Source: Silvanigrella paludirubra (lineage in GTDB: Bacteria > Bdellovibrionota_B > Oligoflexia > Silvanigrellales > Silvanigrellaceae). From it: a DNA stretch of 64,000 bases. The position numbers and the translations under genes are program-made. Position 1 is the first letter of the stretch, and the number at the start of each line of letters is the position of its first letter. The stretch is taken from assembly GCF_009208775.1 (NCBI RefSeq), contig NZ_WFLM01000009.1, positions 1 to 64,000 of the forward strand. Reading direction: 5' to 3'. A model generated the notes under the pieces. That model saw only the letters and a list, made by a program, of their open reading frames with translations, had not been told where the DNA came from and made no database searches. Shown here in pieces: positions 1-64,000 of this stretch.

Positions 1-318
1 CACCATAATGATAGTTATCATAAGTGATTGTTATTGTGCTTAATTTTTAGGCGTTAATTTCGCTCGTTTATAAACAATTTCTGAGCTTTGAGGTTAGGGA
101 AAATTTTTAAATTGTTGCTCTAATGGAATTTGTGTTTATCAGTACCTATATAGTTACCTTATTTAAAATTATTGAACTTGCAGTTAAGAAACTAAAATTA
201 TTAAAAAATATTGACCGAGGATTTGACAAGCCGACCATTGGACGGTATAAATATCTTATGAAGATTCCAGGGTTGGAACTTCATAGAGCATTTAAGCTCA
301 TTTTTAGGAGATCATGCA
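1..318. other. Leader region without a convincing gene
   Basis: No convincing gene is seen before 319. A 67-codon frame (123-326) has no Shine-Dalgarno and is crossed by a near-consensus promoter, so it is not called. A short palindrome (ATGATA-gt-TATCAT) lies near position 8-21. The phrase TTGACCGAGG at 211-220 recurs just before the gene at 1618. Confidence 0.6.
223..251 (+). promoter_or_regulatory. Sigma70-type promoter for the gene at 319
   Basis: TTGACA (223-228), a 17-bp spacer and TATAAA (246-251) make a near-perfect sigma70 promoter. It lies about 68 bp before the start codon at 319, in the same orientation. Confidence 0.75.
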
Positions 319-615
319 ATGACTAATTTAAATTATTCTGCTTTTGATTTAAATCGCCACGAAGAGCTTTTTAATATTATTAATGCGCATGATGCATGGC
401 GCGAAATGATTGATGATGGTTTAAATAAAACCCCAGAGCAAATTTTTAACGAATCAGTTTCTATTTTGTATGAATGTTTGCCATATTACGACCAATTAAG
501 TAACGAATCAGAAGAAGAATTTGAGGCCAGAAAAGAAGGAATGCCAGACAAATTAAAAAAATTAATTGAAGAATTTTGCTTTGATATGAAAAAACAAAAA
601 GAAGAGATGAACTAA
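319..615 (+). CDS. Hypothetical acidic protein, 98 aa
   Basis: Not recognised. The start at 319 has a good Shine-Dalgarno (AGGAG, 305-310) and follows a strong promoter. The product is soluble, acidic and predicted helical, with no Cys motif, signal or membrane segment. It ends just before two hairpins (617-675), so it is probably a monocistronic early transcript. Confidence 0.7.
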   Translation: MTNLNYSAFDLNRHEELFNIINAHDAWREMIDDGLNKTPEQIFNESVSILYECLPYYDQLSNESEEEFEARKEGMPDKLKKLIEEFCFDMKKQKEEMN

Positions 616-616
616 A

Positions 617-675
617 AAACCCCCATGCAAATGGGGGCTAGCTTCGGGTGATTGCTGCTGAGAACAGCAATCGCA
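617..675 (-). terminator. Minus-facing terminator preceded by a second hairpin; possible small RNA end
   Basis: On the minus strand, hairpin GATTGCTG/CAGCAATC (about 650-672) is followed by stem CCCCCAT-TTGC-ATGGGGG and a run of six T, a textbook intrinsic terminator. On the plus strand the same stem has no T-run. No minus-strand gene lies upstream of it, so it either blocks antisense transcription or ends an unannotated minus-strand RNA. Confidence 0.55.
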
Positions 676-718
676 ACTTTAAACAAACTACTAACTAAAT
701 GCAATAAGGGATTTTAAA

Positions 719-991
719 ATGACAGATTTTATATCAAAAAATGGCATATATTATAATGATTTTAATGACGAATTTAATTACATTGTTTACATTGAAGAAA
801 CGACTTCTTTTAATGATTCAGGCGAACCAGGAGAATGGAACGCAAGGATAGAAACAATAAAAGTTTTTGATCCAAGCCAAGAAGAAGAGGCTTTAAAATA
901 TGCAGAAAGATTAAATTTAAATGTGATAGAATTTCCCAAAGGCTCGCGCGTTTCAATTTCTACTCATAAATCCATGTTTAATTTTGTATAA
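719..991 (+). CDS. Hypothetical protein, 90 aa
   Basis: Not recognised. ATG at 719 follows AAGGGA about 10 nt upstream. The product is a small acidic soluble protein; the middle contains a GEPGEWNARIE stretch that looks like a beta strand pair. It lies 22 bp before the XRE regulator at 1014 and probably shares its transcript. Confidence 0.65.
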   Translation: MTDFISKNGIYYNDFNDEFNYIVYIEETTSFNDSGEPGEWNARIETIKVFDPSQEEEALKYAERLNLNVIEFPKGSRVSISTHKSMFNFV

Positions 992-1013
992 ATTTTAAAA
1001 AAGGAATATTAAA

Positions 1014-1565
1014 ATGGAAATGACAAACCTAGTAAAATTAATTCGTAAAAATGCAAATTTAACGCAAGAAAAAGCCGCTAATATATTGGATGTTGAGAAA
1101 AGGACTTGGGAGCGATGGGAAGAAGGGTCACGCACCCCTAGTATTCAAAACATGGAATTATTTTGTATAAAAACTAATCAAAATTTTGATGATTATAAAG
1201 ATGAATTTGAAACTTATTTAGAAATAAATAAATTATTTAGTGAACATAAATTTGATAAAGAGAAAATTTTACTTATAACTGATATAGCTGAAAAAATTAC
1301 GAAAGATATTTTAAAAGAATCTGAAAAAAGAAGAGCAAACGCAGAATTTTGTAAACTAGAACATTTTAAAAACGAAATATTAATCACTAGATGGGGTGAT
1401 AGGGCTATTTATGCTGGTACTAAAATAGACGCAAATATTAGAACTTGGTACAATTTTTTGTTAGAAGATTTTCTAATTAAAAAACAGGTTATAAATTATT
1501 TAATTGAATGTGACAGTAAAAATTTAAGTTTAAATTACAATATTTCGGAAGAAAATGCCTCTTAA
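1014..1565 (+). CDS. XRE-family transcriptional regulator, 183 aa
   Basis: The N-terminal 55 residues form a Cro/CI-type helix-turn-helix: LIRKNANLTQEKAANILDV followed by a recognition helix with RTWERWEEG and RTPS. The remaining 120 residues are helical with no recognised domain. AAGGAA precedes the start; a second in-frame ATG at 1020 is possible. It probably regulates the flanking early genes; its operator is not identified. Confidence 0.8.
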   Translation: MEMTNLVKLIRKNANLTQEKAANILDVEKRTWERWEEGSRTPSIQNMELFCIKTNQNFDDYKDEFETYLEINKLFSEHKFDKEKILLITDIAEKITKDILKESEKRRANAEFCKLEHFKNEILITRWGDRAIYAGTKIDANIRTWYNFLLEDFLIKKQVINYLIECDSKNLSLNYNISEENAS

Positions 1566-1617
1566 ATAAATAATTATTCCAATTTATTTATTATTATGAT
1601 TTTGACCGAGGTTGATA

Positions 1618-2625
1618 ATGGGTAATTTTTGTAAAAATTTTTTAAAGCTTTTTGATTTTGAAATAGAATCATTAATTAATAAAGATTTAAATATTTTTAA
1701 AGCAAAAGAATTAGATTATAGTAATTTAATTACAAATAATAATGATAATTTAATTTCAAAATTGCATAAGATTTCAGATATATATGAAAATAATAAATTT
1801 GAAATAATAAAAAATATAGGCTTTGATCCAATTCAAGATTCTGAATATACATATATCCAAAGACGTTTTATTATAAATAATTATTTAATGTTTTTACAAA
1901 ATGGTTGCTTAATGTATAAATTTAATGATGATTTTTTAAATGATTTTTTAAACTATCCATTAAATATTGAGGACTATATTTTAAGTAATAAAATATCATT
2001 AAATAACGATTCATTTTGTATTTATGCTAAAGATATTTATAATTTAGAACATAATAATAATAAATATAATTATAATTTAATATATGTTTCTAAAATGACT
2101 ATACTTAATAATGGCGTGAGAAAAAATATATACCGATTCACATTAAAAGATATCAATAAAAATTATGGTAATATGTATCATTTTTTTAGAGAGACAGATG
2201 TAAATTTTAGTCTGGAAAGTATCTTTAAAATTAATAATATTTTATCTAATAATAATGAAGATCAAAATATAAACTTAGAATTAGCTAAGAAAATAATTAA
2301 ATTAATTATTTATATTCAAAGTTCAAATGTTGATTTAAGAGAAATTAAGACTGAAGTTCCTAAAAATGATACTAGAAAAGAAAGAGACAGAGCTACAACA
2401 ATTAATAATATTAATGATTCTTTAATTTCCTACTATAATGTAGGATATTCATGGAATAAATTACCAATTTATACACAAGATCAATGGTCTGTAATAGGGC
2501 ATTTTAGACTTCAACCATGTGGACAAAATAGACAAAACCACAAAATAATATTCATAGAACCTCAGATAAGAACAAGACAATCTTCTAAAAATATAGAATT
2601 ATCTAGTAATATTGCACAAATATAA
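1618..2625 (+). CDS. Hypothetical Asn-rich protein with C-terminal GH-F-R motif
   Basis: 335 aa from ATG 1618 (GAGG 8-11 nt upstream; TTG at 1612 is the alternative). It is extremely Asn/Ile/Lys rich. The last 90 residues are basic (DTRKERDRAT) and contain VIGHFRLQPCG followed by an IFIEPQIR strand. This resembles, from memory, the GHW[RH]-type C-terminal element of several mobile-element proteins, including AcrVA2-like anti-CRISPRs. That similarity is weak and untested. No signal or membrane segment. Confidence 0.7.
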   Translation: MGNFCKNFLKLFDFEIESLINKDLNIFKAKELDYSNLITNNNDNLISKLHKISDIYENNKFEIIKNIGFDPIQDSEYTYIQRRFIINNYLMFLQNGCLMYKFNDDFLNDFLNYPLNIEDYILSNKISLNNDSFCIYAKDIYNLEHNNNKYNYNLIYVSKMTILNNGVRKNIYRFTLKDINKNYGNMYHFFRETDVNFSLESIFKINNILSNNNEDQNINLELAKKIIKLIIYIQSSNVDLREIKTEVPKNDTRKERDRATTINNINDSLISYYNVGYSWNKLPIYTQDQWSVIGHFRLQPCGQNRQNHKIIFIEPQIRTRQSSKNIELSSNIAQI

Positions 2626-2699
2626 ATCTATTGATTTTCAAATTAGAGAGTGTTAATCCTTATTTTTAGAGGTTATTTTTCTAGTATTTGAGATTATAT

Positions 2700-3023
2700 A
2701 TGATAGATATTGAAGATTTAAATAGATATGACTTTACAGATGTGCTTCGTCAAATGAAAAAATACGTTGATATTACCATAAACGACGCTATGGAAAGCCA
2801 AATATATGAAGCTCTCGATACTATAAGCGTTGAAGAAATCATTCTTTTTCTAAAACACTATAATATAGACGACGTTAAATATCGGAGTAAAGAGTTTATT
2901 AAAATTCTTTCAATTTATCTTAATGAAGAAATTAAGAGCTATATTATTAGTAAGGGATATATAGCAAAAGAGTCTTATTTTATGAAAAATAAGACTAAAA
3001 TAAGTGGTGTGGTTTTGAATTAG
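2700..3023 (+). CDS. Hypothetical protein, 107 aa
   Basis: Not recognised. The start is placed at ATG 2700 because the longer frame begins with TTG 2688; the Shine-Dalgarno is weak. The product is predicted all-helical and acidic. Its 3' end overlaps the 3' end of the convergent gene at 3020-3907 by 4 nt. Confidence 0.6.
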   Translation: MIDIEDLNRYDFTDVLRQMKKYVDITINDAMESQIYEALDTISVEEIILFLKHYNIDDVKYRSKEFIKILSIYLNEEIKSYIISKGYIAKESYFMKNKTKISGVVLN

Positions 3024-3907
3024 CCTATTGTCATCCCATGCAGCGCACCACCACGTAAAGCTAGGCCATACATTTTTCTTACACATTCCCTAACATCAGG
3101 GCTAAAACAATCATTAGTGTTTCTTATTTTATCTAAATATTTTGAGAGAATAGACAAAACTGTTTTTCCACCTGTAGATTTTGGGTCTAAAGGAAGACCG
3201 CCACCGCTAGAAATAACATAATCATTTAAATTTAAAATTGAACAAGCATAAAGTAACCCTTCTTTTTTAGAACGATTTAGTGCCTTATCTATTAATATAT
3301 ATTCATTTTGAGAAATTATATCAGTTACTTTAATAGCCCCATGATCTAAATTATTATCAAGCCTTAATAATGCAAAACTAGCCTGCTCGTATGCTTTTAT
3401 TAATTCTTTATTTTCATCATTTATTAAATTAGGATTTTTTAAATACCAATTTATGATTGCTCTTTTGTCATCTAGTTCTCTGTACAATGCAATATAATCA
3501 AAAAATATGTTCATCTCAGAATCATTTAAGAGAACTATTTTATTACTAAATTCGTTGTAATTACCTAATTCTTTTGCCGCTTCAATTCCGCTTGCCATAG
3601 CATTGTCGTAGTTAGCATGGTCAAATTTTTCTATAATTTTTCTTTTATCAGTATATTGATTTGATAATAATTCTAAATTTTTAGGAACTTCAACTTTATT
3701 TATTGGTTTTAATTTAATGATTGTATCTATAAAATCTTGATTATAGTCGTTAATATCATCAGGATCAATATAGCCATAATTTGGATTTGTTTTGCGACTC
3801 ATTAAAAAATCGCTACCAGCAACCGAAGAATGGTTGCCTGTCATCATCAAATCCAGAGCTGTATATAATTCATTTAAATTATTTTTTCTTGATGTTTTCT
3901 TAGCCAT
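3020..3907 (-). CDS. Hypothetical protein, 295 aa
   Basis: Not recognised. A strong GGAGG lies before the ATG at 3907, inside a CCCT-ttcttat-AGGG mini-hairpin that distantly recalls the early-gene leader motif. The product is helical, with a Lys-rich N-terminus and a Gly-rich SSGGGLPLDPKSTGG stretch near residue 230-245, then RECVRKMYGLALRGGALHG. It heads a minus-strand cluster (4533-3020) or is its last gene. Confidence 0.7.
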   Translation of the reverse strand: MAKKTSRKNNLNELYTALDLMMTGNHSSVAGSDFLMSRKTNPNYGYIDPDDINDYNQDFIDTIIKLKPINKVEVPKNLELLSNQYTDKRKIIEKFDHANYDNAMASGIEAAKELGNYNEFSNKIVLLNDSEMNIFFDYIALYRELDDKRAIINWYLKNPNLINDENKELIKAYEQASFALLRLDNNLDHGAIKVTDIISQNEYILIDKALNRSKKEGLLYACSILNLNDYVISSGGGLPLDPKSTGGKTVLSILSKYLDKIRNTNDCFSPDVRECVRKMYGLALRGGALHGMTIG

Positions 3908-3958
3908 AAAAAAAGCCTCCCTATAAGAAAGGGAAACTTACATATATTTAAATTAATT

Positions 3959-4123
3959 TCAATCTTTTCTCCTATCATATTTTTTACAATAATCCATAGC
4001 CATTTCAACATGCTCAAACATATTATTGTACAATTTTTTATCTATTTCCTCGTTTTTTATGCCTTCATTTAAGGTATCAAATACTACTTTATAGCCAGAC
4101 TTATATTCTTTTTTTGCTTCCAT
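3959..4123 (-). CDS. Small hypothetical protein, 54 aa
   Basis: A short frame with GAGGTG nine bases before ATG 4123, ending TGA at 3959. The product begins MEAKKEYKSGYKVVFDTLN and ends in a basic KKYDRRKD. It is helical and not recognised. It fills the space between two minus-strand neighbours and is co-oriented with them, which supports it as real. Confidence 0.6.
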   Translation of the reverse strand: MEAKKEYKSGYKVVFDTLNEGIKNEEIDKKLYNNMFEHVEMAMDYCKKYDRRKD

Positions 4124-4140
4124 AAAACACCTCATTTTAA

Positions 4141-4533
4141 TTATCTGTCGCCATAATTTTCATAATATTCTATCATATCAAAATTTTCTATCTCTCTATT
4201 CATTAAATCAAGATCAATTAGATTGAGTTTATTGATTATATAATCACTAATTTGGTCTCTTGTTTGATATTTCATTTTAGTGTTTAATTTATCAAATATG
4301 ATTTTATATTTATTAATTATTTTTTTAATAATTATGGCAATTTTGTCATCCCAAACAATATACCCTTTATCGTTGAATTTGCTTATTTGATAAGATTTAT
4401 TAGTTAATTCCCAATTTTTAGGCTCGCCTTTTAAATACCCTTCTTTATATAAAAATAAGTTTATTATAAAGCTTTCATATTTGATATTATTCTCATTCAA
4501 ATGTTTGCTTAATGATTTCATTTTATACCCCAT
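4141..4533 (-). CDS. Hypothetical protein, 130 aa
   Basis: Not recognised. The start may be ATG 4533 or ATG 4521; the latter has GGGG at a suitable distance. The product is basic, Ile/Lys/Asn rich and predicted helical, with a central VWDDKIAIIIKKIINKYK stretch. It is part of a minus-strand run of small early genes. Confidence 0.6.
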   Translation of the reverse strand: MGYKMKSLSKHLNENNIKYESFIINLFLYKEGYLKGEPKNWELTNKSYQISKFNDKGYIVWDDKIAIIIKKIINKYKIIFDKLNTKMKYQTRDQISDYIINKLNLIDLDLMNREIENFDMIEYYENYGDR

Positions 4534-4561
4534 ATTAGCGCATATTAATGAGCATTTTTTA

Positions 4562-4945
4562 TTAGTCCTCAGATAAATCTTTTAAAATAAAAAAATTATA
4601 ACCATCAAATTTTAAAACTGCTGTTATCTCTTTTGCTTTCATTTCATCAACAACACAATAAAATACAAAATGTGAATAGCCATTTTTAACTGCTTTATTC
4701 ATCATAAACCCTGCCATGAAAAGAATATCCCAAGCTCTACCTTTTATATCATTTAACATTTTTTTTGCGCATTCAGTTAGATTTATGTAATTTTCATAAA
4801 CATATTTTGAGCAATACACGGGGACACTAATTCCTAATTCGCATACTTCATTTTTAAATTCTCTTGATAAATTAAAAAGACATCCATCTTCAACGGCATT
4901 CTCAATTGTGTACTCAAAAATAACTTTAGCATTTTGATTTGACAT
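4562..4945 (-). CDS. DUF6573-like protein, 127 aa
   Basis: ATG 4945 follows AAGGAATAATATA. The order of features (an IFEYTIENAVEDGCLFNLS opening, a VPVYCSKYVY segment, then GRAWDILFMAGFMM) matches the pattern of DUF6573 proteins found in phages and plasmids; this was recognised by eye. The function of that family is unknown to me. It belongs to the minus-strand cluster 4141-5826. Confidence 0.65.
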   Translation of the reverse strand: MSNQNAKVIFEYTIENAVEDGCLFNLSREFKNEVCELGISVPVYCSKYVYENYINLTECAKKMLNDIKGRAWDILFMAGFMMNKAVKNGYSHFVFYCVVDEMKAKEITAVLKFDGYNFFILKDLSED

Positions 4946-4982
4946 TATATTATTCCTTTAGTTTTAAACTTATTATTGTTAG

Positions 4983-4997
4983 CCGCAATTTATGCGG
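4983..4997. repeat. Intergenic hairpin CCGC-aatttat-GCGG, copy 1
   Basis: A 4-bp GC stem with a 7-nt loop immediately after the stop codon of the gene at 4999. A near-identical element (GCCGC-tatttat-GCGGC) lies at 5417-5433 at the 3' end of the next gene upstream. The pair may mark processing or attenuation points in the minus-strand operon. Confidence 0.5.
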
Positions 4998-4998
4998 A

Positions 4999-5379
4999 TT
5001 ATAGGATATTCTTAGAATTTTCCCAATATTCTTTTTTTCTTAGAGCTTTATTATATAACGAATATAATGTTTTATAAATTCTTGGGTTTTCATCCGAGTT
5101 ATATTCAAACATACGTAATTCTTTTAAGAATCTATCAATTAAATCAGGTTTTAAATATTGTTTGTAACCATTCCCTGAATTTAATGAAATCAATTCTTTA
5201 TTAAGCTCTTCTATATGAATACTCATGTTTTCATTATATCTTTCTGAATAAGCGCTCCAGTTGCTTTCTGCTAATTGATTAACTAACTTAATGCAAGGCA
5301 ATCTAAATTCATCATCATCCTGAATTAGTAATGCTGTTGCAGTAAAGTAAAAACTCATATTAAATGCTATCACGCTCAT
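4999..5379 (-). CDS. Hypothetical protein, 126 aa
   Basis: Not recognised. AAGGAT precedes ATG 5379. The first 18 residues (VIAFNMSFYFTATALLI) are hydrophobic but run into acidic residues without a signal-peptide cleavage pattern. The remainder is helical with ERYNENMSIHIEELNKEL. It is flanked by the two copies of the CCGC hairpin. Confidence 0.65.
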   Translation of the reverse strand: MSVIAFNMSFYFTATALLIQDDDEFRLPCIKLVNQLAESNWSAYSERYNENMSIHIEELNKELISLNSGNGYKQYLKPDLIDRFLKELRMFEYNSDENPRIYKTLYSLYNKALRKKEYWENSKNIL

Positions 5380-5416
5380 GATGTATCCTTTTTATATTTT
5401 AGAAGTGTATTTATTT

Positions 5417-5438
5417 GCCGCTATTTATGCGGCTTTTT
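5417..5438 (+). terminator. Hairpin GCCGC-tatttat-GCGGC with T-run (copy 2)
   Basis: The stem GCCGC/GCGGC is followed by TTTTT on the plus strand, so it would terminate plus-strand transcription. It overlaps the stop of the minus-strand gene at 5425. It is the second copy of the element at 4983-4997. Confidence 0.45.
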
Positions 5439-5826
5439 GAGCGCCTTGAACTGAATTAAAAAGCTTTTCTCTTAATTCTAAATCAAACAAATCATCAATA
5501 TTATAAAAGTCAAAAACTTGATCGCCGCAGTGAAAATGTAGTTCATTTTCAAAATCGCTTGATTCGTCATAAACAACAACATCAATTTTAAATTTACCAA
5601 TGAAGTCTACAGCTACCTCGTCATTAGAATCATAAATCTCATTAAATAAATGAATATATTTTAGTTCTTTAGATAAAAAGATTAATTGTTCAAGACCATC
5701 ATTTTTATCAATGTAAGCAGCTTCTGAATATATATAGTCATTTGGTGAAATATTAATTTCTTTCGAGGATAATTTACAAGCTAAATCAAAAAAACTTGGG
5801 TAAGATAAATATCTTTGGTATTTCAT
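5425..5826 (-). CDS. Hypothetical acidic protein, 133 aa
   Basis: Not recognised. The start at 5826 is fixed by the conserved early leader (TTCCCATAGGGAGTATCGAAA). The product has an acidic beta-rich second half (ELHFHCGDQVFDFYNIDDLFDL). It is the first gene of the minus-strand early operon fired from the divergent control region 5827-6039. Confidence 0.7.
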   Translation of the reverse strand: MKYQRYLSYPSFFDLACKLSSKEINISPNDYIYSEAAYIDKNDGLEQLIFLSKELKYIHLFNEIYDSNDEVAVDFIGKFKIDVVVYDESSDFENELHFHCGDQVFDFYNIDDLFDLELREKLFNSVQGAQKAA

Positions 5827-5848
5827 TTTCGATACTCCCTATGGGAAT
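5827..5848 (-). promoter_or_regulatory. Early leader motif, minus gene 5425-5826
   Basis: On the minus strand: TTCCC-ATA-GGGAGTATCGAAA immediately before the ATG. The Shine-Dalgarno GGGAG is one arm of a CCC/GGG mini-hairpin. It is one of six copies in the window. Confidence 0.7.
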
Positions 5849-5851
5849 GAG

Positions 5852-5882
5852 TTAATTGTGAGTCGTTTTGTCTCACAATTAA
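5852..5882. promoter_or_regulatory. Perfect 11-bp-arm palindrome, probable operator
   Basis: TTAATTGTGAG and CTCACAATTAA face each other across 9 nt. It lies just downstream of the minus-strand -10 box at 5884-5889, where a bound repressor would block transcription. It could also fold as a leader hairpin. Confidence 0.6.
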
Positions 5883-5883
5883 T

Positions 5884-5912
5884 TGTTTACACCTGTTAAA
5901 AAAATTTGTCAA
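5884..5912 (-). promoter_or_regulatory. Sigma70-type promoter, minus strand
   Basis: On the minus strand TTGACA (5912-5907), a 17-bp spacer and TAAACA (5889-5884). It drives the gene at 5826 and probably the downstream minus-strand cluster. Confidence 0.65.
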
Positions 5913-5955
5913 TTTAATTTTGAAATTTTTTTAACAATTAATTTTCTAATTTTAT

Positions 5956-5983
5956 TTGACAAAATTTTAATTACATGTAAATA
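5956..5983 (+). promoter_or_regulatory. Sigma70-type promoter, plus strand
   Basis: TTGACA (5956-5961), 16-bp spacer, TAAATA (5978-5983) preceded by ATG. It is back to back with the minus promoter and drives the plus-strand early operon that begins at 6040. Confidence 0.65.
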
Positions 5984-6018
5984 TTTATTTGTGGAACGAT
6001 AGGCGTCCATAAATAAAC

Positions 6019-6039
6019 TTTCCCATAGGGAGAACCGAT
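6019..6039 (+). promoter_or_regulatory. Early leader motif before 6040
   Basis: TTTCCC-ATA-GGGAGAACCGAT directly abuts the ATG. It is almost identical to the leaders before 27287(-), 53873(-), 54073(+) and 59667(+). Confidence 0.7.
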
Positions 6040-6429
6040 ATGACAAAGTCATTAAATATTTTACCATTTCAAAAGATAAATTTATTAAAACTAAACCCAA
6101 AAGATGAAGTTTTGCTTTCTGACGGCCAAATAAGAAAAGTTAAAAAAGTTGAGTTTGATACAATTAAAAATAAAACATTTTTAGATATAACATTTGATAA
6201 AAAAGTAACTGGTTATATTAATTCTAAATTAAAATCTAATAATCAATTATACTATTCAAATGGCAATCATATTGAAGAAGAAAATGGTAGTTGTATAAAT
6301 ATAATTGGTATAATCAAAAGAAAGAATCCAATCAAACTCACTGATAAATATTCAAACTACACTAGGGAAGATTTAATTTATCAATTAGATAATCTAATAC
6401 AATGCCAAAGAAAATTAGTAAATCAATAA
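6040..6429 (+). CDS. Hypothetical protein, 129 aa
   Basis: Not recognised. The start is fixed by the conserved leader. The product is basic; residues 25-60 (DEVLLSDGQIRKVKKVEFDTI) look like a small beta-barrel, and the C-terminus is helical. It is the first gene of a long plus-strand operon of small early genes (6040-8823). Confidence 0.65.
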   Translation: MTKSLNILPFQKINLLKLNPKDEVLLSDGQIRKVKKVEFDTIKNKTFLDITFDKKVTGYINSKLKSNNQLYYSNGNHIEEENGSCINIIGIIKRKNPIKLTDKYSNYTREDLIYQLDNLIQCQRKLVNQ

Positions 6430-6450
6430 TATATTTTGAGGTATTTTAAT

Positions 6451-6681
6451 ATGAAAATTTCCGAGATAATAGAGCTTTTAGAGATAATAAAAGAAGAGCA
6501 CGGGAATAAAGAATTTTGGATATTTAATGATACTTTTGGCGACCACAAAGTTTATTCTATTAAGGTTGGCCAAAACAAATTAAATAAAACTGTCGCATAT
6601 TTTGACCACGATGATAAAGAAGATGCGAAAGATATTGAGTATACATTGACAGATTTAAACACAACAAAGAAAGCGAGTTAA
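6451..6681 (+). CDS. Hypothetical protein, 76 aa
   Basis: Not recognised. ATG 6451 follows GAGG 9 nt upstream; a TTG 15 nt earlier is less likely. The product is a small acidic alpha/beta protein (ISEIIELLEIIKEEHGNKEF then a beta section rich in Asp). Its 4-nt gap to the next gene indicates coupling. Confidence 0.6.
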   Translation: MKISEIIELLEIIKEEHGNKEFWIFNDTFGDHKVYSIKVGQNKLNKTVAYFDHDDKEDAKDIEYTLTDLNTTKKAS

Positions 6682-6684
6682 AAT

Positions 6685-6981
6685 ATGAATTGTTCAGAAT
6701 GCAATAACTCAGGACATGTTGAAGTTTTTACTTGCTGCAAAGGTTTCGATGACTTGCTTAATAAAGAATGTTGTGGAATGCCTTATTTTGCTGAAGAATT
6801 TTGTAAATGCGGAATAATAAAACTGTATCAAATAACATATATCCATAACAATGATGAAGAAGAATCAGAAATTTATATCAATGCTAAGTCAGAAAAAGAA
6901 GCAAAGAAAATTTATTATTCAAAGGTTGAGAATGATGAATTGCCAGAGGATTCTAGTTTTTCAAGTATATCTGAAATTTAA
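6685..6981 (+). CDS. Putative zinc-binding protein, 98 aa
   Basis: Nine Cys fall in the first 42 residues: CSEC, CC, CC and CKC with spacing suggestive of two metal sites. The second half (YIHNNDEEESEIYINAKSEKE) is an acidic beta-hairpin-like stretch. Family not recognised. ATG 6685 begins 3 nt after the preceding stop, so translation is coupled. Confidence 0.6.
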   Translation: MNCSECNNSGHVEVFTCCKGFDDLLNKECCGMPYFAEEFCKCGIIKLYQITYIHNNDEEESEIYINAKSEKEAKKIYYSKVENDELPEDSSFSSISEI

Positions 6982-6998
6982 TCAAAGAAAGCGATAAT

Positions 6999-7709
6999 AT
7001 GACTAAAGAGCTTATAAATTTCAAAGAATATTTTAATGAACATATTCTAAAAATTGACACAGAAAATGAAATAATTAAATCATTTTTTTGCGCACGAAAA
7101 AACAATTCTGCCTACTGGTTTAGGGTTATTTTTGCTCCATATCACATAACAATTTATGGAGATATCGGTAATTTAGCTTTTCATGTTTCCGACTATGACT
7201 CATTAAAATGGTTATTATCTACCGATAAAAAGCATATTCAATATTTGATGAGTAAAGTTCCTTCTGAATTTAAATCAGCAGTGTTTGAGTTTTCGCATGA
7301 AAAAGCATTGTCTTTTCTTGATGAGCAAGAAAATGATTTAAAAAAATCTATACAAGACAAAAAAGAATCAGACGAGGATATGGATTTTTATGATGATAAT
7401 TCTTTTTTTGTAAAGGAAAATATAGTCATAAAAGAATGTGAAGACAAAATTAATAAAATACTATCTCTAAAAGATGATTTACCAGATATTAGCGAAGAAG
7501 AATTTTATCAAAGACTTGTTGTTGATTTAGATGAAAGTGATTTAGAAACTTCTAGTTTTAAAGACTATACAAGCCATTGTTATTTTATTGCTGCCGCTTT
7601 ATTTAAGTTTTGCAAATTATATAAAGAATATAAAGAAATAAATTTAGACCATGATAAAAATATTTATATGAATACTCAAGTAATAGTCAACTCTAATAAC
7701 AATTATTGA
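6999..7709 (+). CDS. Hypothetical phage protein with GDIG motif, 236 aa
   Basis: The first 80 residues (ARKNNSAYWFRVIFAPYHI, then IYGDIGNLAFHVSDYDSLKWLL) match a pattern seen in many phage hypotheticals, in which W/F-rich strands precede a GDIG and a D-L-W-L helix. Function unknown. The centre is a very acidic linker (KKESDEDMDFYDD), and the C-terminus is helical with a Cys-containing FIAAALFKFCKLYK segment. Confidence 0.65.
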   Translation: MTKELINFKEYFNEHILKIDTENEIIKSFFCARKNNSAYWFRVIFAPYHITIYGDIGNLAFHVSDYDSLKWLLSTDKKHIQYLMSKVPSEFKSAVFEFSHEKALSFLDEQENDLKKSIQDKKESDEDMDFYDDNSFFVKENIVIKECEDKINKILSLKDDLPDISEEEFYQRLVVDLDESDLETSSFKDYTSHCYFIAAALFKFCKLYKEYKEINLDHDKNIYMNTQVIVNSNNNY

Positions 7710-7716
7710 GGTTTAA

Positions 7717-8094
7717 ATGAAAGCTTATATCAATAAAAATACTCATTACAAATGTGACTACGATTTAAAATATCCATGGCCTGATCATACGGTTTTAAAA
7801 CCTATGTATGATACTGATGAAAATAATAACAAAATAAATTTTTGTTTTGATCTTTATATTAAGAAACCTGAAACTATTATATTTACAGAAGGTGAAAGTT
7901 TTGAACAATGCGAAGATTTTGCTTGGAATAAATATAATGACTTTATAAATTGTTCTCTGCATGATTATGAATTAATAAATAAAAACCTCTTTCCAACTTC
8001 TTCTTGGGTTTTTGTATGCAACAAATGCGGACACATGAATTTAGGTGACAAAGCTTTATTAATCAAAAATAAATTAGCGGATACAGCTTTTTAA
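7717..8094 (+). CDS. Paralogous WP/YSKxP family protein A, 125 aa
   Basis: Related by eye to the two tandem genes at 10123 and 10716. Shared points are a KYPWPDHT-type opening (compare DTWPEGT and SSWPNGT), FDLYIKKPE (compare FEIYSKNPD), an F-E-x-x-E-x-x-A amphipathic helix, an NC..H[DE][YF]E segment and a CNKCG knuckle. It is shorter than they are and lacks their second Cys cluster. Function unknown; possibly zinc-binding. Confidence 0.65.
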   Translation: MKAYINKNTHYKCDYDLKYPWPDHTVLKPMYDTDENNNKINFCFDLYIKKPETIIFTEGESFEQCEDFAWNKYNDFINCSLHDYELINKNLFPTSSWVFVCNKCGHMNLGDKALLIKNKLADTAF

Positions 8095-8106
8095 AGGTAA
8101 ATATTT

Positions 8107-8823
8107 ATGAATAAAATTTTAATTCTTGACACTGAGACAACTGGTTTAGATCCAAAAAAAGACTCCATAATTGAAGTAGCTGCAATTCTTGTTGATTTAA
8201 ATCATAAAAGAATTGAATGCCAAAGATCAGGGTTAATTTATGCGCTGACAAATGAGGACTCAGAAAAAATAACGGGAATTACTCAATTAATGTTAGATGG
8301 AGTTAAGAACGCTTTTGATGATCCATTTAATTCTATTAAAATAATGGCTGAACAAAGTATTTGCATTGTCGCTCACAATGCAGAATTTGATAAAGCTTTT
8401 GTGGAAGCTAAGGGGATTGTTTTGAGTGGCATAAATAATCTACCTTTAGCGTGGATTTGTTCATATCGCGACATAAATTATGACATTCAAACTGAAAATA
8501 AAAAACTAAGCACGCTTGCAGAGGCTTATAGCGTCGATTCTGGCGGCGCTCATCGTGCGTTATCAGATGTTACGATGCTCGCTCAAATATTATTTAAAGT
8601 ACCAAATATTGAATCGCAAATTATTAGTGCAATCGAAAACAAAAAAAAGCCAGAAGTTAAAATAATTTCATTAGCTCCGTTTGATATGAAAGAGGATGTA
8701 AAAAAAGCTGGTTTTCGTTGGAACCCTCAAGATAAAACTTGGTGGAAGAATATTCGAGCTGCTAATGAGAATGAAATAAATAATATAATTAGCTCATTTG
8801 GATTTGATGTCAAAATAGCTTAA
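8107..8823 (+). CDS. DEDDh 3'-5' exonuclease with C-terminal DUF5710-like domain
   Basis: 238 aa. Exo I is ILDTETTGLD (residues 6-15), Exo II HNAEFDKAF (about 95-103), Exo III the HRALSDV segment (about 153-159), giving the DEDDh residues of the DnaQ family. After residue 185, ISLAPFDMKEDVKKAGFRW followed by KTWW matches the DUF5710-like module (family recognised from memory). It probably trims or proofreads DNA ends in phage replication or recombination. Last gene of the 6040 operon. Confidence 0.85.
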   Translation: MNKILILDTETTGLDPKKDSIIEVAAILVDLNHKRIECQRSGLIYALTNEDSEKITGITQLMLDGVKNAFDDPFNSIKIMAEQSICIVAHNAEFDKAFVEAKGIVLSGINNLPLAWICSYRDINYDIQTENKKLSTLAEAYSVDSGGAHRALSDVTMLAQILFKVPNIESQIISAIENKKKPEVKIISLAPFDMKEDVKKAGFRWNPQDKTWWKNIRAANENEINNIISSFGFDVKIA

Positions 8824-8877
8824 TAAAATTAAGATGTTTTCATTTATAACTGAGACATGATTTTATTATAACTAGGA

Positions 8878-9315
8878 ATGAAAATGATTTTGAAGAAAAA
8901 AAACCGCAAAATAAAAGAACTAACGGAACATCAAATGCTTTCTATGAGTAGTGAAGAGTGGCGTGCGTATAAAAAAAGACAATACCGTGCCAACAGAACA
9001 CCAGAAGAAAGAGAAAAAGAGCTAGCTAAGCGTAGGGTTAATAGACCTAAATTAAAATCTGGCAAAAAAGCTCCTGCTTGGTTTGTAGAGTTATTAAAGC
9101 TTCCAAAGGGAAAATATTTAGCCAAAGATATTGCTGATAAATTAGGAATTTCAGATAGAAATTTAAAAATTGTTTTGCGTAAGAGAGGAATAGAACCAGC
9201 AGGAACGGAATTGATTGAGGGTTATTATTTTGCGTATTATTTAACTTCTCAATTTAAAGAACTTCCTAAAGAAGATATTGAGGAAGCAAAAAACAAATTA
9301 AAGGAAGAAAAATAA
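8878..9315 (+). CDS. HTH-like basic protein with APxWF motif, 145 aa
   Basis: The N-terminal half is strongly basic (MSSEEWRAYKKRQYRANRTPEERE). Then KKAPAWFVELLKLPKGKY leads into AKDIADKLGISDRNLKIVLR, a plausible helix-turn-helix. The same APxW / L-LP / helix-turn-helix arrangement occurs in the minus-strand genes at 26841 and 26552, so the three form a family. Role unknown; probably DNA binding. ATG 8884 is an alternative start. Confidence 0.65.
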   Translation: MKMILKKKNRKIKELTEHQMLSMSSEEWRAYKKRQYRANRTPEEREKELAKRRVNRPKLKSGKKAPAWFVELLKLPKGKYLAKDIADKLGISDRNLKIVLRKRGIEPAGTELIEGYYFAYYLTSQFKELPKEDIEEAKNKLKEEK

Positions 9316-9881
9316 TGAAATTCAGGGCAATAAATTTAGAAGGTGATTATGATATAAAAACTGATTGTTCATCAGGGTTAGATGCAGTTAAATCATTAAT
9401 ACAAAATATTGACGACAATTATAGTCATGATGATTTTTATGATGATGGTTATTTTTATTATTATGTTAAAAATATTGAATCCAAAAAAGTTAAAAAATAT
9501 AATCATATTAGAAAAATTGAAGTCACATCAGAAGCAGAAGAACAAGAATTAACAGAATCAGATATTAATTTTATGACTGAAAATTTTAAAAATCAAAATC
9601 CCATAAATAAATTCCTTATCATGTCGGATGATGATGCTAAATTTAATTTTGATAACGCATTTGAATCAGAAAACTTTGATACAGCAGCAAAAGATTTTGC
9701 GGATTCTTTTAATGAAAGAGATGTATTATCAGACGAAGAATTAGACTTTATGGTCATAAATTTGTTAACAAATGAATATAAATCTTATCATCTTTGGGTT
9801 AATGTAAAAGTTGATGATATAATTAATGAAGTAGAAATAACTGAAAATGATAAAGAAGATATCAACAGGTATTTAAATTAG
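9315..9881 (+). CDS. Hypothetical acidic protein, 188 aa
   Basis: Not recognised. It overlaps the stop of the preceding gene by 1 nt (TAATG). The product is very acidic (about a quarter Asp/Glu) with an Asp/Tyr-rich run at residues 33-52. Such charge could mimic DNA, but nothing specific supports that. Confidence 0.65.
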   Translation: MKFRAINLEGDYDIKTDCSSGLDAVKSLIQNIDDNYSHDDFYDDGYFYYYVKNIESKKVKKYNHIRKIEVTSEAEEQELTESDINFMTENFKNQNPINKFLIMSDDDAKFNFDNAFESENFDTAAKDFADSFNERDVLSDEELDFMVINLLTNEYKSYHLWVNVKVDDIINEVEITENDKEDINRYLN

Positions 9882-9889
9882 GAGTATAT

Positions 9890-10126
9890 ATGACTAACTT
9901 AGTACAACTTGATTTATTTGGATTGTCTGCAATAGTAAAAAAAGTGATTGAGAAAGTTACTTATGAAACAAGATATTTTGTTGAACTTATAGATGGTATT
10001 TACCACTGCTTTGTTCAGAGAAGAAAAGGCAGAGCTAAATGGTCAAAGAAAAACGTAATTGAAAAATCTAAAAAACAAATATTTTTGACTTACGCAGATA
10101 GTGATTTGGGTTTAAGGTTAATATGA
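9890..10126 (+). CDS. Small protein with N-terminal QLDLF clamp-binding-type peptide
   Basis: 78 aa. Residues 6-11 are QLDLFG, which matches the beta-clamp-binding pentapeptide consensus QL[SD]LF. The rest is basic (FVQRRKGRAKWSKKNV). AGGAG lies 8 nt before the ATG. A small protein with this motif in an early operon could dock on the host sliding clamp; this is inference. It overlaps the next gene by ATGA. Confidence 0.6.
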   Translation: MTNLVQLDLFGLSAIVKKVIEKVTYETRYFVELIDGIYHCFVQRRKGRAKWSKKNVIEKSKKQIFLTYADSDLGLRLI

Positions 10127-10719
10127 AAGCAAAAATCGCTTATAATTATTATTTTGATTATGAATCAAAAATAGACACTTGGCCAGAAGGAACTTCTATT
10201 GTTCCACATGAAGATCATAAAACAAGTATTTATGATAAAGAAAAAGATGATTATATAATTAATGATTACTATTTTGAAATATATTCAAAAAATCCGGATT
10301 CTTATTTTTGCAGCCCTTCAGCTAAAACATTAGAAGAAGCGGAGAAACTTGGATACAAAAAATTTCAAGAATATGTTAACTGCATTGAGCATGAATTTGA
10401 ACGCAGAAATTATACAACTGGCGTAGGTTATTGCAAACATTGTAATCTATTTAAATCTGAAGCTTTTTTGCCTTCTACTTTATGCATTATTTGCAAACAA
10501 CCTACAAATTTTTGCTATGACAGCATTAAGAACTATTACTGTGAAGATCATGCATTTGAAAATAAAGATGAAAAGTATTTAAATGAAAAAAAAGAATTAG
10601 AGTTATTTAAAGAGAAAATGAAAAAAATAAAAGAAAGCAAATTTGAAAGGGAAAAATTTAAAGAAAGCTTAAAAAATGTAATGCATGCTATAGCTGATAG
10701 TGTGAGTATAGAAAAATGA
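10123..10719 (+). CDS. Paralogous WP/YSKNPDSYF family protein B, 198 aa
   Basis: Closely related to the next gene: both have the W-P-[EN]-G-T opening, the shared IYSKNPDSYF/VYSKNPDSYF segment, SP..KTLE.AE, an NC..HEFER segment, then C-x2-C (CKHC), a second C-x2-C (CIIC) and a YCEDH. The last 60 residues are an added basic helix. Probably a zinc protein of unknown role; the tandem pair arose by duplication. Confidence 0.7.
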   Translation: MKAKIAYNYYFDYESKIDTWPEGTSIVPHEDHKTSIYDKEKDDYIINDYYFEIYSKNPDSYFCSPSAKTLEEAEKLGYKKFQEYVNCIEHEFERRNYTTGVGYCKHCNLFKSEAFLPSTLCIICKQPTNFCYDSIKNYYCEDHAFENKDEKYLNEKKELELFKEKMKKIKESKFEREKFKESLKNVMHAIADSVSIEK

Positions 10720-11285
10720 GCGCATTCATTTTTGACAATCATTACCGCTATTCATCTAAAATTAGTTCATGGCCTAATGGAACATTTTTAATACCTCAAA
10801 GTACAGAAAAATACGACAAAGAATTAGATAAATACTCGTTCGATAAATATTATTTAGAAGTGTATTCCAAAAATCCTGATTCTTACTTTATAAGTCCCCA
10901 TGAAAAAACATTAGAAAAAGCAGAAAGAAAAGCTTATAAGATATTCTTAAATTATTTGAATTGTAAAAATCATGAATTTGAACGTCAAGATTATTTTAGA
11001 GGTACTGGAATTTGTCGTAAATGCAATTTATTTTCTTTTCATGCTTTCACTCCTCTTTTTAGATGTGAAATTTGTAATATTCCTACAGATTATTGCCATG
11101 ATGATTATTATAAATTTTATTGCGAGGAACATAAAGATCTTAATAAATCACAATACTTTGCAATCCTTCAAAACAATATTTTAAGATCGAAAAGATGTTA
11201 TGAGAGAATTGCTAAACTAAATAATGAAAATAATTTTGAACAAATTCGTTATATGGTTGAGAGAATATATTTCAACAAAAGATAA
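10716..11285 (+). CDS. Paralogous WP/YSKNPDSYF family protein C, 189 aa
   Basis: Tandem paralogue of the preceding gene (ATGA overlap), with the same WPNGT, VYSKNPDSYF, HEFER, CRKC, CEIC and YCEEH landmarks in the same order. The C-terminus diverges. The conserved Cys/His residues suggest two zinc sites. No known family is recognised. Confidence 0.7.
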   Translation: MSAFIFDNHYRYSSKISSWPNGTFLIPQSTEKYDKELDKYSFDKYYLEVYSKNPDSYFISPHEKTLEKAERKAYKIFLNYLNCKNHEFERQDYFRGTGICRKCNLFSFHAFTPLFRCEICNIPTDYCHDDYYKFYCEEHKDLNKSQYFAILQNNILRSKRCYERIAKLNNENNFEQIRYMVERIYFNKR

Positions 11286-11309
11286 TTTTTTATAGAATGG
11301 TGAAACTGA

Positions 11310-11471
11310 TTAATAATTGTGTCGAGGAAAATAAGGCGGATCTTTAGGAAGATCATAAATCGTACAAAGATTTGGACTTATCCACCTCCATTTACAAGGA
11401 TTATTTTTAAAGAATACCGTAGTTGCAAACATGCCTGATAAAATCAAAATCATTTTTATTTGTTTCTTCAT
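11310..11471 (-). CDS. Small exported or membrane-anchored protein, 53 aa
   Basis: AGAGG lies before ATG 11471. The product starts MKKQIKMILILSGMFATTVF, a typical signal peptide or N-terminal anchor, followed by a short Pro/Cys/Trp tail (CKWRWISPNLC). It occupies most of an otherwise gene-free 330-bp interval (11286-11615) and is convergent with the gene at 10716. Such small envelope proteins can act in superinfection exclusion; unproven. Confidence 0.55.
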   Translation of the reverse strand: MKKQIKMILILSGMFATTVFFKNNPCKWRWISPNLCTIYDLPKDPPYFPRHNY

Positions 11472-11615
11472 TTAGACCTCTATTAAATTTTAGAAATTTA
11501 TTTTTATAAGTATGGACATGTATTTAATAATTTATTATAAATAGTATGTCAATCAGTTTTTCAAAAAGTCAATATATAGTTTTGTTTCTTTACCTTAATT
11601 TGAAAGGGTATTTTA

Positions 11616-12023
11616 ATGGTTGTAAAAAAAGCCAGAAAAGCTTCTACCAAGAAGACCAGTGCAAGAAAATCTACTAGAAAAATAACTACAAAAAAAGCAG
11701 GAGCAAAGAAAAAGAAAGTAGCTGCTAAAAAGACCGTTAAGAAGAAAGTAACTAAAAGAAAAACAGCTAAAAAAACAACAAAGAAAGCAGTGAAAAAGAA
11801 GGTAGCAAAAAAAGCCGGAGGAAAGAAAAAAACAGCAAAACGTGGTCGCCCAAAGAAAGTAGGAGCAAAAACCGTAAAGAAACGTGGTCGTTCTAATAAG
11901 TCAGATAAGTTAAAAAAAATAAGAAGTAGGATTAATTTAGGAACAGATTCTAATACTCAACAAAACGTTTCTAAAGGAACTGATCCAAATAATCCTCAAA
12001 ATGTAAAAAATAAAAGAAAGTAA
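11616..12023 (+). CDS. Histone H1-like Lys-rich protein with AT-hook motifs
   Basis: 135 aa, of which residues 1-100 are almost entirely Lys, Ala, Thr and Arg in KKxxxKK repeats like bacterial Hc1/AlgP-type and eukaryotic H1 tails. Two AT-hook cores occur (KRGRPKK at about 74-80 and KKRGRSNK at about 88-95). The C-terminus has a short duplication (GTDSNTQQNV / GTDPNNPQNV). Expected to bind and compact AT-rich DNA of the plasmid or virion. AAAGGG precedes the start. Confidence 0.8.
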   Translation: MVVKKARKASTKKTSARKSTRKITTKKAGAKKKKVAAKKTVKKKVTKRKTAKKTTKKAVKKKVAKKAGGKKKTAKRGRPKKVGAKTVKKRGRSNKSDKLKKIRSRINLGTDSNTQQNVSKGTDPNNPQNVKNKRK

Positions 12024-12024
12024 T

Positions 12025-12516
12025 ATGAAAAATTGGATTAATTATCAAGGAATACAAAACAGATATGGAGCACAATCATCAAATTTAACAGAAGCACTTC
12101 GTTATTTTAGTTACTCATTTATTGCATCAATAATTATAAGTAGTAAGGAAGAATTTAAAATTGGTAGCAATATTTTGCTTTCTAATACTCAGATAAAAAT
12201 ACTATTAATATGTTGTATAACTTTTATATTAATTGATATTTTTCAATATACCGTATCTTCATTGCTTAATTTTATATTAGCTAATATTATTCATATTGAT
12301 AAAAAACTATATAAAAAAGATAGCTCAAGTCAATATAAAATATTTGACTATAAAAAAGAAAATGATGATACTGAGAAAATATTTGAATTAGATTGTATAT
12401 CTGTTTTTATTTATGAGATATTTCTGCCAATTTTGTTTTTTTTAAAATTCATTATTTCTCTTATTATGATAATTAGTGCTCTTATTTTTTTAATTACTAC
12501 TATTAAATCAATTTAA
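12025..12516 (+). CDS. Hypothetical membrane protein, 163 aa
   Basis: Not recognised. Two hydrophobic segments at about residues 54-80 (ILLICCITFILIDIFQYTV) and 130-160 (FLPILFFLKFIISLIMIIS), plus a weaker one near 30, with a charged loop between. It starts 1 nt after the histone-like gene's stop and so is translationally coupled to it. Confidence 0.65.
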   Translation: MKNWINYQGIQNRYGAQSSNLTEALRYFSYSFIASIIISSKEEFKIGSNILLSNTQIKILLICCITFILIDIFQYTVSSLLNFILANIIHIDKKLYKKDSSSQYKIFDYKKENDDTEKIFELDCISVFIYEIFLPILFFLKFIISLIMIISALIFLITTIKSI

Positions 12517-12534
12517 AATACTTTATTAACTAAC

Positions 12535-12858
12535 TTATTTAATCCCCAAAGTCTTCATTATAATCTGAGCAACAACCTTACTTTTAGTTAGTCCCGTTTG
12601 TTCAACTAAATTTTCAAGAGCTTCATTAACATCAGGTCTTAAATGAGTCATTACAGGTTCTAGGCGTGCTTTTTTTTGTTTCTTTTTTAGTTCTCTTAGT
12701 TCGTCAACAAAAGAATTTACGCTAGCAGAATTATTTTTTGGCTCTTCTGTTACGGTAGCGGAAGCTCCTACTATTTGGGGTTGTGGCTCATCTGTTGGTG
12801 TTGCTTTAATTTTAAGTGATTCTTGTAACCTTTTATTTGTTGATGGCGCGATGCTCAT
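12535..12858 (-). CDS. ParA partner, ribbon-helix-helix-type partition protein
   Basis: 107 aa. Residues 1-55 are a disordered Pro/Thr/Ser linker; residues 70-107 (VMTHLRPDVNEALENLVEQ then SKVVAQIIMKTL) fit a C-terminal ribbon-helix-helix. It is the second gene after parA with a 1-nt gap. Small RHH partners with flexible N-termini that stimulate ParA are typical of type Ib partition (ParG-like). It probably binds the repeats at 13747-13782. Confidence 0.7.
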   Translation of the reverse strand: MSIAPSTNKRLQESLKIKATPTDEPQPQIVGASATVTEEPKNNSASVNSFVDELRELKKKQKKARLEPVMTHLRPDVNEALENLVEQTGLTKSKVVAQIIMKTLGIK

Positions 12859-12859
12859 T

Positions 12860-13654
12860 TTAGACTCCTTCTACTATATTGGACAACTCTTTATATGCTA
12901 CCGCAACGTTAGAATCAGGAGCGAATAAACCTACGGGAGTTTTTTGGCGCTGACTTTCAATTACTTTTACAGAGTCCGGAACTTTCACGGTTAGAAATTT
13001 TTCTTTGTACTCTTCTTCTAATTCATCGAGTAGAGCGCGTACAGCATTGGACCCGCCCTTTTGAAATGAAGTAACAAACACGCCTAGAAGTTGTAAATCG
13101 GGATTGTTACCACTTTCTTTTATCATCTGAGCAACTTCATGAATCGTGCGCATCCCTTTTTGTGAGTACACGCTTAAATCTGTAGGAACCAAATAATAAT
13201 CAGCCGCAACAAGAGCATTAATAGTTAGAACATTCATTAATGGAGATAAATCAATTAAAATATAATCAAAATTATCTTTTATTTTTGCAAGTATACTTTT
13301 TAAAATATGTTCTTTATTCAGTCGGCTGTGCAAGTGATCACTGATAGTTGCGAGTCTACAATCAGAAGGAAGTACAAGCGTATTTTGCCATGCTTCAATG
13401 GCTGGTTTAATTATTTCATCCAATTGAACCTTATTTTTAACATCTAAAAAAGCATCAAAAATAGTTTTAGTTTCCTCGTCTGTTACTTCACTCATACTCT
13501 TACCTAAAAGCATTTTGCTTGCATTTTCCTGTGAGTCTAAATCAACAACGAGCACGCTTTTACCAGAATTTCCAAGTTGGTACGCGAGTTCAATTATAGT
13601 TGTAGTCTTTCCTACACCGCCCTTTTCGTTCACGATTGCAATTGTTCTTGTCAT
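12860..13654 (-). CDS. parA: ParA-family partition ATPase (type Ib size)
   Basis: 264 aa. Deviant Walker A KGGVGKTTT (residues 11-19), Walker A' VLVVDLDSQEN (34-44), Walker B DYILIDLSP (about 131-139). No N-terminal helix-turn-helix, so it fits the short type Ib class. GGAGG lies before ATG 13654. It is in an operon with the RHH protein and would segregate the phage-plasmid over the nucleoid. Confidence 0.9.
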   Translation of the reverse strand: MTRTIAIVNEKGGVGKTTTIIELAYQLGNSGKSVLVVDLDSQENASKMLLGKSMSEVTDEETKTIFDAFLDVKNKVQLDEIIKPAIEAWQNTLVLPSDCRLATISDHLHSRLNKEHILKSILAKIKDNFDYILIDLSPLMNVLTINALVAADYYLVPTDLSVYSQKGMRTIHEVAQMIKESGNNPDLQLLGVFVTSFQKGGSNAVRALLDELEEEYKEKFLTVKVPDSVKVIESQRQKTPVGLFAPDSNVAVAYKELSNIVEGV

Positions 13655-13746
13655 GGTGTTTTACCTCCATAATTATATTACTCTCATAAAATATTTTGTT
13701 AACTTAGTTTGATTAAATTTTTGGCAGTGAGATTTTTAGAATTGTA

Positions 13747-13782
13747 GAACGTTCGTTTTTATGAATGTTCGTGCGTACGAAT
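13747..13782. repeat. Candidate parS/operator repeats upstream of parA
   Basis: Two direct repeats AACGTTCGT (13748-13756) and AATGTTCGT (13764-13772) on a 16-bp period, followed by an inverted ACGAA that makes TTCGT-gcg-TACGAA. Their position about 95 bp upstream of parA is typical of a type Ib centromere that doubles as operator. Confidence 0.5.
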
Positions 13783-13807
13783 TTGTGAAACACTTTTATA
13801 TTTGTTT

Positions 13808-15217
13808 TTACAAAAGAGCTTTTAATCTCTCTAATCCGTCATTACTTAATTGTATTACTGCTAAAGCGGTGCAATCAAACTGATCATCATATTTAGCTTT
13901 TGGAAATTTACTCATTTCACTCACATATTCAGGAACCCAAGGGAACAATTTAGGGTTCGGTAAATAAATATTTCCAGCTTGTTGCAAAGGTTGAACAACT
14001 AAACCTCTGTTGAATTTTTCGGTTTTAGGATTGAATGGAATTAAGCCTGAAATTTTATTTTTTAGCATTGAAATAACAGCACTACCATTTGCTTTATCTT
14101 CTATATATTTAGCATGTGCTAACGGATATTTATTTGATAATAATTTTACTTGTTCTATTTGTTGTGGGAAGTCCCAATGACCACGAACTTGATCCAATAA
14201 ATAAAGGTTAACACCTTTTTTGCCCCAAACTTGCCCGACTGTAAAATCATTATCCTCTGAGCCTTTGAAAGAAAAATCCCAAGTTTGAATAATGCGGTCG
14301 TAAAAAGTAAATGGTTGATCGTAGTAACGCCAATCTTCTCTTTTAAACAAAGTACCACTAGCAGGCAATGGGTCCTGTTGATATTGAGCGTTCCAATTAT
14401 AATCGCCAATTGTCTCTTTAATGTCCTGAAGCGCTTCTAAGTCATAAAGCTCAGGAAATAAAGCCTCTCCTCTTTTTCTGTTTATTTCGTTTTCTGTTGC
14501 TATAGCTGGATAGCAAACAACTTGCCATTTATGAGGTTCTGTTCTTAATAAATAACCGCTCAAATCATCTTCATGCCAACGGGTTTGGATTATTAAAATT
14601 CCAGCACCTTTGTAGCGTCTAGTATAAACTGTGGATTTGTACCAGTTAATTACTTTATTACGCATTGTATCGGAGAGGGCTTCTTGTCCATTTTTATGAG
14701 GGTCATCAATAGAGATAATATGACCGCCTTTTCCAGTAATTCCAGAATCCACACTACCAGCAATGAATGAACCGCCGTAAGTTGTTTTCCATTTTTGCAA
14801 TGACTTACAATCTTTTTTTAAATCAAATTTTGGAAATATTTCTTTGATCCAATCTTCTTTGATTAAGTCCCTGCATTTTCCTGAAAATTCTTCTGAAAGT
14901 GTTTGACCATATGAAGTAGAAATATATTCGCCTTTAGGATACTTACCCAAAAACCATGCAGGAAATCTTTCACTAAAATGAAATGATTTTCCATGTCGTG
15001 GTGGCATGAACATCATTAATCGAGGGGATTTTTTATCAATAACATCTTGAGCAAATTTCTCTAATCTTCTGCATATATCAACATGTACCCAACCAGGAAT
15101 ATAATCTGAAAAACTTTTTTGACAGAAGTTTAAAAAATCATCCTGTTCATTTTTACGTTTCTTTATTTGATTGAGTAATTCAAGAATTTTAATTTTTTCT
15201 TGAATACTACTTGTCAT
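13808..15217 (-). CDS. terL: Terminase large subunit
   Basis: 469 aa. Walker A MPPRHGKS (residues 71-78), Walker B HIISIDDP (about 164-171), coupling motif IIQTRWHEDD, then a nuclease domain beginning IQTWDFSFKG with acidic residues at YIEDKANG and KYDDQFDC. It cuts and translocates DNA into proheads. The minus-strand orientation, opposite to the other structural genes and 4.7 kb from the portal, is unusual. Overlaps terS by 11 nt. Confidence 0.92.
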   Translation of the reverse strand: MTSSIQEKIKILELLNQIKKRKNEQDDFLNFCQKSFSDYIPGWVHVDICRRLEKFAQDVIDKKSPRLMMFMPPRHGKSFHFSERFPAWFLGKYPKGEYISTSYGQTLSEEFSGKCRDLIKEDWIKEIFPKFDLKKDCKSLQKWKTTYGGSFIAGSVDSGITGKGGHIISIDDPHKNGQEALSDTMRNKVINWYKSTVYTRRYKGAGILIIQTRWHEDDLSGYLLRTEPHKWQVVCYPAIATENEINRKRGEALFPELYDLEALQDIKETIGDYNWNAQYQQDPLPASGTLFKREDWRYYDQPFTFYDRIIQTWDFSFKGSEDNDFTVGQVWGKKGVNLYLLDQVRGHWDFPQQIEQVKLLSNKYPLAHAKYIEDKANGSAVISMLKNKISGLIPFNPKTEKFNRGLVVQPLQQAGNIYLPNPKLFPWVPEYVSEMSKFPKAKYDDQFDCTALAVIQLSNDGLERLKALL

Positions 15218-15698
15218 TTTTCTCTGCTTTTTGGTGTTCTTTTAAAAGTTTTTCATAATATATATCTAACTCTTCCCTTGTCATTTCTTCTATTGCTTTT
15301 GTATTATTTTGATTATTAGAATTGAATATGTTTATCTGAGAAGAATCACCATAATCATCACGAAACCTTTTACTCATTTGATATTGTATTTGATTACCAT
15401 TTCCTTTTGCTGTTACAGCATTATTTAAGGCCAATGTTTCCCAAAATGCTTGGCATGCAGTTTGTGCTATTTCAAACGACTCTTTAAAGTTTTGAATTTC
15501 ATTAATCCAGTTATAAACAGTTTGTTTACTCACTCCGATTTTTGAAGCAAAAAAAGAAAGGCTTTGCCCTTTCTTCATTGAGTCAATTATTTCGTTGTGA
15601 TATTTATCTTGGAATAATTTTTTTCGGCCTGCGCCCTTAGGATTTTTAATTTGTTTAGATTTATTTGAATTTTTGACAGACGGTATAATTTTCTTCAT
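15207..15698 (-). CDS. terS: Terminase small subunit
   Basis: 163 aa. A basic N-terminus is followed by GRKKLFQDKYHNEIIDSMKKG and a helix-turn-helix (FFASKIGVSKQTVYNWI), the usual DNA-recognition module of TerS. The central helices would form the ring, and the acidic/Lys tail (LLKEHQKAEKND) would contact TerL. Preceded by AAGGGGGATT and a late element at 15739-15752 in the same orientation. Confidence 0.88.
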   Translation of the reverse strand: MKKIIPSVKNSNKSKQIKNPKGAGRKKLFQDKYHNEIIDSMKKGQSLSFFASKIGVSKQTVYNWINEIQNFKESFEIAQTACQAFWETLALNNAVTAKGNGNQIQYQMSKRFRDDYGDSSQINIFNSNNQNNTKAIEEMTREELDIYYEKLLKEHQKAEKNDK

Positions 15699-15738
15699 TA
15701 CAACTAATCCCCCTTAAAATATTATTAAAAAGAAGATA

Positions 15739-15752
15739 ACGGACTGTCTAAA
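15739..15752 (-). promoter_or_regulatory. Late element copy 1 (before terS)
   Basis: On the minus strand TTTAGACAGTCCGT, 41 bp before the terS start codon. The core GAC-A-GTC is an odd palindrome. Confidence 0.75.
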
Positions 15753-15774
15753 TTAAATATTGGAGTTTATTTTT

Positions 15775-16194
15775 TTGAATCTCATAAAATTTTTTATAAT
15801 TTTAATTCTTTTTATAAATAATACATGCTTTCCAAATGAATCAGCTTGCGAAAGATGTGAAAAAGGTTGTAGTACAGGTTTTAATAATAAAAATAATTCA
15901 TTCACCAAAAAAGAACTAATAAATATACTAAATAATAAAAATAAATATAAGATAGTTATTATAGATAAAATTAAAATTAATGAATTTATGATTCTTTCTG
16001 AGAATAGCGAATTAATTAACTGTAACTTAATTAACTGTGATGGACTAAAGCATAAATTTTTAGCTTTAGAAGAAGATTTAAATAATAAATTAAAAACAAC
16101 TGATAAATACATAGTAATGGATAAAAATACTAAAAAATATTTTATACTAGGATGTGCATGTTGTGAAAAATGTCCGCAAAAAAAATGTGACTAA
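15775..16194 (+). CDS. Exported Cys-rich protein, 139 aa
   Basis: Start placed at TTG 15775, 9 nt after GGAG; no ATG is available upstream of the signal sequence. Residues 1-20 (NLIKFFIILILFINNTCF) form a signal peptide. The mature part opens with a CERCEKGC cluster and ends with CACCEKCPQKKC, so it probably has many disulfides or binds metal. Not recognised. It overlaps the next gene. Confidence 0.55.
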   Translation: MNLIKFFIILILFINNTCFPNESACERCEKGCSTGFNNKNNSFTKKELINILNNKNKYKIVIIDKIKINEFMILSENSELINCNLINCDGLKHKFLALEEDLNNKLKTTDKYIVMDKNTKKYFILGCACCEKCPQKKCD

Positions 16195-16702
16195 ATTATT
16201 CAAAAAACCAAGATATAATAAATATCATAGATGTATATGTAAATATATAAGGGAATATACACCAATTATAATATCTGTTTTATCTCTTTTTTTTGGAATA
16301 TACTTTTCAATTATAACTAATAACTTTGATAGAACAAAAAAAGTAATTGAAATATCTCCAATTTTACAAAATAATATAGAATCATATAATAAAGAAATTA
16401 TGTATTCTATTATTGAAAATAAGAAAAATAATTGCGTGATTAGCGATACGCAATACGAAACAGTTTTAAAACTAAAATCTTTATTATGGGCATACATAGA
16501 AAGTGCAAAAGTGTTTTCAGCAAGTAAAGAATTATATAGTAAATGTAATGAATCATTTAATACGTCATGGAAATTATTTAATAAATACTATTCAGATTTA
16601 AAAGTAATAGATGAAAATGATTACAATATTTTTGATAAGCTAAATTTGAAAGATAATTGCACAAACTTCAACAAAGATATAATTGAAAATAATGTCAATT
16701 GA
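16154..16702 (+). CDS. Hypothetical single-pass membrane protein, about 182 aa
   Basis: The start is uncertain: the frame opens with GTG 16154 inside the preceding gene, and no ATG with a good Shine-Dalgarno precedes the membrane segment. A basic N-terminus leads to one transmembrane helix (PIIISVLSLFFGIYFSII, about residues 37-54), then a helical Cys-containing C-terminal domain. Not recognised. Convergent with the gene at 16695, overlapping by 8 nt. Confidence 0.55.
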   Translation: MHVVKNVRKKNVTKLFKKPRYNKYHRCICKYIREYTPIIISVLSLFFGIYFSIITNNFDRTKKVIEISPILQNNIESYNKEIMYSIIENKKNNCVISDTQYETVLKLKSLLWAYIESAKVFSASKELYSKCNESFNTSWKLFNKYYSDLKVIDENDYNIFDKLNLKDNCTNFNKDIIENNVN

Positions 16703-17357
16703 ACATCTTCCCAGTTTCTTGAATATTTTTATCAATTTGTTTTCTTTGTTGAGCGAGTAGCTCTAAAGCTTTAGGTAAATCATCTATATTATCAACAACA
16801 ATTTGTTTACGCTCTGGAGTATCTGGTGGGTTTTGATGCAAAACAAATTCAGCAACTTTTTCAATTTTTCTATTTGTCTCTTTAAGAGCTATCTTTAATT
16901 CATCAACTTCAGATTTTAATTTACCAACATCATCCATTGTTGCTACAGTTGATGATGATATTTTTTCTTTATTAATATATGTAGTCAATGACTCACTTGG
17001 AGCAAAATAATTTTTATTATTTATAAATTGATAGTCATTAGGTCTTACGCGCCAATTTAATATTCCACGTTTAATCATTAAATCTCGCCAATCTTCAAAC
17101 TTTTCTTTTTTATCTAAAATTCCAGCTAGTTCTAAATCATGCTTAAATATCAAGACAAATTCACCGTCTCTTTTTTCAAGAGGTGAATTTACATAAGTGT
17201 CAAGTAAAAATGTTGCAACTTTTCCTGAGTTTTCAATCTTTTTTCTCTTTAGATACATCAATAAATTTTGATATGTTTTAAATTTTCTATCCTTTTTTTC
17301 TTTTTTGTTGCTATTTTTAGAACTCAACTCTTCAGATTCAAAAATTTGTTCATCCAT
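16695..17357 (-). CDS. Candidate repeat-binding/replication-type protein, 220 aa
   Basis: Start at ATG 17357 (TTG 17375 is less likely). Residues 25-130 look like a winged-helix core (VATFLLDTYVNSP, then DLELAGILDKKEKFEDWRDL and a RGILNWRVRPNDYQF wing). Residues 145-180 form a heptad-like coiled coil (VGKLKSEVDELKIALKE). Family not recognised. Ten octamer repeats lie 113-288 bp upstream, so it could be a plasmid initiator, a centromere-binding or an autoregulatory protein; this is inferred from position only. Confidence 0.6.
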   Translation of the reverse strand: MDEQIFESEELSSKNSNKKEKKDRKFKTYQNLLMYLKRKKIENSGKVATFLLDTYVNSPLEKRDGEFVLIFKHDLELAGILDKKEKFEDWRDLMIKRGILNWRVRPNDYQFINNKNYFAPSESLTTYINKEKISSSTVATMDDVGKLKSEVDELKIALKETNRKIEKVAEFVLHQNPPDTPERKQIVVDNIDDLPKALELLAQQRKQIDKNIQETGKMFN

Positions 17358-17469
17358 AAAATTCCAACCTTTCAATCCCTGTTAGTTGTTTATTTACTGT
17401 GTAATTATTGCATTATGACAATTTTATGTCAAATGTTAGCAGTATAGTCTCTGACTATCAACTAACTAC

Positions 17470-17645
17470 GTTAGCACTTTGTGCTAACGCTAAAAAAAGC
17501 GGTGCTAACGCGGTGCTAACTGTAAAGTAACAGTTTGTTAGCACCGCGTTAGCACTAAACAATATAACTTATTAAAATACCAAGAAATACTAGTTTATAA
17601 GTATGTTAGCACCGCGTTAGCACTGCGTTAGCACCGCGTTAGCAC
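17470..17645. repeat. Array of ten GTTAGCAC octamers on an 11-bp period
   Basis: Perfect GTTAGCAC at 17470, 17537, 17548, 17605, 17616, 17627 and 17638, and inverted GTGCTAAC at 17481, 17502 and 17513, with an imperfect copy at 17435. Tandem neighbours are spaced exactly 11 bp (unit GTTAGCACCGC), one helical turn. Direct 11-bp repeats in inverted blocks fit an iteron origin, a parC-like centromere or an operator array. Confidence 0.85.
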
Positions 17646-17952
17646 AAAGCAGAAGTTTTTCTCTCGTATGTATGAAATCTCAGCAATAGTATGTATGTAT
17701 GTTATACTATGCTCGATCTTTCTTGCCAAAATAAAAAGCATACGATCTCGACGTTTTAAAACCAAAGGCAAAATCTGCGCAGCTTGTGACGGCTCTTTGA
17801 TTTTCTTAATATCTGTAAATTCATAGCCGCCACATAACTTGCATTTGCTTCGCAAATTGCAAGTTCATTGAAAAAAATAAAATTATTTCTTGTTGTTATT
17901 AAATAGAATAAAAGCTATTATTGTAGATATTAATTTGAAAATAAGGTTAAAA
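17646..17952. other. Gene-poor stretch after the repeat array
   Basis: No convincing gene. A 75-codon minus frame (17628-17855) starts with TTG, lacks a Shine-Dalgarno and runs into the repeats. The stretch contains GTAT tetranucleotide reiterations near 17665-17706 and a TTTGC-ttc-GCAAA hairpin near 17850. It may be part of the origin or centromere region. Confidence 0.5.
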
Positions 17953-18303
17953 ATGTTTACATATCTCATTACAATATTTCTACTTTGTGCAAGCTCATCT
18001 ATCATGATTGTTGCATGGTATGGACATCTCAAATTTGTGAATAGTCCACTGTGGATTGTTATTTTAATCTCTTGGGGAATTGCATTTTTTGAGTATTTAT
18101 TACAAGTTCCAGCTAATAGAATTGGTCATAAAGTTATGTCTGCCGCACAATTAAGAATTATTGCTGAAATGTTCACATTATGTGCATTTTTCTTCTTTTC
18201 AACTTTTTATTTAAAAGAAAAGTTTACATTAAATTATTTTTTAAGTTTCCTTTGTATTTTTGCCGCTGTCTATTTTGCTTTTTTTGGACCATTTAAAAAT
18301 TGA
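17953..18303 (+). CDS. DUF486/DMT-family small membrane protein
   Basis: 116 aa from ATG 17953 (AAGG upstream; the longer frame from 17890 is unlikely). Four transmembrane helices are visible. The family pattern is clear: MIVAWYGHLKF, then SWGIAFFEYLLQVPANRIGH, then QLRIIAEM. DUF486 proteins are chromosomal small multidrug-transporter relatives of unknown substrate, so this is probably host cargo captured by the element. Confidence 0.85.
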   Translation: MFTYLITIFLLCASSSIMIVAWYGHLKFVNSPLWIVILISWGIAFFEYLLQVPANRIGHKVMSAAQLRIIAEMFTLCAFFFFSTFYLKEKFTLNYFLSFLCIFAAVYFAFFGPFKN

Positions 18304-18451
18304 TGAGATTTTTAAATCTGGGTAAAACTTTCCCGTTACCTTTGAAGCCTATAAATTAATTTTAAAGCTATGAATTCAATTTTTAGATACTAACTGTCAT
18401 GAGAAAATTTTTAGGTACCTTAAAACGCTTTAAAATGATTTTGTTTATTTA

Positions 18452-18886
18452 TTATGCAATTTTCTTTTTTTGGATATTTAAATGCCACTCAAAACCCATT
18501 GCATCAAGAATTTCAGAAAATTTTGTTAGCGAAGGTTCTCGCTTTCCTTCTTCGTATTGAGAATAAGAAGTTCTTTCGCAACAAAGATCAATCGCAACTT
18601 TAGCCTGTGATAGTCTTTCAGACTCACGAATATTTTTAAATATTAAAGAAGTAACATGTTTTGAATTGAAAAATTTAACTGTGAATTTATTATTAGAAAT
18701 TATTTCGATTTTAAAATCATCATCTGAAGCTTCACCTTTAGAAATTCCCTTTAAAAGCTGCAAAAGTCTTTTATTCAATCTTAAAAATAGATCTTCCTCT
18801 GTTTTTCCGAGCTCGATTAAATCAATAAGCTGAATCTTAGCGCTCCATACCTCGCTACCAAATCCAAAGCTTCCTTCTAAATTCAT
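18452..18886 (-). CDS. XRE-type protein with N-terminal antitoxin-like domain, 144 aa
   Basis: Start at ATG 18886 after GGAGGTAAAG. Residues 1-65 form a small alpha/beta domain; residues 80-135 form a helix-turn-helix (ESERLSQAKVAIDLCCERTSYSQYEEGKREPS). The arrangement recalls HicB-like antitoxins with a C-terminal XRE domain. No cognate toxin is evident next to it. It is divergent from the gene at 19000. Confidence 0.7.
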   Translation of the reverse strand: MNLEGSFGFGSEVWSAKIQLIDLIELGKTEEDLFLRLNKRLLQLLKGISKGEASDDDFKIEIISNNKFTVKFFNSKHVTSLIFKNIRESERLSQAKVAIDLCCERTSYSQYEEGKREPSLTKFSEILDAMGFEWHLNIQKKKIA

Positions 18887-18999
18887 CTTTACCTCCAATT
18901 CTAATTTTTTTAGCAGTCAATTGACGGCAAAGCAAATTAAAATTTTTTAAAATGGAAATTGATTTAAATTTTTGCAATTATGATTTCACGAGGTGAAAA

Positions 19000-19278
19000 A
19001 TGGATGATCAAATTTTAGTAACAGAATCAGAAATTGAAAATGTAAAAAAAGAATTTGAAGGATATGTAAATAAAATAGCAGAGGTAAGTAATTATTTAAA
19101 TAACGAATTGGAAGCCTCTTTTGTTTTACTCTCAGCAGCAAGAAAAAATATTGATTTAATTAAAGCAAAATATGAACTTGATTTTCCTATAGCATCAGAA
19201 GTATATAGGAATTTGTCATTACAGGTAATTGATTTTGAAAATGAGATTGCAGCCCATCTAAGCGTAGGAAAAAAATAA
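19000..19278 (+). CDS. Hypothetical helical protein, 92 aa
   Basis: Not recognised. CGAGGTG precedes the ATG. The product is all-helical and acidic (ESEIENVKKEFEGYVNKIAEV), and may form a coiled coil. It is 43 bp before the SLATT gene and is probably co-transcribed with it, so it could be its partner. Confidence 0.6.
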   Translation: MDDQILVTESEIENVKKEFEGYVNKIAEVSNYLNNELEASFVLLSAARKNIDLIKAKYELDFPIASEVYRNLSLQVIDFENEIAAHLSVGKK

Positions 19279-19321
19279 AGTATTTTTTAAATTATTACCG
19301 TGCATATTTGGAGTTATTCGT

Positions 19322-19912
19322 ATGTGTAATAATTTTGATAATATAGAGAATCAAGCAAGGATAAATTTAAAAGGAAGAATTGATATAACAAAAAGGGCTA
19401 GAATGATTGCTGAAAAGAGATTGAAATTTTATTCTTTTTGGTTAAATTTTGGAGTTGGTTTTATTTCTATAATGAATATATTTATAACTATATTTATGTT
19501 AATTTATAAGAAAGACGTTCATTCTAATGATGTTTTAAATTTAGCTGTTATTTTTTATTCTTTATTATTAATTATTGTATCTTTAATAATATGGAATAGT
19601 AATTTTGAAGTTAGATCAGAGAATTTTAGAAAATGCTATTTAAAATTAGATAAATTGATGAGAATTGATTTTGAAGAAAAAAGTTTAAATGATATTGAAA
19701 AAAAATATCATTTAATTTTAGAAAATTTTGATAATCATCATGATTTAGATAATATAAAAGCAAGAATTTTATTTAATAGAAATTCAAATAATATTCCATT
19801 TAGCCTTAATATATATGATAAAATATATTACTACTCTTTAAAAATAATAACATATTTATTATATGTTTTTATATTAATAAGCCCTTTAATAATAATTTAT
19901 ATATTCAGATAA
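19322..19912 (+). CDS. SLATT-type 2TM membrane effector
   Basis: 196 aa. An amphipathic KGRIDITKRARMIAEKRLKF helix leads into two transmembrane helices (about residues 38-62 and 75-95). A cytosolic helix RSENFRKCYLKLDKLMRID follows, then ENFDNHHDLDNIKAR and a third hydrophobic segment at the C-terminus. This is the pattern of SLATT domains, membrane effectors of nucleotide-dependent defence. Assignment is by pattern; no nucleotide synthase or reverse transcriptase is nearby. Possible role: superinfection exclusion. Confidence 0.7.
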   Translation: MCNNFDNIENQARINLKGRIDITKRARMIAEKRLKFYSFWLNFGVGFISIMNIFITIFMLIYKKDVHSNDVLNLAVIFYSLLLIIVSLIIWNSNFEVRSENFRKCYLKLDKLMRIDFEEKSLNDIEKKYHLILENFDNHHDLDNIKARILFNRNSNNIPFSLNIYDKIYYYSLKIITYLLYVFILISPLIIIYIFR

Positions 19913-19916
19913 TACT

Positions 19917-19930
19917 TTTAGACAGTCCGT
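19917..19930 (+). promoter_or_regulatory. Late element copy 2 (before portal)
   Basis: TTTAGACAGTCCGT, 35 bp before the portal start. It mirrors copy 1, so the 15.75-19.92 kb island is bounded by inverted copies. Confidence 0.75.
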
Positions 19931-19964
19931 ATCTATCCTCTTAACTTATCTCTAGGGGGGATTT

Positions 19965-21335
19965 ATGAAAAAAGCTCTAGTTAAAGCTCAAACAAAAAAT
20001 AAACAAACAATTACAAATTTAGATGGCTGGCAAGATGTTAAAAGAGGTTTAAATTCTTTTAAAGATAAAAGAACTTCAATTATGTTAACTGATTTCTCAG
20101 TTAGTAAATCTTATTCTGATATACTTTATAAAACAGATAGCCTTGCAAAAAAAATAGTGAACGAACCAGTTGAGGATTCTTTAAGAGAAGGCTTTAATTT
20201 TGTTTTAAAAAGAAAAAAAGAATCTGAAAAACTAAACCATGAATTTAAACGCTTGCTTTTAAGAAATAAAATTGAGACCGCTTGGAAAGATGCAAGAAAA
20301 TATGGTGGATCAGTTCTCTTGTTTGGATTTGAAGATGGGCTTACATTAGTTGATGAATTAGAAATAGATAGAATAAAAGGTATAAAGTGGATACTTCCTT
20401 TTAATAAACATCAAATACAGGCAGAAGGAATTGATGAGAATTTAGAGTCATCAAACTTTGGTAGACCTTTGTTTTATAAATTTAATTATTCAAATAATTT
20501 TAAAGAAAAAAACAACACAGTTGAAAAATTTCACGCCTCAAGATGTATTGTTTTTGATGGAGATATTTTAGATTATGAGAGTTTTAAAAGTAAAGGGTTT
20601 TTTCATGAAAGCATTCTAACTTCAATTTATCCAGCTCTAAAAAACTATAATATTGCGCATGAAAGTATTGCGGCCGCTTTTCCTGAAATATGGCAAGGGA
20701 TTTATAAAATTCCGTCATTTATGGACGCAATAGCTTCTAGTAATGAAGAATTAGTTAAAAAAAGAATTGAAGTCATGGATGATATGCGTTCAAATTTTCG
20801 GGCATTAGTTTTAGGAGAAGGTGAAGATTTTGATAGGAAAGCTTTATCATTCGCTGGAATTCCTGAACTATTAAATAAAGTGACAGAAAGACTTGTTGCT
20901 GTAGCAAAAATGCCTCACACAAAATTATTAGGTGAAGGCAGCCAAGGAAACACTAGCGGACGCACAGAACAAACAGAATGGTACGATATTGTATCTCACA
21001 TTCAAGAACAATATCTACAACCTAAATTGGAAACTATTGGCGAATTCTTAAAACAGTATTTATGCCAAGATAAAGAGCAGGAAATCCAGATTGAATTCAA
21101 TTCTCTTTATCAGCAAGACCCACTTAAAGAAGCAGATGTTTATCTTAAATATGCGCAAGCTGACAATCTTTATATTACTAATCAGACTATAGATCCCCAT
21201 GAAGTAGCACAATCTAGGTTTAGTGGACTTAAATTTGGAAATAGAATTATTCTTGATAAGAAGATAAGAAAAGCAAATAAATTAACTTCTGAGATTCCAG
21301 AAGACAAAGAAAACAACGAGTCAGAAAATGAATAG
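19965..21335 (+). CDS. Portal protein (DUF1073 family)
   Basis: 456 aa. The N-terminal core has DSLAKKIVNEPVEDSLREGF and WKDARKYGGSVLLFGFEDG, and the clip/stem region has PHTKLLGEGSQGNTSGRTEQ. These are typical of DUF1073 portals. The dodecameric portal forms the DNA entry vertex. AGGGGGGA lies before the ATG. The Lys-rich N-terminus and acidic C-terminus are charged tails. Overlaps the next gene by 8 nt. Confidence 0.88.
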   Translation: MKKALVKAQTKNKQTITNLDGWQDVKRGLNSFKDKRTSIMLTDFSVSKSYSDILYKTDSLAKKIVNEPVEDSLREGFNFVLKRKKESEKLNHEFKRLLLRNKIETAWKDARKYGGSVLLFGFEDGLTLVDELEIDRIKGIKWILPFNKHQIQAEGIDENLESSNFGRPLFYKFNYSNNFKEKNNTVEKFHASRCIVFDGDILDYESFKSKGFFHESILTSIYPALKNYNIAHESIAAAFPEIWQGIYKIPSFMDAIASSNEELVKKRIEVMDDMRSNFRALVLGEGEDFDRKALSFAGIPELLNKVTERLVAVAKMPHTKLLGEGSQGNTSGRTEQTEWYDIVSHIQEQYLQPKLETIGEFLKQYLCQDKEQEIQIEFNSLYQQDPLKEADVYLKYAQADNLYITNQTIDPHEVAQSRFSGLKFGNRIILDKKIRKANKLTSEIPEDKENNESENE

Positions 21336-22173
21336 CATTCAATTTATTGAATATGCTCTTTTAAATTCAAAACCAAATTTAAAAGTCAGAATTCAAGCTG
21401 AGCCACCAATATCTTTAGAACGTCAATTTCAAAATGAAATTTTAAATTTAGCAAAGCCGTTTTTTAAAAAATTTAGAAGTGATTTACTTTTAAAATATGA
21501 CATTTGGAATGATAAATATTCTTTAAATTTAGATTCAGAAGATAATGAAGAAGATAAGAGTGATATAGAGATTTTTTTTAATAATATTTTGAAAGGTATC
21601 GGAATTTATTTCAGTTATAAAATCTTAAAATCTTTAATTAGTAAATTTTCTCAAAAAATATTAATTTATTCTAAAACTAAGTTATCAAATCAAATGGAAA
21701 AAATATTTAAATTAAAACCATTTTATAGTCAAGAAAATTTAAAAATATCAATTAATTTATGGGTTGAGAAAAACATCACAAAATTGAATAGTAATTTAAT
21801 TCAATGTGTTCAAAACAGTAAAATATCTATTTATTCAATGTTTGAAAAGGAAGAAAAAGGAAAAGAATTTTTTAAAAAACAAGTGATTGAAAATCAATTA
21901 AAATTTGAATCTTCAATTGCTTTTTTTGCCCGTGATCAAGTTTCAGGTCTTGATGGGCTTTTAACAAAAATTTTGCATGCAGAAATTGGGATGGATAATT
22001 TTATTTGGTCTACATGCAGAGACGATAAGGTAAGACCTACTCACAGAGCATTAGAAGGTAAGCTATGTTCTTGGTCTAACCTTCCGAAATTAAACGGTAT
22101 TTCTGTCTTTCCAGGCTCTGAAAATTGTTGTAGATGTGTAGCTCGCCCAATAGTAAGTCATAAATTAATTTAG
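21328..22173 (+). CDS. Minor head/morphogenesis protein (Mu gpF / SPP1 gp7-like)
   Basis: 281 aa. The C-terminal 90 residues carry the family signature: FFARDQVSGLDGLLTKIL, then WSTCRDDKVRPTHRALEGK and a GSENCCRCVARPIV finish with conserved Cys. The N-terminal 180 residues are helical. These proteins attach near the portal and may enter the cell with DNA. The TAG stop codon lies inside the next late element. Confidence 0.85.
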   Translation: MNSIQFIEYALLNSKPNLKVRIQAEPPISLERQFQNEILNLAKPFFKKFRSDLLLKYDIWNDKYSLNLDSEDNEEDKSDIEIFFNNILKGIGIYFSYKILKSLISKFSQKILIYSKTKLSNQMEKIFKLKPFYSQENLKISINLWVEKNITKLNSNLIQCVQNSKISIYSMFEKEEKGKEFFKKQVIENQLKFESSIAFFARDQVSGLDGLLTKILHAEIGMDNFIWSTCRDDKVRPTHRALEGKLCSWSNLPKLNGISVFPGSENCCRCVARPIVSHKLI

Positions 22174-22182
22174 ACAGTCCGT
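22169..22182 (+). promoter_or_regulatory. Late element copy 3 (before 22250)
   Basis: TTTAGACAGTCCGT overlapping the preceding stop codon. It is followed by an 8-bp stem (AAATGATC 22202-22209 / GATCATTT 22227-22234) just before the Shine-Dalgarno GGAG. Confidence 0.75.
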
Positions 22183-22249
22183 TCTCCTCTGAATAATTTT
22201 TAAATGATCTGAAGAAATTATTCTTTGATCATTTGGAGAATTTTATTTA

Positions 22250-23320
22250 ATGGGTGCTAATGTTTTTCCTAGCTATTCAAGGCAGGTCACTAATTATACT
22301 TTACAAAGCGAAGAGAGTGAATCTATTAATTTGCAAGGTCTGCAATTTAATTATAACGAGTCACAATTTATAGCTACAGTTAATAATAAATATGAAAAAA
22401 TTATAAATTTTAAAAAAGAAGGGAGTAATATATTTTTTGAAACTGATTCTTTGTTAATCACGCCAGATATTAGTAAACCCACTACTAATATTATTGTAAA
22501 AAACAAAACTAAATCAGTCTTTTCCTATACATTATATGTTGTTCCATGGCTAGATATTTACCAAGATGAGATTAATGAAATTAAAAAATCTTTATCTAAT
22601 AATTCATTTAATTTCTCTAAAACATTTCCTTCAATTGAGTTTGTTCCATCAAATATAGTTTCAACATTAACACACAATTTGGATAAAAGTGTTTCAGAAT
22701 TAACGGTAAATGTTTTTGATTTTTCGGAAAATCCTACTATAAAAAGGCCTGTTTACGGAAAATTTGTTGGCGGTATTTTTCAAATTGGTGACATTGTTAT
22801 TTCTCAAAATCAAGCAAATCCAAACAATGCAATTGACGTTAAATTTAATTCTGAAGTAAAGCCAAGTTATTGTTTGTTAAAATTAGAAGGTCGAAGCTTA
22901 ACTCTTGAATTATTGGATAGTCAAAATAAAAATTATAACTATTCAAATAGAAATTTAGATCAAGGAACTTCTGAATTAATTAAACACAATTTAAATATTG
23001 ATGTTTCAACTTTACCTATACACGTAAAGATTGAGTATTTAGTAAATGGAAAAGCTGTTTTCGTTCCTGCAAACAGACCAAGAACATTAAAATTTGGTAA
23101 AATTGGAAATAGCACATTAGTTAATTTATTAAATCAAGATATTCTTTCTGATAATGGTAACATTAGTTTAATTATTTCATCCGAAAATCCAAATAAAGAA
23201 CTTAAAATTGAAAACAATGTAAATTTAGTTTCAAATAATTTTAAATCAATTGGATACACAATTGATGTTAGTGAAGTTTTTATAGGTTTAACTTTGCATA
23301 TAGAGCTTGAACATCTTTAA
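22250..23320 (+). CDS. Probable virion structural/fibre protein, 356 aa
   Basis: Not assigned to a family. It is beta-rich throughout with no signal peptide. Residues 140-205 (FVPSNIVSTLTHNLDKSVS and GKFVGGIFQIGDIVISQ) look like a beta-sandwich. It is the first gene of a late block that also encodes a collar-type fibre protein, which suggests a fibre, fibre-connector or decoration role. Confidence 0.55.
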   Translation: MGANVFPSYSRQVTNYTLQSEESESINLQGLQFNYNESQFIATVNNKYEKIINFKKEGSNIFFETDSLLITPDISKPTTNIIVKNKTKSVFSYTLYVVPWLDIYQDEINEIKKSLSNNSFNFSKTFPSIEFVPSNIVSTLTHNLDKSVSELTVNVFDFSENPTIKRPVYGKFVGGIFQIGDIVISQNQANPNNAIDVKFNSEVKPSYCLLKLEGRSLTLELLDSQNKNYNYSNRNLDQGTSELIKHNLNIDVSTLPIHVKIEYLVNGKAVFVPANRPRTLKFGKIGNSTLVNLLNQDILSDNGNISLIISSENPNKELKIENNVNLVSNNFKSIGYTIDVSEVFIGLTLHIELEHL

Positions 23321-23339
23321 GAAAGTAAAAAGATAAAAT

Positions 23340-23996
23340 ATGAAATCAATTGAATTATCAAATATAAATGATGTTAATAAATTAGAAGAAACGGTTAAGA
23401 AAATTATTGGAGTTCCTTTAGGGGCTGCAATTTCTACTTTTCCTAGTCTTGGTGGCTATAAATGCGAGGCATTAGAAATAGCTGATAGCTACGGATTTGT
23501 TCTTTGTAATGGACAAGAAATAAAAGACAAAGATTCAATTTTTTTTGGAAAAAAAATTCCAAATTTAAATAACAATTTATTTTTAAAAGGTTCTTTACAA
23601 GATAATACAACGCAAGGAAATAAAGATCACAAAGCTGATTTTGATCATACGCATATTTATTCACATACGCATAAATATTGTGAATATCAAATAAAAATAA
23701 ATGAATCACAAAAAGTATTAGAACAATATTTTTATACTACTGCCGATAAAAATGAACAACCAAATCAGAACATTGTTTTCCAGTACTCAGGTATAGCAAG
23801 CAGTGGAGGAAGTGGCGATGCTATGAGGCTTTTAAATTCACCTTCCTCATTAACAGAGATGTTCACATCTGGCGTATTCGGAGACGCTATAAATGGTGTG
23901 CTAGAAAATGCTCAAACATCAAAAGTAACAGATTATAATAAATTAAATGTCGAGCCAGAAAATATTACAACAGTATATATTATGAGGGTTAAATAA
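23340..23996 (+). CDS. Tail-collar/fibre tip-type protein with HxH motif
   Basis: 218 aa. Residues 28-80 resemble the phage tail collar domain (GAAISTFPSLGGY, GFVLCNGQEI, IPNLNNNLFLKGS). They are followed by HKADFDHTHIYSHTHKY, the His-pair region that in fibre tips binds metal. The C-terminal half is variable, as expected for receptor binding. It is separated from the baseplate genes by about 15 kb. Confidence 0.7.
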   Translation: MKSIELSNINDVNKLEETVKKIIGVPLGAAISTFPSLGGYKCEALEIADSYGFVLCNGQEIKDKDSIFFGKKIPNLNNNLFLKGSLQDNTTQGNKDHKADFDHTHIYSHTHKYCEYQIKINESQKVLEQYFYTTADKNEQPNQNIVFQYSGIASSGGSGDAMRLLNSPSSLTEMFTSGVFGDAINGVLENAQTSKVTDYNKLNVEPENITTVYIMRVK

Positions 23997-23998
23997 AA

Positions 23999-24850
23999 AT
24001 GAGAAAAATTATTTTAAGTTGTTTAAGTTTATTAGTAATATCTTGTGGTGGAAAGGCTTATGCAGATTGTGCTACTGCGCCAAATGGTGGAACAGTTTGC
24101 ACGGATTCTAGATCTAAAAGTTTAACTATGACGGCATATGAAATTGCAAGCAGCGGTAATGCTTGTCTTGGAACATCTCCAGATTGGTATAATGCTTATA
24201 AGAGCGGATCAAAATGGCACAAATATTGTGGCTACAATTCGGGAGTTTATGGCGATTCGTGGACATATTCGGGGGTTTGGTCAAACTCTCCTTATGGAAT
24301 TATTGCAAAAACAAACCTACTGAACTATAAAACAAATGCCTCAACAGTGAAAGTATTTGGCCAAGCTAAAGTAATATTTAGAGCTCGGAATAACGGTTAT
24401 ATGGGTGAATGGAATGGACATGTTGGTTCTCATCCAAATAATGGGAATTTTTTTATTGTAGAATTAATCAGTACTGATGGCACTGTTTTAGCAAGAAATT
24501 CTTACGGTCCTCAAACTATTGTTTGGGATTCTCCTATGTTGATATCTTTAACAGCTGATATAAATAAAGATGATTTAAAACAATTTTATTTTAAAGCGTA
24601 TACTTCTGTTCCGAATAATACTTGGACCGCACCAATTCCATTAATTGAAATTGAAAGAATTTTTTTACAAGCCCAAGATATTGGTGAAGTGTACAAAACT
24701 CAGGTTAGCTTTTCCGAAATTAAACATACTGCAAAACCAATTGCTAAAGGAAATTTTAAAAATAGATTAGCAGAATTAGCGAAAAATGACACATCACCGG
24801 ACCAATATTTTAGAAATAAATACATCACAATGTATGGAGAATTACCATGA
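23999..24850 (+). CDS. Lipoprotein or exported protein, 283 aa
   Basis: A signal sequence ending LLVISCGG offers a lipobox Cys at residue 16; KAYADC could alternatively be a type I site. The mature region is Trp/Tyr/Gly rich and beta-like (SWTYSGVWSNSPYG). Not recognised. The next gene starts 4 nt before its stop. An exported protein in a late operon could alter the host surface. Confidence 0.6.
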   Translation: MRKIILSCLSLLVISCGGKAYADCATAPNGGTVCTDSRSKSLTMTAYEIASSGNACLGTSPDWYNAYKSGSKWHKYCGYNSGVYGDSWTYSGVWSNSPYGIIAKTNLLNYKTNASTVKVFGQAKVIFRARNNGYMGEWNGHVGSHPNNGNFFIVELISTDGTVLARNSYGPQTIVWDSPMLISLTADINKDDLKQFYFKAYTSVPNNTWTAPIPLIEIERIFLQAQDIGEVYKTQVSFSEIKHTAKPIAKGNFKNRLAELAKNDTSPDQYFRNKYITMYGELP

Positions 24851-25806
24851 AGAAATCTATTGCTTTATTATTTAGTTTAATATCATTTCAAAACTTATAC
24901 GCTTTAAACATCGGTGATAAGCTCATGAATTGTGAATATAACTCAGATGGAACTTACGATTTTTGTAAAGCTGTAACTGGAGAACTGGAAAATATCCCTT
25001 CACTCAAAAATAGAAGTGATATTAATTTAAACTATGATATAACATATAATTATAGTTGTAGCGATAATATTAGCCAATATATTGGTGTTAGATCAACTTC
25101 TGGAAACTTTGCACAATTCAAATATGACGAAACAAAGTTAAGAATTACTTCAGCAGGTAAACTATCAATTGTGGATATTAATCCTTACAAAACAAAATCA
25201 GCTCAATTTGTTCGAGACTGTAATTTGCATATTAAGGAAATAAAAGCAGATTTAACCCAAGAAACAGTTAGCAGCTTAATAAAAGATGCTTGTTATATGG
25301 GAGTTTTAAATACGCAAATTTCTCAGTCTCAAATTATTATTTATTTAGCGCAGAGCATGATGAATAATTACGGAACATTACCTATTAACCAATTAAAAAT
25401 GCAGTTAAGAAATTTGCAATTTGGCTTACAAAGTATATCTGTACAAAATAACAAGAAACTTTCTCAGCAAATACAAAATATAATTGGAAATTCATCTACT
25501 AATGATCAAGTAGGTACTTTAAATTATATATTAAAAAATAGTTCATCTTGGGGTGTCGGGTCTGCCTCTTTGAAAAACAGTCTGACCATTTTATACAGTA
25601 ATTTATCGACAATTATGGCTGATATTTCTGATACAAGTCGAGATAGTATAAATAAGCTGTATGCAAATGGTGAGAGTATTACAAATTCTTATAATGATTT
25701 TAAATCTGCTAAACTACCTCTTGAGTACTTAAAATATCAATACTCATTATCAAGAGGAGAAGATTCTAGTAAATATAAAGCTCCATCTTGCTTTAATTCT
25801 CCTTAA
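24847..25806 (+). CDS. Exported protein, 319 aa
   Basis: Signal peptide MKKSIALLFSLISFQNLYA, then a Cys-containing N-terminal domain (CEYNSDGTYDFCKAVTG). A long helical region follows from residue 130 (SQSQIIIYLAQSMMNNYG, QLKMQLRNLQFGLQSI). No family recognised. ATGA-coupled to the upstream lipoprotein gene and convergent with the lipoprotein gene at 25793 (14-nt overlap). Confidence 0.6.
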   Translation: MKKSIALLFSLISFQNLYALNIGDKLMNCEYNSDGTYDFCKAVTGELENIPSLKNRSDINLNYDITYNYSCSDNISQYIGVRSTSGNFAQFKYDETKLRITSAGKLSIVDINPYKTKSAQFVRDCNLHIKEIKADLTQETVSSLIKDACYMGVLNTQISQSQIIIYLAQSMMNNYGTLPINQLKMQLRNLQFGLQSISVQNNKKLSQQIQNIIGNSSTNDQVGTLNYILKNSSSWGVGSASLKNSLTILYSNLSTIMADISDTSRDSINKLYANGESITNSYNDFKSAKLPLEYLKYQYSLSRGEDSSKYKAPSCFNSP

Positions 25807-26437
25807 AGTCAAAATAACAGCCTTCGCTTTCTCTAACGTTAGGATTGGTAGAAACGCCAATCCTTGTAAAAAAGTCACTCTGCTCGAACCATCCAATTTT
25901 TTTAGTAAATTGAGGGAATAATATTAGACCTGTTACTTTGCAGCCATTTTTAATTAATTTTGCATTTATAGGTGAATAGCTACTACCAAAAAATTCTGCT
26001 TCATATTCTGTTGTTTCTGTGCAATCTATAGTTGCTTTTATATCATCGCCATTTTGTAAATGAGCTATACCTGAGTAAGTAATTTTGACTAAATTATAAT
26101 CTAATTTTTTTACGTTAATATTAAAATTTCCAGAAATATTTGAATAATAAACACTTATGGGTCTAATATTTTCTCTTAAAAATGTCCTGTGATCTGTATA
26201 ATCAACCTCAGAAATAGTATAATTTTTTCCTTGTCCTACTAAACTAACAGCATCTACATCTTGTTTTATTTCTGGAACAATAGGAGGTTTTGGGGGTAAA
26301 TTAATGGCTGGCATTTCTTTACTAGGATCATAACTTTCTAATGAATTTTCATTATTAATATTATTTTTTTTGCCGTTTTTAACACCACAACCTACTATCA
26401 TCAATGATGCTGCAATAAAAAATCCCTTTTTTATCAT
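25793..26437 (-). CDS. Lipoprotein, 214 aa
   Basis: Clear lipobox: MIKKGFFIAASLMIVGCG, Cys at residue 17, then an Asn/Lys-rich tether. The mature domain is beta-rich and contains one Cys pair (TIDCTETTE / NGCKVTG). Not recognised. GGAG precedes the start. Phage lipoproteins often block superinfection; that role is only inferred. Confidence 0.65.
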   Translation of the reverse strand: MIKKGFFIAASLMIVGCGVKNGKKNNINNENSLESYDPSKEMPAINLPPKPPIVPEIKQDVDAVSLVGQGKNYTISEVDYTDHRTFLRENIRPISVYYSNISGNFNINVKKLDYNLVKITYSGIAHLQNGDDIKATIDCTETTEYEAEFFGSSYSPINAKLIKNGCKVTGLILFPQFTKKIGWFEQSDFFTRIGVSTNPNVRESEGCYFDFKEN

Positions 26438-26551
26438 TTTAAAAATCTCCTAAACAGATTCTATAATAAATTATATTTACAATATAGTCTTTTAAAACAG
26501 TTAATTAGTAGCATAGATATTTTTAGCGCGCAAGATTATTAGGGAAAACAT
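26438..26551. other. Short AT-rich gap
   Basis: On the minus strand it holds a TATAAT-like string and the GGAG for the lipoprotein gene. Nothing else is evident. Confidence 0.4.
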
Positions 26552-26866
26552 TTAAGAGTATTTTTCAAAAAGTTTAAGCTTCATTTTGAGAATTTTTTTA
26601 GAATGTATGTTAAAATCTTTTCCATTTTTTTTGATTTCAGAATACTTTTCTTTAAGATAATTTGAGTTATACAATGAAAAAATAGTTCTTCCTATCTTTT
26701 TTGAAGAAGTCGATTTGATTTTCCATAATTTAAAAAACATAAAAAGATTAGATGTAGATGTATTCATTAAAATTGATAACTCTTTTATTGTATAATCTTT
26801 ATCGTTTTCAGATAACAAAACTAACTCAAACCACTTTGCCCTAGGTTTTTGTCTTGTAAATCTCAT
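26552..26866 (-). CDS. HTH-like APxWF-family protein, 104 aa
   Basis: PRAKWFELVLLSENDKDY is followed by TIKELSILMNTSTSNLFMFF, which parallels the APAWFVELLKLPKGKY plus helix-turn-helix block of the gene at 8878 and the APWTKEFLNL block of the gene upstream. The C-terminus is Lys-rich. Probably DNA binding. It overlaps the upstream gene by 26 nt. Confidence 0.55.
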   Translation of the reverse strand: MRFTRQKPRAKWFELVLLSENDKDYTIKELSILMNTSTSNLFMFFKLWKIKSTSSKKIGRTIFSLYNSNYLKEKYSEIKKNGKDFNIHSKKILKMKLKLFEKYS

Positions 26867-27287
26867 TTATATTTTTATTAACCTCATACTCAATTTGATC
26901 GATAATATCTAATTCAGTTTTTAGTTCTGGATTTATTTTTGATTCAGTTATTAAAAATAAATCAAGTTTTTTTTCTAAACTATGCTCGCCTTTATTAAGG
27001 GTTTTTTTGCAAGAAAATATTTCACTTTTGTAATAATTTTTTTCAAGATATACTCTTTTTTTATAATGAGAAATAATATCTTTGCCGAGAAAAAAAGCTC
27101 TTCTAGTTGTTTTTTTGATTTGTAAATAATAAATTGGCTTAATGTTTAATCTTCTGACCTGACCTTCGATTTCATACTTTTTTTTTGATAACACAACTTC
27201 TAAATCTTCAAATGAATATTCAAAATCTTCTTTTAAATTCAAAAATTCTTTAGTCCAAGGTGCTAGTTTTCTGCCTCGTTTAGTCAT
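26841..27287 (-). CDS. HTH-like APxWF-family protein, 148 aa
   Basis: The true start is ATG 27287: it sits directly after the conserved leader TTCCCTCAGGGAGAACCGA, so the longer frame to 27329 is not used. MTKRGRKLAPWTKEFLNL is followed by a helix-turn-helix-like SFEDLEVVLSKKKYEIEGQ. It lies downstream of a late-type element as well as carrying an early-type leader, so it may link the two programmes. Confidence 0.6.
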   Translation of the reverse strand: MTKRGRKLAPWTKEFLNLKEDFEYSFEDLEVVLSKKKYEIEGQVRRLNIKPIYYLQIKKTTRRAFFLGKDIISHYKKRVYLEKNYYKSEIFSCKKTLNKGEHSLEKKLDLFLITESKINPELKTELDIIDQIEYEVNKNINEIYKTKT

Positions 27288-27307
27288 TCGGTTCTCCCTG
27301 AGGGAAT
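27288..27307 (-). promoter_or_regulatory. Early leader motif before 27287
   Basis: On the minus strand TTCCC-TCA-GGGAGAACCGA abuts the ATG. It is the only copy of this leader next to late genes. Confidence 0.7.
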
Positions 27308-27315
27308 GTTTAGAG

Positions 27316-27358
27316 GAGCGGACTGACACAATTCATCTTTTAATTCGTCAGTCCGCTC
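27316..27358. promoter_or_regulatory. Divergent pair of late-element variants
   Basis: A perfect 12-bp inverted repeat: GAGCGGACTGAC (27316-27327) and GTCAGTCCGCTC (27347-27358), 19 bp apart. Each arm is a variant of the late element pointing to its own gene (26841 minus, 27391 plus). Confidence 0.75.
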
Positions 27359-27390
27359 TGCTGCTTTTATATTGCGCATAGGAGGGCTAA

Positions 27391-28560
27391 ATGTCAACTG
27401 GGTACAATTTTGTAAAATTAAATACCGACAAACCAGAAATAACATCACAAGGATTTTTAAGATGCAAAGTTGCAGCAAGTAAAACAGGAGTCTTCACTTA
27501 CTACGATAAAAAAGGGAATATTAGAAGAGAACTAAGATTACCAGAAGAAGTCTTTAATAAAGATAGCATGGCTTCTTTAGCAAATATTCCTTTTACTAAT
27601 GAACATCCACTAGAAGCTGTAAATGCTTTTAATTCGAATAAATATACAAAAGGTTTTACAGATTCTGCAGTTCAACAAAATAAAGATTTACTAGAAACTT
27701 TTGTAACCATTACTGATGCAAAAGTAATTCAAGATGTTTTAAATGGAAAAAGAGAAGCATCAGGAGGGTATTCTAGAGATCTCGAATATAAAAGCGGAGA
27801 ATACAACGGAAAGCCTTACGACTGTATACAAAGAAATATCCGCTACAACCATTTAGCTCTCGTAAAAAAAGGAAGAGCTAATAAAGATGAAGAATTAGCT
27901 AGAGTAAAATTAATATTAGATTCAGCAGATTTTGATGATGATTTCTCAATAGAAACACAAGATGAAAATTTAAATAGTTTAGATAAAAAAGGAGAAAAAA
28001 TTTCTATGAAATTAAATTTAGATGGCAGTGAATATGAAGTTGCAGATATAAGTTTAGGAATTGCTATGCAAAATAAAATAAGCAGCGATTCTATTAAACT
28101 AAATGATTTAAAAAATGCAAATGAAGATTTTAAGAAAAAGTTTGATGCTGTTAGTGCAGAAAAAGATGCTCTTAAGCTTAATTTAGATTCATTAAGCAAT
28201 GAAATTAATGAATTAAAAAATGTTCCAAAAATTGATGATAAATTGATATTAGAAAAAGCAAATGAATTAATTGAAGTTAAATCTTTTGTGTCTAAAGCTT
28301 TACCAAAACTAAATCTTGATGGACTTAGTGCTGAAGAAATAAGAAAACAATTTGTTACTGAAAAATTTGGAAAAGAACATGTTAGCGACAAATCAATTGA
28401 TTACATTAGAGCTTCATTTGATGCATTTAAGAAATTAAATAACGTTACTAATAATGATGCAGAAGCAAAAGCAGTAGCAGGTCATTTCCAAAATAGCACT
28501 AATGATTCAAAATCTTCGGCAAGAGATAGTTATATGAAAAAATTTACAGAAAATTATTAA
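27391..28560 (+). CDS. DUF2213 prohead protease fused to scaffold
   Basis: 389 aa. Residues 1-175 match DUF2213 (PEEVFNKDSMASLANIPFTNEHP, REASGGYSRDLEY, YNHLALVKKGRA), the phage-specific capsid maturation protease-like domain. Residues 200-389 are an acidic coiled-coil scaffold. An internal ATG at 28006 with AGGAG could give the scaffold alone. GGAGG precedes the first ATG. Confidence 0.85.
   Translation: MSTGYNFVKLNTDKPEITSQGFLRCKVAASKTGVFTYYDKKGNIRRELRLPEEVFNKDSMASLANIPFTNEHPLEAVNAFNSNKYTKGFTDSAVQQNKDLLETFVTITDAKVIQDVLNGKREASGGYSRDLEYKSGEYNGKPYDCIQRNIRYNHLALVKKGRANKDEELARVKLILDSADFDDDFSIETQDENLNSLDKKGEKISMKLNLDGSEYEVADISLGIAMQNKISSDSIKLNDLKNANEDFKKKFDAVSAEKDALKLNLDSLSNEINELKNVPKIDDKLILEKANELIEVKSFVSKALPKLNLDGLSAEEIRKQFVTEKFGKEHVSDKSIDYIRASFDAFKKLNNVTNNDAEAKAVAGHFQNSTNDSKSSARDSYMKKFTENY
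28006..28560 (+). CDS. Possible nested scaffold protein (internal start)
   Basis: In-frame internal ATG preceded by AGGAG (27990-27994, spacing 11 nt). It would yield a 184-aa scaffold lacking the DUF2213 domain, analogous to lambda Nu3 inside C. The signal is moderate and the spacing a little long. Confidence 0.4.
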   Translation: MKLNLDGSEYEVADISLGIAMQNKISSDSIKLNDLKNANEDFKKKFDAVSAEKDALKLNLDSLSNEINELKNVPKIDDKLILEKANELIEVKSFVSKALPKLNLDGLSAEEIRKQFVTEKFGKEHVSDKSIDYIRASFDAFKKLNNVTNNDAEAKAVAGHFQNSTNDSKSSARDSYMKKFTENY

Positions 28561-28576
28561 ATTTAAGGAGAATATT

Positions 28577-29065
28577 ATGGGTTATAGCATGTATATGGAT
28601 GTTGCTTATGCTGGTCAATTAGCAGATATAAATACATATATATCAAGAACATATTCAGCAAGTGAAGTTATTCCTGCAGGTACTTTAATAGCAAGGACAG
28701 AACAAGGAAAAGAAATAGCAAAAAAAGCAACTAAAAAAGAAGATGAAATATTAGGAATATGCTTGAGAGATACTTCAGGAATTAATGATGGAATAGAAGG
28801 ATTTAAAGCAAAATCAGCGATTGCTGCAATAAGCTTCGGATGTGTTTATGTTGTAGTTGAATCTGATGTAAAGTCTGGACAATCTGTTTATGTAAGAGTT
28901 GTAGATGATGCAAGCCTAAAAATTGGTGGATTTTCTGGAAAAGAAGATGCAACAAAAGCAAACACATTAAAAGTAAAAAATGCAAAATTTGTTACTTCAG
29001 CCCAAGCTGGAAAAGTTGCACAAATAGAATTACTTGGTGGACTTGAATTACTTGCAGTTGTATAA
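28577..29065 (+). CDS. Capsid decoration protein (DUF2190-like)
   Basis: 162 aa. Pattern of DUF2190: ADINTYISRTYSASEVIPAGT, RTEQGKEIAKKA, DEILGICLRD, KSGQSVYVRV. These beta-tulip proteins sit on the capsid surface and stabilise it. It lies between protease/scaffold and capsid genes, as usual. AAGGAG precedes the start. Confidence 0.75.
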   Translation: MGYSMYMDVAYAGQLADINTYISRTYSASEVIPAGTLIARTEQGKEIAKKATKKEDEILGICLRDTSGINDGIEGFKAKSAIAAISFGCVYVVVESDVKSGQSVYVRVVDDASLKIGGFSGKEDATKANTLKVKNAKFVTSAQAGKVAQIELLGGLELLAVV

Positions 29066-29084
29066 ATAAGGAGAAAGTAAATAA

Positions 29085-29984
29085 ATGAATGATACGATTT
29101 ATGTTGAAGAACAATTAACAAATATTCTTCCAAAAACTTATGAAGCAAAATTTCCAAATTTAAAAGCAAAAGAAATATTTCCTGTTGATTACTCAGATGG
29201 CGACGGTGTCGATATCATAGAATGGATTTCATATGATGCTAGAGGCATAGCAAAAATTTTAGCTAGTTATGCTGCTAAGGATATTCCACGAGTAGATATC
29301 AGTGGAAAAAAGAATTTTACTCGTGTTTTTACAGGAGGAGCTTCTTTTGGATATTCTGTTGATGATATAAGAAAGTCTCAAAAAACAGGAAAATCAATTG
29401 ATGCCAAAAAAGCCTCCACTGCACTGAGAGCTAATGAAGAATTAATTGAAAAAATTTCATTTAATGGAGATGATAAGCATGGTATCGTTGGAATCTTAGC
29501 ACATCCAAATATTCCAAGATTTTCTACTTTAAAAAATGCTGCTACAAAATATTTATGGAAAGATAAAAATCCTAAAGAAAAATTAGACGATTTGTATTCA
29601 ATGTTTAATTCTATGACTAAAACAACTAATGAATTGGAAACACCTGATTCAATAGCTTTGTCTCCAGATATTTATAATTTATTACATGAAACGCCTTATT
29701 CCGATAGAGATTCTACTCCAATTGTTGAAACATTTAAAAAAGCTAAACCTGAAATTAAAAATTATTATAAAGTACCATATTTTGCTAAAGCTGGAGCAAA
29801 CGAGACAGATATAGTCATGATGTTTAAAAAAGATTCTGAAAAAATATCATTAAAAATTCCTCACGAAACAGAATTCATGCCTCCTCAAGTAGATGGATTA
29901 GAGCAAGTTGTATTTACAAGATTAAGAATAGCAGGAGTTGTTGTTTTTATGCCTTTTTCTTGTCTAATTGGTGAGGGATTTTAA
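29085..29984 (+). CDS. Major capsid protein (DUF2184 family)
   Basis: 299 aa. The segment order VDISGKKNFTRVFTGGASFGY, SIDAKKASTALRANEE, KISFNGDDKHGIVGILAHPN and the C-terminal FTRLRIAGVVVFMP matches DUF2184 HK97-fold capsids. Position after protease and decoration genes agrees. Overlaps the next gene by 1 nt. Confidence 0.85.
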   Translation: MNDTIYVEEQLTNILPKTYEAKFPNLKAKEIFPVDYSDGDGVDIIEWISYDARGIAKILASYAAKDIPRVDISGKKNFTRVFTGGASFGYSVDDIRKSQKTGKSIDAKKASTALRANEELIEKISFNGDDKHGIVGILAHPNIPRFSTLKNAATKYLWKDKNPKEKLDDLYSMFNSMTKTTNELETPDSIALSPDIYNLLHETPYSDRDSTPIVETFKKAKPEIKNYYKVPYFAKAGANETDIVMMFKKDSEKISLKIPHETEFMPPQVDGLEQVVFTRLRIAGVVVFMPFSCLIGEGF

Positions 29985-30307
29985 TGAAAATTAAATCAAA
30001 TTTTAATTGCGTTCATTACTTTGAAGATGTGGCGATATTGCCAAATGTAAATGATATTAGTGATGAAGATTATAATAAAATTAAAGATAATCCTGTTTTT
30101 AAATGTAAGCTTGATGAAGGTTTATTTGAAACTAAATATGAATTTAATCTTCAAATTTTGACTCAAGCAAAAGCTATTAAATCTGTTAACGATTGTATTG
30201 ATATAAATTTACTAAATAGTGAGCTTGAAAAAGAGACAAGAGAAGCGGTTAGAAAAGCGATCTTAAATAGAATAAAAGATATTTCAACACCAGAAGAAGT
30301 GAAATAA
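29984..30307 (+). CDS. Hypothetical head-completion protein, 107 aa
   Basis: Not recognised. It sits between the capsid and DUF4054 genes with TAATG coupling, where small head-tail joining proteins occur. The product is acidic alpha/beta (DVAILPNVNDISDEDYNKIKD). Confidence 0.6.
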   Translation: MKIKSNFNCVHYFEDVAILPNVNDISDEDYNKIKDNPVFKCKLDEGLFETKYEFNLQILTQAKAIKSVNDCIDINLLNSELEKETREAVRKAILNRIKDISTPEEVK

Positions 30308-30658
30308 ATGGAACTTAATGCTGATTTTTTTAAATCAATATTTCCTGAATTTAAAGATTATGAAAATAAAATAATTCAATATTTTATTGATTCAAATTCT
30401 AAGAAATTAAATAAAGATTTTTATAACAATGATTGGGAAATAGCTGTATTAAATTTATCAGCACATCAAGCTTTATTATCTAAAAAAGGTTCAAACAAAA
30501 AAGGTGAAATAGTTTCTGAAACCATTGCTGGAGTGGACAGAACCTATAAAACAAGTCACACAAATCCAAATGATTCTTATTTTTTATCAACTATCTATGG
30601 TTCTGAGTATCTGAGGATTAAAAAGGAAAATTCATATTTTAGAGGTTTCACTACATGA
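30308..30658 (+). CDS. Head-tail connector (DUF4054-like)
   Basis: 116 aa. FFKSIFPEFKDYENKIIQY, the NLSAHQALLSKKG helix and the YGSEYLRIKKEN end follow the DUF4054 pattern, a head-completion adaptor that docks on the portal. The next gene starts 4 nt before its stop. Confidence 0.75.
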   Translation: MELNADFFKSIFPEFKDYENKIIQYFIDSNSKKLNKDFYNNDWEIAVLNLSAHQALLSKKGSNKKGEIVSETIAGVDRTYKTSHTNPNDSYFLSTIYGSEYLRIKKENSYFRGFTT

Positions 30659-31173
30659 AAGTTTCTATTAAAGAAAAAATAAATATTAATTTAAAAAAGA
30701 AACTTGGTGAAATTTGCTCATATGAAGCTAAAGTTGGAATAAATGAAAGAGATGCTCAAAGAAAAAAAACATATTTTAGTTATTCTGAGAAAAATGGAAA
30801 GCAATTAAAAGTTTCAAAAGAAGTTACACTTGGAGAAGTAGCTGCAATTCATGAATTTGGAGACCCTTTAAATAATATTCCTGAGCGTTCATTTTTAAGA
30901 GACACATTAGAAATAAAAAAAGATGAAATTATAAATAACATTAAAGAACAAATAGAAACGGCAATAAAAAGTAAATCAAGTGCAAAAATGGCTGTTAAAG
31001 TGATTTCTAATGATTTTCTGAACAAGGTTCAAGAAAGAATTTTAGATGGAATCGAGCCACAGCTAAGCTCTGAGACAGTTGAAAGAAAAGGTCATGATTT
31101 ATCATTAATTGATACTGAACAGCTATTTGACTCTATAAAAAGCAGGGTAAATAAAAAAGGATCTTCTACATGA
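30655..31173 (+). CDS. Head-tail joining protein (gp10/gpG-like)
   Basis: 172 aa. The segment GEVAAIHEFGDPLNNIPERSF is the landmark of HK97 gp10/Mu gpG-type neck proteins (E-F-G then IP-R-F). The N-terminus is basic, and the C-terminal DTEQLFDSIKSRV is also typical. ATGA overlaps on both sides indicate a tightly coupled operon. Confidence 0.75.
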   Translation: MKVSIKEKININLKKKLGEICSYEAKVGINERDAQRKKTYFSYSEKNGKQLKVSKEVTLGEVAAIHEFGDPLNNIPERSFLRDTLEIKKDEIINNIKEQIETAIKSKSSAKMAVKVISNDFLNKVQERILDGIEPQLSSETVERKGHDLSLIDTEQLFDSIKSRVNKKGSST

Positions 31174-31505
31174 ATATTTTAGAAATGATGGAGGATAAGC
31201 AAATAAATATTAAAATTTTAAGACAAAATCCTGCTAGATTTGAAAGAGGGAGAGAAATAAAAGGCTCTGCTAATCAATTTGAATTAATTGGTTTTGCTTC
31301 TCCTACAAAAAATAATTCCTCCACTCAAAGTCAAGGGGCTTATTCTTTTACCTCATTAGATATTTATACTAATGAAGAATTATTAACTGATGATAATGAA
31401 AATACAATTGCAGATAGGGTCATTATAAATAATAAAAAATACAAGATTTTAGGATGTAATTTTTGTCATGATTTTTATATCTCACATGGAGAGTTAGAAA
31501 AATGA
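31170..31505 (+). CDS. Hypothetical neck/tail protein, 111 aa
   Basis: No firm family. Small beta-rich protein (KIKGSANQFELIGFASPT-like strands, then IADRVIINNKKYKILGC). Located between a gp10-like joiner and the neck terminator, it is probably a stopper or completion protein. Both ends overlap neighbours by 4 nt. Confidence 0.6.
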   Translation: MNILEMMEDKQINIKILRQNPARFERGREIKGSANQFELIGFASPTKNNSSTQSQGAYSFTSLDIYTNEELLTDDNENTIADRVIINNKKYKILGCNFCHDFYISHGELEK

Positions 31506-31990
31506 TCAGTTACATCGAAACTTTTAAAGATTACTTATATGACTGGCTCATTGATTTTGGTGAAGTGCGCTTTGCAAATCAATCTGTAGGAATTCCAAAA
31601 TATCCTTTTATTATTTGCAATATTAAATCAATTAATAAAAAAGGATTAGATCAAGAAATTCTGAATTTAAAAGATGATGAAGTTTTAAGATATGGTTCTA
31701 GAGATTTTAATATCTCAATTGATATTTATGATAATGAAAATGGAAATGCTAATGAAATTGCACAAAATATAGCGGATTCTATAGATTCAAGAACTACAAG
31801 TTTATTTTTTAGAAAAATAAATTTTGTTTTAAATAGTGATGTTAAAATTATTGACTTAACAACTTTAATTAAAACAAAATTTGAACAAAGGTTTCATATT
31901 GATTTACTAGCTAAATATACTTCAAATATTAAAGAAAAAATTGAAACAATTGATTTAAACAAAATTAAAATAAAAGGAGAATTTAACTAA
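31502..31990 (+). CDS. Neck/tail terminator (gp12-like, LIC_12616-type)
   Basis: 162 aa. ISYIETFKDYLYDWLIDFG, then ANQSVGIPKYPFIICNI and the SRDFNISIDIYD strand fit the neck terminator family that caps the tail tube (recognised from memory). Its position directly before the sheath is as expected. Overlaps the sheath start by 1 nt. Confidence 0.7.
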   Translation: MISYIETFKDYLYDWLIDFGEVRFANQSVGIPKYPFIICNIKSINKKGLDQEILNLKDDEVLRYGSRDFNISIDIYDNENGNANEIAQNIADSIDSRTTSLFFRKINFVLNSDVKIIDLTTLIKTKFEQRFHIDLLAKYTSNIKEKIETIDLNKIKIKGEFN

Positions 31991-33081
31991 TGGTATCAGT
32001 TAGCAATGTAGTTGAGGTTAATTTATCTCGACAAACCGCTGTTCCTAAACAAGAAACGTTTAACGTTCCTCTTATATTAGGTTTTAATAATTTACCTGCT
32101 TTTAACGATAAACTCGCATTAGAATTTTATGACCCAAGTGAGTTACTTGATCCTAGTATTGGATTTATTTCAGCAAGTAAAGAATATTTGATGGCACAAC
32201 AGATTTTCATGCAAGAGCCATCAATTAAAAAATTTGTCGTTGGGAAAAGAAAAGTAAGCGTTGTAAATTCAACAGATGCTTCAAAATCTGTTTATAAAAT
32301 TACAGATGATATAGAAGAAATTATTAGAGCTAATAACAATTGGTATGCACTTTTTTTATCTGATTTTTCAGAAAAAGACGACTTGATGCCAGCTTGCAGA
32401 TGGATTGAAGCGAGTAAAAATAAAATTGCTTCTTTTAGATCTACTGATAAAACAATTTTAGATATTTCAAAAAATTCTGACATAGCAAATACTTTAGCAG
32501 CGGTTGGATTTAATCGATCAATATTGACTTATCACGCTACAAATAATGAATTTGTTGATGCTGCAATTTTAGGGAAGTTTTTATCAAAAGAAGCAGGAAC
32601 GTATTGTCTTGCGCATAAGAATCTAAATGGGATAACAAGTCAAAATATTTTGGATAGAGAATTTAAAGCAATTCAAGGAGCTTCTTGTAATGTTTATACG
32701 GATATTTTAAATACTCCCACATTTCAAGACGGTCGTGTATTAAATAAAGTCACTAATTTTATAGATAACACAATTGCAGAAGATTCTCTTAGAGCAAAGT
32801 TGCAGTCAAGAATTTTTGGGACACTTTCATTGGTAGACAAAGTTTCTTATGACAGTGACGGAATTTTAATAATTGAAAATCAAATAAGATCAGTATTAGA
32901 AGATTTTGAAAAGAAAAAAGCTATTCTTAAAGGTTGGGAAGTTCGGGTTCCGAAATTAGAAGAAATAATTAGAAAATATAAAGAAGACAGACAAAAAAGA
33001 GAATTAAATAACATTTGGTTTAATGCAACTATAAATGGAGCAATTCAAAAGGTTTCAGTAAATGGATTTATTTCTTACTAA
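31990..33081 (+). CDS. Contractile tail sheath (DUF3383 family)
   Basis: 363 aa. An N-terminal NVPLILGFNN strand, a central DNNWYALFLSDFSEKDDL-type domain and GTYCLAHKNLNGIT followed by a long C-terminal helix match DUF3383 sheath proteins. It establishes the phage as a myovirus. It precedes the tube gene by 22 bp. Confidence 0.85.
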   Translation: MVSVSNVVEVNLSRQTAVPKQETFNVPLILGFNNLPAFNDKLALEFYDPSELLDPSIGFISASKEYLMAQQIFMQEPSIKKFVVGKRKVSVVNSTDASKSVYKITDDIEEIIRANNNWYALFLSDFSEKDDLMPACRWIEASKNKIASFRSTDKTILDISKNSDIANTLAAVGFNRSILTYHATNNEFVDAAILGKFLSKEAGTYCLAHKNLNGITSQNILDREFKAIQGASCNVYTDILNTPTFQDGRVLNKVTNFIDNTIAEDSLRAKLQSRIFGTLSLVDKVSYDSDGILIIENQIRSVLEDFEKKKAILKGWEVRVPKLEEIIRKYKEDRQKRELNNIWFNATINGAIQKVSVNGFISY

Positions 33082-33102
33082 TTAATATAGAAAGGTTTAT
33101 TA

Positions 33103-33561
33103 ATGGCAATAGCAACGTACTCTCCAAAAGATGTAAAAGTCATCATAGGTATTGCGCCTATGATTGGTTTTGCAGATGGTAGCTTTGTAGATATTGAATT
33201 TAATGAAGAGGCTTTTAAACCATTTACGGGTGCAGATGGTAATCATGCACGCACAAAAAATGCAAATGAAAGTGGTAAAATCACCATAAAATTAAGTCAA
33301 ACATCTCCATGCAATGATATTTTATCCGTAATTCACAACGTGGATAGAGAAACAGGAAATGGCATTGTTCCAATTATTATCAAAGATAATTATGGGACAA
33401 CTTTAGTTGTTGGAGCAGAATGTTATATCGAAAAATCTCCCAAAATTGGTTACGGAAAAGAAATTGAAGCAAGAGAATGGGTTTTTTATGTAGCTAAATT
33501 AAAAATGCATCTTGGTGGAAATAATGTTTATGGGCAACTTTATGATGGGGGTAATAAATAA
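33103..33561 (+). CDS. Tail tube protein (DUF3277 family)
   Basis: 152 aa. SPKDVKVIIGIAPMIGFADG, the N-H-x-R-T-K-N-x-N-E-S-G-KITI segment and LSQTSPCNDILSVI are characteristic of DUF3277 tube proteins that follow DUF3383 sheaths. GAAAGG precedes the ATG. Shares 1 nt with the chaperone gene. Confidence 0.85.
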   Translation: MAIATYSPKDVKVIIGIAPMIGFADGSFVDIEFNEEAFKPFTGADGNHARTKNANESGKITIKLSQTSPCNDILSVIHNVDRETGNGIVPIIIKDNYGTTLVVGAECYIEKSPKIGYGKEIEAREWVFYVAKLKMHLGGNNVYGQLYDGGNK

Positions 33562-34094
33562 TGAGTAAAGATTTAGGAAAAGACTTGTTTACAGTAATTG
33601 ACTTAGATGGGTACGAATATGTTTGTTACTTATGGAACTCTGACAAAGCTGCAAGATGGGTAAGGAGATGTCAAGAAATATTTTTTAAACCCATTGCTGC
33701 TACGATTGGAAAAAATATTTCAATTGAACAATTTTCTCCTGATGAGTTTGAATTAAAAAATATGCATTTAGATATCGAAAATGGTTTTAATTCATTTTTA
33801 AACTCTGTTGATGAAGTAAAATATGTTCAATATTTAAAAGAATTATTTGCTGGAGTTGCTTACAAAAATAATTCAATAAATTTTGAAATGCATTTTAGAG
33901 GGAAAATGCTCCATATGCACAAACTCGCATACAAAATTATGGAGTTTCAATTGGCGGATTTTTTCGACGCCGTGAGAGGCGGCGCATCCAAATTCCTCTC
34001 TCAGACATCGAACAAAAAATCCAAGGACTCGACGGAGGAGAAATTGAATGGGGAGTCTGGCGACTGGTCGCAGGAAGACTTGGAAACCCAGTAG
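33561..34094 (+). CDS. Tail assembly chaperone, unshifted form
   Basis: 177 aa. Opens with DLGKDLFTVIDLDGYEYVCY; the central part is helical with LHMHKLAYKIMEFQLADFF. It sits between tube and tape measure, the canonical place for the gpG/gpE chaperone. Codons after the slippery site are unusually GC-rich because a second frame is used there. It would bind the tape measure during tail assembly. Confidence 0.75.
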   Translation: MSKDLGKDLFTVIDLDGYEYVCYLWNSDKAARWVRRCQEIFFKPIAATIGKNISIEQFSPDEFELKNMHLDIENGFNSFLNSVDEVKYVQYLKELFAGVAYKNNSINFEMHFRGKMLHMHKLAYKIMEFQLADFFDAVRGGASKFLSQTSNKKSKDSTEEKLNGESGDWSQEDLETQ

Positions 34095-34204
34095 AAATTA
34101 AAAATCAATGGTCCCTATATGATGTTGCAAACGCCCATGATTATCTGGATTTAGAACAAGAGCGACAATATCTAATGAATGAATACATGAAGAGTAAAAA
34201 ATGA
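33561..34204 (+). CDS. Tail assembly chaperone, -1 frameshift product
   Basis: Residues 1-135 come from the gene at 33561. After a -1 shift at T TTT TTC (33959-33965), 79 further residues are read to TGA at 34202-34204, giving 214 aa. The new part begins RRRERRRIQIPLSDIEQ and contains WRLVAGRLGNPVE and NAHDYLDLEQE. It has no start codon of its own, ends across the tape-measure ATG (ATGA), and reads like a conserved chaperone C-terminus. Confidence 0.75.
33959..33965 (+). promoter_or_regulatory. -1 ribosomal slippery heptamer T TTT TTC
   Basis: Fits X XXY YYZ exactly in the zero frame (GAT TTT TTC). It is followed directly by a GC-rich CGCC-gtgaga-GGCG stem in an otherwise very AT-rich genome. 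Confidence 0.75.
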
Positions 34205-37200
34205 CTATAATTCAAGATTTGCAGATTAAAATTGATTTTGTTTTAAACGAAAAGCAATTAGAAAATCTTGAAAAAATACTCCACAATATTAAAGCAGACT
34301 CTTTAAGCTTAGGAAAAAGCCATGAAGAGATAAATAAAAAGCTAAAAGAAACTGCTAATATTTATGCTAAGGAAATCTTTAGTAAAAGAGAAAATCTAAG
34401 CTTAAATAAAAAACTAAGCGACTCGCAGCATAAATTTAATGAGACAATCAAACAAACAAATAAGCTTATATCGTCTAGTAAAGATTTAACCAAAGACCAA
34501 TTAAAGCAATTTCAATTTAAAGCTCCAGTAGCTCCAAGAGCTTCTCGACAAAAAAAAGAAGTTATAGTTGAAGAAGTTAAAAAGGTAATAGAAGAGAAAG
34601 TTCAGCCTAAAGTTGAAAAAAAAAGAAGAACTTTACCTGATGCTAAACTAAGGATTCAGGAGCTTGAAAATAATCTTTACAGCGGATTTTTGAATAAAAG
34701 CTATGGCGTAACTCCAGCTTTTCTAAAAAATATTGAAAACCAAAAACCTAAAGATAATTCATTAAAACTCAATTTAGGAAGCAATTTAAACAAAAATATT
34801 AATTCAGCCAATAATAGTGCAATGAATTTAAAATCAAATTTAAATTCATTGAATTCTGTTTTTTTAAATGCAACTAAAATTAAAGCTCCTCCGTCACAAA
34901 TTCCAATTCAAAATCCTGTACAAAATATTCCTATTGCTCCAAAAGTTCCCAATTTTGTATTAGAAAAAAATTCAGGAATTGTAAAAGATTTAAATTTAAA
35001 AATAAATTTTGATTTAAATGACCAGCAATTAAAAGCGTTAGAAAATACTATTCACAATATTAAATCTGAATCATTAGGCTTAGGGCACAGTCATGAAGCT
35101 ATTAATAAAAGTATTCAAAAAAATGCGAATTTATATGCAATAGCAACTTTAGAAGCTGACAATAAGTTAAATCAATTAAGTAATTCAGATTATGAGTTTG
35201 CAGAAGCTTTAAAACAATCCAATTTAGGAATGTACGAAGATATTAAATTAAAAAGCATACAAGCTAAAGAAGGAAGTAAAGTTTATCAAATAAATAACAA
35301 GCTCATCGAGTCACAAAAAAGATATAATGACTTGAAAAGACAAGGAGCAAATTTTACTTCATTTTCTGACTTCTTAAAAAAAGAGGCTCTTGTTGAAAAA
35401 CAAATTCAAGATCAGAATAATAAAAATTTATTGAAAAAAATTATTCTATATAAAGATTTATCTACTCAGGTTGCAACCACTGGAAATAGAATAGCTCAAT
35501 CTAATCAAACAATAAATAAGAGTTTATCTAGCGCAAATTATAGAATAAATAATTTTTCAGACAATCTAAGAAATTTTACTTCTCAATTAATGTTTGTAAA
35601 TCCTGCCACAATGTCTTTTGCATTTGCTTTGCAAGGCTTTGGGCAAATGTTTAAATCTCTTTCTGTTATTGCTCAAAATTCAACAGATATCGTTAAAAAA
35701 TCAATTGCAAGTTTGCAGCAAATTATTTTTGGATTGGGAGTTGCGGCTGCTGGAGCTGCTGGAAGTGTAGCTTATATTTCTCTATCAACCGCTAAATATG
35801 CTGAAGATATTAAAAAGAATTCTGAAATTATTGGTATGAGCGCAGACGAGTATCAGAGAATTTCATATGCTGCAAAAATTAGTGGAATAAATCAGCAAGA
35901 AATGGCGAGTTCTATGTCTGGCTTATTTCAAGCTCTAAAATCAAATAAAGATGGAACTCTTTCTGAAGTTCAAGAGAGATTTATAAATCTTGGCGTTGCA
36001 TTAAAAAAGTCCAACGGCGAAGCAAGAAATGTTTCAGAAATTCTTAGTGATGTAGCAGATAAATTTTCAAAAATAGATTCACCAGTAAAACGAGCTACTC
36101 TTGCGGCGGAATTATTTGGTGAAGGCGGTAGAAAAATGCTGCCATTTTTAAGCGAAGGTTCAGAAAAATTAAGACAACTAGGAATTGAAGCTGAATTGAC
36201 TGGAAATGTTTTGTCAGATGAGCAAGTAAGTAAATTAGTTATTTTGCAAAATAGTTATCGACGTTTAACTTCAATGTTGCATGGATTAAAACTTTCAATA
36301 GGCATGAGTTTAATTCCATTCATGAGCAATGTTATTCGTAGACTTTCGGATTGGTACGAAGCAAATGGCATGATTATTCGTCAAAATTTATCTGCATTTT
36401 TTAAAAATGTAGCTGATGGGCTTGGCCGATTCGCTCAATTAATAAGAAACACATATAACGTAATTACAGGGTTTGCAGAAAGCTTAAATAAGATAGGTAT
36501 TTCACTTTCATTTATTGCAAAAATATTACTGCTTTTTGGAAGCTGGAAATTATTCGGAATTATTGGAAATATTTTATTAGGTAAATCAGCTACGGGATTT
36601 TTTGGTTTTTTAGCTTCCAAATTTAAATGGCTTTATGCAGTTATTTCAGGGCTTTTCACAAGCATAGCAACTTTTGCAACAACTTTAATAACTGTTTTTG
36701 GTTCAAGTGGTTTAACTGGTGTTTTAATATTTTTAGGTGATGTAATTCTAGGAATATTGGCAGCAATATTTACTGTACCTGTTTTAGTTGGACTTGCTGT
36801 GGCTGGAATATTTTTATTAATTCAAGATTTTTTAACATGGATGGAAGGTGGAGATTCTTTATTTAAAAGAATATTTGGAGATTGGGAACCTGCAAAAAAG
36901 AAGATCGAAGAATTTACAGATAAAGTTAAATTATTTTTTAAAAATATGTGGCTCGATATTAAAAATTTTTTCATTGACAAATTTATTAATCCAATAAAAG
37001 AACATGGATTAGTTGGAATAGCAGAAGGATTTGTAAATCTTTTTCTAAAAATCTGTGAGATAGTATCAAAATTTACTTTATATTTATTAGATAAATTAAT
37101 TGACTTGGGTTCCTATTTATTTGATTTTATAGCGAATAGTGCACCAAAATTATTCAGTTACATTTGCGATAAAATAAAAGAAATATGGAACTTTTTAAAG

Positions 37201-37719
37201 CCATATCTAAAAACTTTTTTTAATTGGCTAATATATTCTACTCTTGATGGATTTAAATTTGTTGGCGATAAAATATTTAATGCATTTTCAAAAATTGTTG
37301 ATGATATTAAGAAAATATTTTTAGGCTTATTTGATTGGCTTGGTAGTAAATTAAATAAAGGTTGGGATGCTTTTAATAATTTTTTGGGACTAAGTAATCC
37401 TTTTGGATTATCAAAAGGGAATTCTTATGTGATTAAAGCAATTAGAGATGAGAATGCTAAACTAAAAATAATTGAAGAAAAAGAACCTAGTAATAAAAAC
37501 CTAGATAATTCTTTAGGGTTTTCTTCGGGAATACCAAGATTAAATAACAATATAAACAACACTAATAAAAATGTTAATTTTAATATTCAATCTCCTTTGA
37601 ATTTAAATGTATCTTCTAATTCAGATCCTCAAGAAATCGCTAGCATGGTTCAAAAAACATGGACTGAAAATTGGGAATATCAAATGCGAATTGCAAATGA
37701 TAATATTTATAGAGGTTAA
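34201..37719 (+). CDS. Tail tape measure protein
   Basis: 1172 aa, the longest gene, directly after the chaperone. Residues 1-90 and about 257-345 are an internal duplication (LQIKIDFVLNEKQLENLE / LNLKINFDLNDQQLKALE, each followed by a HNIK..SL.LG.SHE.IN segment). A long coiled-coil region follows, then a hydrophobic zone at about residues 770-880 (several membrane-like helices) that may form the injection channel. Sets tail length. Confidence 0.88.
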   Translation: MTIIQDLQIKIDFVLNEKQLENLEKILHNIKADSLSLGKSHEEINKKLKETANIYAKEIFSKRENLSLNKKLSDSQHKFNETIKQTNKLISSSKDLTKDQLKQFQFKAPVAPRASRQKKEVIVEEVKKVIEEKVQPKVEKKRRTLPDAKLRIQELENNLYSGFLNKSYGVTPAFLKNIENQKPKDNSLKLNLGSNLNKNINSANNSAMNLKSNLNSLNSVFLNATKIKAPPSQIPIQNPVQNIPIAPKVPNFVLEKNSGIVKDLNLKINFDLNDQQLKALENTIHNIKSESLGLGHSHEAINKSIQKNANLYAIATLEADNKLNQLSNSDYEFAEALKQSNLGMYEDIKLKSIQAKEGSKVYQINNKLIESQKRYNDLKRQGANFTSFSDFLKKEALVEKQIQDQNNKNLLKKIILYKDLSTQVATTGNRIAQSNQTINKSLSSANYRINNFSDNLRNFTSQLMFVNPATMSFAFALQGFGQMFKSLSVIAQNSTDIVKKSIASLQQIIFGLGVAAAGAAGSVAYISLSTAKYAEDIKKNSEIIGMSADEYQRISYAAKISGINQQEMASSMSGLFQALKSNKDGTLSEVQERFINLGVALKKSNGEARNVSEILSDVADKFSKIDSPVKRATLAAELFGEGGRKMLPFLSEGSEKLRQLGIEAELTGNVLSDEQVSKLVILQNSYRRLTSMLHGLKLSIGMSLIPFMSNVIRRLSDWYEANGMIIRQNLSAFFKNVADGLGRFAQLIRNTYNVITGFAESLNKIGISLSFIAKILLLFGSWKLFGIIGNILLGKSATGFFGFLASKFKWLYAVISGLFTSIATFATTLITVFGSSGLTGVLIFLGDVILGILAAIFTVPVLVGLAVAGIFLLIQDFLTWMEGGDSLFKRIFGDWEPAKKKIEEFTDKVKLFFKNMWLDIKNFFIDKFINPIKEHGLVGIAEGFVNLFLKICEIVSKFTLYLLDKLIDLGSYLFDFIANSAPKLFSYICDKIKEIWNFLKPYLKTFFNWLIYSTLDGFKFVGDKIFNAFSKIVDDIKKIFLGLFDWLGSKLNKGWDAFNNFLGLSNPFGLSKGNSYVIKAIRDENAKLKIIEEKEPSNKNLDNSLGFSSGIPRLNNNINNTNKNVNFNIQSPLNLNVSSNSDPQEIASMVQKTWTENWEYQMRIANDNIYRG

Positions 37720-37724
37720 TTAAT

Positions 37725-38300
37725 ATGGGATTATTAAGCTTTTTCCAAAATGGTAAATCATGTTTGGCTTTTGATGATTTAGAAATTGATGTTTCTTTGT
37801 CAGAAACGCATACTTATGAATCAGATATTACTAAAAACCCTGTAGAAAAAGGCTCTCCGATATGCGATAATATTGTGCACAAACAACCAAAGGTTTCTAT
37901 AAAAGGTTTATGTAGCCCATTAAAAATTGAATATTTAGGTGGAATAAAAGCTATGTCTGCTCAGTCTTTCGTTCAAAATAAATGGCAACAATTATTAAAA
38001 TTAAAACTTTCAGGTGAGAAAATTACATTATTTACAGGTCTTGACATTTATCCAGACATGATCATGACGACATTAAATAAAACAAGAGACTCATCTAATG
38101 TTAATCATCTTGAGTTTACTGCAAATTTTGAAAGAATAAAAATTGTTCCAGTTGAATATACATCTATGAAAATAAATATACCAAAATCCGCAAGCAAGAC
38201 AAAAGTAAATTCTGCAAATAAAACTAATGCTGGATTACAAGATAAAAAGCCAGTGGATAACTCTTATTTAGATGCAGGACTAAAGTGGTTTGGTTTTTAA
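37725..38300 (+). CDS. Baseplate Dit-like protein
   Basis: 191 aa. LAFDDLEIDVSLSETHTYES, then ITKNPVEKGSPICDNIVHKQ match the Dit-like N-terminal domain of myovirus tails. The C-terminal 40 residues are a Lys/Asn tail. It follows the tape measure by 5 bp and would link tube and hub. Confidence 0.75.
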   Translation: MGLLSFFQNGKSCLAFDDLEIDVSLSETHTYESDITKNPVEKGSPICDNIVHKQPKVSIKGLCSPLKIEYLGGIKAMSAQSFVQNKWQQLLKLKLSGEKITLFTGLDIYPDMIMTTLNKTRDSSNVNHLEFTANFERIKIVPVEYTSMKINIPKSASKTKVNSANKTNAGLQDKKPVDNSYLDAGLKWFGF

Positions 38301-38342
38301 ATTATAATTATCATAATTATTAAAATTATATAAAAAAAATAA

Positions 38343-38356
38343 TTTAGACAGTCCGT
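38343..38356 (+). promoter_or_regulatory. Late element copy 4 (before methylase)
   Basis: AATTTAGACAGTCCGTTCTT spans 38341-38360. It is followed by a stem CCTCCTA (38363-38369) / TAGGAGG (38379-38385) that buries the Shine-Dalgarno. Confidence 0.75.
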
Positions 38357-38395
38357 TCTTTCCCTCCTATTAAAAATTTAGGAGGTTTTTTATTT

Positions 38396-39244
38396 ATGCA
38401 ACCAGCATTTAGTTATTATGGCGGCAAGTGCCGTATGGCAAAAGAGATTTTAAAATTGATACCCAATCACGTTACTTATGTAGAGCCGTTTTGTGGTTCT
38501 GCTGCGGTTCTATTTAAAAAAAATTACATAGAACCATCAAGTAAATATCAGGAGGTTATTAATGATAGAAATGGCTATTTAATTAATTTTTATCGTCAAT
38601 TAAGAAATAACGGTGAACAGTTAATTGAGAAACTTGAACAAACTCTTTATTCAAAAGCCGAACATGAGCTTGCTATTAAAATTGCTAAGAATATTGATCA
38701 GTATTCTGAACTTGAAAGAGCATGGAGTTTTTATGTAAATATCCAACAGTCATTTTCTAGTTCTTTAAATAAAGTTTGGAATATTTCCAGATGTTCAAAA
38801 AATATGTCATTCACTTGGGCAAATAAGTTAAAAAATTTAAGAGAAATTCATTCAAGGCTTTTAGAACTCACTATTGAAAATGAAGATGCAATTAAATGCA
38901 TTCAGAAATGGGATGATCATGGAGTCTTTTTTTATGTAGATCCTCCTTATATCAATACTGATTGCGGGCATTATAAAGGTTACACTGTAGAACAGTATAA
39001 AGAACTCATTTATACTTTAGATCACTGCAAAGGTTCTTTTATTTTGTCATCATATGAGAATGAATACTTGCCTAAAAAATGGAAAAAAGAATTTCATGAA
39101 TTGAAAGTCACATTTAATTCAAAAATAAAAGATAAGTCTCGGACAGAAGTTTTAAGCTTTGTAGATCGTTCTCGCTATATAAAAGATGAAAAAATCAAGG
39201 AAAGTTCTAAAAAATTTGGAGAGATATTAAGAGCTGCAAGTTAA
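38396..39244 (+). CDS. DNA adenine N6-methyltransferase (Dam/D12 class)
   Basis: 282 aa. FSYYGGKCRMAKEIL (residues 5-19) and YVEPFCGSAAVLF (SAM motif I) open the protein; FYVDPPYINTD near residue 180 is the catalytic DPPY motif. It would methylate phage or plasmid DNA, probably against host restriction. No partner endonuclease is adjacent. The gene is inserted between Dit and hub genes and is flanked by two direct copies of the late element, so it is a cassette. Confidence 0.9.
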   Translation: MQPAFSYYGGKCRMAKEILKLIPNHVTYVEPFCGSAAVLFKKNYIEPSSKYQEVINDRNGYLINFYRQLRNNGEQLIEKLEQTLYSKAEHELAIKIAKNIDQYSELERAWSFYVNIQQSFSSSLNKVWNISRCSKNMSFTWANKLKNLREIHSRLLELTIENEDAIKCIQKWDDHGVFFYVDPPYINTDCGHYKGYTVEQYKELIYTLDHCKGSFILSSYENEYLPKKWKKEFHELKVTFNSKIKDKSRTEVLSFVDRSRYIKDEKIKESSKKFGEILRAAS

Positions 39245-39246
39245 AA

Positions 39247-39260
39247 TTTAGACAGTCCGT
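39247..39260 (+). promoter_or_regulatory. Late element copy 5 (before baseplate block)
   Basis: TTTAGACAGTCCGTTCTT, followed by stem CTCTTTTT (39265-39272) / AAAAAGAG (39278-39285) that runs into the Shine-Dalgarno GAGGAGG. Confidence 0.75.
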
Positions 39261-39293
39261 TCTTCTCTTTTTAAAATAAAAAGAGGAGGTTTT

Positions 39294-39611
39294 ATGGCTT
39301 TATTTGAAATCCCATTACTAAAATCTAAATATTATGAATTTTCGATACCTCTTGATGGAACTGTATTCAATTTTGAATTCTGCTGGAATGAAAGATCAGA
39401 AAGATTTTTTATCAGTCTTTATGACTCAGAAAAGAACTTAATTATTTCTAGCGTTCCTGCAGTTATAAAAATTCCACTTTTCTATGGAATAAAAGAGAAA
39501 AAACTACCAAATGGAAAACTATTTTTCATAGATACAACTAATTCATTAAAAAAATATATTTTCCAAGATTTTGGAACAAAAATAAAGCTTTTCTATGAAG
39601 GAAAAGGTTAA
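39294..39611 (+). CDS. Baseplate protein, 105 aa
   Basis: Small beta-rich protein (YYEFSIPLDGTVFNFEFCW, RSERFFISLYDSEKNLIIS) similar in pattern to short baseplate proteins that precede hub genes. Exact family not assigned. Shares TAATG with the next gene. Confidence 0.6.
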   Translation: MALFEIPLLKSKYYEFSIPLDGTVFNFEFCWNERSERFFISLYDSEKNLIISSVPAVIKIPLFYGIKEKKLPNGKLFFIDTTNSLKKYIFQDFGTKIKLFYEGKG

Positions 39612-40441
39612 TGGAAAAGGAAATGCAATTTGAAAGGAATATTTCCATTATTGTCACTCCTTCTATTGGAGGAGAAGGTTTAATTTTTGAAAACTTTAGA
39701 ATTAATTTTGAAGTGCAAAAGAGTATTGAAAAAAAAGTACAAAACACAGCAAAAATTCAAATATACAACTTAGGAGATAATTCGTTTAATTTTATTAAAC
39801 AAAATAATATGGCAGTAACAATTAAAGTCAGTCGGAAAGAACAAGCTTATAAGTTATTATTTTTTGGAAAAATCAATAGAGCTTCAAAAGAAAAAAAAGA
39901 TACAGATTGGATTATAAAAATTGAATCAGGAGATTCTGGTAATGCATATAATTCAGCAAAATTAAGCAAATCATATCCAGAAAAAACTACTCATAATAAT
40001 GTTTTTGATGATTTAAAAAATGAGTTATTAAAGGGAAATATTATAAAAGGAGTTAAGGGAGTTTTTGCTAGTGATAATTTATTTAATAATGGCTTTGCAG
40101 CGCATGGGAATGTTGGAAATATAATGGATAATATTTTAACTGCTAATAACTATGAATGGCAAATAAATAATGGAATTTTAGAAATACAGAAAAAGGGTAA
40201 TTCTTATCAAGTTATTAAATTAAGCTCAGAAAGCGGCTTAGTGGATTCTCCTGAAGTCACTGAAAATGGAATTAAGGTCACTTGTTTATTGCAACCTGAA
40301 ATTGCTCCGTTAAGGCAAGTTTATGTGGAAAGTCTTTACATTAAAAGCGTTTATATTCCTTCAAAAGTTACACATACAGGAGATAATTTAGAAGGTAAAT
40401 TTCTAACAACATTCGAAACTGGTGAGAAGAAAAAGAAATGA
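39611..40441 (+). CDS. Baseplate hub protein
   Basis: 276 aa. An early beta domain (SIEKKVQNTAKIQIYNLGD) is followed by GFAAHGNVGNIMDNILTANNYEWQINNGILEI, the layout of gpD/gp27-like hubs. Start could be ATG 39623 instead. It is followed by the spike gene (4-nt overlap), as hubs usually are. Confidence 0.7.
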   Translation: MEKEMQFERNISIIVTPSIGGEGLIFENFRINFEVQKSIEKKVQNTAKIQIYNLGDNSFNFIKQNNMAVTIKVSRKEQAYKLLFFGKINRASKEKKDTDWIIKIESGDSGNAYNSAKLSKSYPEKTTHNNVFDDLKNELLKGNIIKGVKGVFASDNLFNNGFAAHGNVGNIMDNILTANNYEWQINNGILEIQKKGNSYQVIKLSSESGLVDSPEVTENGIKVTCLLQPEIAPLRQVYVESLYIKSVYIPSKVTHTGDNLEGKFLTTFETGEKKKK

Positions 40442-41211
40442 GTACCCCATCATTTTACCAAATTATTTATGATGCAATTGATTCTAATATTAAAAAAATC
40501 CACACTGCAATGCCTGCTATAGTAAAATCCTATGATGAAAAACTTCAAAAAATATCTGTACAACCATGTTTTATGGATAAAGAAATTGATGTAATTACAG
40601 GTTTAGAAATTCCTAGACCGTTGCCAGTTATTCAATCTGTCCCTGTTTTGTTTCCAAGAACAAAATTGTCTTACATTCACTTTCCAATTGATATAGGTGA
40701 TTATGTTTTATTAATTTTTTTAGAAAGAAGTATTGATAATTACACACAAACAGGAGGTCTTGTTGAATCTGATAGTAACTATAAACATGAATTATCCGAT
40801 TGTGTAGCATTAGCTGGATTTTATCCATTTTCTCAGCCAATGCTTGGAGTTAATAAAAAAGCTTTGCAAATAGTAAATAGTTTATCAGAAATTAAGCTAA
40901 CTGACGATGGCAAAATATATTTATCAAATCGTGGAGCTGTTTCTACAGAAGCGAAACTTCCAGATGAACCTTTGGTTTTAGGAAATATTTTAGTTGAATT
41001 TGCAAATAAATTAATAGAATCAATTGATAAAATTGCAGATGCTTTACAAAAAAATATAGGGGTTGGAAATCTAGGAGCCCCTGTTACTGCCTCTCCATCA
41101 TTAATTACTGAATTAAAAAAAATACAAATTGACTTAAAAGAGAACAAAATTATTTATCTAGATAATAATGAGACAAATATAAATTCTAATCATTTTTTTG
41201 GAGAAAAATAA
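40438..41211 (+). CDS. Membrane-puncturing spike (gp138-like)
   Basis: 257 aa. The N-terminal 140 residues (MPAIVKSYDEKLQKISVQP, VPVLFPRTKLSYIHFPIDIGDYVLLIF, SDCVALAGFYPFSQP) match the gp138 OB-fold domain of phi92-type spikes. The C-terminal part would form the beta-helical needle. It pierces the outer membrane when the sheath contracts. Confidence 0.85.
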   Translation: MSTPSFYQIIYDAIDSNIKKIHTAMPAIVKSYDEKLQKISVQPCFMDKEIDVITGLEIPRPLPVIQSVPVLFPRTKLSYIHFPIDIGDYVLLIFLERSIDNYTQTGGLVESDSNYKHELSDCVALAGFYPFSQPMLGVNKKALQIVNSLSEIKLTDDGKIYLSNRGAVSTEAKLPDEPLVLGNILVEFANKLIESIDKIADALQKNIGVGNLGAPVTASPSLITELKKIQIDLKENKIIYLDNNETNINSNHFFGEK

Positions 41212-41438
41212 TGTCTTATACAATTGATGCAGGAAAAGCAATTTATTTAAAAAACTTAAAAAATTCACTAAATATGACTGACTCGGATGCAAATCAAGAA
41301 ATTTTAAATAAACAAGCTGAAGCTTTTGCTAAATCAATAGAAGAAATTTTGCCTTTAATTTTAGTTACAATTAATGGCACTGGTTTGGCAAATCCAGCTG
41401 GCGATGTAAAAGGCATTGCTATGGGTAAATTGTCATGA
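41211..41438 (+). CDS. Small baseplate-region protein, 75 aa
   Basis: Not recognised. Helical N-terminus, then LPLILVTINGTGLANPAGDVKGIA. It lies between spike and gp25 genes with 1- and 4-nt overlaps, so it probably belongs to the central baseplate (possibly a spike cap or chaperone). Confidence 0.6.
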   Translation: MSYTIDAGKAIYLKNLKNSLNMTDSDANQEILNKQAEAFAKSIEEILPLILVTINGTGLANPAGDVKGIAMGKLS

Positions 41439-41812
41439 TCGATTTAAAATTAGATGAAGAAAATGATTTGATAATTAATCATACAGGTGATTTTGAGCTA
41501 ATAAATAATGAAAAAGAATATTACAAGCAAAAAATAAAATTAGAATTAAATACATTTTATAGCGAGTGGTTTTTAGATTCTGAAGTAGGTCTTGCTTGGC
41601 ATGAGATGTTAGGAAATAAAGATTTTGATGAAGCAAAACTAAATCTATATTTAAAGAAAAAAATTGAGGAAATCGATGGTGTGAAAGAAGTTGAAATAAT
41701 TAGTTCAGATTTAAATAGAGAAAAAAGACAATGTAATTTAAGTTTAAAAATAAAATCAAAAAATGAGATTATTAAATTAAACAATATTAAATCAGGTAAT
41801 AAAAATGGATAA
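41435..41812 (+). CDS. Baseplate wedge protein (gp25/DUF2634-like)
   Basis: 125 aa. YYKQKIKLELNTFYSEWFLDSEVGLAWHEMLG followed by a KKKIEEIDGVKEVEIISSD segment is the gp25-like pattern. It joins sheath to baseplate and starts sheath polymerisation. Overlaps gpJ by 8 nt. Confidence 0.8.
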   Translation: MIDLKLDEENDLIINHTGDFELINNEKEYYKQKIKLELNTFYSEWFLDSEVGLAWHEMLGNKDFDEAKLNLYLKKKIEEIDGVKEVEIISSDLNREKRQCNLSLKIKSKNEIIKLNNIKSGNKNG

Positions 41813-42977
41813 AAAGTATGGCCTAACTAAAGCTGGATTTGTAAAAAAAGATTTTCTTACTTGTTACTCCGAGATTAGCGAATCATTTAAAAACAAAATA
41901 AATCAAAATATTGATTTAAGTCCTACATCTGTTTTTGGAAATATCATTGGTATTTATGCAGAAAGAGAATCCTTATTATGGGATGGTTTGCAAGAATTGA
42001 GTACAACAATGAACCCAAATAACGCCACAGGAATTCCATTGCAAAATGCTATTTCGATTAATGGAATTTCAAAACAAGAAGCTACAGCTTCAAAAGTTAT
42101 TCTTACATTTTATGGTAAAACAGGAATAAAAATACCTTCTGGTACTGGCGTTGCAATCCCTGAAACATCTTATCAATTTAATACAAAAATAGATGCAGTA
42201 GTTGCGCAAAATGGAATTGTTGAAATTGAAGCCGAATGTTCAATTTTAGGGGAAGTGAAAGCTTTAGCAGGAACTATAAATAAGATTTTAAACCCTATTT
42301 ATAACATTGAGTCATGCACAAATAAAAAAGATGCGGTTGTGGGTCAATTTGAAGAAACAGAAGAAGATTTAAAAATCAGAAGACTTCAACTTTTACAAAG
42401 AGCTGGATCAGCTACAGAAAAAGGAATTCGTGCAGCAATACAAAAAATTGAGGGTGTAAAAACATCGATTCTATTAAATGCAGAAATTGCGAATTATATT
42501 CCTTCAGGCTCCATTCATCTTTATGTTGAAGGAGGAGAGCCTTTAGCAATTGCTAATGCTATTAATAGTTCGAGAGGTGGTGGCTGCCTTTTATATTTAG
42601 ATGAAAGTTCAATTAAAAATACCATAAAAGATTCTCAAGGAATCGACAGAATAATTTCATTTTCTCGACCAAAAGAAAAAATAATCTATCTCTCAATTGC
42701 ATTAAAAACAAATTCTGATTTTCCTTCAAATGGATATGAACAAGTTAAAAATGCAATTATAGATTATGCAAATAAAAATTTAACGATTGGAAAATCTCTT
42801 ATAAATTCTTCATTATATGTCCCTATAAATTCTGTCAGTGGGATAATAGGAATTCAAATTTATCAAGACTTATTACCTAATCCTTCAAATACATTAAATA
42901 TATCTGTAGAGCCAATTGAATATGCAAAATTAGATACATCAAGAATAAATTTTATAGATTGGAAAGGTAAATTTTAA
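41805..42977 (+). CDS. Baseplate J (gp47/gpJ-like)
   Basis: 390 aa. SVFGNIIGIYAERESLLWDGLQ, the GLPIxxA-type NAISINGISKQEA region, GTGVAIPETSYQFNT and EETEEDLKIRRLQLLQR are the landmarks of the baseplate J family. Forms wedges with the next protein. Confidence 0.85.
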   Translation: MDKKYGLTKAGFVKKDFLTCYSEISESFKNKINQNIDLSPTSVFGNIIGIYAERESLLWDGLQELSTTMNPNNATGIPLQNAISINGISKQEATASKVILTFYGKTGIKIPSGTGVAIPETSYQFNTKIDAVVAQNGIVEIEAECSILGEVKALAGTINKILNPIYNIESCTNKKDAVVGQFEETEEDLKIRRLQLLQRAGSATEKGIRAAIQKIEGVKTSILLNAEIANYIPSGSIHLYVEGGEPLAIANAINSSRGGGCLLYLDESSIKNTIKDSQGIDRIISFSRPKEKIIYLSIALKTNSDFPSNGYEQVKNAIIDYANKNLTIGKSLINSSLYVPINSVSGIIGIQIYQDLLPNPSNTLNISVEPIEYAKLDTSRINFIDWKGKF

Positions 42978-43550
42978 TTGGAAAAAATAGAAAATCATGC
43001 TGATGAAGCTAAAAAAAGATTATTAAAACAATTCCAAAATAGCAAAATATTAAACGCTTTTGTTGAAGCAATTGGAGAAAGATTTCAAGAATTAGAAGAT
43101 GAGCTTTTTAATTTATATTTACTGAATTATTTGAATGCAGAAGGAAATAAACTAGATGATTTTGGAGATATTATTGGCTCTTTGAGAGCTGGCCTTGACG
43201 ATGAGAAATTTAAAAACTTATTAACTGCAGCGATTTGTGAAAATAATTCAGAAGGAACTATTGAGGATCTGATTCAAATATGTAGGCTCCTAACCCGTCC
43301 AAAAAAGGTTCAACTTTTTGAGCCAGCCCCTAATCAGGTTGCTCTAGCTGTTATTAATCCACAACCATTAACTGATTTAAAAACAATTTCCAAAGCACTA
43401 AAAAGTTCTAAATTAGCAAATACTGAGCTTTCTACATTTTTAATTAATTTAGACAGTCCGTTCTTATTCAATGAATCTAATTTTCAGGAGACAAGAGGAT
43501 TCGGTGATGAATCGATTCTTGGAGGAAGATTTGCAATAGAATTGGAGTAA
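42978..43550 (+). CDS. Baseplate wedge/tail protein I-like (DUF2612-type)
   Basis: 190 aa from TTG 42978 (AAAGG upstream; no better ATG). IENHADEAKKRLLKQF, then ELEDELFNLYLLNYLNAEGNKLDDFGDIIG match gpI/DUF2612-type proteins that follow gpJ. Its 3' part contains a full late element inside the coding sequence (43448-43461, read as NLDSPF), an unusual dual use of DNA. Confidence 0.75.
   Translation: MEKIENHADEAKKRLLKQFQNSKILNAFVEAIGERFQELEDELFNLYLLNYLNAEGNKLDDFGDIIGSLRAGLDDEKFKNLLTAAICENNSEGTIEDLIQICRLLTRPKKVQLFEPAPNQVALAVINPQPLTDLKTISKALKSSKLANTELSTFLINLDSPFLFNESNFQETRGFGDESILGGRFAIELE
43448..43461 (+). promoter_or_regulatory. Late element copy 6 (inside coding sequence)
   Basis: AATTTAGACAGTCCGTTCTT lies in the 3' part of the gpI-like gene, about 90 bp before the fibre start at 43553. 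It probably drives the fibre and lysis genes. Confidence 0.7.
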
Positions 43551-43552
43551 AA

Positions 43553-44239
43553 ATGGCCGAAGAAAGACCTGAAGAATTACCTGAATGGGGAACAAAAATT
43601 GAATCGTTAATAAAAGCACCTTCACTTGAGAAAAGAAAACTAGGTTATTCTATAGATCCTACCACTGGATTAGCGGATATTCCTTCTCTTAAAGGAGAAA
43701 ACTGGTTTCGTAATTTAGTATATAAATGGATTAAATATTTTGATGAAAAAATTTCAAATTTAAACATTTCAATTAATTCATTATCTATCTCTGATAAAGA
43801 AAAACAAATAGATCTAAATAAATGGCATGATTTAATATCTTTTGTCCTTCCAAAAGGAAAATGGATTTTTATAATTTCATTCAAGCATTCTATAGCTAGA
43901 GATCAGCAATTAAATAATTTAGAGCAATCTCCTATTTTTGTTTGTGGAATTTCAAAAACAAGTGGTCCATTATCAGAAATAAATTCAGGCAATAATATTG
44001 AAATAGTAAAAAGAATTCTTAGTTTAAGTGAGGTAGGGAATACTCTTTATAGTTCATATTTAGCAAAAGAATATGAGCAAGGTCATTTAGGTTCGGCTGT
44101 AGAAAATATTGGCTTTTCATGCATCATTGATAACCAAATTGATACAACTTATTACGTTAAAGATTTATGTTTTTCTTACCCTAATGGCTTAGATGTATTT
44201 AAAATTTTTTATCAAATCAATGCAATTAAAATAGGATAA
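43553..44239 (+). CDS. Tail fibre with baseplate-attachment N-terminus
   Basis: 228 aa. RPEELPEWGTKIESLIKAPS, then GENWFRNLVYKWIKYFDEKI is the common N-terminal anchor of tail fibres/spikes (P-E-W, then NW....W..YLDE). The C-terminal 140 residues are beta-rich and variable. Short for a fibre, so it could be an adaptor for the fibre genes at 22-24 kb. Confidence 0.65.
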   Translation: MAEERPEELPEWGTKIESLIKAPSLEKRKLGYSIDPTTGLADIPSLKGENWFRNLVYKWIKYFDEKISNLNISINSLSISDKEKQIDLNKWHDLISFVLPKGKWIFIISFKHSIARDQQLNNLEQSPIFVCGISKTSGPLSEINSGNNIEIVKRILSLSEVGNTLYSSYLAKEYEQGHLGSAVENIGFSCIIDNQIDTTYYVKDLCFSYPNGLDVFKIFYQINAIKIG

Positions 44240-44249
44240 AGGAGAATTA

Positions 44250-44621
44250 ATGTCAGAATCAAAAGAAGATATTGCTGCTGCTGTTAGAGAATTCTTTGTT
44301 GCAATCAAGTCATCTCCAAATGCGATGATTTTATTATTGGTATTTGTTTGTGTTGGATCTTCTTCGTTGGTTACATATTTTGGCTTTCAATTGACAGGAC
44401 AGAATAATAAATATTATTCAGAATCATTAACAAATCAACTTCAAGTTGCAAATCAACAAGTAAAGCAATTTAACGAGAATATTTCAGTAACAAATATTGC
44501 TTTGTCTCAATTAAAAGAGCAATTCTCTGATTTTAAACTAATGCAAAGCGAAATACAGAATTCAATTAAAGATCATGAAAAAAGGCTTATTAAAATTGAA
44601 GTAAAAGAAGGTATTAGATGA
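44250..44621 (+). CDS. Holin-like membrane protein, 123 aa
   Basis: One strong transmembrane helix (NAMILLLVFVCVGSSSLVTYF, about residues 26-46) followed by a long coiled coil (QLQVANQQVKQFNENIS). The topology and position directly before the endolysin gene (4-nt overlap) suggest a holin or lysis-accessory protein. AAAGGAG precedes the ATG. Confidence 0.6.
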   Translation: MSESKEDIAAAVREFFVAIKSSPNAMILLLVFVCVGSSSLVTYFGFQLTGQNNKYYSESLTNQLQVANQQVKQFNENISVTNIALSQLKEQFSDFKLMQSEIQNSIKDHEKRLIKIEVKEGIR

Positions 44622-45040
44622 AATTATCCAATAACTTTTCTCTCGAAGAATTTGAACATTCCTACGTTGCGATTGCAAGAGGAATAAATAATAAAGCACC
44701 AGAAGAAGTTATTAATAATTTAAAAAAATTATGTGAAAATGCTCTTGAACCATTGAGGCAGTATTTAAATAAACCAATTAAAATATTGTCTGGATATAGA
44801 TGTGAGGAATTAAACAATGCGGTAAATGGGGTTAAAAACTCACAACACTTGTTGGGTTGTGCAGCAGATATAACAGTTGAAAATATTCCTCATCCAGAAT
44901 TATTTGAAATAATAAAAAATCATTTTGAATTTGATCAATTAATTCTCGAATACGTAAAACCAAATAATTCTTTTAGCGGCTGGGTTCATGTTAGCTGGAA
45001 TGAAAATAAAAATAGAAATAAATATTTTAAACTAGGGTGA
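44618..45040 (+). CDS. Endolysin, peptidase M15A type
   Basis: 140 aa. The zinc-binding SQHLLGCAADI (S-x-H-x2-G-x-A-x-D) and GWVHVSW motifs, plus PIKILSGYRCEELN, define M15A D,D-peptidases such as those used by phages to cut peptidoglycan cross-links. No signal peptide, so it needs the holin. It resembles phage peptidases in size. Confidence 0.88.
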   Translation: MKLSNNFSLEEFEHSYVAIARGINNKAPEEVINNLKKLCENALEPLRQYLNKPIKILSGYRCEELNNAVNGVKNSQHLLGCAADITVENIPHPELFEIIKNHFEFDQLILEYVKPNNSFSGWVHVSWNENKNRNKYFKLG

Positions 45041-45046
45041 TTAATA

Positions 45047-45727
45047 ATGGATACTTTTAATGATTTTATGAAAAAAACTTTTGAAAATTTAGAATGTGAT
45101 TCTTATTTAGAAGATTTATTTAGTAACATAGAATTATTTACAAATGATTTTATTGAAAGGAAATCACCTAGATTAATTGTAAACATGCCACCAAGAAGCT
45201 TAAAAAGTGAATCAATATCAATAAGACTTCCGGCATATTTACATTCAAAAAATCCAAAATTAAATATTGGCGTATTTGTTGCGAATCAAGATCTTGCAAA
45301 TCATTTTTCATGCAAGAATAGTTGTATTTATAATAAACCAAATAATATAAAATATATAGGAATAAGTAATGAAAGCATAGATGATTTAAAATTTGATATT
45401 ATTATAATAGATGACACTATAAGAAGTTCTAAAGAATCAGAATCTTTAAAATTTAAATTCAAGACACATACTTTTATAAAAAAACTTTTAGAGAAACATT
45501 TAAATCCTTATGGTGGTTTTATAAATGTTCAATCTCGCTGGTGTAAAGACGATACAACTGGATTTTTGATAGATGTATGTAATAATCATGATTGGAAAGT
45601 TTTAAAATATCCCGCGTTAAATAGTAATGACGAACCTTTAACAAATCTATTCAAATACAAAAAAATAAAGAAAAATATTAACTATAAATATTTTCAAGCC
45701 TTATATCAGCAAGATCCTATTTTATGA
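45047..45727 (+). CDS. Terminase-like ATPase-only protein, 226 aa
   Basis: It aligns by eye with the ATPase half of the TerL encoded at 13808: IERKSPRLIVNMPPRSLKSES (Walker A), DIIIIDDTIRSSKE (Walker B), FINVQSRWCKDDTTGFL (coupling motif) and an ending QALYQQDPIL that coincides with the ATPase/nuclease junction of TerL. The nuclease domain is absent, and the segment between Walker A and B is about 35 residues shorter. Either a decayed second terminase or a recruited ATPase. It lies in the lysis cassette. Confidence 0.7.
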   Translation: MDTFNDFMKKTFENLECDSYLEDLFSNIELFTNDFIERKSPRLIVNMPPRSLKSESISIRLPAYLHSKNPKLNIGVFVANQDLANHFSCKNSCIYNKPNNIKYIGISNESIDDLKFDIIIIDDTIRSSKESESLKFKFKTHTFIKKLLEKHLNPYGGFINVQSRWCKDDTTGFLIDVCNNHDWKVLKYPALNSNDEPLTNLFKYKKIKKNINYKYFQALYQQDPIL

Positions 45728-45744
45728 TTTTAAGGTATAAAAAA

Positions 45745-46302
45745 ATGACTTTAAAATATAAAATAATAATCTGCTTTGTTACTTTAATTGCTGTTTTTTT
45801 TGCTGGCCGTTTATCTCGACCAGAGGCTCAACCTACGGTGGTAAAAACTCAAAAAGAAGAAAAGCAATCGGTAAATTTAGTTGATACAAAACAAGAGGAA
45901 AAAAAATCAAAAACAATAAAGCATAAAAACAAAATCAAATTGTCAGAAAAAAAACCTGATGGTTCTGAAAAAACGCTGGAAATTGTATCAAATGATACAA
46001 ATGAAATTACAAGCGACCAAATTTTAAATTTATCAACTTTAAATAGTGAGACTAGGACCACCGAAAAAATCGAGCTTAAAACGCCTAAAAACAATTTAGC
46101 GATAGAAACTCAACTAGCAATTGAAAATAAATTTAAAAGCTTTTCGGAGTTACCAAACACATTTAAATTTTCGCCTAATGTTTCGGCAAAACTTGATTAC
46201 AGGCTAACAGGCGACTTGTGGGCTTTTGCAAGAATTAAACACGAAATTTTTAACAACAATAACTCTTGCGAGATCGGGATCTCGCACAGACTCGAATTTT
46301 AA
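45745..46302 (+). CDS. Membrane-anchored periplasmic protein, spanin candidate
   Basis: 185 aa from ATG 45745 (AAGG upstream). An N-terminal transmembrane helix (IIICFVTLIAVFFAGRL) leads to a long charged, extended periplasmic region, then a beta segment (VSAKLDYRLTGDLWAFARI) ending ISHRLEF with a terminal Phe. An inner-membrane anchor and an outer-membrane-like C-terminus in a lysis cassette suggest a one-piece spanin. Hypothesis only. Confidence 0.5.
   Translation: MTLKYKIIICFVTLIAVFFAGRLSRPEAQPTVVKTQKEEKQSVNLVDTKQEEKKSKTIKHKNKIKLSEKKPDGSEKTLEIVSNDTNEITSDQILNLSTLNSETRTTEKIELKTPKNNLAIETQLAIENKFKSFSELPNTFKFSPNVSAKLDYRLTGDLWAFARIKHEIFNNNNSCEIGISHRLEF
46267..46286. repeat. Perfect 8-bp-arm palindrome in coding sequence
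   Basis: TGCGAGAT-CGGG-ATCTCGCA near the end of the spanin candidate. GC-rich for this genome; no T-run follows. It could be an operator or mRNA hairpin before the GNAT gene. Confidence 0.4.
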
Positions 46303-46318
46303 TAAGGAAATAATTATT

Positions 46319-46924
46319 ATGAAACAAATTTTAAATTATCAAGTGCAAGAAGTAAATCAAGATCAATATTGGGACACCTACTATAAAGAGTTTATGCAGG
46401 ATTTTCCAGAAGAGCTAACCTTTATTCGTGAAGGACTTCTAACAAAAGAGCAAATGGATAAAAGAAAAAACCTATTAAAAATGACTTCAAATATCTCACA
46501 TCATTTTATTTTAAAAGATGGTGATAAAGCTATTGCATTATTTCGTGGAGAACAAAAAGATATAGATGTTTATTATTTACGCCACGGAGTTGTAAAAAAT
46601 GAGTACAGAAAGCAAGGGATTTTGTCCGAATGTTTAAACAAGGCAATTGAGTTTTGTAAAGAATTAGGATTTGTCCAAATTACATGCTGTTTTGTTCTTT
46701 CAAATAATAACATTCTATCGCAAATGATCAAAAAAGATTTTTATTTAACTTCAATTGAGTGTCACGCTGAGTATGGTCAAATTGGGTGGCTTAGTCATTA
46801 CCTAAATGAAGATTTAAAAAGGGCTTTCTTTTTCCGTTGTGGAATGGTTGAATTTTCAAAAAAGCTTTTAGATAATTCTGAGGGAAATGTTAAAAAATTT
46901 AATAAAATATTAAATGGATTTTAA
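46319..46924 (+). CDS. GNAT-family N-acetyltransferase
   Basis: 201 aa from ATG 46319 (AAGGAA upstream; the longer frame overlaps the previous gene). The GNAT acetyl-CoA site is HGVVKNEYRKQGILSECLNKAI (about residues 93-114), followed by the CCFVLSNNNILSQMIKKDFY beta-alpha unit. Substrate unknown. Phage-borne acetyltransferases may modify host proteins or act as cargo. Confidence 0.75.
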   Translation: MKQILNYQVQEVNQDQYWDTYYKEFMQDFPEELTFIREGLLTKEQMDKRKNLLKMTSNISHHFILKDGDKAIALFRGEQKDIDVYYLRHGVVKNEYRKQGILSECLNKAIEFCKELGFVQITCCFVLSNNNILSQMIKKDFYLTSIECHAEYGQIGWLSHYLNEDLKRAFFFRCGMVEFSKKLLDNSEGNVKKFNKILNGF

Positions 46925-46995
46925 TTCAATTTAAAATTGACGGATTTAATTATTTTTGTTTTCATTCATACCGTCATTAATAATTCGAGGTGTAA

Positions 46996-47520
46996 ATGAA
47001 ATTTCTTATTTTCTTTGTAATGCCATTTATAATTTTTATAATTTATCTATTTTCTGGCGATGATAAAACACTTCTTTCCGATAAAGAAGCTTCTGAAAAA
47101 TTAGATAAAGCAATTGAATTATGTTTAGGAAGAATTGGAGTCATGAAAACAATTTTATCCAATATGTTAAATGATGATTATTCTTTTAAAACTGACAATA
47201 ATGGGTATGTTTTAAGTGTTTTATCAAGAGAATTCGGAATATCTAAAGATAGATGTGAAATGGCAAAAAGTAATATCAATAAAAATTTAAGTGAGTTTAA
47301 ATTTTCAAACGAAATGGAAAGTATTTATAATAATAAACTCGAAAAAATTAATTTATACTATGAATATAATTATAAATTTTCATCGGAATTATCTAAATTT
47401 AATAATACAAGAATTTTAAGCTCTAAAGAGTTTAATAACTTTTTTTATAATAATAGTCATCAAGAATTAGCTGAATTATTGAGTAAATATTTAAAATTTG
47501 AAAGTCAGAACAATACTTAA
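46996..47520 (+). CDS. Hypothetical membrane-anchored protein, 174 aa
   Basis: N-terminal hydrophobic helix (FLIFFVMPFIIFIIYLF) without a clear cleavage site, then a helical domain of about 150 residues with two Cys. Not recognised. CGAGGTG precedes the ATG. Confidence 0.6.
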   Translation: MKFLIFFVMPFIIFIIYLFSGDDKTLLSDKEASEKLDKAIELCLGRIGVMKTILSNMLNDDYSFKTDNNGYVLSVLSREFGISKDRCEMAKSNINKNLSEFKFSNEMESIYNNKLEKINLYYEYNYKFSSELSKFNNTRILSSKEFNNFFYNNSHQELAELLSKYLKFESQNNT

Positions 47521-47533
47521 ATTAGGAGATTTT

Positions 47534-47944
47534 ATGAAAAAAATTTTTATTATTCCCTTGTTATTAAGTCCATCTCTTTTGTTTGCGTCAAATAAGATAG
47601 ATTTTAATTTATTTCCAACAGATCGAGGCGGTAACTCTGACGCAGCTACTTTTTCAAATGAAAAAATTAGAAATAATCCTAGTAATTTTATAGGAAAAAC
47701 AGCTACAACGGCATTATTGAATTGTATTTCCAGTGAATTAGTTGGCAAAGATTTAAAAAACGTAAATATAAGCTATGATGGAGTAATATGTAGATATAAT
47801 GATGTTTCTTTTGGTGTAATAATGGATTTAAAGCAAAGAGAATTAGTAAAACACAATAAAATAAAAATTGTTACTGGAACGATTGTTGGTGTTAACCTAA
47901 GTGGTAACAATACTATAATTATACAACCAGAAAAAATTAATTAA
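47534..47944 (+). CDS. Exported protein, 136 aa
   Basis: The true start is ATG 47534 after TAGGAG. Signal peptide FIIPLLLSPSLLFASN. The mature part has a Cys pair (LLNCISSEL / DGVICRYN) and a C-terminal OB-like beta region (KIKIVTGTIVGVNLSGNN). Its beta pattern resembles small OB-fold periplasmic proteins; family not certain. Confidence 0.6.
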   Translation: MKKIFIIPLLLSPSLLFASNKIDFNLFPTDRGGNSDAATFSNEKIRNNPSNFIGKTATTALLNCISSELVGKDLKNVNISYDGVICRYNDVSFGVIMDLKQRELVKHNKIKIVTGTIVGVNLSGNNTIIIQPEKIN

Positions 47945-47995
47945 AGGGGTCATGGACGCTTAAAGCATTTTGTCATAAAAATTAGGAGTTTAAAT

Positions 47996-48196
47996 ATGCC
48001 AATTATTCTTGATAGACATAAAGGATATATTTGTACAAATTGTAGTAATACTATTTGTAATAGTTCAAAAGGTATTTACACTTGTCCTAAATGCAAAGAA
48101 GTCTTTGACTCTATTAAAAATACTTTGCATAGTGGAAATGAAAATGATTATGCTAAAATATCAAGAGAAAAAATTCTTGAACCAAATTTGGATTGA
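47996..48196 (+). CDS. Zinc-ribbon protein, 66 aa
   Basis: CTNC and CPKC pairs 16 residues apart form a classic zinc ribbon; the rest is a short charged tail. TTAGGAG precedes the start. Small zinc ribbons in phages often bind nucleic acid or RNA polymerase. Confidence 0.6.
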   Translation: MPIILDRHKGYICTNCSNTICNSSKGIYTCPKCKEVFDSIKNTLHSGNENDYAKISREKILEPNLD

Positions 48197-48212
48197 TATT
48201 TATTTTTATTTT

Positions 48213-48497
48213 TTATTTCAGTAAAGATAGAAGATTATTTTTATCTTGTATTATATCTTTCTCTACAATAGAGATATCAACCGCACTTGCTCCTTCAATT
48301 CTATTCTCTTTCGCAAGCATATCCAATGCATAATTCATAAGCCAAATAGCTCGATCCGCCTGAGACTTTTGACCTCTAGGAAAGTTAATTTTTGAGCTAT
48401 TAAAAGAAGTTTTAGCATTCTTAATAAAGTTTAAAACATCTGTATTCTCTTCCGAGTCAGGCAACCGCATTTGATAAAACTTTTTTTCGTCACTCAT
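48213..48497 (-). CDS. parR: ParR-like centromere-binding protein
   Basis: 94 aa. KKFYQMRLPDSEENTDVL gives the beta strand and start of a ribbon-helix-helix; the second helix pair is QADRAIWLMNYALDML. Size, RHH fold and ATGA overlap with the actin-like gene fit a ParR adaptor of type II partition. Confidence 0.75.
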   Translation of the reverse strand: MSDEKKFYQMRLPDSEENTDVLNFIKNAKTSFNSSKINFPRGQKSQADRAIWLMNYALDMLAKENRIEGASAVDISIVEKDIIQDKNNLLSLLK

Positions 48498-49492
48498 ACT
48501 ATGGACACCTTTACGCTAGAGTTTCCAATATCTATTGATACATGTTTGTATGATGATTTTAACTTAGACAAACCAGCAACAACGCTAAAAGTTGGATCTA
48601 AGTCTTCAACAAGTTCGGTCATTAGAATAATGTTATAACCGTTACCTTTAGCGATTTCCTTAAGTACAGACATAAATACATGATCTTTTGCTGCACCACC
48701 ACTGACAACAATATTTTTTGCTCTATCTTTATAACGGGCATTTTTATTTAAAAGTTCTCCAATAACTGAACGGATAAATTGTCTGGCAGCAGTTTCTTTT
48801 TCCTTCAAACAATCAATTCTTTTTCCATTCATACCGGATTTTTCTGGCATGTTACCTAATTGCCATGAGTTTATTGCTTCACTTGATGATAAATTTTGTT
48901 GGTCAGAAAAAACCTGAATTGCTCCTGCTAAACCTTCAACGCGTGCGTAAGAATCTGGTAAATTCTTTCCATCAACTCTACTTGCTTGTTGCCAGTCACC
49001 GTGCCCGATGTGCCAATATAAAAAAGTTTTTGCGTCAAGTGGAATGTTGAGCATAGAAGCTAGGAATTCATATGCAATAGTTGGTTCTTCCTGAATAATG
49101 ATTTCGCAATTTTTCCAATTTGAATCAGTGGATTTATCCTTGAACCTAATATTTGCTACTGTTTCCTTAAGCAAAGCAAGTTTATTTCTTGCAAGGGTAT
49201 TATCACCTACCTGATCACGAAACTGATCCATAAACTGAAAAGGGACGCTCATGGCTAATGAAATTACGTGTGTCCCTTCTCCCAAAGCTCTTGCAAGTCC
49301 TGCTTTTAATAATGTTTGGTAATGATCTGACTCTAAAGTTCCACCAAATATTCTTGGGCTATGAGGATTTAAAGTTTGCGCCAGATCGCCTACAACCGTT
49401 TCAATTCCCTTATCATCAATTAAAATTGATTGTTTATTTAGCAACTCTTTTTCTTTGGGGGCAGAACAAATAAAACTTGGTAGAAATTCCAT
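48494..49492 (-). CDS. parM: ParM-like actin ATPase, apparently circularly permuted
   Basis: 332 aa from ATG 49492 (GAGGAA upstream). Actin-family motifs appear in the order connect-1 QEEPTIAYEF (134-143), phosphate-2 WHIGHGDW (160-167, Asp replaced by His), adenosine IVVSGGAAKD (261-270) and terminal helix DPTFSVVAGL (299-308). Phosphate-1 IDIGNSSVK (320-328) is last. In normal ParM the phosphate-1 loop is at the N-terminus. The N-terminus here (FLPSFICSAPKE) corresponds to the strand that normally follows it. Operon with parR. Confidence 0.8.
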   Translation of the reverse strand: MEFLPSFICSAPKEKELLNKQSILIDDKGIETVVGDLAQTLNPHSPRIFGGTLESDHYQTLLKAGLARALGEGTHVISLAMSVPFQFMDQFRDQVGDNTLARNKLALLKETVANIRFKDKSTDSNWKNCEIIIQEEPTIAYEFLASMLNIPLDAKTFLYWHIGHGDWQQASRVDGKNLPDSYARVEGLAGAIQVFSDQQNLSSSEAINSWQLGNMPEKSGMNGKRIDCLKEKETAARQFIRSVIGELLNKNARYKDRAKNIVVSGGAAKDHVFMSVLKEIAKGNGYNIILMTELVEDLDPTFSVVAGLSKLKSSYKHVSIDIGNSSVKVSIV

Positions 49493-49863
49493 TAGATAGT
49501 TCCTCATATTTTAAAGCATAAATATTTTAGCTTTAAAGGGTGAATTCTGTTTATTGCATAATTAAAATACATATAAAACATAAAATTCACTTCCTTATCA
49601 CACAAATAAAATTTATTGCATAAATAACATTTGTTTATTTATGCAAATGCAATGTAACGGAAATTTTTAGAGAGGGGAAGTGAACTAATATAAAAATTTT
49701 AATTTTTATAACATATTAATTTGACAAATTAGAAAACAAGATGAGTATATCTAATGATTTAAATAATTTTTATAATTGGAGGATTTATATTATATGATGA
49801 AATACTAGAAGAGAAATAAATTTAATCTTTTTAATTAAATAATATTAAAATAGGAAATATATA
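49493..49863. promoter_or_regulatory. Candidate parC centromere and promoter region
   Basis: Gene-free 371 bp between parM and 49864. Two copies of TTTATTGCATAA (near 49549 and 49613), a perfect 12-bp inverted repeat TTGCATAAATAA (49616-49627) / TTATTTATGCAA (49635-49646), and opposed AATTCACTTCC / GGGGAAGTGAAC segments. Upstream repeats of this type are where ParR binds and nucleates filaments. Confidence 0.6.
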
Positions 49864-50304
49864 ATGAATATTGATCAGAATTTACTTAAAGAAGTTTTGT
49901 TAAATGCTAAAAATGGATTAATAAAAACAAAATATGACTCAATGGAAATTCCATGTGATGGCTTAGGCGAATACTCATTCATACTATGCCCAAATAAAAA
50001 TATTGATCCATTTGAAGAGGAAAATAAATATAATGAAGAAATTGAGTATATTAAAACTCTTGCATATCATTTGAAAATATTAATTGATAATAACTATTTA
50101 TATGGAGAAATTCGAAAAACACATCCTTTTTACATGGTTTCAATAAATGGATTAACTCTTAGCGGACATCAATTTCTGGAAACTTTATCCAATGATAATA
50201 TTTTAAAAAAAGTTATCGAAAAAATTGGAAATATATCTTTAGATACTGTTTCAAAAGTCCCTGCTTTAGCTATCGGAGCTATAATAAATTCTTCACTAAA
50301 GTAA
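49864..50304 (+). CDS. Hypothetical protein, 146 aa
   Basis: Not recognised. ATAGGA precedes the ATG. Acidic N-terminal two thirds (ENKYNEEIEYIKTLAYHL) and a C-terminal LDTVSKVPALAIGAIINSSL that is mildly hydrophobic. Monocistronic. Confidence 0.6.
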   Translation: MNIDQNLLKEVLLNAKNGLIKTKYDSMEIPCDGLGEYSFILCPNKNIDPFEEENKYNEEIEYIKTLAYHLKILIDNNYLYGEIRKTHPFYMVSINGLTLSGHQFLETLSNDNILKKVIEKIGNISLDTVSKVPALAIGAIINSSLK

Positions 50305-50367
50305 CTTTATAATTATTATTTTGATTTGATAGATTATTTAGGCATTATATATTATAAAAAATACTTA

Positions 50368-51294
50368 TTAAATATAGGATTCTAAAGATTTAAAATTCTT
50401 CAAAAATTCTTCGCTTTTTTTATTTTCTAATCCATAAATTTTCATGCAATTATCAATTTGATTTACAACAAGAAATAAACTAATTAATGCAGTTTTAAAA
50501 ATGGTGTTTATACTGAACGAAGGTAATTTATGTGTATTTACCAAATTATTCATGAAACACAAGTATGACTCATTTCTGTGATAAGTTTTTGAAGACATTT
50601 CAAAAAGTGTTATTATTTCATTATCTTTTATAAAATGGTTATTAAAATCTTTTTGAATATTAAAACATAAATTTTTAACGACCATTGTATCGTTTAGAGG
50701 TTTAGAACTTTCATTTAATCCTTTTGAATTAATCTCTTGAATAATTTGTCTTTCATAAGTTGTAATTAAACTTTTACTTGTTTTATTAAAGTTGTAAATT
50801 TTTTTATTATCGTTGAAAATATCTATATAATTATATCTATCTAATTCATCATTTGAGAAGATATTTTTTATTATTTCCTTAAATTTATCATCAAACAATT
50901 CATCATCTTTTTGATTAAAATATTTATTGAATTCATAATATAAGTTAACATATGCAGAATTTAATATAATGCTTCTAGCTAATATAAAAAGGCTAAATAT
51001 ATTACTTCTCGTTAAATAGGAAACTACAGATGAGGATTTGCCTTGATAATAGCATTTAGTAGTAGAAGAGTAATAGTCTCTTAATAGGTCATTTCTAATA
51101 GTATCAAAATATGATATTGATGAAGATAAATCTGAACTCATAAAAATTAGATGCCATTTATTGGCAATCATTTGCTTTTTATTATCATTTACTGAATTAA
51201 TAATATTATCATACTTTATAATATATTCGTTCAAAAATATTTCAGATAATTTAATGAAACGCATTGCATTAATATCTGAATTTACAAATTCCAT
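50368..51294 (-). CDS. Hypothetical helical protein, 308 aa
   Basis: Start ATG 51294 with AAAGGTG upstream; a TTG one codon earlier is possible. All-helical. The SLFILARSIILNSAYVNLYYEF segment recalls DUF5677/HEPN-like helical domains, but no RX4-6H motif is clear. Unknown role; possibly defence-related cargo. Confidence 0.55.
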   Translation of the reverse strand: MEFVNSDINAMRFIKLSEIFLNEYIIKYDNIINSVNDNKKQMIANKWHLIFMSSDLSSSISYFDTIRNDLLRDYYSSTTKCYYQGKSSSVVSYLTRSNIFSLFILARSIILNSAYVNLYYEFNKYFNQKDDELFDDKFKEIIKNIFSNDELDRYNYIDIFNDNKKIYNFNKTSKSLITTYERQIIQEINSKGLNESSKPLNDTMVVKNLCFNIQKDFNNHFIKDNEIITLFEMSSKTYHRNESYLCFMNNLVNTHKLPSFSINTIFKTALISLFLVVNQIDNCMKIYGLENKKSEEFLKNFKSLESYI

Positions 51295-51325
51295 CAAGAA
51301 TCACCTTTATTTTAATTCATTATTA

Positions 51326-51952
51326 TTAAGTATTTTTATTTAATCTTTTTTCTCTAATCAACCTTCTTTGCTCATTCCCTATAGCCTGCATTCTAATATA
51401 GTAAGAACGATGTCTATACCCAGCCTCATAATATTGAGGTTCATGAATTAATTTAAAAAGTTCATCTGGAGATTTTGCTAATGCTTCTTCAGCTTTTTCT
51501 TTGCCTATGGCTTTAATTGCACCACAAGCATGTGCGATAAAAGCAGGTCTTGCGATTGATGGATTTTTTAAGCATTTTGCTAGTAATCTTCTAGTCCAGT
51601 TACCAATGCGTTTATCTATATGATAAAGCAAAAAATTAGGCGCGCATTTTAAAGTTGTATCCTTACCTCGCCTATCAACGCTAACTTTTCCACGATTTAA
51701 GATATGTTGGATCTCTTTTTCAGCAAATTCTGCGTCTTGAATTTTATCAGCTTTAATAAGCATAATAGAAAGACCTTTTTTCTGGCTTTCAGAAAGTTTT
51801 TCCCCATCTTTAAATGAGCAAATAATAGCGGCCACAGCTTCGACAAATTGAGGATCAATTTGCTTCACAGTCTGAGGAATCCGAATTTTACGAAGCTCTT
51901 CTTTAAATTCATTTTTTTGATTTCTGAGATAAAGAGACCTATTTTTGCTCAT
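51326..51952 (-). CDS. Hypothetical basic protein, 208 aa
   Basis: Not recognised. Basic and helical, with RRGKDTTLKCAPNFLLYHI and RRLLAKCLKNPSIARPAF in the centre. It is the last gene of the recombination module, so it may act on DNA. Co-oriented with the phosphatase, SSB and Gp157 genes. Confidence 0.65.
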   Translation of the reverse strand: MSKNRSLYLRNQKNEFKEELRKIRIPQTVKQIDPQFVEAVAAIICSFKDGEKLSESQKKGLSIMLIKADKIQDAEFAEKEIQHILNRGKVSVDRRGKDTTLKCAPNFLLYHIDKRIGNWTRRLLAKCLKNPSIARPAFIAHACGAIKAIGKEKAEEALAKSPDELFKLIHEPQYYEAGYRHRSYYIRMQAIGNEQRRLIREKRLNKNT

Positions 51953-51974
51953 TTTAATGCCATTTCTTTAAATT

Positions 51975-52421
51975 TTAAAATTGACCTTCGTCGCATTGAA
52001 GACAGATAAGCCCCATGCGTCGCCACATGTCGACTACCTGTTTACGATCATCAACGCAAAAGGTCACGTCAAATCTTGGCTGAATGTGCAAATTATAAAT
52101 CTCCTCCTTAATCACTGCATCCTGACGATAATCTTGGTCTTTTCTCATTAGTAATAAATCGTAGAATTGATCATGGGTAGCTAGCCATTCCTCGGTTATT
52201 GCCCTTGTAAACTCATTACGACCAGTAACTAATATTATTTTGTGAGAGCCTTTAAAGTTTGTAATAATTGAAGCGCACCATGTATTTAACTTGTCTTGAA
52301 TTATATTTTCATCTTTTAAAAAAGACTTCCAATCCTTTTTTGAGCCTTCAATAAATTTTTTTCTATGTTCGCAATCTGCTAAAGTACCATCCAAATCAAC
52401 AATAATTGCTTTTTGTTTCAT
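51975..52421 (-). CDS. Polynucleotide kinase-type 3'-phosphatase (HAD family)
   Basis: 148 aa. HAD motif I is IIVDLDGTLADCEHR (residues 6-20), motif II LVTGR (about 64-68), and the C-terminal FCVDDRKQVVDMWRRMGL is the signature of the T4 PseT phosphatase domain. The kinase half is absent. It would remove 3'-phosphates from nucleic acid ends during repair or replication. Confidence 0.85.
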   Translation of the reverse strand: MKQKAIIVDLDGTLADCEHRKKFIEGSKKDWKSFLKDENIIQDKLNTWCASIITNFKGSHKIILVTGRNEFTRAITEEWLATHDQFYDLLLMRKDQDYRQDAVIKEEIYNLHIQPRFDVTFCVDDRKQVVDMWRRMGLICLQCDEGQF

Positions 52422-52468
52422 TTTATTTTTCCTTGAAAATCAAAATAATCTTTTAATATTTGCATTAC

Positions 52469-52894
52469 TCAAAAGGGAATATCATCTGTAATTGGACTAG
52501 AATTTGAACAAAATTCCGGCTCCTGATTATTATAATATTCATTATCATTTTGATTTGTACTTTGCGAGTTGCTTTCTAGAAATTGAATCGAGTTACTCAA
52601 AATTTCTGTTGTATAGCGTTTCTGTCCCTGTTGGTCTTGCCATGAACGAGTTTGAAGTTTTCCTTCAATATAAACGAGACGACCTTTTTTTAAGAACTTG
52701 TGTGCTATTTCTGCCAATTTTCCCCAAAGTATAACTCTGTGCCATTCTGTTTTTTCTTGCTTGATACCCTCTTTGATAAAACTTTCACTTGTAGCAATGC
52801 TAAGAGTGCAAACATTTTGTCCGCTTGTTGTGCTTCTAATTTCTGGATCTTGTCCTAATCTACCAACTAAAATAACTTTGTTCACGCTTGACAT
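52469..52894 (-). CDS. ssb: Single-stranded DNA-binding protein
   Basis: 141 aa. N-terminal OB-fold [20 protein letters not shown], then [20 protein letters not shown] and [15 protein letters not shown]; disordered Asn/Gln linker; C-terminal tip ITDDIPF that recruits partner proteins. Supports phage replication and Bet-mediated annealing. Confidence 0.93.
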
Positions 52895-52922
52895 AAATTT
52901 TCCTTTTGTTTATTTTTTTATA

Positions 52923-53264
52923 TTAATTTTTTAAAGCCCAATTTTTACACATTAATATATGTCCATTTTGTGCATCTTTCGGATGATTATAAGCGCTAAA
53001 ATCTAATTCGATATATTCATCAACCTTAGGGCATCCGCATTTTTTAAATTCACCATTAGTTTTAAAGACCTTTGTCTCATAAAATCTTTCATCACCAATT
53101 TCTAAAAATATTTTATTATTTCTATCATACAGCTCTCCGATAGTAGAGATTAAAAATCCATTTGGGAGAAGTGTTGCTAAATTAAAGTCACAGTCATTTG
53201 CGCAAATATGATGTTGATGATGAGCAAGCCAAACCCATTTATCAAATTGATAATTATCGTTCAT
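52923..53264 (-). CDS. Hypothetical protein, 113 aa
   Basis: Not recognised. Begins WVWLAHHQHHICANDCDF (His/Cys-rich, possible metal site), a central GELYDRNNKIFLEIGDERFYETK beta region and a C-terminal CGCPKVDEY. Lies between ssb and the Gp157 gene. Confidence 0.6.
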   Translation of the reverse strand: MNDNYQFDKWVWLAHHQHHICANDCDFNLATLLPNGFLISTIGELYDRNNKIFLEIGDERFYETKVFKTNGEFKKCGCPKVDEYIELDFSAYNHPKDAQNGHILMCKNWALKN

Positions 53265-53297
53265 TATATATTCCTTTATTTTTTATTAAATTTTATT

Positions 53298-53873
53298 TTA
53301 AACTATTGCTAATACTTCTTCTCGGCCCGCTTTTGTTCCGCAAAGCATATCATCGCCTTTTCTGATTGCCTCTGATAAAGCTTTTTTATTAATTATTTTG
53401 ATTGTTTTTTCTTCTATGAATTCTTTAGGAATTAATGTTTCTTCATTTTCGGAAACGACATTTTTTACTTCATTAAAATCAACAAGCCAATTAATCGCTT
53501 CAACTCCGCCTTTATTTCTAATTTTAAATGATTTAATTGAGCCATGAATTTCTCGAATATTATTTTCACGCATTATATCTAATGTTTTTTTATAAATATT
53601 ATCTTGAGCTTTAATAAGTTTTGTTTGTCTCAGTTTGATATCTTTTATCATTTCATCAAAATGATTTATTTGAACATCTAAAGCATCAATTAAAAAAATT
53701 CTTCTATCAGCAGCGGCCCGTGAATTTATTTCAACAGCATCTAGCGAGGGTATTAAATCGTCCGGAATTTCTCCTGCTGTTATCTCAAGGTATTCCATAA
53801 ATTCAGCTAGTTTTTTTTGAGTTTCAGCGAAAGGAATTTTTACAGGAATAATAGCAGTATCTTTTTTTGCCAT
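53298..53873 (-). CDS. Gp157-family protein
   Basis: 191 aa. FMEYLEITAGEIPDDLIPSL, a long helix pair with the QINHFDEMIKDIKLRQTK segment, and a beta C-terminus (GSIKSFKIRNKGG) follow the siphovirus Gp157 pattern, commonly next to SSB and RecT. Role uncertain (DNA-binding or recombination accessory). Start fixed by the early leader. Confidence 0.75.
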   Translation of the reverse strand: MAKKDTAIIPVKIPFAETQKKLAEFMEYLEITAGEIPDDLIPSLDAVEINSRAAADRRIFLIDALDVQINHFDEMIKDIKLRQTKLIKAQDNIYKKTLDIMRENNIREIHGSIKSFKIRNKGGVEAINWLVDFNEVKNVVSENEETLIPKEFIEEKTIKIINKKALSEAIRKGDDMLCGTKAGREEVLAIV

Positions 53874-53895
53874 GTCGGTTCTCCCTTTGGGAAAG
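53874..53895 (-). promoter_or_regulatory. Early leader motif before Gp157 gene
   Basis: On the minus strand TTTCCC-AAA-GGGAGAACCGAC abuts the start codon. Confidence 0.7.
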
Positions 53896-53902
53896 TTTTT
53901 TC

Positions 53903-53919
53903 ATCGTCACTGTGACGAT
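53903..53919. promoter_or_regulatory. Palindrome ATCGTCAC-t-GTGACGAT, probable operator
   Basis: A perfect 8-bp-arm palindrome between the minus-strand -10 box and the leader, where a repressor would block the recombination operon. Confidence 0.6.
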
Positions 53920-53925
53920 AAAATT

Positions 53926-54018
53926 ATTTTATACTAGATGTAAATTTTTGTCAACGGGTCGATATTATAAAAAATTTCCTAAATTTAATTTGACAAATAT
54001 TTTAAATAAATATATTTT
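53926..54018. promoter_or_regulatory. Divergent sigma70-type promoters
   Basis: Minus: TTGACA (53954-53949), 17-bp spacer, TAAAAT (53931-53926). Plus: TTGACA (53990-53995) and TATATT/TATTTT at 54011-54018. The layout copies the 5827-6039 region. Confidence 0.6.
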
Positions 54019-54052
54019 AAATTTGTTCCTTAGTCCGTTACATTAACTCAAA

Positions 54053-54072
54053 TCCCAAAGGGAGAATCGAAA
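54053..54072 (+). promoter_or_regulatory. Early leader motif before bet
   Basis: TCCC-AAA-GGGAGAATCGAAA directly before ATG 54073. Confidence 0.7.
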
Positions 54073-55149
54073 ATGACACTACCAGTTAAAAAAAATGATA
54101 TTCAAAAATCCGCCTCTTCAATCGCAAATTTTTCTCCAGAACAGATAAATGTTCTAAAAAACTCAATAGCCAAAGGCGCAACCGATGAAGAATTAGAGTT
54201 GTTCCTCTATACCTGTAAGAGAACAGGATTAGATCCATTCTCTCGTCAAATTTATTTAATCCAAAGAAAAACAAAAGATGATGATTCAAAAGAGAAAAAA
54301 AGTAATGGAGTTATACAAGTTTCAATTGATGGTTTTAGATCTATTGCTTCGAGAAATCCTGAATACGCAGGACAGACTACAACATTATTTTGTGGAAAAG
54401 ATGGGAAGTGGACAGAAATTTGGACTCAAGAAGAATATCCATTTGCTGCAAAGGTTGGAATTTACAGAAAAGGATATCAAGAAGCAACTTATGCAATAGC
54501 AAAATGGGATTCTTATGTACAATGCTATTGGGTGAAAAATAATCATGGAAAAAACAGCCAAGAGGTTTCTTCTATGTGGAAAAAATTCCCAGAATTAATG
54601 CTAGGAAAATGTGCTGAAGCTTTAGCCTTAAGAAAAGCTTTTCCGAGTGATTTATCTGGGCTTTATACCGCTGATGAAATGGCCCAATCTAATAATGAAG
54701 TTATTGAAGCGCAAGAAGTAAAAGATGAGGCTCAGAAGCCTAAATTACCAAGCACAAAAGAATGGACAGAACAAAATAAAAAAATTACCGAGGTTCAACA
54801 AAAACAAATTGAAGAAGAAGTAAATACTCAGTCAGTCAAAAAAGTTCCTGCACAAGTCGCTCAAGCTCAAAAGGTTCTCGACAGAAAAGAAAAAGCACTT
54901 GAAGCGGAAGTGATTGATAACGAAATTGTTTATAATGGCTCAGAAGATCATAAAAGTAAGTTCAAGGAAATATTCAGATGCTTAAAAATATTTTCTGAGA
55001 TAAAAAATGACATGGAAAAAACAGTAGAGCTAGCTACATATTTTAGCGAGCGGTGCCTTGGTGTTCCGTTGAAACATTTAAAAGAACATCTTATAAATAT
55101 TGAAAATGATTACAAAATTAATCATTCCAAAGATATTTCAGCAGCTTAA
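54073..55149 (+). CDS. bet: Bet/RecT-family single-strand annealing recombinase
   Basis: 358 aa. FSPEQINVLKNSIAKGATDEELELF then CKRTGLDPFSRQIYLIQR, SIDGFRSIASRN, and MLGKCAEALALRKAFP with DLSGLYTADEM are the Bet-family signatures. The acidic C-terminus is extra. It anneals complementary strands in phage recombination. No partner exonuclease of the Red/YqaJ type is adjacent; the DnaQ-like nuclease at 8107 is distant. Confidence 0.9.
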   Translation: MTLPVKKNDIQKSASSIANFSPEQINVLKNSIAKGATDEELELFLYTCKRTGLDPFSRQIYLIQRKTKDDDSKEKKSNGVIQVSIDGFRSIASRNPEYAGQTTTLFCGKDGKWTEIWTQEEYPFAAKVGIYRKGYQEATYAIAKWDSYVQCYWVKNNHGKNSQEVSSMWKKFPELMLGKCAEALALRKAFPSDLSGLYTADEMAQSNNEVIEAQEVKDEAQKPKLPSTKEWTEQNKKITEVQQKQIEEEVNTQSVKKVPAQVAQAQKVLDRKEKALEAEVIDNEIVYNGSEDHKSKFKEIFRCLKIFSEIKNDMEKTVELATYFSERCLGVPLKHLKEHLINIENDYKINHSKDISAA

Positions 55150-55459
55150 TGCTGCAACCTAGTATTTGAGAGTAATACTCTGATAAAAATAATCGACTAT
55201 TTAAGATAAATAAAATGGATATTTTTTCTTATACTTAAGTTTTATAGAAAATGCTTGGTTTTGGAATTTATAATTATTTATTTTAATTAATTTTATAATT
55301 ATAAATTACATACCATTAATAAATATAAATATCTTTATTGATTTATCAAAAAATATGTATATCAATAAACTCAATACAGAAACCTTCTGTATTAAATAAA
55401 CTAAATTATTATTTATTTATATTTTACAAATATAAATTATAATTTTATTTGGAGAAGCA
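55150..55459. other. Gene-free control region before the repressor
   Basis: Extremely AT-rich 310 bp with no gene. It contains AGAGT-aat-ACTCT near 55167, AT-rich inverted repeats around 55265-55310, and the palindrome at 55373. It probably holds the repressor promoter and operators. Confidence 0.55.
55373..55393. promoter_or_regulatory. Palindrome AATACAGAA-acc-TTCTGTATT
   Basis: Perfect 9-bp arms, 66 bp before the repressor start. A plausible repressor operator; no second identical copy was found by eye. Confidence 0.5.
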
Positions 55460-56113
55460 ATGTTAAACGAATCGCTAGAAAGATTAAAATTTCTCAGGGA
55501 AGAAATATTAAATTTAAGCCTCAAAGATTTTTGCAGCAAATTCTCACTATCTTATAGCTATATGAGAAATATAGAGTGTGGAGAAAAAGTATTACCAAAG
55601 AGTAAGTCACTAGAAATAACTAAAAAAATTCAAAATTATGGATTTAATATTTCAGATGAATGGATCGAAACGGGCTACGGTTCTTGCCCCATAAGCTCTT
55701 TTTCAATTCTAAAAACTAATAAGTATATTAATTTTGACGATACAAATACAGAACAAAGGCATTGGTTAAAAACCATTTTAACAAGAATATTTCCATACAA
55801 ATATGCATGTATTTCAACAAATGAAATGATGCCATTTTTAAAAAATGGAGACATTGTTTTTGGAGTTAATGGAGACCCTTCAAAGAATTTAGAACGATTG
55901 AATAATGAAATTGTAATTGCGCGGGTTGAAGATAATTTCACTTATGTAAGAAGACTTCGAATTGTTGAAAATAATGTTTTTTTAGTAGCAGATAATCTTG
56001 ATAAAACAGATGATCCTGTTGTTAAAGTAAATAAAATTAATTGGATATCACCTATAATAATTCATAAAAAGCATGTTGGAAAAATCGAAATATTGGAGAA
56101 TCAAAATGATTAA
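55460..56113 (+). CDS. CI-like repressor with dyad-less S24 domain
   Basis: 217 aa. An N-terminal XRE-like helix-turn-helix (LKDFCSKFSLSYSYMRNIECGEK, ending near residue 70). The C-terminal half has the S24/LexA fold: CISTNEMMPFLKNGDIVFG (about 115-133) and VIARVEDNFTYVRRLR (about 152-167). The nucleophile position of GDSM is Glu and the catalytic Lys position is Arg, so autocleavage is not expected. GGAG precedes ATG. Confidence 0.8.
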   Translation: MLNESLERLKFLREEILNLSLKDFCSKFSLSYSYMRNIECGEKVLPKSKSLEITKKIQNYGFNISDEWIETGYGSCPISSFSILKTNKYINFDDTNTEQRHWLKTILTRIFPYKYACISTNEMMPFLKNGDIVFGVNGDPSKNLERLNNEIVIARVEDNFTYVRRLRIVENNVFLVADNLDKTDDPVVKVNKINWISPIIIHKKHVGKIEILENQND

Positions 56114-57128
56114 AATTAGATATATATATATGGGTGCATTTATCGAAGCATTTGACTTTTGTGTTTATTTAGTGTTTTCTCATGAGCTTTCAAAATTTCT
56201 ACTTGGAAAAGAAAATTTATTTTTATCAATATTGATTTTTTCAATTTCATATATTGCAAGGCCATTTGGTTCTCTTTTTTTTGGAATTTTTGCTAAAAAT
56301 CAAAAGAATGGAATCACAACATTTTTAAGAAATTCACCTCTCTGGATTGCAATTCCAACATTTATAATTGCATTTTGTCCAAGAAATGACTTTGGAATAT
56401 ATTTACTTTTAATTTGCCGCTTTATGCAAGGATTTATTTTTGGAGGAGAGAGCGGTTTAAGTTTTGTTTTTGCATATTTAAACGTGACTAAATACAAAAA
56501 TACTGCGATTGCAGCGTTTCTAACAAGTGGTGCCGTTGCTATGGCTGCCTGCTTTATTTTAATTCCTCTAATTCCTTCATTATTTAATTTAGAATCTTGG
56601 AGATTAGCATTTATTATATCAGGAATTTTGAGTTTATTATTTGTTATTATTAGATCCAAGATTCCAAAAGTAAGTAACGAAAAATTTGAAACAAGTTCAA
56701 AAAATGTGAGCGCATTTAAAGCAATTTCATATATAATTATTTATGCTGCTATGTTCAATACAGTCCTAGCCTTTTTAACATCAGGTCAAAAATATATTAG
56801 CTTACCTCTAGCTATGTTAAGCATTTCTTTTTTATCAATTATATTTGGATATATATTTGATAAAATAAATATTCTAAGATTTTTAAAATTAATAAATGCT
56901 TTGGCTATTTTTCTATTGCTTATTTTAATGTACTTTAATTTAAATTTGTTAGCTTTTTTTACAGCATTTATAATGTGCTGTGCGCTAGGCGGCATTTCGA
57001 TTTCTTCAGCTATAAAATATTTGTCAAATAGTAAAAGTTTATATCCAAAATTCGGATTAGTTTATAACACAGTCATGGGAAGCATGGGGGCGTTAGTCCC
57101 AATAATCAGGGAGGTATTTAAATCATGA
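56106..57128 (+). CDS. Compact MFS transporter, ProP/MHS-like
   Basis: 340 aa from ATG 56106, overlapping the repressor stop by 8 nt. GAFIEAFDFCVYLVFSHELSK and FMQGFIFGGESGLSFVFAYLN are the ProP/MHS family landmarks (E-x-x-D-F; RxxQG...GGE). About 11-12 short-looped transmembrane helices; shorter than the usual 420 residues or more. Substrate unknown. A transporter co-transcribed with a prophage repressor is expressed in the lysogen and may alter host physiology. Confidence 0.75.
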   Translation: MIKIRYIYMGAFIEAFDFCVYLVFSHELSKFLLGKENLFLSILIFSISYIARPFGSLFFGIFAKNQKNGITTFLRNSPLWIAIPTFIIAFCPRNDFGIYLLLICRFMQGFIFGGESGLSFVFAYLNVTKYKNTAIAAFLTSGAVAMAACFILIPLIPSLFNLESWRLAFIISGILSLLFVIIRSKIPKVSNEKFETSSKNVSAFKAISYIIIYAAMFNTVLAFLTSGQKYISLPLAMLSISFLSIIFGYIFDKINILRFLKLINALAIFLLLILMYFNLNLLAFFTAFIMCCALGGISISSAIKYLSNSKSLYPKFGLVYNTVMGSMGALVPIIREVFKS

Positions 57129-57697
57129 AAGCTGTACCAAGGAAGGCGATATTAAACCCGAAAGAGAAAATGAAAGAATTCACAAAATTTTTCAATTCAA
57201 AAATTGATAAAGAAAAAAAGCTTGGGCTTAACGTTAATATGTTTACAGTCGCTATCAACGATGGCGAAAATAACATAATTTTAACAAATGCTGAACAATT
57301 GGTAAGCATATTTACAGAAAAAGAAATGCACCTATATTGTCCTAAATATAAAAAATTTGATCAGGATAATAAATCATCACTTTTATTGAGTTTAGAAGAG
57401 ATTACAGTATCAAATAAAAGAGAAGTTGAAGCCGTTTATTCAAGGCAAAATTTCGACCAAATTATTAAACCACGCACAACTATTTTTGCAATGTATAATC
57501 AATATAGCAAAATTTTAAAAAGAAATATTCAAGCTTCGTTCACTATTGGGGTATCAAAAGAAAATTTAGACAAGAATGAATTTTTTTATAAGAATATAAT
57601 TAACATTCATGAGATTTTTAATAACAGCTTAAACATAGCTTTAAATATAGATAAGTGTAAAAGAAAAAACATATTAAATACGCTGGAAATTATTTAA
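57125..57697 (+). CDS. Hypothetical protein of immunity operon, 190 aa
   Basis: Not recognised. GGGAGG precedes ATG 57125, which overlaps the transporter stop (ATGA). Basic alpha/beta protein (GLNVNMFTVAINDGENNIIL, KREVEAVYSRQNFDQII). Third gene of the repressor operon, so probably expressed in the lysogen; possible immunity or exclusion function. Confidence 0.6.
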   Translation: MKAVPRKAILNPKEKMKEFTKFFNSKIDKEKKLGLNVNMFTVAINDGENNIILTNAEQLVSIFTEKEMHLYCPKYKKFDQDNKSSLLLSLEEITVSNKREVEAVYSRQNFDQIIKPRTTIFAMYNQYSKILKRNIQASFTIGVSKENLDKNEFFYKNIINIHEIFNNSLNIALNIDKCKRKNILNTLEII

Positions 57698-57698
57698 A

Positions 57699-57718
57699 AA
57701 GGTGACACGTGTCACCTT
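57699..57718. promoter_or_regulatory. Perfect 20-bp palindrome AAGGTGACACGTGTCACCTT
   Basis: Begins just after the stop of the immunity operon. No T-run on either side, so an operator or protein-binding site is more likely than an intrinsic terminator. Confidence 0.55.
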
Positions 57719-57750
57719 CGTTTGATTGCCCTTTGCTATTGATAGTATTA

Positions 57751-57780
57751 AAAAAAAAGAGACACTCTTTAGAGTGTCTC
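57751..57780 (-). terminator. Minus-facing intrinsic terminator
   Basis: On the minus strand GAGACACTCT-aa-AGAGTGTCTC is followed by at least nine T. There is no minus-strand gene upstream. Confidence 0.7.
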
Positions 57781-57918
57781 AATTGATTGCTTTAAATTCT
57801 CCGCTAGTTCCTGCCAGAAGTTGATGGAGAATTTCATAACAAATATAGATCTTACGATTTTTAGTTCGAAAGCGCTATAAATGCAATGATAGCATAGAAC
57901 TAAAAGTCGTACAAGATC
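57751..57918 (-). ncRNA. Candidate minus-strand structured RNA antisense to rep leader
   Basis: Between the rep start (57940) and the minus-facing terminator lie two further stems: a long imperfect one (57848-57867 with 57897-57918: GATCTTACGATTTTTAGTTC against GAACTAAAAGTCG) and AAATTCTCC/GGAGAATTT (57794-57802, 57826-57834). Read on the minus strand they precede the terminator, as in counter-transcribed RNAs that control plasmid replication. A minus promoter is not obvious. Confidence 0.4.
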
Positions 57919-57939
57919 GTTAATTCAAGGACGATTTAT

Positions 57940-59274
57940 ATGACTACTCAAAATTGTTGTGATCTTTCAAAATCCAAAACCAGAAAAACATATAAAAATA
58001 AACTAATTTTAAAACCAATGCGGGAAGGTTACACTCACAATCACGCAAAAAATGAAGCTTACAATGGTGGTAGATCTTTAAGGGCAATTTGGACAAATCC
58101 AAATATCACTTCAACTCAAAGTTTAGTTTTATTATGTATTTCTTCACATTTGGATTTTAAAAAAGATTTTAAATCTTGGATAAAAATTTCAATCTCTCAA
58201 ATTGCTTCCGAAACTAAATTAGGCGTAAGAACAGTCCATAAAATCATTTCCGAATTAATAAAATTGGAATATTTAAATAAGCAAAGAAATTTTTCCCAAA
58301 AAACTTTTTTACAAGAGGAAAGTAGTTTTTGCTTAACTAATAAGCTTTTTGATGAGCATGTAAATTATTTACAAAAAAGTTTAGTTCCTACCTCGAATCA
58401 CAATGAGCATGTAAAAGAGTACAAATTTCAAAAATCTCTAAAAAGTAGCAATAAAAAAATTTTACAGTCCGCAACTCCTGCAAAGCAAGTCCGCACACCT
58501 TACACATCTAATATGCACGACATGCAAAGTAAGGTTGTACGAGATGCAGACATTTTCCCCTTAGATCTTTCCTCTTTAAAACTTTCCCCTCAAAATTCTC
58601 CAATGTGTGAAGAAAAAATTTCACACACAATTGAAAATCCTATTGCTTATAAAAGTAACAACTCAGAATTAAAGCAAGTGGGAATTATAATTTGCGAATT
58701 ACTTAAGCAAAAGCAAAAAAGGAAGTTTATCCCAAATATGGAATGCGAAAGCTTAATAGCTAAAGCTAAGCTTCACCTAGATCTTAACAACTGTGATCAA
58801 TTTTTATCTTTCGCTAAAGCTGCCATAGCTAATGAGCATTACAACAATTTAAATAACTCTAAGAATATCGAAAGTATTTTCATTAATGAAGTAAAAAGTT
58901 TTATTGATAACAAAGAATATATTGCTTCTTTTAAAGCTAAAGAGATTACCGAATGCAAAAAAGAATCAATCGAGCAAATAGCAAATCGTTTTAAAGCACC
59001 TGTGGAGCAATTTTTAGGACAGGCCTTAACCAGTGTTCATGCAAAACAAAATGAGCCTTTAAAAGCTAAAGAAACACGTCAATCAAGTTTAACTGATGGC
59101 TTAAGCGATTCTGCTTTAGCTTGGTACAAAAATTTAGATAGAGCAAATAAAATCATTGTTCAAAAAGAAATCAAAAAGCATGGTCCCGCAAAATTTTCAT
59201 CTTTAATTCTTCCAAGCATCAAATCTTATAAAAATTTCGTTACAAGCTTTAAATTTGAAGCGAGGGCAGCATGA
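57940..59274 (+). CDS. Replication protein with N-terminal winged helix (phage O-like)
   Basis: 444 aa. Residues 50-110 form a helix-turn-helix (SISQIASETKLGVRTVHKIISELIKLEYLNKQ) preceded by TSTQSLVLLCISSHLDF, as in phage replication initiators of the lambda O type and plasmid Rep proteins. The middle is a low-complexity linker; the C-terminus (SALAWYKNLDRANKIIVQKE) is helical. Preceded by inverted repeats that may be origin or control elements. Confidence 0.7.
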   Translation: MTTQNCCDLSKSKTRKTYKNKLILKPMREGYTHNHAKNEAYNGGRSLRAIWTNPNITSTQSLVLLCISSHLDFKKDFKSWIKISISQIASETKLGVRTVHKIISELIKLEYLNKQRNFSQKTFLQEESSFCLTNKLFDEHVNYLQKSLVPTSNHNEHVKEYKFQKSLKSSNKKILQSATPAKQVRTPYTSNMHDMQSKVVRDADIFPLDLSSLKLSPQNSPMCEEKISHTIENPIAYKSNNSELKQVGIIICELLKQKQKRKFIPNMECESLIAKAKLHLDLNNCDQFLSFAKAAIANEHYNNLNNSKNIESIFINEVKSFIDNKEYIASFKAKEITECKKESIEQIANRFKAPVEQFLGQALTSVHAKQNEPLKAKETRQSSLTDGLSDSALAWYKNLDRANKIIVQKEIKKHGPAKFSSLILPSIKSYKNFVTSFKFEARAA

Positions 59275-59564
59275 CTATAAATAAAAATTGTTACGTTTGC
59301 GATTTTCCTGTCCCTTATTCGAAAACTAGAAGTGGAAAGTATTATTGTGAAAAACATCATGTGTGCGCTGTAGAAAAAACAAGAATTCTTAAAAAAAGAG
59401 GACGCAAAAAATTAGATGAAGAACAAAAGCAATTAAGCATACAAAATAAAAAAGAAAATCAGAGAATATATAACCGTTCTTATTACATTGAAAGGGTCTT
59501 ACCGGAAAGAAACAAAATCGTTAAAAATATTCAAGACAAAAAATCGACACATGGAACTTTTTAA
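59271..59564 (+). CDS. Small basic Cys-containing protein, 97 aa
   Basis: NCYVCDFPVP and YYCEKHHVC suggest a zinc site in the first 35 residues; the rest is strongly basic (KTRILKKRGRKKLDEEQKQ), as in nucleic-acid-binding proteins. ATGA overlap with the rep gene. Not recognised. Confidence 0.6.
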   Translation: MTINKNCYVCDFPVPYSKTRSGKYYCEKHHVCAVEKTRILKKRGRKKLDEEQKQLSIQNKKENQRIYNRSYYIERVLPERNKIVKNIQDKKSTHGTF

Positions 59565-59578
59565 TTTACTTTTGCAAT

Positions 59579-59631
59579 AGAACTCTTTTATAAAATCGTT
59601 CCTTTAGGAATAACCGAATTAAAAGAGTTCT
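59579..59631. repeat. Inverted repeat AGAACTCTTTTA / TAAAAGAGTTCT
   Basis: Perfect 12-bp arms (59579-59590, 59620-59631) enclosing a degenerate early leader (GTTCC-TTTA-GGAATAACCGA). Probably a regulated terminator/leader of the dUTPase operon. Confidence 0.5.
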
Positions 59632-59644
59632 TAATAAAAAAACA

Positions 59645-59666
59645 TTCCCTAAGGGAGTACCGATTA
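59645..59666 (+). promoter_or_regulatory. Early leader motif before dUTPase
   Basis: TTCCC-TAA-GGGAGTACCGATTA directly before ATG 59667. Confidence 0.7.
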
Positions 59667-60257
59667 ATGCAAAGTATTAAAATAATTAATACTTCAAATA
59701 ATGAAGTATTTTATGCTACAGAAAAATCAGCAGGCTTTGATATTGCAGCGAATGAAAATGTTTTACTTTTGCCGCTGCAAGTTAAAAAAATAAAAACAGG
59801 ATTATTTTGGAAAATAGAAGATGATTCTGATTTATTAAGCACAACAGCAGCCGCTAAATTAGCACGATGCAGTCCTACAACTATCCGAAGAATGTGTGCC
59901 AAGGGCGATCTTAAATATGAAAATGTAAATAAGAAAATTTTAATAAATAAAGAACATCTTTTATCTTATCTTGATAGCGATGAAATAATTGATTTATCAG
60001 ATAAGTTTGAGCTTCAAATAAGACCTCGTAGCTCATCCCTCCTTAAAGAAAAACTTCATATCCAACTTGGCACTATCGATCCTGATTATACAGGAGAGAT
60101 TTGCATTATAGTTCAAAATCTTTCCTTTAAACCTAAACTAATTTTTAAAGGCGAGCGCATAGCTCAAGGCGTTATTTCAAATATCCACACCGCAAATAAT
60201 TTAATCAATAAAAAAATAATACGCAAAAATAATGGCTTTGGGAGCACTGGAAAATGA
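59667..60257 (+). CDS. dut: dUTPase with inserted excisionase-type HTH domain
   Basis: 196 aa. dUTPase motifs in order: SAGFDI (21-26), RPRSSSLL (119-126), GTIDPDYTGEICI (135-147), KGERIAQ (161-167), NGFGSTG (189-195). Between motifs 1 and 2, residues about 54-105 form a MerR/excisionase-type winged helix (LLSTTAAAKLARCSPTTIRR, ILINKEHLLSYLDS). All catalytic residues appear present. It would hydrolyse dUTP and might bind DNA. Start fixed by the early leader. Confidence 0.88.
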   Translation: MQSIKIINTSNNEVFYATEKSAGFDIAANENVLLLPLQVKKIKTGLFWKIEDDSDLLSTTAAAKLARCSPTTIRRMCAKGDLKYENVNKKILINKEHLLSYLDSDEIIDLSDKFELQIRPRSSSLLKEKLHIQLGTIDPDYTGEICIIVQNLSFKPKLIFKGERIAQGVISNIHTANNLINKKIIRKNNGFGSTGK

Positions 60258-60448
60258 GCAATTTACATAGAGAATATATTGAAAAAATTGATGATATAAC
60301 AAAGTCATACGCAAAGATGAAAAAGTTAGTACGTGAAAATAATGTTCAAAAAAATATCGCAAAAAATCAAAATATTTATGTTTCATTATTAAACTTAAAA
60401 AAATCCATTGAAAACTTAATGTTTATTTATCAGAGAGATAGAGCATGA
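60254..60448 (+). CDS. Hypothetical helical protein, 64 aa
   Basis: ATGA-coupled to dut and to the next gene. Basic, all-helical (DDITKSYAKMKKLVRE). Not recognised. Confidence 0.6.
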   Translation: MSNLHREYIEKIDDITKSYAKMKKLVRENNVQKNIAKNQNIYVSLLNLKKSIENLMFIYQRDRA

Positions 60449-60678
60449 ATAATGAAGATAATAAAAAAATATTATCTATTAAGCCATACAATAAAAGCGA
60501 AACTAAACTAAATGCAAGAATGATAAAAGAAATTAATAAGTCTAGAAGGATTCTTGGTTTAAAAGATTTAGTCCAAAAAAATAGAAATTGTATAAGTTGC
60601 AAGAAATTAATTAAAGAAACAACTTCAGAGCGATTGTGCGAAAGATGTAGATTTATAGCTAACAATATTTATGAATAA
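60445..60678 (+). CDS. Zinc-ribbon-like protein, 77 aa
   Basis: Basic N-terminus, then CISC and CERC pairs 17 residues apart (RNCISCKKLIKETTS, then RLCERCRF), a single treble-clef or ribbon. DksA-like size but not that family's sequence. ATGA-coupled to the gene before. Confidence 0.6.
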   Translation: MNNEDNKKILSIKPYNKSETKLNARMIKEINKSRRILGLKDLVQKNRNCISCKKLIKETTSERLCERCRFIANNIYE

Positions 60679-60690
60679 AGAGATAATAAA

Positions 60691-60963
60691 ATGAATAATA
60701 CTGAATCAATCGAGAACTTAAAAGATGAAAATAATCAATTAAAAATTGAGATAGATAACTTAAAGAGAGATAAAAAATTATTAATTAACACCATAGAAAA
60801 AATGGCAAGTCAAGCAAGATCTCAACTTCACAGTTTAGAAAAAACTTTAGATTTATTTAGAGTTTTTAATCAAAAAATTAAATGCGCACCACCTTCAGGA
60901 GTTGAGCGCCCAAAAGGTTCTCTTGATGAATCAAATATCATTAAAAAATCATGGAGAAAATAA
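60691..60963 (+). CDS. Coiled-coil protein, 90 aa
   Basis: Residues 3-65 are heptad-like (IENLKDENNQLKIEIDNLKRD). The C-terminus has CAPPSGVERPKGS. Not recognised. Confidence 0.55.
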   Translation: MNNTESIENLKDENNQLKIEIDNLKRDKKLLINTIEKMASQARSQLHSLEKTLDLFRVFNQKIKCAPPSGVERPKGSLDESNIIKKSWRK

Positions 60964-60964
60964 A

Positions 60965-61228
60965 ATGGAAGATATTCATCTAAAAATTAATGATAAAAAT
61001 TCAAAATATAGAGCTAAAATTTATATGAAAAATAAATCATCTGATTTTACTAATTTTAATGAAATTGAAAAAGAATTAAAAAATAAAAATATAAAAAAAG
61101 GATTGATATTTTTTGATTTATCCAAAAGAAACTTTCCAGAAAAGAATTGCTTTTTTGAAATCTATTACAATGGAGAACGATTCATAGATGGAACATGGAA
61201 ACAAGTAAATCAAGAGGAAAGAATATGA
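60965..61228 (+). CDS. Hypothetical protein, 87 aa
   Basis: Start at ATG 60965 (the longer frame from 60902 overlaps the previous gene). Small basic alpha/beta protein (SKYRAKIYMKNKSSDFT, CFFEIYYNGERFIDGTWK). Not recognised. ATGA overlap with the peptidase gene. Confidence 0.55.
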   Translation: MEDIHLKINDKNSKYRAKIYMKNKSSDFTNFNEIEKELKNKNIKKGLIFFDLSKRNFPEKNCFFEIYYNGERFIDGTWKQVNQEERI

Positions 61229-61677
61229 AAAAAAATAATTCAAATACTGAACATAAAACATTTAAGACAAGAATTCCTAGAAATATTCGGAGTTTTGCAA
61301 TTAATAATTTCGGTGTTGAATTTAGAGTAGCTGAGACTTTAGAGAAAGCTAATATAATAGGATTACCTGAAGAAGCAAATAAACATGATGCTTTATATAT
61401 AGAAAAATCAGCAGTTGTTTTTGTAAAAAAATTTACAGAATTTGATCCTACAGACTTAAATTTTATTTTACTTCATGAACTTGGACACGCAATTTTAGAT
61501 TTTTATAAAAACGAAGCAGGACTTAAAATTGAAGAAAGAGATGAAGAAATCAAAGCGAATGGAATTGCGTTTGCTATTGCAGCACTTTTAAAAATTCCAG
61601 TTTCAGAAACGATGATTAAAAATTTAAATAGATTTTTGTGTTTGAGTGAAGGCGAACAAATTCAGTGGGAATTTTAA
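61225..61677 (+). CDS. ImmA/IrrE-type metallopeptidase
   Basis: 150 aa from ATG 61225 (GAGGAAAG upstream). Zinc motif HELGHAILDF (HExxH) and a downstream EEIKANGIAFAIAALL helix with the third-ligand Glu and an A-N-x-F/I-A pattern typical of ImmA/IrrE. In ICEBs1 the related ImmA cleaves the ImmR repressor. Here it lies 350 bp upstream of a Cro-like gene, and a non-cleaving repressor is encoded at 55460. Confidence 0.8.
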   Translation: MKKNNSNTEHKTFKTRIPRNIRSFAINNFGVEFRVAETLEKANIIGLPEEANKHDALYIEKSAVVFVKKFTEFDPTDLNFILLHELGHAILDFYKNEAGLKIEERDEEIKANGIAFAIAALLKIPVSETMIKNLNRFLCLSEGEQIQWEF

Positions 61678-61686
61678 GGAGATATT

Positions 61687-62016
61687 ATGACTATAAATAT
61701 AATTGAAGGAAATAAAGCATCAGATATATATTTAAAACTAAACTTAAAAAGTCGTCAAAAAGTTGAAGAAATAGCTTCTGCAAGTAGAATAAATATTAAT
61801 TATCAACTGGTATTTAAAGCATATATAGAAGAAAGATTTTCTGAAAATGAGATAACAAAAGAGAGCCAAGATAAATGCTCATTAATCAGAAATAAATGCA
61901 AAGAATTAGCTTGTTTTTTAGTTGATACAATTCCTGATAGTCGTGAATTATCAACGGCATTAACAAGTTTAGAAACTACAATGTTTTTTGCGGAAGCAGG
62001 AATTCAAAGAAGTTAA
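61687..62016 (+). CDS. Hypothetical helical protein, 109 aa
   Basis: AAGGAG before ATG 61687. SRQKVEEIASASRINI could form a DNA-binding turn; the C-terminus DSRELSTALTSLETTMFFAE AGIQ resembles the end of phage Acb2-type or DUF7681-like helical proteins, in which a tail of this kind binds cyclic nucleotides. That resemblance is from memory and weak. Confidence 0.55.
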   Translation: MTINIIEGNKASDIYLKLNLKSRQKVEEIASASRININYQLVFKAYIEERFSENEITKESQDKCSLIRNKCKELACFLVDTIPDSRELSTALTSLETTMFFAEAGIQRS

Positions 62017-62032
62017 TGGGAGTATATACAAT

Positions 62033-62236
62033 ATGAACTATAATAGGATTGATAAAAGAAAAAACAAAATATTATTAGATTATTATGTAATTGCGGTTGA
62101 AAAATTAGGCAATGTAACAACTGTATCAAAAAAATCAAAAATCGCTGTAAATACATTAGAAAAAATAGCAAAAGGCGAATCAATAACAACAAGAACATTT
62201 CAAAAATTAGAGTCTTTTGTTTTAAATTTAACTTAA
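62033..62236 (+). CDS. Cro-like small HTH protein, 67 aa
   Basis: Start ATG 62033 with GGGAG 12-16 nt upstream. LGNVTTVSKKSKIAVNTLEK then IAKGESITTRTFQKL is a minimal helix-turn-helix of the Cro/CI type. Probably an early switch regulator. Confidence 0.65.
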   Translation: MNYNRIDKRKNKILLDYYVIAVEKLGNVTTVSKKSKIAVNTLEKIAKGESITTRTFQKLESFVLNLT

Positions 62237-62251
62237 ATAAGGAATTATAAA

Positions 62252-62539
62252 ATGATTGAATATTTAGCAATTGTAAATATAACGGCCACAGTTTTATTGA
62301 TTATCAGATTTGTATGTTTTTTTGTAATTAAATACGTAATTAAAACCAAATTTAAAATAACTGATATAATTAATTATTTTATTTCTCCAGAATATGGAGC
62401 TTTGAAGCTAGCAATTGAAAATAAAGAATTAGAATCAGAAATTAATTTCTTAAATATTAAAATCAAGTCCCTCGAAATTAAAGTTAAAGATTATAAATTA
62501 GTTATTATGGAAAAATCAAATAACGAGCTAGCACAATAA
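62252..62539 (+). CDS. Membrane-anchored coiled-coil protein, 95 aa
   Basis: One N-terminal transmembrane helix (IVNITATVLLIIRFVCFFVI) followed by a coiled coil (LAIENKELESEINFLNIKI). Not recognised. AAGGAA precedes ATG. Confidence 0.6.
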   Translation: MIEYLAIVNITATVLLIIRFVCFFVIKYVIKTKFKITDIINYFISPEYGALKLAIENKELESEINFLNIKIKSLEIKVKDYKLVIMEKSNNELAQ

Positions 62540-62572
62540 GATAAAAATTATATTTAGATAAAAGGAAATTAA

Positions 62573-63202
62573 ATGAATACTTTATCAGCAAAAAATGAAA
62601 ACGAAGCTCTTGAAATTTTAATGACTAATTTAGATGACTCGAAAACAATCACAGATGAATTTTTAGCCGAATTTGCAGGAATCGAAAAACATCATTTCAA
62701 CCGCAAGGCAGATCAACTTTTTAAAATGGATATTATTGGCAATTACAATAAAGTAACAATAGGTAAGAGTATTTCCGTAAAACAACCTACTCAAAAAATA
62801 ATCAGAAAATATTCTCTTACTGATGTTATTATTATTTTGAGCCAATATGAGAACAGACACCAAAGAAGGGCTTTAAAAATATGTAGGCTAGCTCTACAAA
62901 AGTTTGTTAATGAATCGATACAAGTAAACAAACCAGTATTGCATAAAAATAGTACAATCTCAGTCCCTTTGTACATTGAAGACATGTTTGGGGGATTAGT
63001 GAAAATCGGCTCTACGGTTCGGAATATTATTGATTTAAATTATGAAGAATTCATAGAAGCAAAATTAATTCATATTCAAAAAACAATCGCGGGATTACAA
63101 AAGAAGCAAGAAAAGTTTACAGAAGAATTAATGCAAATAAAAAACTCAAAATTAAATAAAGTTGCTAGGGCTGTTCAAGAATTAAATGCGTGTGGGCTGT
63201 AA
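62573..63202 (+). CDS. Hypothetical regulator/antirepressor-like protein, 209 aa
   Basis: An N-terminal FLAEFAGIEKHHFNRKADQL segment could be a helix-turn-helix; then KYSLTDVIIILSQYENRHQRR and a C-terminal coiled coil (IAGLQKKQEKFTEELMQIK). Layout resembles Rha/ANT-type phage antirepressors but no family motif is clear. AAAGGAA precedes ATG. Confidence 0.5.
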   Translation: MNTLSAKNENEALEILMTNLDDSKTITDEFLAEFAGIEKHHFNRKADQLFKMDIIGNYNKVTIGKSISVKQPTQKIIRKYSLTDVIIILSQYENRHQRRALKICRLALQKFVNESIQVNKPVLHKNSTISVPLYIEDMFGGLVKIGSTVRNIIDLNYEEFIEAKLIHIQKTIAGLQKKQEKFTEELMQIKNSKLNKVARAVQELNACGL

Positions 63203-63333
63203 AAAATAGGCTTAAAACTAGAGCGGCCAGTACCTAAGTACTGACCCCTACTCGATTACCGATATGCTGTAATGTGCATACAGACCCATAGAATAACACT
63301 TATTAAATAAAAAGCAAGAAGAAAGAATTAACT
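63203..63333. promoter_or_regulatory. Intergenic region before the Rep-like gene
   Basis: Contains hairpin CAGTAC-ctaa-GTACTG (63228-63243) in GC-richer surroundings, followed by TATGCTGT/GCATACAG segments. It may be an operator or leader of the downstream gene. Confidence 0.45.
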
Positions 63334-64000
63334 ATGTCTTCAGGTTCATTTATTAGATTGTCTTATCCATTAAGCGCAAAATTAGGGATATCAAAATCAT
63401 TGGTATTACAAAAGATTATTGATTGGGTTTCAATGAATAAAAGCAACCCCAATATGAAAAAGGGTAATGCTATTTGGGTTAAAAGATCGGCACAAGAACT
63501 ATCACAAGATTTAGATGGTAATTTATCAGCTAGAAGCATCGAGCGACATTTGTCAGAGCTAGTTAATGATGGATGGGTTATTAAAGAAAATTTTAATATA
63601 AATAATTTTGATAGAACTTGCTGGTACACACCAAACGGCCGCATGATCAACCAAGCAACCAAAGAATGGAATTCTGAACAAACCGACATTAGATCGGAAT
63701 CAGAGACCGACAATTTGAGTAAGAGCTGCACACAAAATGAGTATTCAGATATACGCAACGATATCAATTCTCCCAACACTATAATAACAGATAAAGAATA
63801 TAAAAAGATAATAGAAGAAGAACAGATAAATATTGAAAAAAATATTTCTGATCTAAAAAAGACTAAAATCAGAGTCGTAAAAACGAATGAAAAAAAACTT
63901 GATGATCGAACCTCTCAAATGCTCAAGTCAGGGATAGATGCATTCGTAAAATCTTACGAACATCGTTACAAAGCAAAATTCCTAGACTTCGCAACTCTAA
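63334..64000 (+). CDS. Winged-helix replication-type protein, partial
   Basis: ATG 63334 after AAGAAAG; the frame stays open to the window end (222 codons visible). FIRLSYPLSAKLGISKSLVLQ, then SARSIERHLSELVNDGW and NFDRTCWYT follow a winged-helix pattern common in plasmid and phage replication proteins, where the last element is usually FDRTKWY. The visible C-terminal part is a charged linker. Truncated by the window, not by mutation. Confidence 0.7.
   Translation, partial: MSSGSFIRLSYPLSAKLGISKSLVLQKIIDWVSMNKSNPNMKKGNAIWVKRSAQELSQDLDGNLSARSIERHLSELVNDGWVIKENFNINNFDRTCWYTPNGRMINQATKEWNSEQTDIRSESETDNLSKSCTQNEYSDIRNDINSPNTIITDKEYKKIIEEEQINIEKNISDLKKTKIRVVKTNEKKLDDRTSQMLKSGIDAFVKSYEHRYKAKFLDFATL

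Follow-up and report, generated by a model that had tools for sequence, protein, structure and literature searches.

The stretch of DNA analysed here, referred to as the window, comprises 64,000 nt from Silvanigrella paludirubra (GCF_009208775.1, NZ_WFLM01000009.1, positions 1-64,000, forward strand). Within it, a gene for a tail assembly chaperone (TAC) is flanked by the sheath and tube genes on one side and by the tape-measure gene on the other (Table 1). The zero frame of the chaperone gene terminates with TAG at 34094. GAT TTT TTC at 33957-33965 lies in the reading frame of the chaperone, so that the heptamer T TTT TTC follows the canonical X XXY YYZ pattern. An open -1 frame spans 33899-34204; the 79 codons after the heptamer occupy 33965-34201, and the TGA at 34202-34204 overlaps the tape-measure ATG at 34201. 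Residues 1-135 of the chaperone together with the 79 aa of the extension would form a predicted fusion, TAC-NC, of 214 aa. An initial annotation of this DNA had located the zero-frame stop, the heptamer, the 79 open codons and the end across the tape-measure ATG at these same positions, all of which were found to be correct. It had also described the -1 frame as having no start, in agreement with the finding that the first ATG, GTG or TTG of this frame occurs only at codon 72 after the site.

Table 1. Features of the tail chaperone locus and its neighbours, with positions in the window.
Feature	Positions	Strand	Basis
Tail sheath protein (DUF3383)	31990..33081	+	Pfam 1.5e-19, PHROG tail sheath 1e-56
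Tail tube protein (KPP10_Orf10 type)	33103..33561	+	Pfam 5e-12, PHROG 5e-45
Tail assembly chaperone, zero-frame product TAC-N (177 aa)	33561..34094	+	Phage_TAC_15 PF21822, PHROG families
Slippery heptamer T TTT TTC, proposed -1 shift site	33959..33965	+	Sequence; identical in L004, L005
-1 frame C-terminal extension, 79 codons + TGA	33965..34204	+	Open frame, homologues, dN/dS <1, phrog_4364/DUF6889-like
Dual-coded stretch, GC 0.535	33966..34094	+	Composition
Predicted hairpin right after heptamer (33968-33973 with 33979-33984)	33968..33984	+	Fold prediction
Alternative stem GAGAGG (33974-33979)/CCTCTC (33995-34000), 8-nt spacer	33974..34000	+	Sequence, alignment
Tail tape-measure protein; ATG overlaps -1-frame TGA (ATGA)	34201..37719	+	PHROG tail length tape measure, 4e-44

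The zero-frame product is a member of Pfam Phage_TAC_15 (PF21822), scoring 54.9 bits against a curated cut-off of 22, and it matches two PHROG tail assembly chaperone families. Seven of the eight chaperone records tested passed Phage_TAC_15, the exception being that of an Exiguobacterium phage. The gene at the chaperone position of Exiguobacterium phage vB_EauM-23 (L010:5743-6200) has a longer continuation in the +1 (or -2) frame and carries GGGAAAG 9 nt before its zero-frame stop; Phage_TAC_15 was not matched. A structural model of the chaperone (pLDDT 63) gave fold matches to tail chaperones, including a 212-aa entry of phage Moogle, and a model of the extension (pLDDT 71) gave only weak fold matches, to small uncharacterised phage proteins. 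A sequence search against solved structures returned no match.

The extension scores 17.4 bits (E 0.004) against DUF6889 (PF21829), below the curated cut-off of 23.9, and its match to phrog_4364 is weak in the window (4e-4) and stronger in a relative (2e-6). Both matches of the window extension fall at the NAHDYLDLEQE motif. The extension of phage PAK_P2, a relative of Pseudomonas phage Adele, unlike these falls in phrog_4625. The -1 position, taken with the family matches, indicates that phrog_4364/DUF6889 and phrog_4625 would represent the -1 C-terminal part of a tail chaperone. In annotations these families of "unknown function" frequently appear as small hypothetical proteins of their own between TAC and tape measure, which annotators should join to the chaperone. 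The literature searched held no paper naming DUF6889, PF21829, PF21822 or phrog_4364.

Two genomes of the same GTDB genus, G004 (TAC identity 61%) and G005 (51%), carry the module; one of them is Spirobacillus cienkowskii (Silvanigrellales). At their loci, L004 and L005, GATTTTTTCGA is kept exactly, and the -1 frame likewise ends on the tape-measure start. Identity of the extension to that of the window is 58% for L004 and 43% for L005. The number of zero-frame sense codons after the heptamer was observed to be 42 in the window, 33 in L004 and 21 in L005. RRRERRR of the -1 peptide is retained without change in L005, whereas the zero frame changes there from DAVRGGA to EGARGAA, indicative of a stronger constraint on the -1 product at this place. 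Some conservation of the zero-frame tail persists in the nearest relative, which counts against a frameshift. Over the single-coded part of the -1 frame, identity between the window and L004 by -1 codon position is 0.71/0.94/0.54; dN is 0.20 and dS is saturated. When the extension is taken as a whole, codon position 2 is the most conserved in all other pairs too. As judged from these substitution patterns, with only two close relatives found, purifying selection acts on the -1 frame.

Searching phage sequences by tblastn with the chaperone and with the extension gave no match, and relatives were therefore reached via the sheath protein. Scanning genome contigs with a single sequence gave no match, and with an alignment as query it returned Spirobacillus only; scans of viral contigs with the ctsHD2 and BUCT696 chaperones also gave no match. 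L023 (TAC identity 24%, TTTTTTA) and L051 (SEN34-like, TTTTTTT) are two distant viral contigs in which a -1-frame stop stands directly before the heptamer, so that the -1 frame opens exactly there; this confines the shift to the heptamer or to a point before the zero-frame stop, which follows after 8 codons in L023 and 15 codons in L051. T TTT TTN was found near the 3' end in 12 of the 21 TAC loci inspected, which are not independent samples, and the remaining loci have A AAT TTT, G GGA AAT, C CCT TTT, G GGA AAG or GGTTTTT-type sites. Past the zero-frame stop, the -1 frame continues towards the tape measure in 20 of the 21, window included; the one locus that departs from this is that of the Exiguobacterium phage. 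The initial annotation had judged the -1 frame to look conserved, and had stated that an absence of its homologues from related phages would speak against a shift; homologues were found in the two same-genus relatives and in distant myophages, with the T6N site kept.

The conserved -1 frame and site, the selection and the membership of Phage_TAC_15 all support the earlier proposal of a -1 frameshift in the tail chaperone at T TTT TTC. Ribosomal frameshifting in the -1 direction on this heptamer very probably gives two proteins, both predicted from the DNA: TAC-N of 177 aa and TAC-NC of 214 aa. Most ribosomes would read to the TAG at 34094 and produce TAC-N, and a minority would slip back by one base on T TTT TTC, re-pair there and go on in the -1 frame to produce TAC-NC. 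By analogy with lambda gpG/gpGT, the common N-part may coat the tape-measure protein and the extension may recruit tail-tube subunits. We infer the ribosomal nature of the shift, how efficient it is and what each product does.

The same fusion could arise without ribosomal slipping if RNA polymerase slipped on the T6 run and produced mixed mRNAs. The site is indeed a homopolymer run of six T, but six T is short for productive polymerase slippage. Moreover, the T run preserves its codon register, T TTT TTN, and other relatives have mixed heptamers (A AAT TTT, G GGA AAG, C CCT TTT) at the same place; both features suit tRNA re-pairing rather than polymerase slippage, which is considered very unlikely. 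Another explanation treats the -1 frame as a separate small gene, with its own non-canonical start or coupled with the upstream gene, as annotators imply by calling a separate small ORF here in many related phages. However, ATG, GTG and TTG were sought in the extensions of L004, L005 and L051 and none was found, and the window has one only near the C-terminus. A Shine-Dalgarno-like motif near the site, common to the loci, was also looked for and not found. The small ORF annotated in PAK_P2 starts only after the WEI stretch that is conserved in the -1 frame. A separate gene is likewise considered very unlikely.

The least credible explanation, with almost no probability, is that the -1 frame is a chance or decayed gene that is not expressed. 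Long alternative frames do occur at other gene ends in the window, mostly because the next gene lies there, and slippery heptamers taken together are frequent in DNA this rich in AT (410 in the 17,921 codons of the genes predicted in the window). In-frame T TTT TTC occurs only twice in the same codons. The chaperone gene itself holds other heptamers, so that the presence of a heptamer alone proves little and the comparative evidence is what counts. Against a chance frame stand the conserved -1 protein, its codon-position pattern and the phrog_4364 match of the relative. In simulations that held the zero-frame protein and the window codon usage, the -1 frame stayed open over the dual-coded stretch in 0.15% of cases and over the further 36 -1 codons in 5%, giving a joint chance of about 8e-5 for the open frame in the window alone. 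Ribosomal frameshifting on T TTT TTC is the preferred reading of the locus.

The initial annotation had also reported a sharp rise in GC content and a GC-rich stem after the site. The dual-coded stretch is the most GC-rich 129-bp stretch in the window (0.535, where the window as a whole has 0.282), and four relatives show the rise as well. The increase was confirmed, but its proposed cause was not: in the window it probably owes most to the Arg codons that encode RRRERRR and to the hairpin, and is not simply due to two overlapping frames. As for the stem, the hairpin at 33968-33984 is real as a predicted fold, with a fold z of about -2 over the first 30 nt in the window, L004 and L005, but it lacks statistical support: the one compensatory pair (C-G to G-C in L005), in an alignment of three sequences only, was equalled in 175 of 500 shuffles. 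It is predicted to start 1-3 nt after the heptamer, closer than the usual spacer of 5-9 nt between a heptamer and its stimulatory structure. The alternative stem GAGAGG/CCTCTC is kept in the alignment, which is uninformative since the bases are dual-coded, and it is mutually exclusive with the hairpin. Inspection of the loci for a conserved Shine-Dalgarno stimulator upstream found none, and an Rfam search gave no match. A role of the predicted GC-rich hairpin in frameshifting is unproven. It is conceivable, though doubtful, that the GC- and Arg-codon-rich segment after the heptamer is an unusual stimulator that sets the TAC-N:TAC-NC ratio and doubles as a basic patch of the chaperone; the hairpin would then possibly be swapped for the GAGAGG/CCTCTC stem while the ribosome sits on the site.

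The contig carrying the module is 67,601 bases long. Beside terminase, RecT and virion genes, it has genes for a ParA-type ATPase (12860-13654, - strand), a product with a weak actin-like match (48494-49507, - strand) and one with a weak HTH_36 match (57940-59274, + strand). Two other genomes have related modules, carried by contigs of 62,907 and 63,363 bases that cover about 58% of the window in translated comparison. These elements look like a putative family of phage-plasmids in Silvanigrellales. In addition, a gene for a D12-class adenine methyltransferase (38396-39244, + strand) lies inside the tail/baseplate run, just after a Dit-like gene.

How does this locus compare with known tail-chaperone frameshifts? 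Those of lambda G/GT and P2 E/E' are textbook cases (review PMC5009743), and the review bears out the earlier remark that both use a -1 shift at the equivalent position. Position, two-product logic and -1 direction are as proposed for the window, a comparison that leaves the sequences aside. Lambda's heptamer differs from T TTT TTC. Like a lambda G/GT-type locus, the window has a chaperone between the major tail protein and the tape measure, a conserved X XXY YYZ site near the 3' end, and a -1 extension that lacks a start of its own and is under selection. Three myophages of the DUF3383 type, namely Klebsiella phage Mulock, Burkholderia phage Magia and Salmonella phage SEN34, have their genes in the same order as the window, from tube through TAC and -1 extension to tape measure, and the SEN34 chaperone, like that of the window, passes Phage_TAC_15. 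The slip site is T TTT TTG in Mulock and SEN34 and another heptamer in Magia, and the Mulock and Magia records are annotated 'tape measure chaperone frameshift product'. The extension of this type resembles that of the window weakly (profile comparison E 2.8e-6, 23% identity over 43 columns), and the hosts differ. The phage Moogle chaperone was stated by its authors to be frameshifted (PMC4319497). For chaperones of Vandenendeviridae and Andersonviridae, including that of Pseudomonas phage Adele, -1 frameshifting has been argued at length, with a -1 extension between TAC and tape measure that is routinely misannotated as a hypothetical protein (PMC12846349); their slip motif is GTTTTT, in contrast to TTTTTTC in the window. 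No report of a tail-chaperone frameshift in phage-like elements of Silvanigrellales or Spirobacillus relatives was found in the literature searched. The locus leaves the understanding of frameshifting unchanged and adds a Silvanigrellales instance of the known tail-chaperone frameshift. The slip context GCG GAT TTT TTC recurs as in the window in Rosemountvirus vB_EcoM_SD350 (L057:555-1146), whose -1 peptide is recognisably similar to that of the window and whose extension is unannotated in its record.

Follow-up and report, generated by a model that had tools for sequence, protein, structure and literature searches.

The actin-like gene and its motifs

The stretch of DNA analysed here (the window) comprises 64,000 nucleotides of a 67.6-kb contig from Silvanigrella paludirubra. 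Its central feature is a gene for a predicted ParM-like actin, which is followed by a small ORF and preceded by short repeats. The positions of these features, and of the motifs discussed below, are given in Table 1.

The list of ORFs opens the actin frame five codons earlier than is indicated there, at the ATG at 49507, which would give a protein of 337 residues. The ATG at 49492 is considered the better start because a Shine-Dalgarno-like AGGA lies 5′ of it and because the same methionine begins the protein of a close relative (L009). The in-frame extension upstream of the ATG at 49507 amounts to a single codon.

Numbered in the 332-residue protein, WHIGHGDW occupies residues 160–167, IVVSGGAAKD residues 261–270, DPTFSVVAGL residues 299–308 and IDIGNSSVK residues 320–328. 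All of these motifs had been quoted, at the same positions, in a first-pass annotation of this DNA. It is apparent that an actin-type adenosine motif (GG) is present and conserved, and that it is followed, in order, by the DPTFSVVAGL helix and by a D-x-G hairpin with which the protein ends; the C-terminal end reads VSIDIGNSSVKVSIV. To our knowledge, the chain of every known actin, from ParM to muscle actin, opens with the phosphate-1 hairpin. R100 ParM, for example, starts MLVFIDDGSTNIK, and the equivalent hairpin comes at the very end of the chain studied here. Canonical partition actins with the N-terminal loop are also present in the same genus, where they begin MIISIDSGSSNLK, and in Pigmentibacter. 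The annotation had proposed that the S. paludirubra chain opens at the strand that normally comes after phosphate-1, and this was borne out by profile–profile alignment.

Table 1. Features of the actin-like locus and of a second partition system, by position in the window
Feature	Position	Strand	Remarks
Permuted ParM-like actin gene (predicted)	48494..49492	-	332 aa from ATG at 49492, stop at 48494; matches phrog_691
Phosphate-1 hairpin SYKHVSIDIGNSSVKVSIV	48497..48553	-	C-terminal here, N-terminal in canonical proteins; assigned from conservation and rotation scan
Adenosine motif IVVSGGAAKD	48683..48712	-	SGG and D kept in all clade I members
Phosphate-2 loop YWHIGHGDWQ	48989..49018	-	Asp replaced by His; G-x-G-D-x-Q invariant in clade I
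QEEPTIAYE, likely connect-1 region	49067..49093	-	Aligned with PQGVGAL / PESIPAG of canonical ParMs; role inferred
New N-terminus MEFLPSFICSAPKE	49451..49492	-	Profile–profile alignment with the strand after phosphate-1 (FCEPSLVEE in canonical L021)
94-aa ORF, candidate ParR-like adaptor	48213..48497	-	4-base overlap with the actin stop codon
Three TATTTATGC iterons, candidate centromere/operator	49516..49644		Copies at 49516 (-), 49618 (-) and 49636 (+); degenerate copy at 49550
ParA-type ATPase (AAA_31)	12860-13654	-	Second partition system on the same putative phage-plasmid
107-aa partner of ParA	12535-12858	-	Part of the same second system

No phosphate-1-like motif was found within 600 nt upstream of the gene in any forward frame, either in the window or at ten related loci. 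The protein does contain a second D-K-G, at residues 27–29 (DDKGIE); this is the turn of a different hairpin, aligns in the profiles with SGKWYVAG of the canonical proteins, and is missing from most of the Aeromonas members and from clade II (see below). Homologues with a second D-x-G loop at the N-terminus, which the first-pass annotation had named as evidence that would refute a permutation, were looked for and none was found.

A frameshift or a missing N-terminus was also considered, and was rejected, since nothing resembling phosphate-1 lies upstream and the same order recurs in independent records. For an assembly error or frameshift artefact no support was found; the order is the same in independent genomes, a MAG and finished plasmids, and an artefact of this kind can for practical purposes be dismissed.

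Distribution of the permuted order

The permuted order is common to eleven relatives, which fall into clade I (Silvanigrellaceae, Oligoflexaceae and Aeromonas plasmids) and a divergent clade II. Within clade I, the most similar proteins are those of another genome of the same genus (95% identity) and of a Spirobacillus cienkowskii MAG (85%). Those of a 44.8-kb Pigmentibacter ruber plasmid that carries a terminase gene, and of a metagenome contig close to that plasmid, are 40–41% identical; two Oligoflexaceae-like genomes, so labelled on the basis of their position in the same class, give about 35%, and several Aeromonas plasmids 30–33%. Clade II consists of a protein encoded on a 44-kb contig (C1) of the S. 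paludirubra genome and one from another genus of the family (28% identical). No relatives were found among the phages of an annotated collection.

Several individual copies deserve mention. An insertion sequence of the ISAs1 family interrupts the permuted actin gene of Aeromonas media pE31A (L007:6282-8618). The proteins at L044:9337-10425 and L014:1408-2532, which belong to a different family within the class, continue for approximately 25–30 residues beyond the hairpin, and the gene in G047 has chromosome-like neighbours. The clade II actin of the same genome (G000:C1:15406-16416; L041:7407-8420) lies on a plasmid-like contig, with a 99-aa ORF downstream of it.

The D, G and N of the C-terminal motif are invariant in all 12 permuted proteins, at identities down to about 30% or less, and the K is invariant in the clade I members (10/10).

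Effect of restoring the canonical order

Transfer of the C-terminal block to the front raised the score of the S. paludirubra protein against phrog_691 (partition protein) from 39.4 bits (E value 8e-10, profile positions 40–322 of 329) to 49.0 bits (E value 9.7e-13, positions 6–321). Its score against Pfam ALP_N rose from 17.1 to 24.2–25.3 bits and the start on the profile moved from position 33 to 2, although even the rotated sequence stays just under the cut-off (25.3 versus 26.3). The clade II protein of the same genome behaved similarly against phrog_691 (50.5 to 60.1 bits, start 28 to 4). An Aeromonas member that was unmatched in native order gave 16.5 bits when rotated. No improvement on rotation was observed for the Oligoflexaceae member, which has some 25–30 extra residues after the hairpin.

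In profile–profile comparison, the 12 permuted proteins were set against R100 ParM, pSK41 ParM and three Silvanigrellaceae proteins, all five being partition actins of canonical order. The score increased from 49.0 in native order to 71.1 after rotation. Controls in which the columns of the moved block were shuffled had a mean of 49.3 and a maximum of 58.8, and none of 200 reached the rotated score. Clade I alone rose from 25.4 to 30.1, again with none of 200 shuffles as high. The two clade II sequences alone gave no rotation gain against this home-made five-protein profile, and single sequences, for which the profile is weak, gave only small gains against it. The rotated query matched relatives less completely than did the query in native order, in line with their sharing the permuted order. 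When the cut point was varied, scores were high for starts from approximately 273 to 325 (in the 337-residue numbering) and dropped once the cut passed the D-x-G.

A comparison of native with rotated searches had been suggested in the first-pass annotation, and the phrog_691, ALP_N and profile–profile scores were all raised by rotation. Together with the shuffled controls and the conserved order of the motifs, these scores support the circular permutation that the annotation had inferred, and at the level of sequence a permutation of the actin chain is strongly supported.

An alternative is that the gene encodes a truncated or decayed ParM, which has lost its N-terminal phosphate-1 and whose C-terminal D-x-G arose by chance and is unrelated to it. 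The failure of structure prediction to place the C-terminus (see below) could be cited in its favour. Set against this are the retention of the motif in 12 proteins from diverse hosts, its match to the canonical motif through rotated profiles, which no shuffled control equalled, and a reading frame that is intact in every copy except the one interrupted by an insertion sequence. Decay is, in our judgement, very improbable.

Origin of the permuted proteins

In a tree built from rotated sequences, all of the permuted proteins lie on one side of the branch that separates them from the canonical ones (support 97/92). As inferred from this tree, the data favour, but do not prove, one origin for both clades: the tree has long branches, and the score of clade II lies nearer to the canonical set than that of clade I.

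Structure prediction

AlphaFold was run twice, each time with four sequences, and gave models of low confidence (mean pLDDT 63 and 56, pTM 0.47 and 0.44), with termini below 50. In the second model the C-terminal segment forms a strand pair, also at low confidence. In a fold search with the model, ParMs and other actins headed the list, with Ta0583, MreB and, for the chromosome-encoded ParMs, 8x1i among the top matches, but at a poor TM of about 0.3. Solved structures were also searched by sequence, and neither the native family profile nor the rotated protein nor that of clade II gave a match. Because both models are of low confidence at the termini, they do not show the closing of the nucleotide cleft.

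The arrangement that is proposed is as follows. The first β-hairpin of domain IA, containing the phosphate-1 loop, would come from the 3′ end of the gene, and strand three of that domain IA sheet would open the chain. The two new chain ends are inferred to be adjacent in the fold, and the nucleotide cleft would consequently be rebuilt using the residues that are translated last.

The phosphate-2 loop

The replacement of the phosphate-2 Asp by His, noted in the first-pass annotation, proved to be real and to extend to the whole family. The Asp is absent from all permuted members, being replaced by His or Gln in clade I and by Ser in clade II; the patterns are W/F-H/Q-I-G-H/G-G-D-x-Q and SIGFGT, respectively. 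Mutation of the equivalent Asp in AlpC abolished hydrolysis and reduced filaments (PMC4446434). Given this result and the absence of the Asp here, ATPase activity in the permuted proteins may differ or be lost.

These same observations lend some weight to a reading in which the permuted actin relative hydrolyses ATP poorly and acts as a static scaffold or switch. The phosphate-1 D-x-G and the adenosine motif are retained, however, and in clade I the invariant Asp and Gln further along the phosphate-2 loop could substitute for the missing residue. We regard a scaffold or switch as unlikely, though not to be dismissed. The prediction is that hydrolysis either uses other residues, such as this Asp and Gln, or is slow.

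The downstream ORF and the upstream repeats

Wherever the permuted gene is intact, a small ORF lies 3′ of it, and one likewise follows the canonical ParMs found in this genus. No match to the 94-aa ORF of the window was obtained in family searches; a ribbon-helix-helix in the small partner is suggested by eye only.

The word TATTTATGC occurs upstream of the gene, in the same place, three times in the window, four times in L002 and six times in L009, compared with 0.02–0.05 copies expected for that word in shuffled sequence. When corrected for the choice of word (the most frequent 9-mer compared with shuffles), the P value was 0.0025 for L009 and about 0.1 for the window and L002. The identical word is thus present in all three Silvanigrella-type loci, though only L009 is clearly exceptional after correction. 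Repeats of this type were not found in the remaining relatives.

The replicon and the role of the actin

The 67.6-kb contig carries genes for a terminase, a portal, a head protease, a tape measure and a baseplate, as well as for RecT-like, S24 repressor-like and replication-initiator-like proteins and an SSB. It has no tyrosine integrase, and no overlap was found between its ends. From this gene content the contig is best read as a phage-plasmid.

Two other genes in the window were recorded. A 226-aa ORF (45047-45727, +) matches a terminase large subunit in part only; it is distant from the full terminase at 13808-15217 and may represent a second terminase or a remnant. A stand-alone polynucleotide kinase 3′-phosphatase-like (HAD_PNKP) protein is encoded at 51975-52421 (-), adjoining the SSB gene.

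Since the replicon also encodes a ParA with a small partner (Table 1), the permuted actin is not necessarily the sole or principal partition system there. It either provides a second means of segregation or acts on phage DNA. By analogy with ParMRC, we interpret the protein as driving an actin-type (type II) segregation system of a low-copy phage-plasmid. It would most likely polymerise in an ATP-dependent manner and push or position copies of its own replicon, and it would be linked to the DNA by the small adaptor encoded just downstream, bound to the iterons upstream of the operon; binding by the adaptor is inferred.

The other possibility is that the actin serves the phage's own DNA, in positioning or transport during replication, and not the segregation of a dormant plasmid. 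The head and tail genes, the nearby SSB and RecT-like genes and the ParA already present on the replicon would fit such a role, for which AlpC of prophage CGP3 is a precedent (PMC4446434). The distribution of the relatives is less easily accommodated: some are on conjugative-type Aeromonas plasmids, with no phage setting in the stretches examined, one Oligoflexaceae relative lies among chromosome-like genes on a large contig, and no ParA-type match was found on the Pigmentibacter phage-plasmid. A role in phage DNA handling is accordingly given only a minor share of our confidence, and segregation remains the preferred reading.

Relation to known systems

The best-matching families are phrog_691 and ALP_N (PF17989), which include the canonical proteins L021, L022 and L048 of the same genus or family. 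These canonical members share the gene-pair arrangement but differ from the permuted actin in that the loop falls among the first 15 residues and phosphate-2 reads DIGSCTTD. R1/R100 ParM (ParMRC, type II) resembles the permuted actin in its actin-like ATPase motifs and in having an adaptor gene directly downstream, where the permuted actin has its candidate adaptor; the permuted actin differs in that the phosphate-2 Asp is replaced, and the similarity is seen at profile level only. Repeats lie upstream of the R1 ParMRC operon, as do the candidate iterons at the permuted locus.

AlpC, from the Corynebacterium prophage CGP3, is likewise a phage-borne actin with a DNA-binding adaptor; the usual phosphate-1, connect-1 and phosphate-2 motifs are given for it, and permutation is not mentioned (PMC4446434). 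Dh-cParM1 and other chromosome-encoded ParMs are found outside plasmids, as perhaps are the Oligoflexaceae members, and the text describing Dh-cParM1 does not mention permutation (PMC12270681). The first-pass annotation knew of no described permuted partition actin, and none was found in the literature, in a search confined to open-access papers. Within that limit, the permuted order looks like a genuine, previously undescribed actin family.

Taken together, the data make it probable that the gene product is an actin-like ATPase of the ParM/Alp type whose chain has undergone natural circular permutation; its fold, use of ATP, filaments and role in segregation are inferred. Whether this is an ancient and widespread permuted family of single origin, whose rebuilt site, with a phosphate-1 that is translated last and a phosphate-2 without Asp, makes it a mechanistically different filament ATPase, is a more tentative matter, and the evidence falls somewhat short of tipping the balance in its favour.

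The permutation helps to explain why such genes are annotated as mere hypothetical proteins. A natural permutation also reveals which connections a filament-forming fold can spare. Here, a moved phosphate-1 hairpin and an altered phosphate-2 loop are combined in a single natural protein that can be compared with ordinary partition actins of the same genus, and it offers a ready-made test of how nucleotide state is coupled to polymerisation.
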